From positions 1 through 7,536 of the forward strand of contig WJOQ01000102.1 of the NCBI GenBank assembly GCA_009618505.1: a stretch of DNA of 7,536 nt. The letters are read 5' to 3'. Position numbers and translations under genes: made by a program. How positions within the stretch are numbered: the first letter of the stretch is position 1; each line of letters starts with the position of its first letter. This stretch comes from Clostridia bacterium. GTDB lineage: Bacteria; Aerophobota; Aerophobia; Aerophobales; AE-B3A. This document shows, one piece after another, positions 1 through 7,536 of this stretch. The notes beneath the pieces were generated by a model. It ran no database searches. It saw only the letters and a list, made by a program, of their open reading frames with translations, and had not been told where the DNA came from.

Positions 1-124
1 GTTTTTTCAGGCCGGCCTTGCCTTTTTCACAGAGTAAAAGCTTATAGTTTTCTTTAATCAGGTTGTCGGTGCACCGACTGCCCATTTTTCCACCGGCTCC
101 GATTATTGCAACTGTTTGTGCCAT
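1..124 (-). CDS. NAD(P)-binding Rossmann-fold dehydrogenase, N-terminal 41 residues only (partial)
   Basis: Only the amino terminus is inside the window; the gene continues past the left edge. The visible protein opens with a hydrophobic beta strand and a glycine-rich loop, VAIIGAGGKMGSR (residues 5-17), the dinucleotide-binding turn of a Rossmann fold. The GAGGKMG form followed by a 'TDNL' helix resembles oxidoreductases annotated as phosphogluconate-dehydrogenase C-terminal-domain (PGDH_C) proteins, found near sugar-acid genes. A DapB-type reductase has a similar loop and cannot be excluded from 41 residues. I place the start at the ATG at 124 because AGGAGG (136-131) lies 6 bases upstream of it; the in-frame ATG at 130 would touch the Shine-Dalgarno directly. 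It follows the TIM-barrel gene by 29 bases, so it is probably the next gene of the same operon. Fold: fairly sure; substrate: unknown. Confidence 0.75.
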   Translation of the reverse strand, partial: MAQTVAIIGAGGKMGSRCTDNLIKENYKLLLCEKGKAGLKK

Positions 125-130
125 TCTCAT

Positions 131-136
131 CCTCCT
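131..136 (-). promoter_or_regulatory. Shine-Dalgarno site deciding the start at 124
   Basis: Read on the minus strand this is AGGAGG, followed by ATGAGA and then ATG. The 6-base spacing selects the second ATG (124) over the first (130), which has no spacing at all. Confidence 0.7.
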
Positions 137-153
137 ATTATTTCATATTAACC

Positions 154-996
154 CTAGCAATCAGAGAGATTTCCTAATCTTCTGACATAAGATAAAGAAG
201 CGCCCACGATTTTGTTAATTTCCTCAATTTCTAAGGGAGGCTTTGTCTTTTTTGGAACTCTGTCTTCCTTCATTTCCAATCTGAGAGGTAATTCAATACT
301 CATAGGGATTTTCTCAGGGATTTTTTTTAGTATCCTAAAAATTTCTCGATAATCTATAATCCCCTTCCCGATTTGGGTGAAATGCCAGGTATCTTTCTCT
401 AACCGTGTATCTTTAAGATGTAAGTGCACTATATATTTCAGCATAGATTCAAAGTCTTTCTCCAGGTTAATTTTACCTCTAGTAGAGTGGAAAGAGTTAA
501 CAAAGTCGTAGTTAATCCTCACATTCTCTGAATTTATTTTCTCTATTACCCTAAGGCTTGATCTATCCGAAATAATATCTCCGTGAGTTTCAAGAGCTAC
601 GATCAAACCCATTGATTTGGCAAGTTTATCAATGGATTTAATATTTTTATAAAAGGTGTCGATTCTCTCTAAGGGACCAGAAAATGTATTGATAATCTTT
701 ACATCTAAACTTTTAGCAAATCTCATTTTTTTCTCAAAAAGAGGAACTGTCTCTTCTTTGCTTAAGTCCATATGAGCAGAGAATGCGATAGAGGAGAGAT
801 GAAATCGCCTCATCATTGCGCCAATTCTTTTCTCAAACGCACTGTCTTCCAAATGTTGTAGCTCGATATGCTCAGATAATCCTTCTATAGCATCCAGCTC
901 CACATAACGGCTCCCAAGCTGAGATATCTCTTTCAAGGAGGTCTCCAGGTTGTATCCATCGTATGCGATGGTGCTGATTGATATTATCTCGTTCAC
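154..996 (-). CDS. Sugar phosphate isomerase/epimerase-like TIM-barrel protein (xylose isomerase-like fold)
   Basis: This 280-residue protein has the layout of the AP_endonuc_2 / xylose-isomerase-like TIM barrel, and its length fits the family. Seen in the sequence: the early strand and helix 'SRYVELDAIEG', then SAHMD (His near residue 75), VALETHGD (Glu near 136, His near 138), NYDFVN (Asp near 164), HLHLKDT (His 191, His 193, Asp 196), IGKGIIDY (the usual GxGxxD/Y turn near 210) and a terminal SIELPL (Glu near 235). These sit where the family keeps its divalent-metal ligands and catalytic Glu/His residues, so an active metal-dependent isomerase, epimerase or dehydratase is likely. The substrate cannot be told. 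An upstream ATG at 1020 is open in frame, but AGGAGG at 1008-1003 lies inside that extension, 6 bases before a GTG at 996, so I use the GTG. It follows the amidohydrolase by 16 bases, within one operon. Confidence 0.85.
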   Translation of the reverse strand: MNEIISISTIAYDGYNLETSLKEISQLGSRYVELDAIEGLSEHIELQHLEDSAFEKRIGAMMRRFHLSSIAFSAHMDLSKEETVPLFEKKMRFAKSLDVKIINTFSGPLERIDTFYKNIKSIDKLAKSMGLIVALETHGDIISDRSSLRVIEKINSENVRINYDFVNSFHSTRGKINLEKDFESMLKYIVHLHLKDTRLEKDTWHFTQIGKGIIDYREIFRILKKIPEKIPMSIELPLRLEMKEDRVPKKTKPPLEIEEINKIVGASLSYVRRLGNLSDC

Positions 997-1002
997 CCAA
1001 AG

Positions 1003-1008
1003 CCTCCT
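1003..1008 (-). promoter_or_regulatory. Shine-Dalgarno site deciding the GTG start at 996
   Basis: AGGAGG on the minus strand, then CTTTGG, then GTG. It lies in the 16-base gap between the amidohydrolase stop (1013-1015) and the GTG. It argues against the longer ATG start at 1020, which would overlap the preceding stop codon. Confidence 0.75.
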
Positions 1009-1012
1009 TGTT

Positions 1013-1765
1013 TTAATCATCTATTGGTAAATTAAAAAAATCCTTAGCTGTCTTATAAAGACACTGCTGAAGTTCTTCTTCAGATAATCCCATACTTCTA
1101 AACTTAGCTAATTCTACAGGGCAGTTTTCAAGCATATCTGAGCCAAACATAATTCTTTTTGCCCCGATGGGTTTAATCCACTTCTGGATAATATGAATTG
1201 CCACCCAGGAAGGCTCTAAAAATATGTTTTCGCATTCCTGTGCTACAATTAAAGCTTCCCCGGCTGAGATATTTCCTCCAGCATGAGCTAAGACAATTTT
1301 TAACTGAGGAAACCTTTTTGCTACCGGCATTACCAAGCTTGGGAGTGCAAATGGGATACCAGATCCGGTATGAACCATTACCGGAATTCCTAATCCATTT
1401 GCTCTCTCAAAAACTCTTATACCATCCTTAGAAAGAGGGTTGCAGGCATGAGCAATGGGAGTCAATTTAATCCCAACAAAACCCAATTTCTGAACGCAAC
1501 GGGTTGCCTCTTCCTCAAATTCCTTTTCTTTTAAATGAGGATTTATGGAAATCATTCCAAAAATTCTGTTTGGATTCTGTCTGCTCATCTCGGCAATTCG
1601 ATTGTGAATTTGCTGAGCAGCATCAATACTTGGGGTGTCAACCATGGGTTGAACCACTGCTGCATCAACTCCGTTGGCATTCATTACATCAAGAATCTCT
1701 TTTTCCGATTGTTCCTCATCAAAAACTCTGTCATGTCCCAGGTGAACATGGGCATCAATAATCAT
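1013..1765 (-). CDS. Amidohydrolase family protein (Amidohydrolase_2 / ACMSD-like metal-dependent hydrolase)
   Basis: A 250-residue TIM-barrel metallohydrolase. The amino terminus reads MIIDAHVHLG, giving the HxH metal pair (His6, His8) after a beta strand. Further ligands are placed as in the Amidohydrolase_2 family: VMVHTG (His132), IVLAHAGG (His161) and FGSDML (Asp210, the invariant GSD aspartate). GIKL around Lys100 is also typical. Members hydrolyse C-N or C-O bonds (lactones, amides) or decarboxylate; next to sugar-acid enzymes, a lactonase role is plausible but only inferred. The length is at the short end of the family (usually about 250-330). The ATG at 1765 has a modest GAGG 7 bases upstream. 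It precedes the TIM-barrel gene in the same operon and follows the glycoside-hydrolase relic by 49 bases. Family: confident; substrate: unknown. Confidence 0.88.
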   Translation of the reverse strand: MIIDAHVHLGHDRVFDEEQSEKEILDVMNANGVDAAVVQPMVDTPSIDAAQQIHNRIAEMSRQNPNRIFGMISINPHLKEKEFEEEATRCVQKLGFVGIKLTPIAHACNPLSKDGIRVFERANGLGIPVMVHTGSGIPFALPSLVMPVAKRFPQLKIVLAHAGGNISAGEALIVAQECENIFLEPSWVAIHIIQKWIKPIGAKRIMFGSDMLENCPVELAKFRSMGLSEEELQQCLYKTAKDFFNLPIDD

Positions 1766-1814
1766 TCACTTGCCTCAGGAATAAAAATGTCATCCGCTTA
1801 TTCTGTTTGGGTTT

Positions 1815-2035
1815 TTATTCTATAGCCTCAAGTACAAGAACCCAATCTAGGAGTTTCTCCATATCATTTCCAAAATCATTCATTATACAAAGGCCCGAAG
1901 GAGCACCTCGCTAGGTGGAGAGTCCCCATCGTAGAAGGCAGGAATGCTAACTTCTCCTTTAGAAGGCCTCATAAAAGTGCAGTTTATATCTATGTCTGCG
2001 AAAGGATTATAACTAAACGTTTTTGGCAAAAGCAT
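1815..2035 (-). pseudogene. Relic of a DUF5060-type glycoside hydrolase, interior deleted
   Basis: Two frames here match opposite ends of the intact glycoside hydrolase at 5450-7039. The upstream part (2035 to about 1919) encodes NPFADIDINCTFMRPSKG and ends in PAFYDGDS. Over 31 aligned residues I count 17 identities to residues 20-50 of the intact protein (NPFLDVEFNC...GFYDGDS). That frame then runs to a stop at 1883. In another frame the downstream part (about 1865 to the TAA at 1815) encodes LDWVLVLEAIE and stop, matching the intact carboxyl terminus SDWVLVLRKIG. About 470 residues between them are missing, with a frame change, so no enzyme can be made. The first codons overlap the end of the nucleoside-hydrolase-like gene by about 23 bases, so the operon junction survives. 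Divergence from the intact gene suggests a once-functional paralogue, not a partial duplication. Assembly collapse is the main alternative. Confidence 0.75.
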
Positions 2036-2936
2036 CGAGTTTTCTAAAGAAGTCATTAAAGATTTCTCCAGCTGTAACCTCAAGGCAAACTTCTATCATC
2101 CTTTTTGTAGGTTCATGTTTATATTCAAGTCTTTCTGTCAGGTGAGGTGCTGGTAAACTAACGTAAAATCCCCAATTAGGATTAATCATAGTTCCAATAG
2201 TTGGAGAATCTCCATAGACCCACCATTGGCGTGAAAAGGGTCTTTCCACCCCCCGCTCCTTGAACAGGGGTATTAAGTCTATTCCCCATTTCTTGAACAA
2301 AGATGTTAAATAATCACCAATAGCTTCTTTTCCCATGACAAAACGCTCCATTTCAGCAACACCCAAACGCATCATACGATATGTTCCTCGGGGATACTGA
2401 ACCAAAGGAATATCAGATTGAAGCACTACATCAGCCGAAATCCAATCATTACCCGCGTTGAATTCTGGTCCCCCAGTAGGCCACCAACCACCCCCAATCC
2501 ATAAAGTTACTAAGTTTTGAGAAATATTCGATTCCATCAAGTATGCCGAGGCCATATCAGTCAGGGGCCCAAGGTAGGCTACGTAAAGAGGATCGGTTTC
2601 GTTTTTTGCCAAAGCTTGGTCAATGATAAATTCGGCACCTTCGGACTTTTGAGGCACTTTAGGGTCTGTCAAAGCGACAGAAGAGCCTTTAAGGACGGGT
2701 ACATTATTCTCCATCCCAAGGAGGGCAAGTAAACGTAAAATTTCCTGGTAGCTTCTTTCCATACTATTGGCATGCCTTTTTGTACCATAATGAGCAGCAA
2801 TTATCCCCGTAACTTTGAGCTCTGGTGACAGCAACGCATGGACAATAGCCATCTGATCGTCAATTTCGTTATAAGCGTCGGTATTTAAGATAACTCGACG
2901 TGGTCTTTCCATTGTGGGTTTGCCAGCTAATAGCAT
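2013..2936 (-). CDS. Nucleoside hydrolase-like protein (IU_nuc_hydro superfamily)
   Basis: A 307-residue protein of the inosine-uridine-preferring nucleoside hydrolase fold, typical length. The amino-terminal motif is NTDAYNEIDDQMA (residues 18-30), a variant of the classical DTDxxxDD calcium and ribose site, with Asn in place of the first Asp and a two-residue insertion. Asp20, Asp26 and Asp27 remain. Other family landmarks are GPLTDMA (123-129), WIGGG (146-150), PEFNAGND (157-164, the ribose-contacting EFN segment) and GDSPT (Asp243, the late calcium ligand). The protein probably binds a ribosyl-like sugar and hydrolyses a glycosidic bond; in this setting the substrate may be a non-nucleoside glycoside, which is inference. 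AGGAGG lies 8 bases upstream of the ATG. It is the second gene after the regulator, 64 bases downstream of it. No signal peptide is seen, so it is cytoplasmic. Confidence 0.85.
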   Translation of the reverse strand: MLLAGKPTMERPRRVILNTDAYNEIDDQMAIVHALLSPELKVTGIIAAHYGTKRHANSMERSYQEILRLLALLGMENNVPVLKGSSVALTDPKVPQKSEGAEFIIDQALAKNETDPLYVAYLGPLTDMASAYLMESNISQNLVTLWIGGGWWPTGGPEFNAGNDWISADVVLQSDIPLVQYPRGTYRMMRLGVAEMERFVMGKEAIGDYLTSLFKKWGIDLIPLFKERGVERPFSRQWWVYGDSPTIGTMINPNWGFYVSLPAPHLTERLEYKHEPTKRMIEVCLEVTAGEIFNDFFRKLDAFAKNV

Positions 2937-3000
2937 TCTAAATTCCTCCTGCTCTCAATTTTTAGTTTTTTCCCTTATCAAAATCCTGGTAGAATTCCTT

Positions 3001-3939
3001 TTATGACAACTTTTCTTCCAGTTTTACCAAGTTATTTGCGGTTTCCTCATCAGTGATTAGAATCTTTATAAACCTCCCATGAATAGCACCCAGAATAGCC
3101 TTCACTTTCGCTTTGCCCCCAGCCACTCCAATAACATTCTTCATCTCTCTCAGGTCTTCCAGAGGAAAAGCCACAATTCTTTTATGGAGGTCACAGTCAA
3201 CTTTTTCACCCTGGGCATTGAAAAACTGGGCTAGGATATCTCCCACGGCACCTTGCTGGCGTAGAGCTTCGGTTTCTCCTAGATTGAGATATCTCAGCTT
3301 AACCAACGTCGATTCTTCTCCAGCTACTCCAATGCCCACCATAGAGTAGTCAGTGTGCTTGGCCATTTCCAGTGCCTGCTGTACAGTAGCATCTGCTTTG
3401 AGAGAAAGGCAAAGCTCTTCTGATGTGGTTATGGCAGGGGCATGAACATAATAACACTGTCCTCCAAAGATATGGGCTAGTCTACTTCCCGCATCGTAGG
3501 GATTTAGATAAAATGAGGGAACAAGTCCCCCATTGAGGGTGACTATTCTAAGATCGTGGATTCCTTGCGAGTGAATAAATGTAGGTACTTCGGATATGGT
3601 GATTCCCCAACCCACAGCAAAGAGGCTTCCACTGGTGAGATGCCTCTCCAGGTATTGAGCGGCGGCTCTGGCTAAACTCTCTTTGATCTTGTTTTGCGAA
3701 ACTGTGGGAACCACTACTGCATCCTGTAAATCAAACAAATTAATGATTTTTTTCTCAATCTCCAGGCAATTCCCGGTAGGTCCAAGCACCTGAAAATGGA
3801 TAATTCCATTCTCCCGTGCTTTCTGAAGCAGACGACCTACCTTGCTGCGCGATAGGCCCAGCATGGTAGCGATCTGGCTCTCCTTTAATCCTTCCTTGTA
3901 GTAAAGCCAGGCTATTCTCGTTATCAGGCCTGTCATCAT
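3001..3939 (-). CDS. SorC/DeoR-type sugar-binding transcriptional regulator
   Basis: A 312-residue regulator with SorC-family architecture and normal length. The amino-terminal helix-turn-helix covers about residues 5-50: ITRIAWLYYKEGLKESQIA, then the recognition helix LGLSRSKVGRLLQKAR. The rest is the sugar-binding (phosphosugar-isomerase-like) domain, with conserved VGWGITISE (about 109-117), TLNGG, VGIGVAG and GVAGGKAKVKAI (about 271-283) ending in ILITDE. Members are usually tetramers whose DNA binding is relieved by a phosphorylated sugar. I prefer ATG 3939 because GGAGG at 3952-3948 lies 8 bases upstream; the frame is open to a TTG at 3960, but that start would contain the Shine-Dalgarno. 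It is first in its transcription unit, directly behind a promoter with tandem palindromes, so autoregulation is likely. The same palindromes precede the glycoside hydrolase, its probable second target. Confidence 0.9.
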   Translation of the reverse strand: MMTGLITRIAWLYYKEGLKESQIATMLGLSRSKVGRLLQKARENGIIHFQVLGPTGNCLEIEKKIINLFDLQDAVVVPTVSQNKIKESLARAAAQYLERHLTSGSLFAVGWGITISEVPTFIHSQGIHDLRIVTLNGGLVPSFYLNPYDAGSRLAHIFGGQCYYVHAPAITTSEELCLSLKADATVQQALEMAKHTDYSMVGIGVAGEESTLVKLRYLNLGETEALRQQGAVGDILAQFFNAQGEKVDCDLHKRIVAFPLEDLREMKNVIGVAGGKAKVKAILGAIHGRFIKILITDEETANNLVKLEEKLS

Positions 3940-3947
3940 ACCAGCCG

Positions 3948-3952
3948 CCTCC
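3948..3952 (-). promoter_or_regulatory. Shine-Dalgarno site deciding the regulator start at 3939
   Basis: GGAGG on the minus strand, 8 bases before ATG 3939 and 11 before a second ATG at 3936. It lies inside the longer TTG-initiated reading, which argues against the start at 3960. Confidence 0.6.
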
Positions 3953-3965
3953 ACGCTCAAGCTCT

Positions 3966-3996
3966 CTCAACTTTGAGCATTTTCTCAATAATTGAA
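3966..3996 (-). promoter_or_regulatory. Putative tandem operator in front of the SorC regulator
   Basis: On the transcribed-sense strand there are two palindromes: TTCAATTATTGAG (3996-3984) and, after 6 bases, CTCAAAGTTGAG (3977-3966). The second is a perfect CTCAA-AG-TTGAG inverted repeat; the first is near-perfect. They begin about 14 bases downstream of the -10 element, so a bound repressor would sit over the start of the transcript. The arrangement, including the 18-base offset, recurs at 7061-7091. Two adjacent dimer sites suit the tetrameric habit of SorC-family repressors. Binding by the neighbouring regulator is inferred. Confidence 0.7.
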
Positions 3997-4010
3997 CATA
4001 ATCTTATTAT

Positions 4011-4038
4011 ATTATAATATAAATATAAAAAGTGTCAA
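4011..4038 (-). promoter_or_regulatory. Sigma-70-type promoter of the regulator operon
   Basis: The minus strand reads TTGACA (4038-4033), a 16-base AT-rich spacer, and a consensus TATAAT (4016-4011). Transcription should start near 4003-4005, leaving a leader of about 65 bases before ATG 3939. The same hexamer layout and spacer recur at 7106-7133. Confidence 0.8.
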
Positions 4039-4068
4039 GGGGTTGTGTTGGTCAGGAGCTTTCATAGC

Positions 4069-5130
4069 TTACCTATCTTCCTTTTTATCAAGAACATCAG
4101 GGTTTACAACATGTTGAGGTCTTACTCCCTTCAAATAATCTTCTATGCCACGAGTAACAATAGAAGATGCCTTTTCGTAATTGTCGTAACAGGCACCAGC
4201 TATATGAGGGGTAAGCACTACATTGTCCAGATCCAGAAGAGGATCACTGGGTTTGAGCGGTTCATTCTCAAACACGTCAAGGGCAGCACCAGCAATGCGT
4301 CTCTCCTTGAGTACCCTGTATAGTGCTTTCTGGTCAACTATGGCGCCCCTAGCGGTGTTAATGAAAAATGCAGTAGGTTTCATAAGTTCCAGCTCTCTTT
4401 TCCCCACAAGAGCTAACGTCTTAGGTTCAACTTTTACGTGAATGCTTACAAAATCAGCCTGGCGGAAGAGAGTATCTTTGTCCACTAATCTCACACCGAT
4501 TCTCTCTGCGTTTTCTCTGGAGACGTAAGGATCATGAGCAATTACGTTCATTCTAAAGGCACCTGCTCTGCGCGCAACTTCCTTTCCAATAGCTCCTAGA
4601 CCGAGAATACCAAGAGCTTTTCCCGTGAGCCCAATACCTTTTAGCTTCAAATAAGGAAAATTTTCCGGATTATTTGTTACCCAGACGATATCCCGGGGAG
4701 CAAAACCAGGTCTTCGTGGATTCACTTCGGTTAACTGAAAGGTTTTTACAAGAAAATGTCCTTTCGCTATGTACCGTGTTGCAGCTAACAACAGTCCGAT
4801 AGTGAAATCTGCTACCACATCCGAGGATCTGCTCGGTGAATAAAGAACCAGGATGCCTCTTCTGGTAGCTGCCTCAATATCTATGTTTGCTTGTGGCCCA
4901 GCACGCACAGAAGCGATGAGTTTGAGCTGTTTACTTCTGGTTAAAGCTTCTTCAGTAATCTCTTCAAACTCCACGATAAACATATCTATGTCGTGAATCT
5001 CTTGAATAAGCTCCTCTGGCTCCAATACACGGGATATCCGAGGAAGTCCTCTAATACGTATCTCATCAAAGTATTTTTTAAGTTTCTCTAAGTCTTCCCC
5101 TTTTATGAAAGTGGTAACTAACAACTTCAC
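4069..5130 (-). CDS. D-isomer-specific 2-hydroxyacid dehydrogenase, NAD-dependent
   Basis: A 353-residue cytoplasmic oxidoreductase of the 2-Hacid_dh family, interconverting a 2-hydroxyacid and its 2-keto acid with NAD(H). The catalytic domain is split around the cofactor domain as usual. Seen directly: SVRAGPQANID (74-84, substrate loop), GILGLGAIGKEVA (GxGxxG at 177-182), Asp200 ending the second cofactor strand (favouring NAD over NADP), NTARGAIVD (catalytic Arg261), LDVFENEP (Glu290) and LTPHIAG (His309). All three catalytic residues are present. It is longer than the usual 310-330 residues because of extra sequence at about 126-167, before the Rossmann motif. The start is a GTG at 5130 with AGGGAG 8 bases upstream. 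It follows the kinase relic by about 19 bases and probably relies on the glycoside-hydrolase promoter. Substrate unknown; a sugar-derived hydroxyacid is inferred. Confidence 0.9.
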   Translation of the reverse strand: MKLLVTTFIKGEDLEKLKKYFDEIRIRGLPRISRVLEPEELIQEIHDIDMFIVEFEEITEEALTRSKQLKLIASVRAGPQANIDIEAATRRGILVLYSPSRSSDVVADFTIGLLLAATRYIAKGHFLVKTFQLTEVNPRRPGFAPRDIVWVTNNPENFPYLKLKGIGLTGKALGILGLGAIGKEVARRAGAFRMNVIAHDPYVSRENAERIGVRLVDKDTLFRQADFVSIHVKVEPKTLALVGKRELELMKPTAFFINTARGAIVDQKALYRVLKERRIAGAALDVFENEPLKPSDPLLDLDNVVLTPHIAGACYDNYEKASSIVTRGIEDYLKGVRPQHVVNPDVLDKKEDR

Positions 5131-5149
5131 TTCCGTCTCTCCCTAACAG

Positions 5150-5237
5150 TTATACACTAGGCATAATCACCATATATTCTTCGACAGCCTTTAGCTCCAC
5201 CGGTACCATAATCTATCCCCACCAGATAATCTGTCAT
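5150..5237 (-). pseudogene. Relic of an FGGY-family carbohydrate kinase (amino terminus only)
   Basis: From an ATG at 5237 the minus strand encodes MTDYLVGIDYGTGGAKGC and then stops at 5157 after 26 codons. GIDxGTGGxK is the first phosphate-binding motif of FGGY kinases (xylulose, ribulose and fuculose kinases), normally about 500 residues. In another frame, a shift near the lysine gives VEEYMVIMPSV and a TAA at 5152-5150, resembling the 'EEYPVIxP' segment that follows some 15-20 residues later in intact kinases; this suggests a small deletion and then loss of the rest. The Shine-Dalgarno GAGAGG (5251-5246) survives 8 bases upstream, and the ATG overlaps a stop in the TAATG manner typical of operons. 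The relic sits between the isomerase relic and the dehydrogenase. The first motif is clear; the second match is tentative. Confidence 0.65.
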
Positions 5238-5283
5238 TAAGTTCGCCTCTCGGGGGGATTTTTTCTCTTGCCATCACCCACAA

Positions 5284-5430
5284 TTACATCTGCTTTTGTC
5301 CCAACACTTTCATCATCTCTTTCCGGCCAGCTTTAGCAAGTTCATCAGGAAAGCAATCACCATTACCTACCATCAAACCTAAAGTAAGACTCAGTATTTC
5401 TGTGAATGTTTTCTTATCTCTTGATCTCAT
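5284..5430 (-). pseudogene. Relic of an L-fucose/L-arabinose isomerase-family-like gene (amino terminus)
   Basis: A 48-codon open frame from ATG 5430 to TAA 5284 encodes LTLGLMVGNGDCFPDELAKA followed by GRKEMMKVLG. This resembles the amino terminus of fucose-isomerase-like sugar isomerases, which begin with a strand of the form 'xxGxIVGNRxFFP' followed by 'LxxxGRxEMxKVLE'. Such proteins are normally about 450-500 residues, so nearly all of the enzyme is missing. Downstream, another frame stays open from about 5333 to the TAA at 5239-5237 (ADVIVGDGKRK and onward), overlapping the kinase relic's ATG; I cannot assign it, but its stop is where the isomerase stop would be expected. Runs of six G/C and of A/T at about 5253-5264 are prone to indels. 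The start lies 19 bases after the glycoside hydrolase stop. The assignment comes from a short remembered motif, so confidence is moderate. Confidence 0.55.
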
Positions 5431-5449
5431 CGTCTTTAAAGTTGTCCTG

Positions 5450-7039
5450 TTAACCTATTTTTCTCAAAACCAGGACCCAGTCACTACTATGAGAGGATTC
5501 TGTCTGGAATTTTACCTTGTTTTTCCTTATCTCTTTCTGCGCTTTTGACACCTCTCCAGTCCGTGGATCATACCAGAGGCTCTCAAATTCTCTTGCATTA
5601 GGAAGGTTCAATATAACACTTCCACCAACGGGTAGGTACAGAAGAACAGCATCTCCTTGCCCAGTAGAGATACAGAGGGGTTTGGTACCGAACTTGTATC
5701 GCACAGACTGATCTATAATCCGGGAATCCGGCTTGAAGCGATGGAATTCTACCGTATTTGTAAAGAAATTCTTCAATGTAAGTAAATATTTCATGCCCTC
5801 CTGATCCTCATCGGGAATCCACCATGGTCCCCAGGTATTCTCAAATCCATGGATTATTCCGGTACCAGAAAAAGCACCTCTCCAGGCTCCCCGCCGGGTA
5901 TGCTCTGGATCCATATGCTCGTGACTCGGGATCTTGAGTTCAAGACCGGGGTTGCGCTCATACCCGTATTCTGCAAAAATGCAGGATCCCTCCCACTCTT
6001 TTAAGCTGGAGGAGATCTTACCCTCAATCCCGGCTGCTAACCAGGCATCATCTTTTCCTCGTGTTCCCCAGGTCTGAAACATGACAAGGTCTATTACTCC
6101 TGGTGCCCTCTTGAACCTTTTCGCAAATGGAGGATCCTCGGGCCCGTTATGGACAGCCACAGGATGTCCATGGGGGGCAATATTTTTGACAAACCTTCCT
6201 GTACGTATGGCCCAAAGGTCTGCCTCGGGCTTGTAGTGCCAGTCACCATTTGGGTAGTACTCGTACTCATTCATTAAAGTCCAGATATACACACTGTTGA
6301 AGGCGTCATACCTTGCAATAAGGTACCTCATCCATAATTCCTCGTATTCCGGGATAAAGACATTTCGGGCATTGAATGGGTATTCGAATCCCCAGCCCTC
6401 CATAATCATCTCAAATCCAATTCCCAATTCTTCGGCCAGGCCCACAACTTTATCCACCGTTTGGAAATACTCAAGATTGAAACGGTCAAAAACTGGTTTC
6501 TGAGGTGAGCCGCGCCAGGGCCAGGTTGAACGGACTTGCCAATCGTTGTATCCCTCCGGAGGATGGAAGAGGCTGACCGGAAGCCTAACTCTGATAAGAT
6601 TGAATCCCTGCTGGGCACGGCGCTTCAATACACCTTCCACATCCAGACCACAGTAGGCTACACCGAACAGGTTGTATATGGTATCGCCAAAGACAAAAGA
6701 GGGCTCACCGGATTCATATTCAAGCCCCCAATATTTCCCTGGACAGGTCTTCAGAAATCCTCGTACTGGTTTGTCTGGTTCCACAACCTCGAACTGAGCG
6801 GTAGAGGAGAGGTCCGGATCAGAAACCCGGGTTGAAGTCTTGTAGGACCAGGCGCCTACCTCATTGGGGGAAAATCTTACCTTCCAAACGCTATCCCCAT
6901 CATAGAAACCTGGCATCACATACTCTTTCCCTGAAGGGGATATGAAACTACAGTTAAACTCTACATCAAGAAATGGGTTCTCATACTTCTTTCTGGTTTT
7001 AAGCTTCAGTTCCAAGACAGATCTTCTTTTGATAGGCAA
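5450..7039 (-). CDS. Putative glycoside hydrolase with DUF5060 N-terminal domain and DUF4038-like TIM barrel
   Basis: A 529-residue protein with three regions. Residues about 8-90 form a beta-rich DUF5060-like domain (YENPFLDVEFNC, FYDGDSVWKVRF, NEVGAWSY). Residues about 100-430 form a (beta/alpha)8 barrel with the opening FVFGDTIYNLF, RAQQGFNLIRVRL and FEMIMEGWGF. The carboxyl-terminal 100 residues look like a beta-sandwich (DAVLLYLPVGGSVIL, ending DWVLVLRKIG). In the clan GH-A style, likely acid/base and nucleophile are Glu258 (WTLMNEYEY) and Glu357 (FAEYGYE), each ending a barrel strand. Aromatics near the mouth (WGPWWIPD, FQTWG) fit sugar binding. There is no signal peptide, so it acts inside the cell, probably on imported oligosaccharides or glycosides. 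The start is a TTG at 7039 with a strong GGGAGGG 7 bases upstream. It is first in its unit, behind a SorC-type operator. Specificity is unknown. Confidence 0.88.
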   Translation of the reverse strand: MPIKRRSVLELKLKTRKKYENPFLDVEFNCSFISPSGKEYVMPGFYDGDSVWKVRFSPNEVGAWSYKTSTRVSDPDLSSTAQFEVVEPDKPVRGFLKTCPGKYWGLEYESGEPSFVFGDTIYNLFGVAYCGLDVEGVLKRRAQQGFNLIRVRLPVSLFHPPEGYNDWQVRSTWPWRGSPQKPVFDRFNLEYFQTVDKVVGLAEELGIGFEMIMEGWGFEYPFNARNVFIPEYEELWMRYLIARYDAFNSVYIWTLMNEYEYYPNGDWHYKPEADLWAIRTGRFVKNIAPHGHPVAVHNGPEDPPFAKRFKRAPGVIDLVMFQTWGTRGKDDAWLAAGIEGKISSSLKEWEGSCIFAEYGYERNPGLELKIPSHEHMDPEHTRRGAWRGAFSGTGIIHGFENTWGPWWIPDEDQEGMKYLLTLKNFFTNTVEFHRFKPDSRIIDQSVRYKFGTKPLCISTGQGDAVLLYLPVGGSVILNLPNAREFESLWYDPRTGEVSKAQKEIRKNKVKFQTESSHSSDWVLVLRKIG

Positions 7040-7060
7040 TTTATATCCCTCCCTTACTCT

Positions 7061-7091
7061 CTCGACTTTGAGTATTTTCTCAGAAAGTGAA
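7061..7091 (-). promoter_or_regulatory. Putative tandem operator in front of the glycoside hydrolase
   Basis: On the minus strand: TTCACTTTCTGAG (7091-7079), 6 bases, then CTCAAAGTCGAG (7072-7061). It is the counterpart of the site at 3966-3996, with identical spacing. Across the surrounding 44 bases (7057-7100 against 3962-4005) I count 39 identities, although the coding sequences that follow are unrelated. It again begins about 15 bases downstream of the -10 element, consistent with repression by the same SorC protein. Confidence 0.7.
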
Positions 7092-7105
7092 CATAATCTT
7101 GTTGT

Positions 7106-7133
7106 AGTATAGTCAAAAAATTCTGAGTGTCAA
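7106..7133 (-). promoter_or_regulatory. Sigma-70-type promoter of the glycoside hydrolase unit
   Basis: TTGACA (7133-7128), a 16-base spacer, TATACT (7111-7106) on the minus strand. The predicted transcript start is near 7098-7100, with a leader of about 60 bases to the TTG at 7039. Confidence 0.78.
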
Positions 7134-7216
7134 GGAGGCGCTTCTCTTTTTCTTTTCTGAAAAATTGAAAATTGACGCTGACTTTGGGTTCTCAGTACGA
7201 AAACAGATTCAAATAA

Positions 7217-7396
7217 GAAGCTAGCCATGCAAGTGGCCATAGGGGCATCCTGGATATAAAAACCAAGGGAAGAGAATATTTTCCAGGGATAGGGCAGTTA
7301 AATCCCGATAGAGTAGCTCAAGGGATGGACAAAGCAGGACTTAAACATAAACCTGTAATTGGAATCATAGGGGACTCCACTAAATTAACCATTTAA
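7217..7396 (+). pseudogene. Possible gene fragment, perhaps the C-terminal part of a TIM-barrel sugar isomerase
   Basis: The plus strand is open for 59 codons between stops at 7214 and 7394, without a plausible start codon or Shine-Dalgarno site. The translation looks coding: ILDIKTKGREYFPGIGQLNP, then DRVAQGMDKAGLKHKPVIGI. It loosely follows the 'HxHxKD...GxGxxDxxxxxxxLxxxGYxGxxxxE' end of xylose-isomerase-like barrels, and lines up with the HLKDT...IGKGIIDY...SIEL stretch of the TIM-barrel protein encoded at 154-996. The reading dissolves into an AT-rich repeat tract after GDS. It could be a fossil, the end of a rearranged gene, or chance. It is the only gene-like sequence in the 400 bases right of the promoter, and the only one on this strand. 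Confidence 0.35.
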
Positions 7397-7415
7397 CCAA
7401 ACTAACCAGTTAACT
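7384..7415. repeat. Degenerate tandem repeat of a TTAACC/CTAACC unit
   Basis: Four consecutive short units, attaacc, atttaacc, aaactaacc and agttaact, give an irregular period of 7-9 bases. They directly follow the plus-strand fragment and overlap its stop codon. Such low-complexity tracts mark non-coding spacer; no function is assigned. Confidence 0.5.
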
Positions 7416-7493
7416 AAAAACACTATAAAATTGAGAACAGCGCTCGTTTAAAGCGTCTATGAATAGTAATGCGTCGTGCGTGATACCTATTGC

Positions 7494-7528
7494 GCAATAC
7501 GACATACGATATACGCAATACGAGATTA
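7494..7528. repeat. Degenerate heptad tandem repeat
   Basis: Five consecutive 7-base units, gcaatac, gacatac, gatatac, gcaatac and gagatta, reach to within 8 bases of the right edge and may continue beyond it. The bases between the two repeat tracts (7416-7493) hold no gene that I can see. Confidence 0.6.
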
Positions 7529-7536
7529 TCCTGAAG

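Follow-up and report, generated by a model that had tools for sequence, protein, structure and literature searches.

Two genes on the minus strand of a 7,536-nucleotide stretch of Aerophobota DNA (hereafter the window), one for a SorC-family regulator and one for a glycoside hydrolase, are preceded by closely similar sequences, raising the question of whether both are controlled by the regulator and through which site (Table 1). A preliminary description had noted shared −35 and −10 hexamers, 16-base spacers, and a largely identical 44-base block, all of which were confirmed. By promoter scan, the sorC and hydrolase promoters are the best and second best in the window (12/12 and 11/12 vs consensus, respectively). 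The two blocks are identical at 39 of 44 bases, compared with 30 of 44 for the runner-up ungapped pair anywhere in the window, direct or inverted; the 79-base modules share 63 of 79 bases, compared with 49 of 79 for the runner-up (inverted) and 46 of 79 for the best other direct pair. The double-palindrome pattern given in the preliminary description is found exactly at 3966–3996 and with three mismatches at 7061–7091, where 0.01 matches are expected by chance and none of 200 shuffles gave two. An exact 42-base pattern had no matches among viral contigs. Judging from sequence, the block is likely to be the operator of the adjacent SorC/DeoR regulator, which would control its own unit and, via the copied module, that of the hydrolase.

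Table 1. Positions of genes, promoters and candidate operator elements in the window.
Feature	Position	Strand	Remarks
Xylose-isomerase-like TIM barrel	154..1020	-	Domain search
Amidohydrolase	1013..1765	-	Domain search
Nucleoside-hydrolase-like protein	2013..2936	-	First gene after sorC; domain search; homologue directly 3' of sorC paralogue in L003
sorC, SorC-family, DeoR-subfamily sugar-sensing regulator	3001..3939	-	312 aa from ATG at 3939; GGAGG ribosome site just upstream
44-base block near sorC	3962..4005	-	Both half-operators minus first two bases, plus GAGAGAG; 39/44 vs 7057–7100
Core half-operator, sorC	3973..3988	-	TTGAG-AAAATG-CTCAA (TTGA-N8-TCAA); dyad 5/5
Upstream half-operator, sorC	3992..4007	-	ATAAG-ATTATG-TTCAA; weak dyad; direct repeat of core half-operator at 19 bp
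sorC promoter	4011..4038	-	TTGACA, 16-base spacer, TATAAT; 12/12 consensus; layout as in L001 and, with TTGACG, in G007
D-2-hydroxyacid dehydrogenase	4069..5130	-	3' of hydrolase; domain search; 75–76% orthologues in G003, G015
Glycoside hydrolase	5450..7039	-	DUF5060, apiosidase-like and collagen-binding-2 domains; TTG start; domain search
44-base block near hydrolase	7057..7100	-	39/44 vs 3962–4005
Core half-operator, hydrolase	7068..7083	-	CTGAG-AAAATA-CTCAA; dyad 4/5
Upstream half-operator, hydrolase	7087..7102	-	ACAAG-ATTATG-TTCAC
Hydrolase promoter	7106..7133	-	TTGACA, 16-base spacer, TATACT; 11/12 consensus

The regulator belongs to the SorC family, carrying a C-terminal PF04198 sugar-binding effector domain (231 bits, residues 63–312 of the 319-residue ORF) that starts near residue 56 of the 312-residue protein, a length shared by its nearest database homologue. 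Two NCBIfam regulator models also match. Within the family, PMC11229326 describes a SorC/DeoR subfamily with a short homeodomain-like HTH of 50 to 60 residues and a SorC/CggR subfamily with a winged HTH of about 100 residues. The N terminus of the window regulator matches HTH_23 and a Sigma70_r4-like model, each below the curated cut-off, and alignment to its best PDB relatives, LsrR and DeoR, starts at residue 6 to 8; domain search and alignment revealed no winged HTH of about 100 residues. By these features the protein is a SorC/DeoR-subfamily regulator with a short HTH, and the comparison with CggR in the preliminary description was not borne out. It scored 213.5 bits against the DeoR equivalog NF053881 (curated cut-off 420), and on sequence is a relative of DeoR rather than DeoR itself. 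The DeoR arginines R34 and R39, reported to contact bases, align with R31 and R36 of the regulator (with an inferred numbering offset of 5), and the lysine of the DeoR LKGG motif, which we take to be the effector lysine, is replaced by asparagine. LsrR, with an HTH of the SorC/DeoR type, is the best PDB match for the whole protein; it regulates a quorum-sensing operon, and its gene neighborhood differs from that in the window.

The promoter-operator recurs before orthologous sorC in both related genomes with upstream DNA, G001 (locus L001), where the sorC product is 83% identical to that of the window, and G007, where a sorC fragment lies at a contig end (95% over 38 residues). This recurrence supports the earlier proposal that sorC and the hydrolase are linked by a common SorC operator. 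A pattern of both half-operators with up to three mismatches had a single match in each of the two genomes, both at sorC, while the reversed control had none. A related 27-base pattern (≤2 mismatches) matched in 3 of 17 phylum genomes, with two matches at sorC and one elsewhere. The genome scan suggested earlier, using the double-palindrome pattern with up to three mismatches, gave matches in three of five genomes and one match for the control; that in G001 (two mismatches) lies at sorC, and G002 and G005 each had one three-mismatch match of unexamined context. With up to four mismatches, this pattern was found among 39 loci only in L001 (2 mismatches), in L006 (4), immediately upstream of its sorC paralogue, and in L038 (4), where the match is roughly 5 kb away from sorC. 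In the genomes scanned, the motif is neither widespread nor absent beside orthologous sorC, the two outcomes that had been named as counting against the proposal. Since the single dyad TTGAG-N6-CTCAA alone occurs near the reversed-control rate (43 vs 35 in 17 genomes), the full site is not a widespread element. A global regulon was considered and rejected on the same near-control rate; of the four off-target G001 single dyads, the one inspected, at C65, falls within an ORF presumably resembling pyruvate kinase. Conservation of the site is shallow, being limited to three species and four related copies.

Comparison of these four copies (the two window sites, L001, and G007) re-parses an operator that seems obvious from one sequence. 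We favor an operator core formed by the inner dyad TTGAG-N6-CTCAA, with a weaker copy 19 bp upstream. The inner dyad pairs at 5/5 positions in the window sorC site, L001, and G007 and at 4/5 before the hydrolase, and the longest stretch of columns invariant across the four sites falls inside this putative core. TTGA-N8-TCAA is exact at three of four sites and TGA-N8-TCA at all four. Self-similarity peaks at a shift of 19, and the upstream ATAAG and YTCAA are retained in L001 and G007. The 19-bp period is clear by shuffling at one site of four (observed value reached by 1/300 shuffles for L001, 31/300 for the window sorC site, 42/300 for G007, and 281/300 for the hydrolase site); the hydrolase copy is the weakest of the four, having TTCAC in addition to its imperfect dyad. 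Upstream of 38 homologues, TGA-N8-TCA had 13 matches versus 2 to 6 at other spacings, a count reached at N8 by 0/200 shuffles and at any spacing by 2/200. For homologues from outside the phylum, N8 is only weakly preferred with all spacings allowed (26/200 and 55/200 shuffles), and a coding control gave 8 matches at N12 (noise) and 4 at N8. Among eight sorC-homologue upstream regions without the module (L002–L007, L027, and L056, with only an approximate register for L007, whose stretch ends at a non-start codon), a perfect 5-N6-5 dyad is present in three (L002, L003, and L006), never as TTGAG/CTCAA.

The preliminary description had instead parsed the block as tandem 12 to 13 bp palindromes, TTCAA-N3-TTGAG and CTCAA-N2-TTGAG, lying 6 bases apart and bound as by CggR, an arrangement that we regard as unlikely. 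The window sorC copy matches this pattern of two YTCAA/TTGAG palindromes exactly; there they pair at 4/5 and 5/5 positions (3/5 and 4/5 before the hydrolase), the left one pairs at 3/5 to 5/5 across the four sites, and the L006 match noted above also speaks for them. However, the outermost right arm of the second palindrome (3966–3970 in the window) reads TTGAG, TCGAG, TCTAG, and TGGAA across the sites and is intact in only one, the spacing differs from the one in the DeoR dyad, and the protein itself falls outside the CggR subfamily.

The core-dyad parse has a precedent in Bacillus subtilis DeoR, whose left half-operator in the dra-nupC-pdp operator, ATTGAACAAAATTTCAAT, as given in PMC11229326, has the same TTGA-N8-TCAA form as the window core dyad. 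DeoR also resembles the window regulator in its subfamily by domain layout, its second, weaker half-operator, and its aligned base-contacting arginines. In contrast, DeoR controls deoxyribonucleoside genes, while the genes associated with the window regulator are a glycoside hydrolase gene and sugar genes. B. subtilis CggR (gapA operon) is similar in its autoregulation via tandem half-operators 3' of the promoter (PMC11229326), but it belongs to the winged-HTH subfamily and has an unrelated half-site, CGGGAC/TGTC. The operators are placed at −60 to −21 for DeoR and +32 to +77 for CggR in that text, compared with about −3 to +32 in the window. Counted on the operators printed there, the period is 22 bp for DeoR and 20 bp for CggR. 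The second half-operator of the window lies at 19 bp versus a family period of 20 to 22 bp, with the one-in-four shuffling result given above.

As to the origin of the hydrolase copy, its 16-base spacer agrees with the sorC spacers of L001 and G007 at 12/16 positions each, while the window's own sorC spacer matches them at 9/16 and 8/16. Five extra bases occur in both window sites, which argues for their common origin; together with the spacer comparison, this suggests that the hydrolase module descends from an earlier copying of the sorC promoter. Neither duplication nor selection alone fits these sequences as well as an older duplication with subsequent purifying selection. Given these counts, the spacer divergence from which the preliminary description concluded selection rather than recent duplication is no argument against duplication. 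A neutral duplication, or the end of a mobile element, that plays no part in regulating the hydrolase would likewise agree with the five common bases; we consider this improbable, as hexamers and half-operators are kept despite the divergence of spacer and flanks, the two promoters score highest in the window, and a pattern scan of the window found no third copy. Slightly less improbable is a different regulator, local or global, acting at both modules: direct binding by SorC is a prediction, and sorC paralogues are present in the phylum. However, the full site is found only at sorC in G001 and G007, and the dyad has the geometry read by a characterized member of the subfamily. Least probable is that the block acts as RNA, as a 5' leader hairpin or riboswitch common to both transcripts. 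In its favor are the position of the block within the presumed 5' UTR, a hairpin that the palindromes can form in the sorC leader, and the folding of the hydrolase leader, which 6/200 shuffles equal or surpass. Nonetheless, no Rfam family reaches its gathering threshold in the window, the sorC leader has no folding advantage over shuffles (z −0.67), and the structure of the hydrolase leader (z −2.30) is a different one.

Remote PDB relatives of the hydrolase are 4n0r (putative glycoside hydrolase) and 8t9w (apiosidase). In L003, from another phylum member, a sorC paralogue, a nucleoside hydrolase, and an apiosidase-like hydrolase lie in a row, which ties this Pfam class to the regulator group independently of the motif. 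Apiose catabolism was considered and rejected: the RuBisCO-like protein after the L001 sorC scored only 219.7 bits against an OiaX cut-off of 700, and its best model, 2,3-diketo-5-methylthiopentyl-1-phosphate enolase, was also below cut-off (360.4 vs 409).

For a SorC/DeoR operator at both promoters, we infer binding, repression, a tetramer, an inducer, and transcription units as follows. The regulator would repress its own promoter, and with it sorC, the nucleoside hydrolase, probably the amidohydrolase and TIM barrel, and the next dehydrogenase-like gene. It would also repress the unit just upstream, in which the dehydrogenase probably accompanies the hydrolase, via the copied promoter-operator module. 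The two half-operators, the strong TTGAG-N6-CTCAA and, 19 bp upstream of it, the weaker ATAAG-N6-TTCAA, would be occupied together by a tetramer. Given a transcription start 7 bases past the −10 hexamer, these would span about −3 to +32, and RNA polymerase may be blocked because they cover this region. Repression would end on binding of a sugar, probably phosphorylated, to the C-terminal domain. The hydrolase promoter would be a duplicate of the sorC promoter made in this lineage and retained by selection: the regulator's own switch was most likely copied to the hydrolase, so that one protein would control both genes.

The proposed arrangement is an ordinary local repressor circuit of an already known kind. 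More tentatively, and with somewhat more doubt than confidence, the regulon may have widened by promoter capture before a laterally acquired hydrolase, and a 19-bp tandem DeoR-type operator may be the rule in the Aerophobota SorC clade, unlike the 20-bp CggR and 22-bp DeoR periods. For a SorC regulator of an uncultured phylum, the analysis offers a concrete candidate operator, and it connects that regulator with an apiosidase-like hydrolase. Confirmation of the promoter copy would make this a clean case of regulon growth via copying of a regulator's own promoter.

The 79-base promoter-operator modules preceding the SorC-family regulator gene (3962-4040) and the glycoside hydrolase gene (7057-7135) are identical at 63 of 79 positions, and their 44-base cores at 39 of 44, compared with 30 for the next best ungapped 44-base pair within the window; the repeated module recorded in the preliminary description is thus real. 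The double-palindrome pattern proposed there (YTCAA/TTGAG) fits one copy without mismatch and the other with 3 (chance expectation 0.01), and no third place in the window was found at a limit of 3 mismatches. In a sigma-70 scan of the window the sorC promoter scored highest and the hydrolase promoter next, though sigma-70-type matches as a class showed no excess (16 versus a mean of 13.7 in shuffles).

A genome scan yielded 39 loci with relatives. Named close homologues of the regulator belong to Candidatus Aerophobetes, which makes this phylum the most likely source of the window, and sorC relatives were found in 9 of the 17 genomes of the phylum that were searched. At locus L001 of Aerophobetes Ae_b3b (genome G001), where the regulator is 83% identical, the DNA before sorC has the promoter layout of the window (identical -35, spacer of 16 bases, -10) together with the operator. 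Across the 17 genomes, a 27-base operator pattern (≤2 mismatches) occurs at three places: upstream of sorC in G001, upstream of a contig-end sorC fragment in G007, and in G017, where the promoter layout is absent as judged by eye. The full two-half-operator pattern gave a single match in G001 and a single match in G007, in each case at sorC (control, 0). The double-palindrome pattern, for which a scan of related genomes had been suggested earlier, returned sorC of G001 plus a single place in G002 and another in G005 (≤3 mismatches, five genomes; control, 1). The module is found at 2/2 orthologues with readable upstream DNA, a count that leaves outside the metagenome homologues P0002-P0018 (except any that is L001). 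In L001 and L061, unlike in the window, sorC has an 816-aa gene upstream of it (ClpC-like in the case of L001), so gene order around sorC has changed.

Alignment of the four sites (window sorC, window hydrolase, L001 sorC and G007 sorC) retains the columns AAGA-N-TATG-N-TCA-N-T-N3-TGAGAAAAT-N-CTCAAA-N-T. At three sites all positions of the inner dyad TTGAG-N6-CTCAA pair (5/5), and at the hydrolase 4/5 do; the dyad shares the geometry of the left half-operator of Bacillus subtilis DeoR, ATTGAACAAAATTTCAAT (PMC11229326). The second of the two tandem palindromes originally described holds at window sorC (5/5) and pairs 4/5 at the hydrolase, but, its outermost arm having drifted, reaches only 3/5 in L001 and in G007. 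With a shift of 19 bp the four sites match themselves at 8-12 of 16 positions, compared with ≤7 at the other shifts from 14 to 26; this direct repeat marks a predicted second, weaker, upstream half-operator, ATAAG-N6-TTCAA. Against shuffles the repeat is clear in L001 (1/300), weak at window sorC (31/300) and G007 (42/300), and without support at the hydrolase copy (281/300). The corresponding period in the B. subtilis CggR operator is 20 by our own count.

Judged from its sequence, the regulator is a member of the SorC/DeoR subfamily, as defined in PMC11229326, because it combines PF04198 with a short HTH. DeoR R34 and R39, for which base contacts have been reported, though at limited resolution, align with R31 and R36 of the window regulator, using an inferred offset of 5 between PDB chain and published numbering. 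In the L002 and L003 paralogues the second arginine is replaced by glutamine (P0023 and P0028 being taken as their entries in the alignment), and both loci carry after the -10 a common palindromic element, ACATAAGTTA...TAACTTTTGTAA, unlike the window operator, which is what a role of this residue in reading the half-site would predict.

Dyad spacing was surveyed in the upstream regions of 38 SorC homologues (38 of 39 loci; L038 was excluded because its match has its start within the gene). There were 13 occurrences of TGA-N8-TCA, spread over 12 regions, compared with 2-6 for other spacings from 3 to 15; the 13 include L001, one common to two Fictibacillus and three about 200 bases or more upstream. 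This count was reached by 0/200 shuffles at N8 and 2/200 at any spacing, as were the 11 matches left without L001 and the second Fictibacillus (0/200 and 2/200). With Aerophobota removed, 8 were observed versus 3.0 expected; since 26/200 shuffles reach that at some spacing (55/200 when only 120 bases are used), an N8 preference outside the phylum is suggestive only. A coding control (first 280 bases of genes) gave 4 at N8, yet 8 at N12. L005 has two TGA-N8-TCA dyads, 19 bp apart.

Every gene that could be recognised in the window is encoded on the minus strand.

Recognisable genes of the window
Feature	Position	Strand
Glycoside hydrolase	7039-5450	-
D-2-hydroxyacid dehydrogenase	5130-4069	-
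SorC regulator	3939-3001	-
Nucleoside-hydrolase-like protein	2936-2013	-
Amidohydrolase	1765-1013	-
TIM barrel protein	1020-154	-
Dehydrogenase-like gene (presumed name), start only	124-2	-

The partial product of the last gene, which we take to be dehydrogenase-like, matched no NCBIfam model; across 41 aa it shares 76% identity with sequence close to an amidohydrolase homologue of G001 (L102). A decayed DUF5060 hydrolase (1815-2010, -) lies between the nucleoside hydrolase and amidohydrolase genes, comparable in place to an apiosidase-like gene after the nucleoside hydrolase in L003; its N-terminal stretch is closest to P0149 (87% over 30 aa; 57% to the intact hydrolase), a C-terminal-like DWVLVL stretch is in a different frame, and the middle is absent. 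Between hydrolase and dehydrogenase, 5184-5243 (-) is the remnant of a kinase-like gene start (80% over 20 aa to L110), presumably FGGY-type, as are the two kinase-like genes preceding the dehydrogenase orthologue in L110 and L111. Upstream of the hydrolase promoter, 7441-7536 holds short, non-coding, repeated CGCAATACGA-like words.

The hydrolase spacer matches the L001 and G007 sorC spacers at 12/16 each, compared with 9/16 and 8/16 for the window sorC spacer and 8/16 between the two window spacers, and in both window modules an additional five bases separate -10 from operator. The simplest account is that the sorC promoter would have been copied to the hydrolase within this lineage, once the insertion was in place, the sorC spacer having changed later. 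Across the 17 phylum genomes the hydrolase gene itself had no more than two matches, both weak and both in G008; an apiosidase-like protein of G003 is too divergent for that search to reach. The nearest relatives of the window hydrolase are metagenome proteins (85% along the full length; 97% along 65%), and named relatives include Bathyarchaeota (67-73%) and Chloroflexi-type bacteria (55-59%). Lateral acquisition is possible, not proven.

Overlap of the operator with the likely transcription start points to repression as its predicted action; a survey of another bacterium likewise infers repression from where the operator lies (PMC8579813). The -10-to-operator distance differs by five bases, half a helix turn, between the window and L001/G007, so steric blocking would suit the spacing better than phased contact. 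Among the neighbourhoods, sorC in L001 is followed by an ABC transporter with parts resembling sugar and glycerol-phosphate transporters, a sorC paralogue in L003 by a nucleoside hydrolase (66%) and the apiosidase-like hydrolase, and paralogues in L005, L006 and L007 by RpiB-like isomerases. The predicted theme that these sorC neighbourhoods share is sugar uptake and use. Beyond the L001 transporter genes, L001:15112-18361 encodes a RuBisCO-like protein, followed in this list by an E1-type thiamine-diphosphate enzyme of two subunits. A circuit of this kind is already known; the literature listings searched showed no earlier report of this operator. The regulator would be a local, autoregulating DeoR-type SorC repressor acting on its own promoter, with the neighbouring hydrolase unit as a second target that would have been gained through promoter copying.
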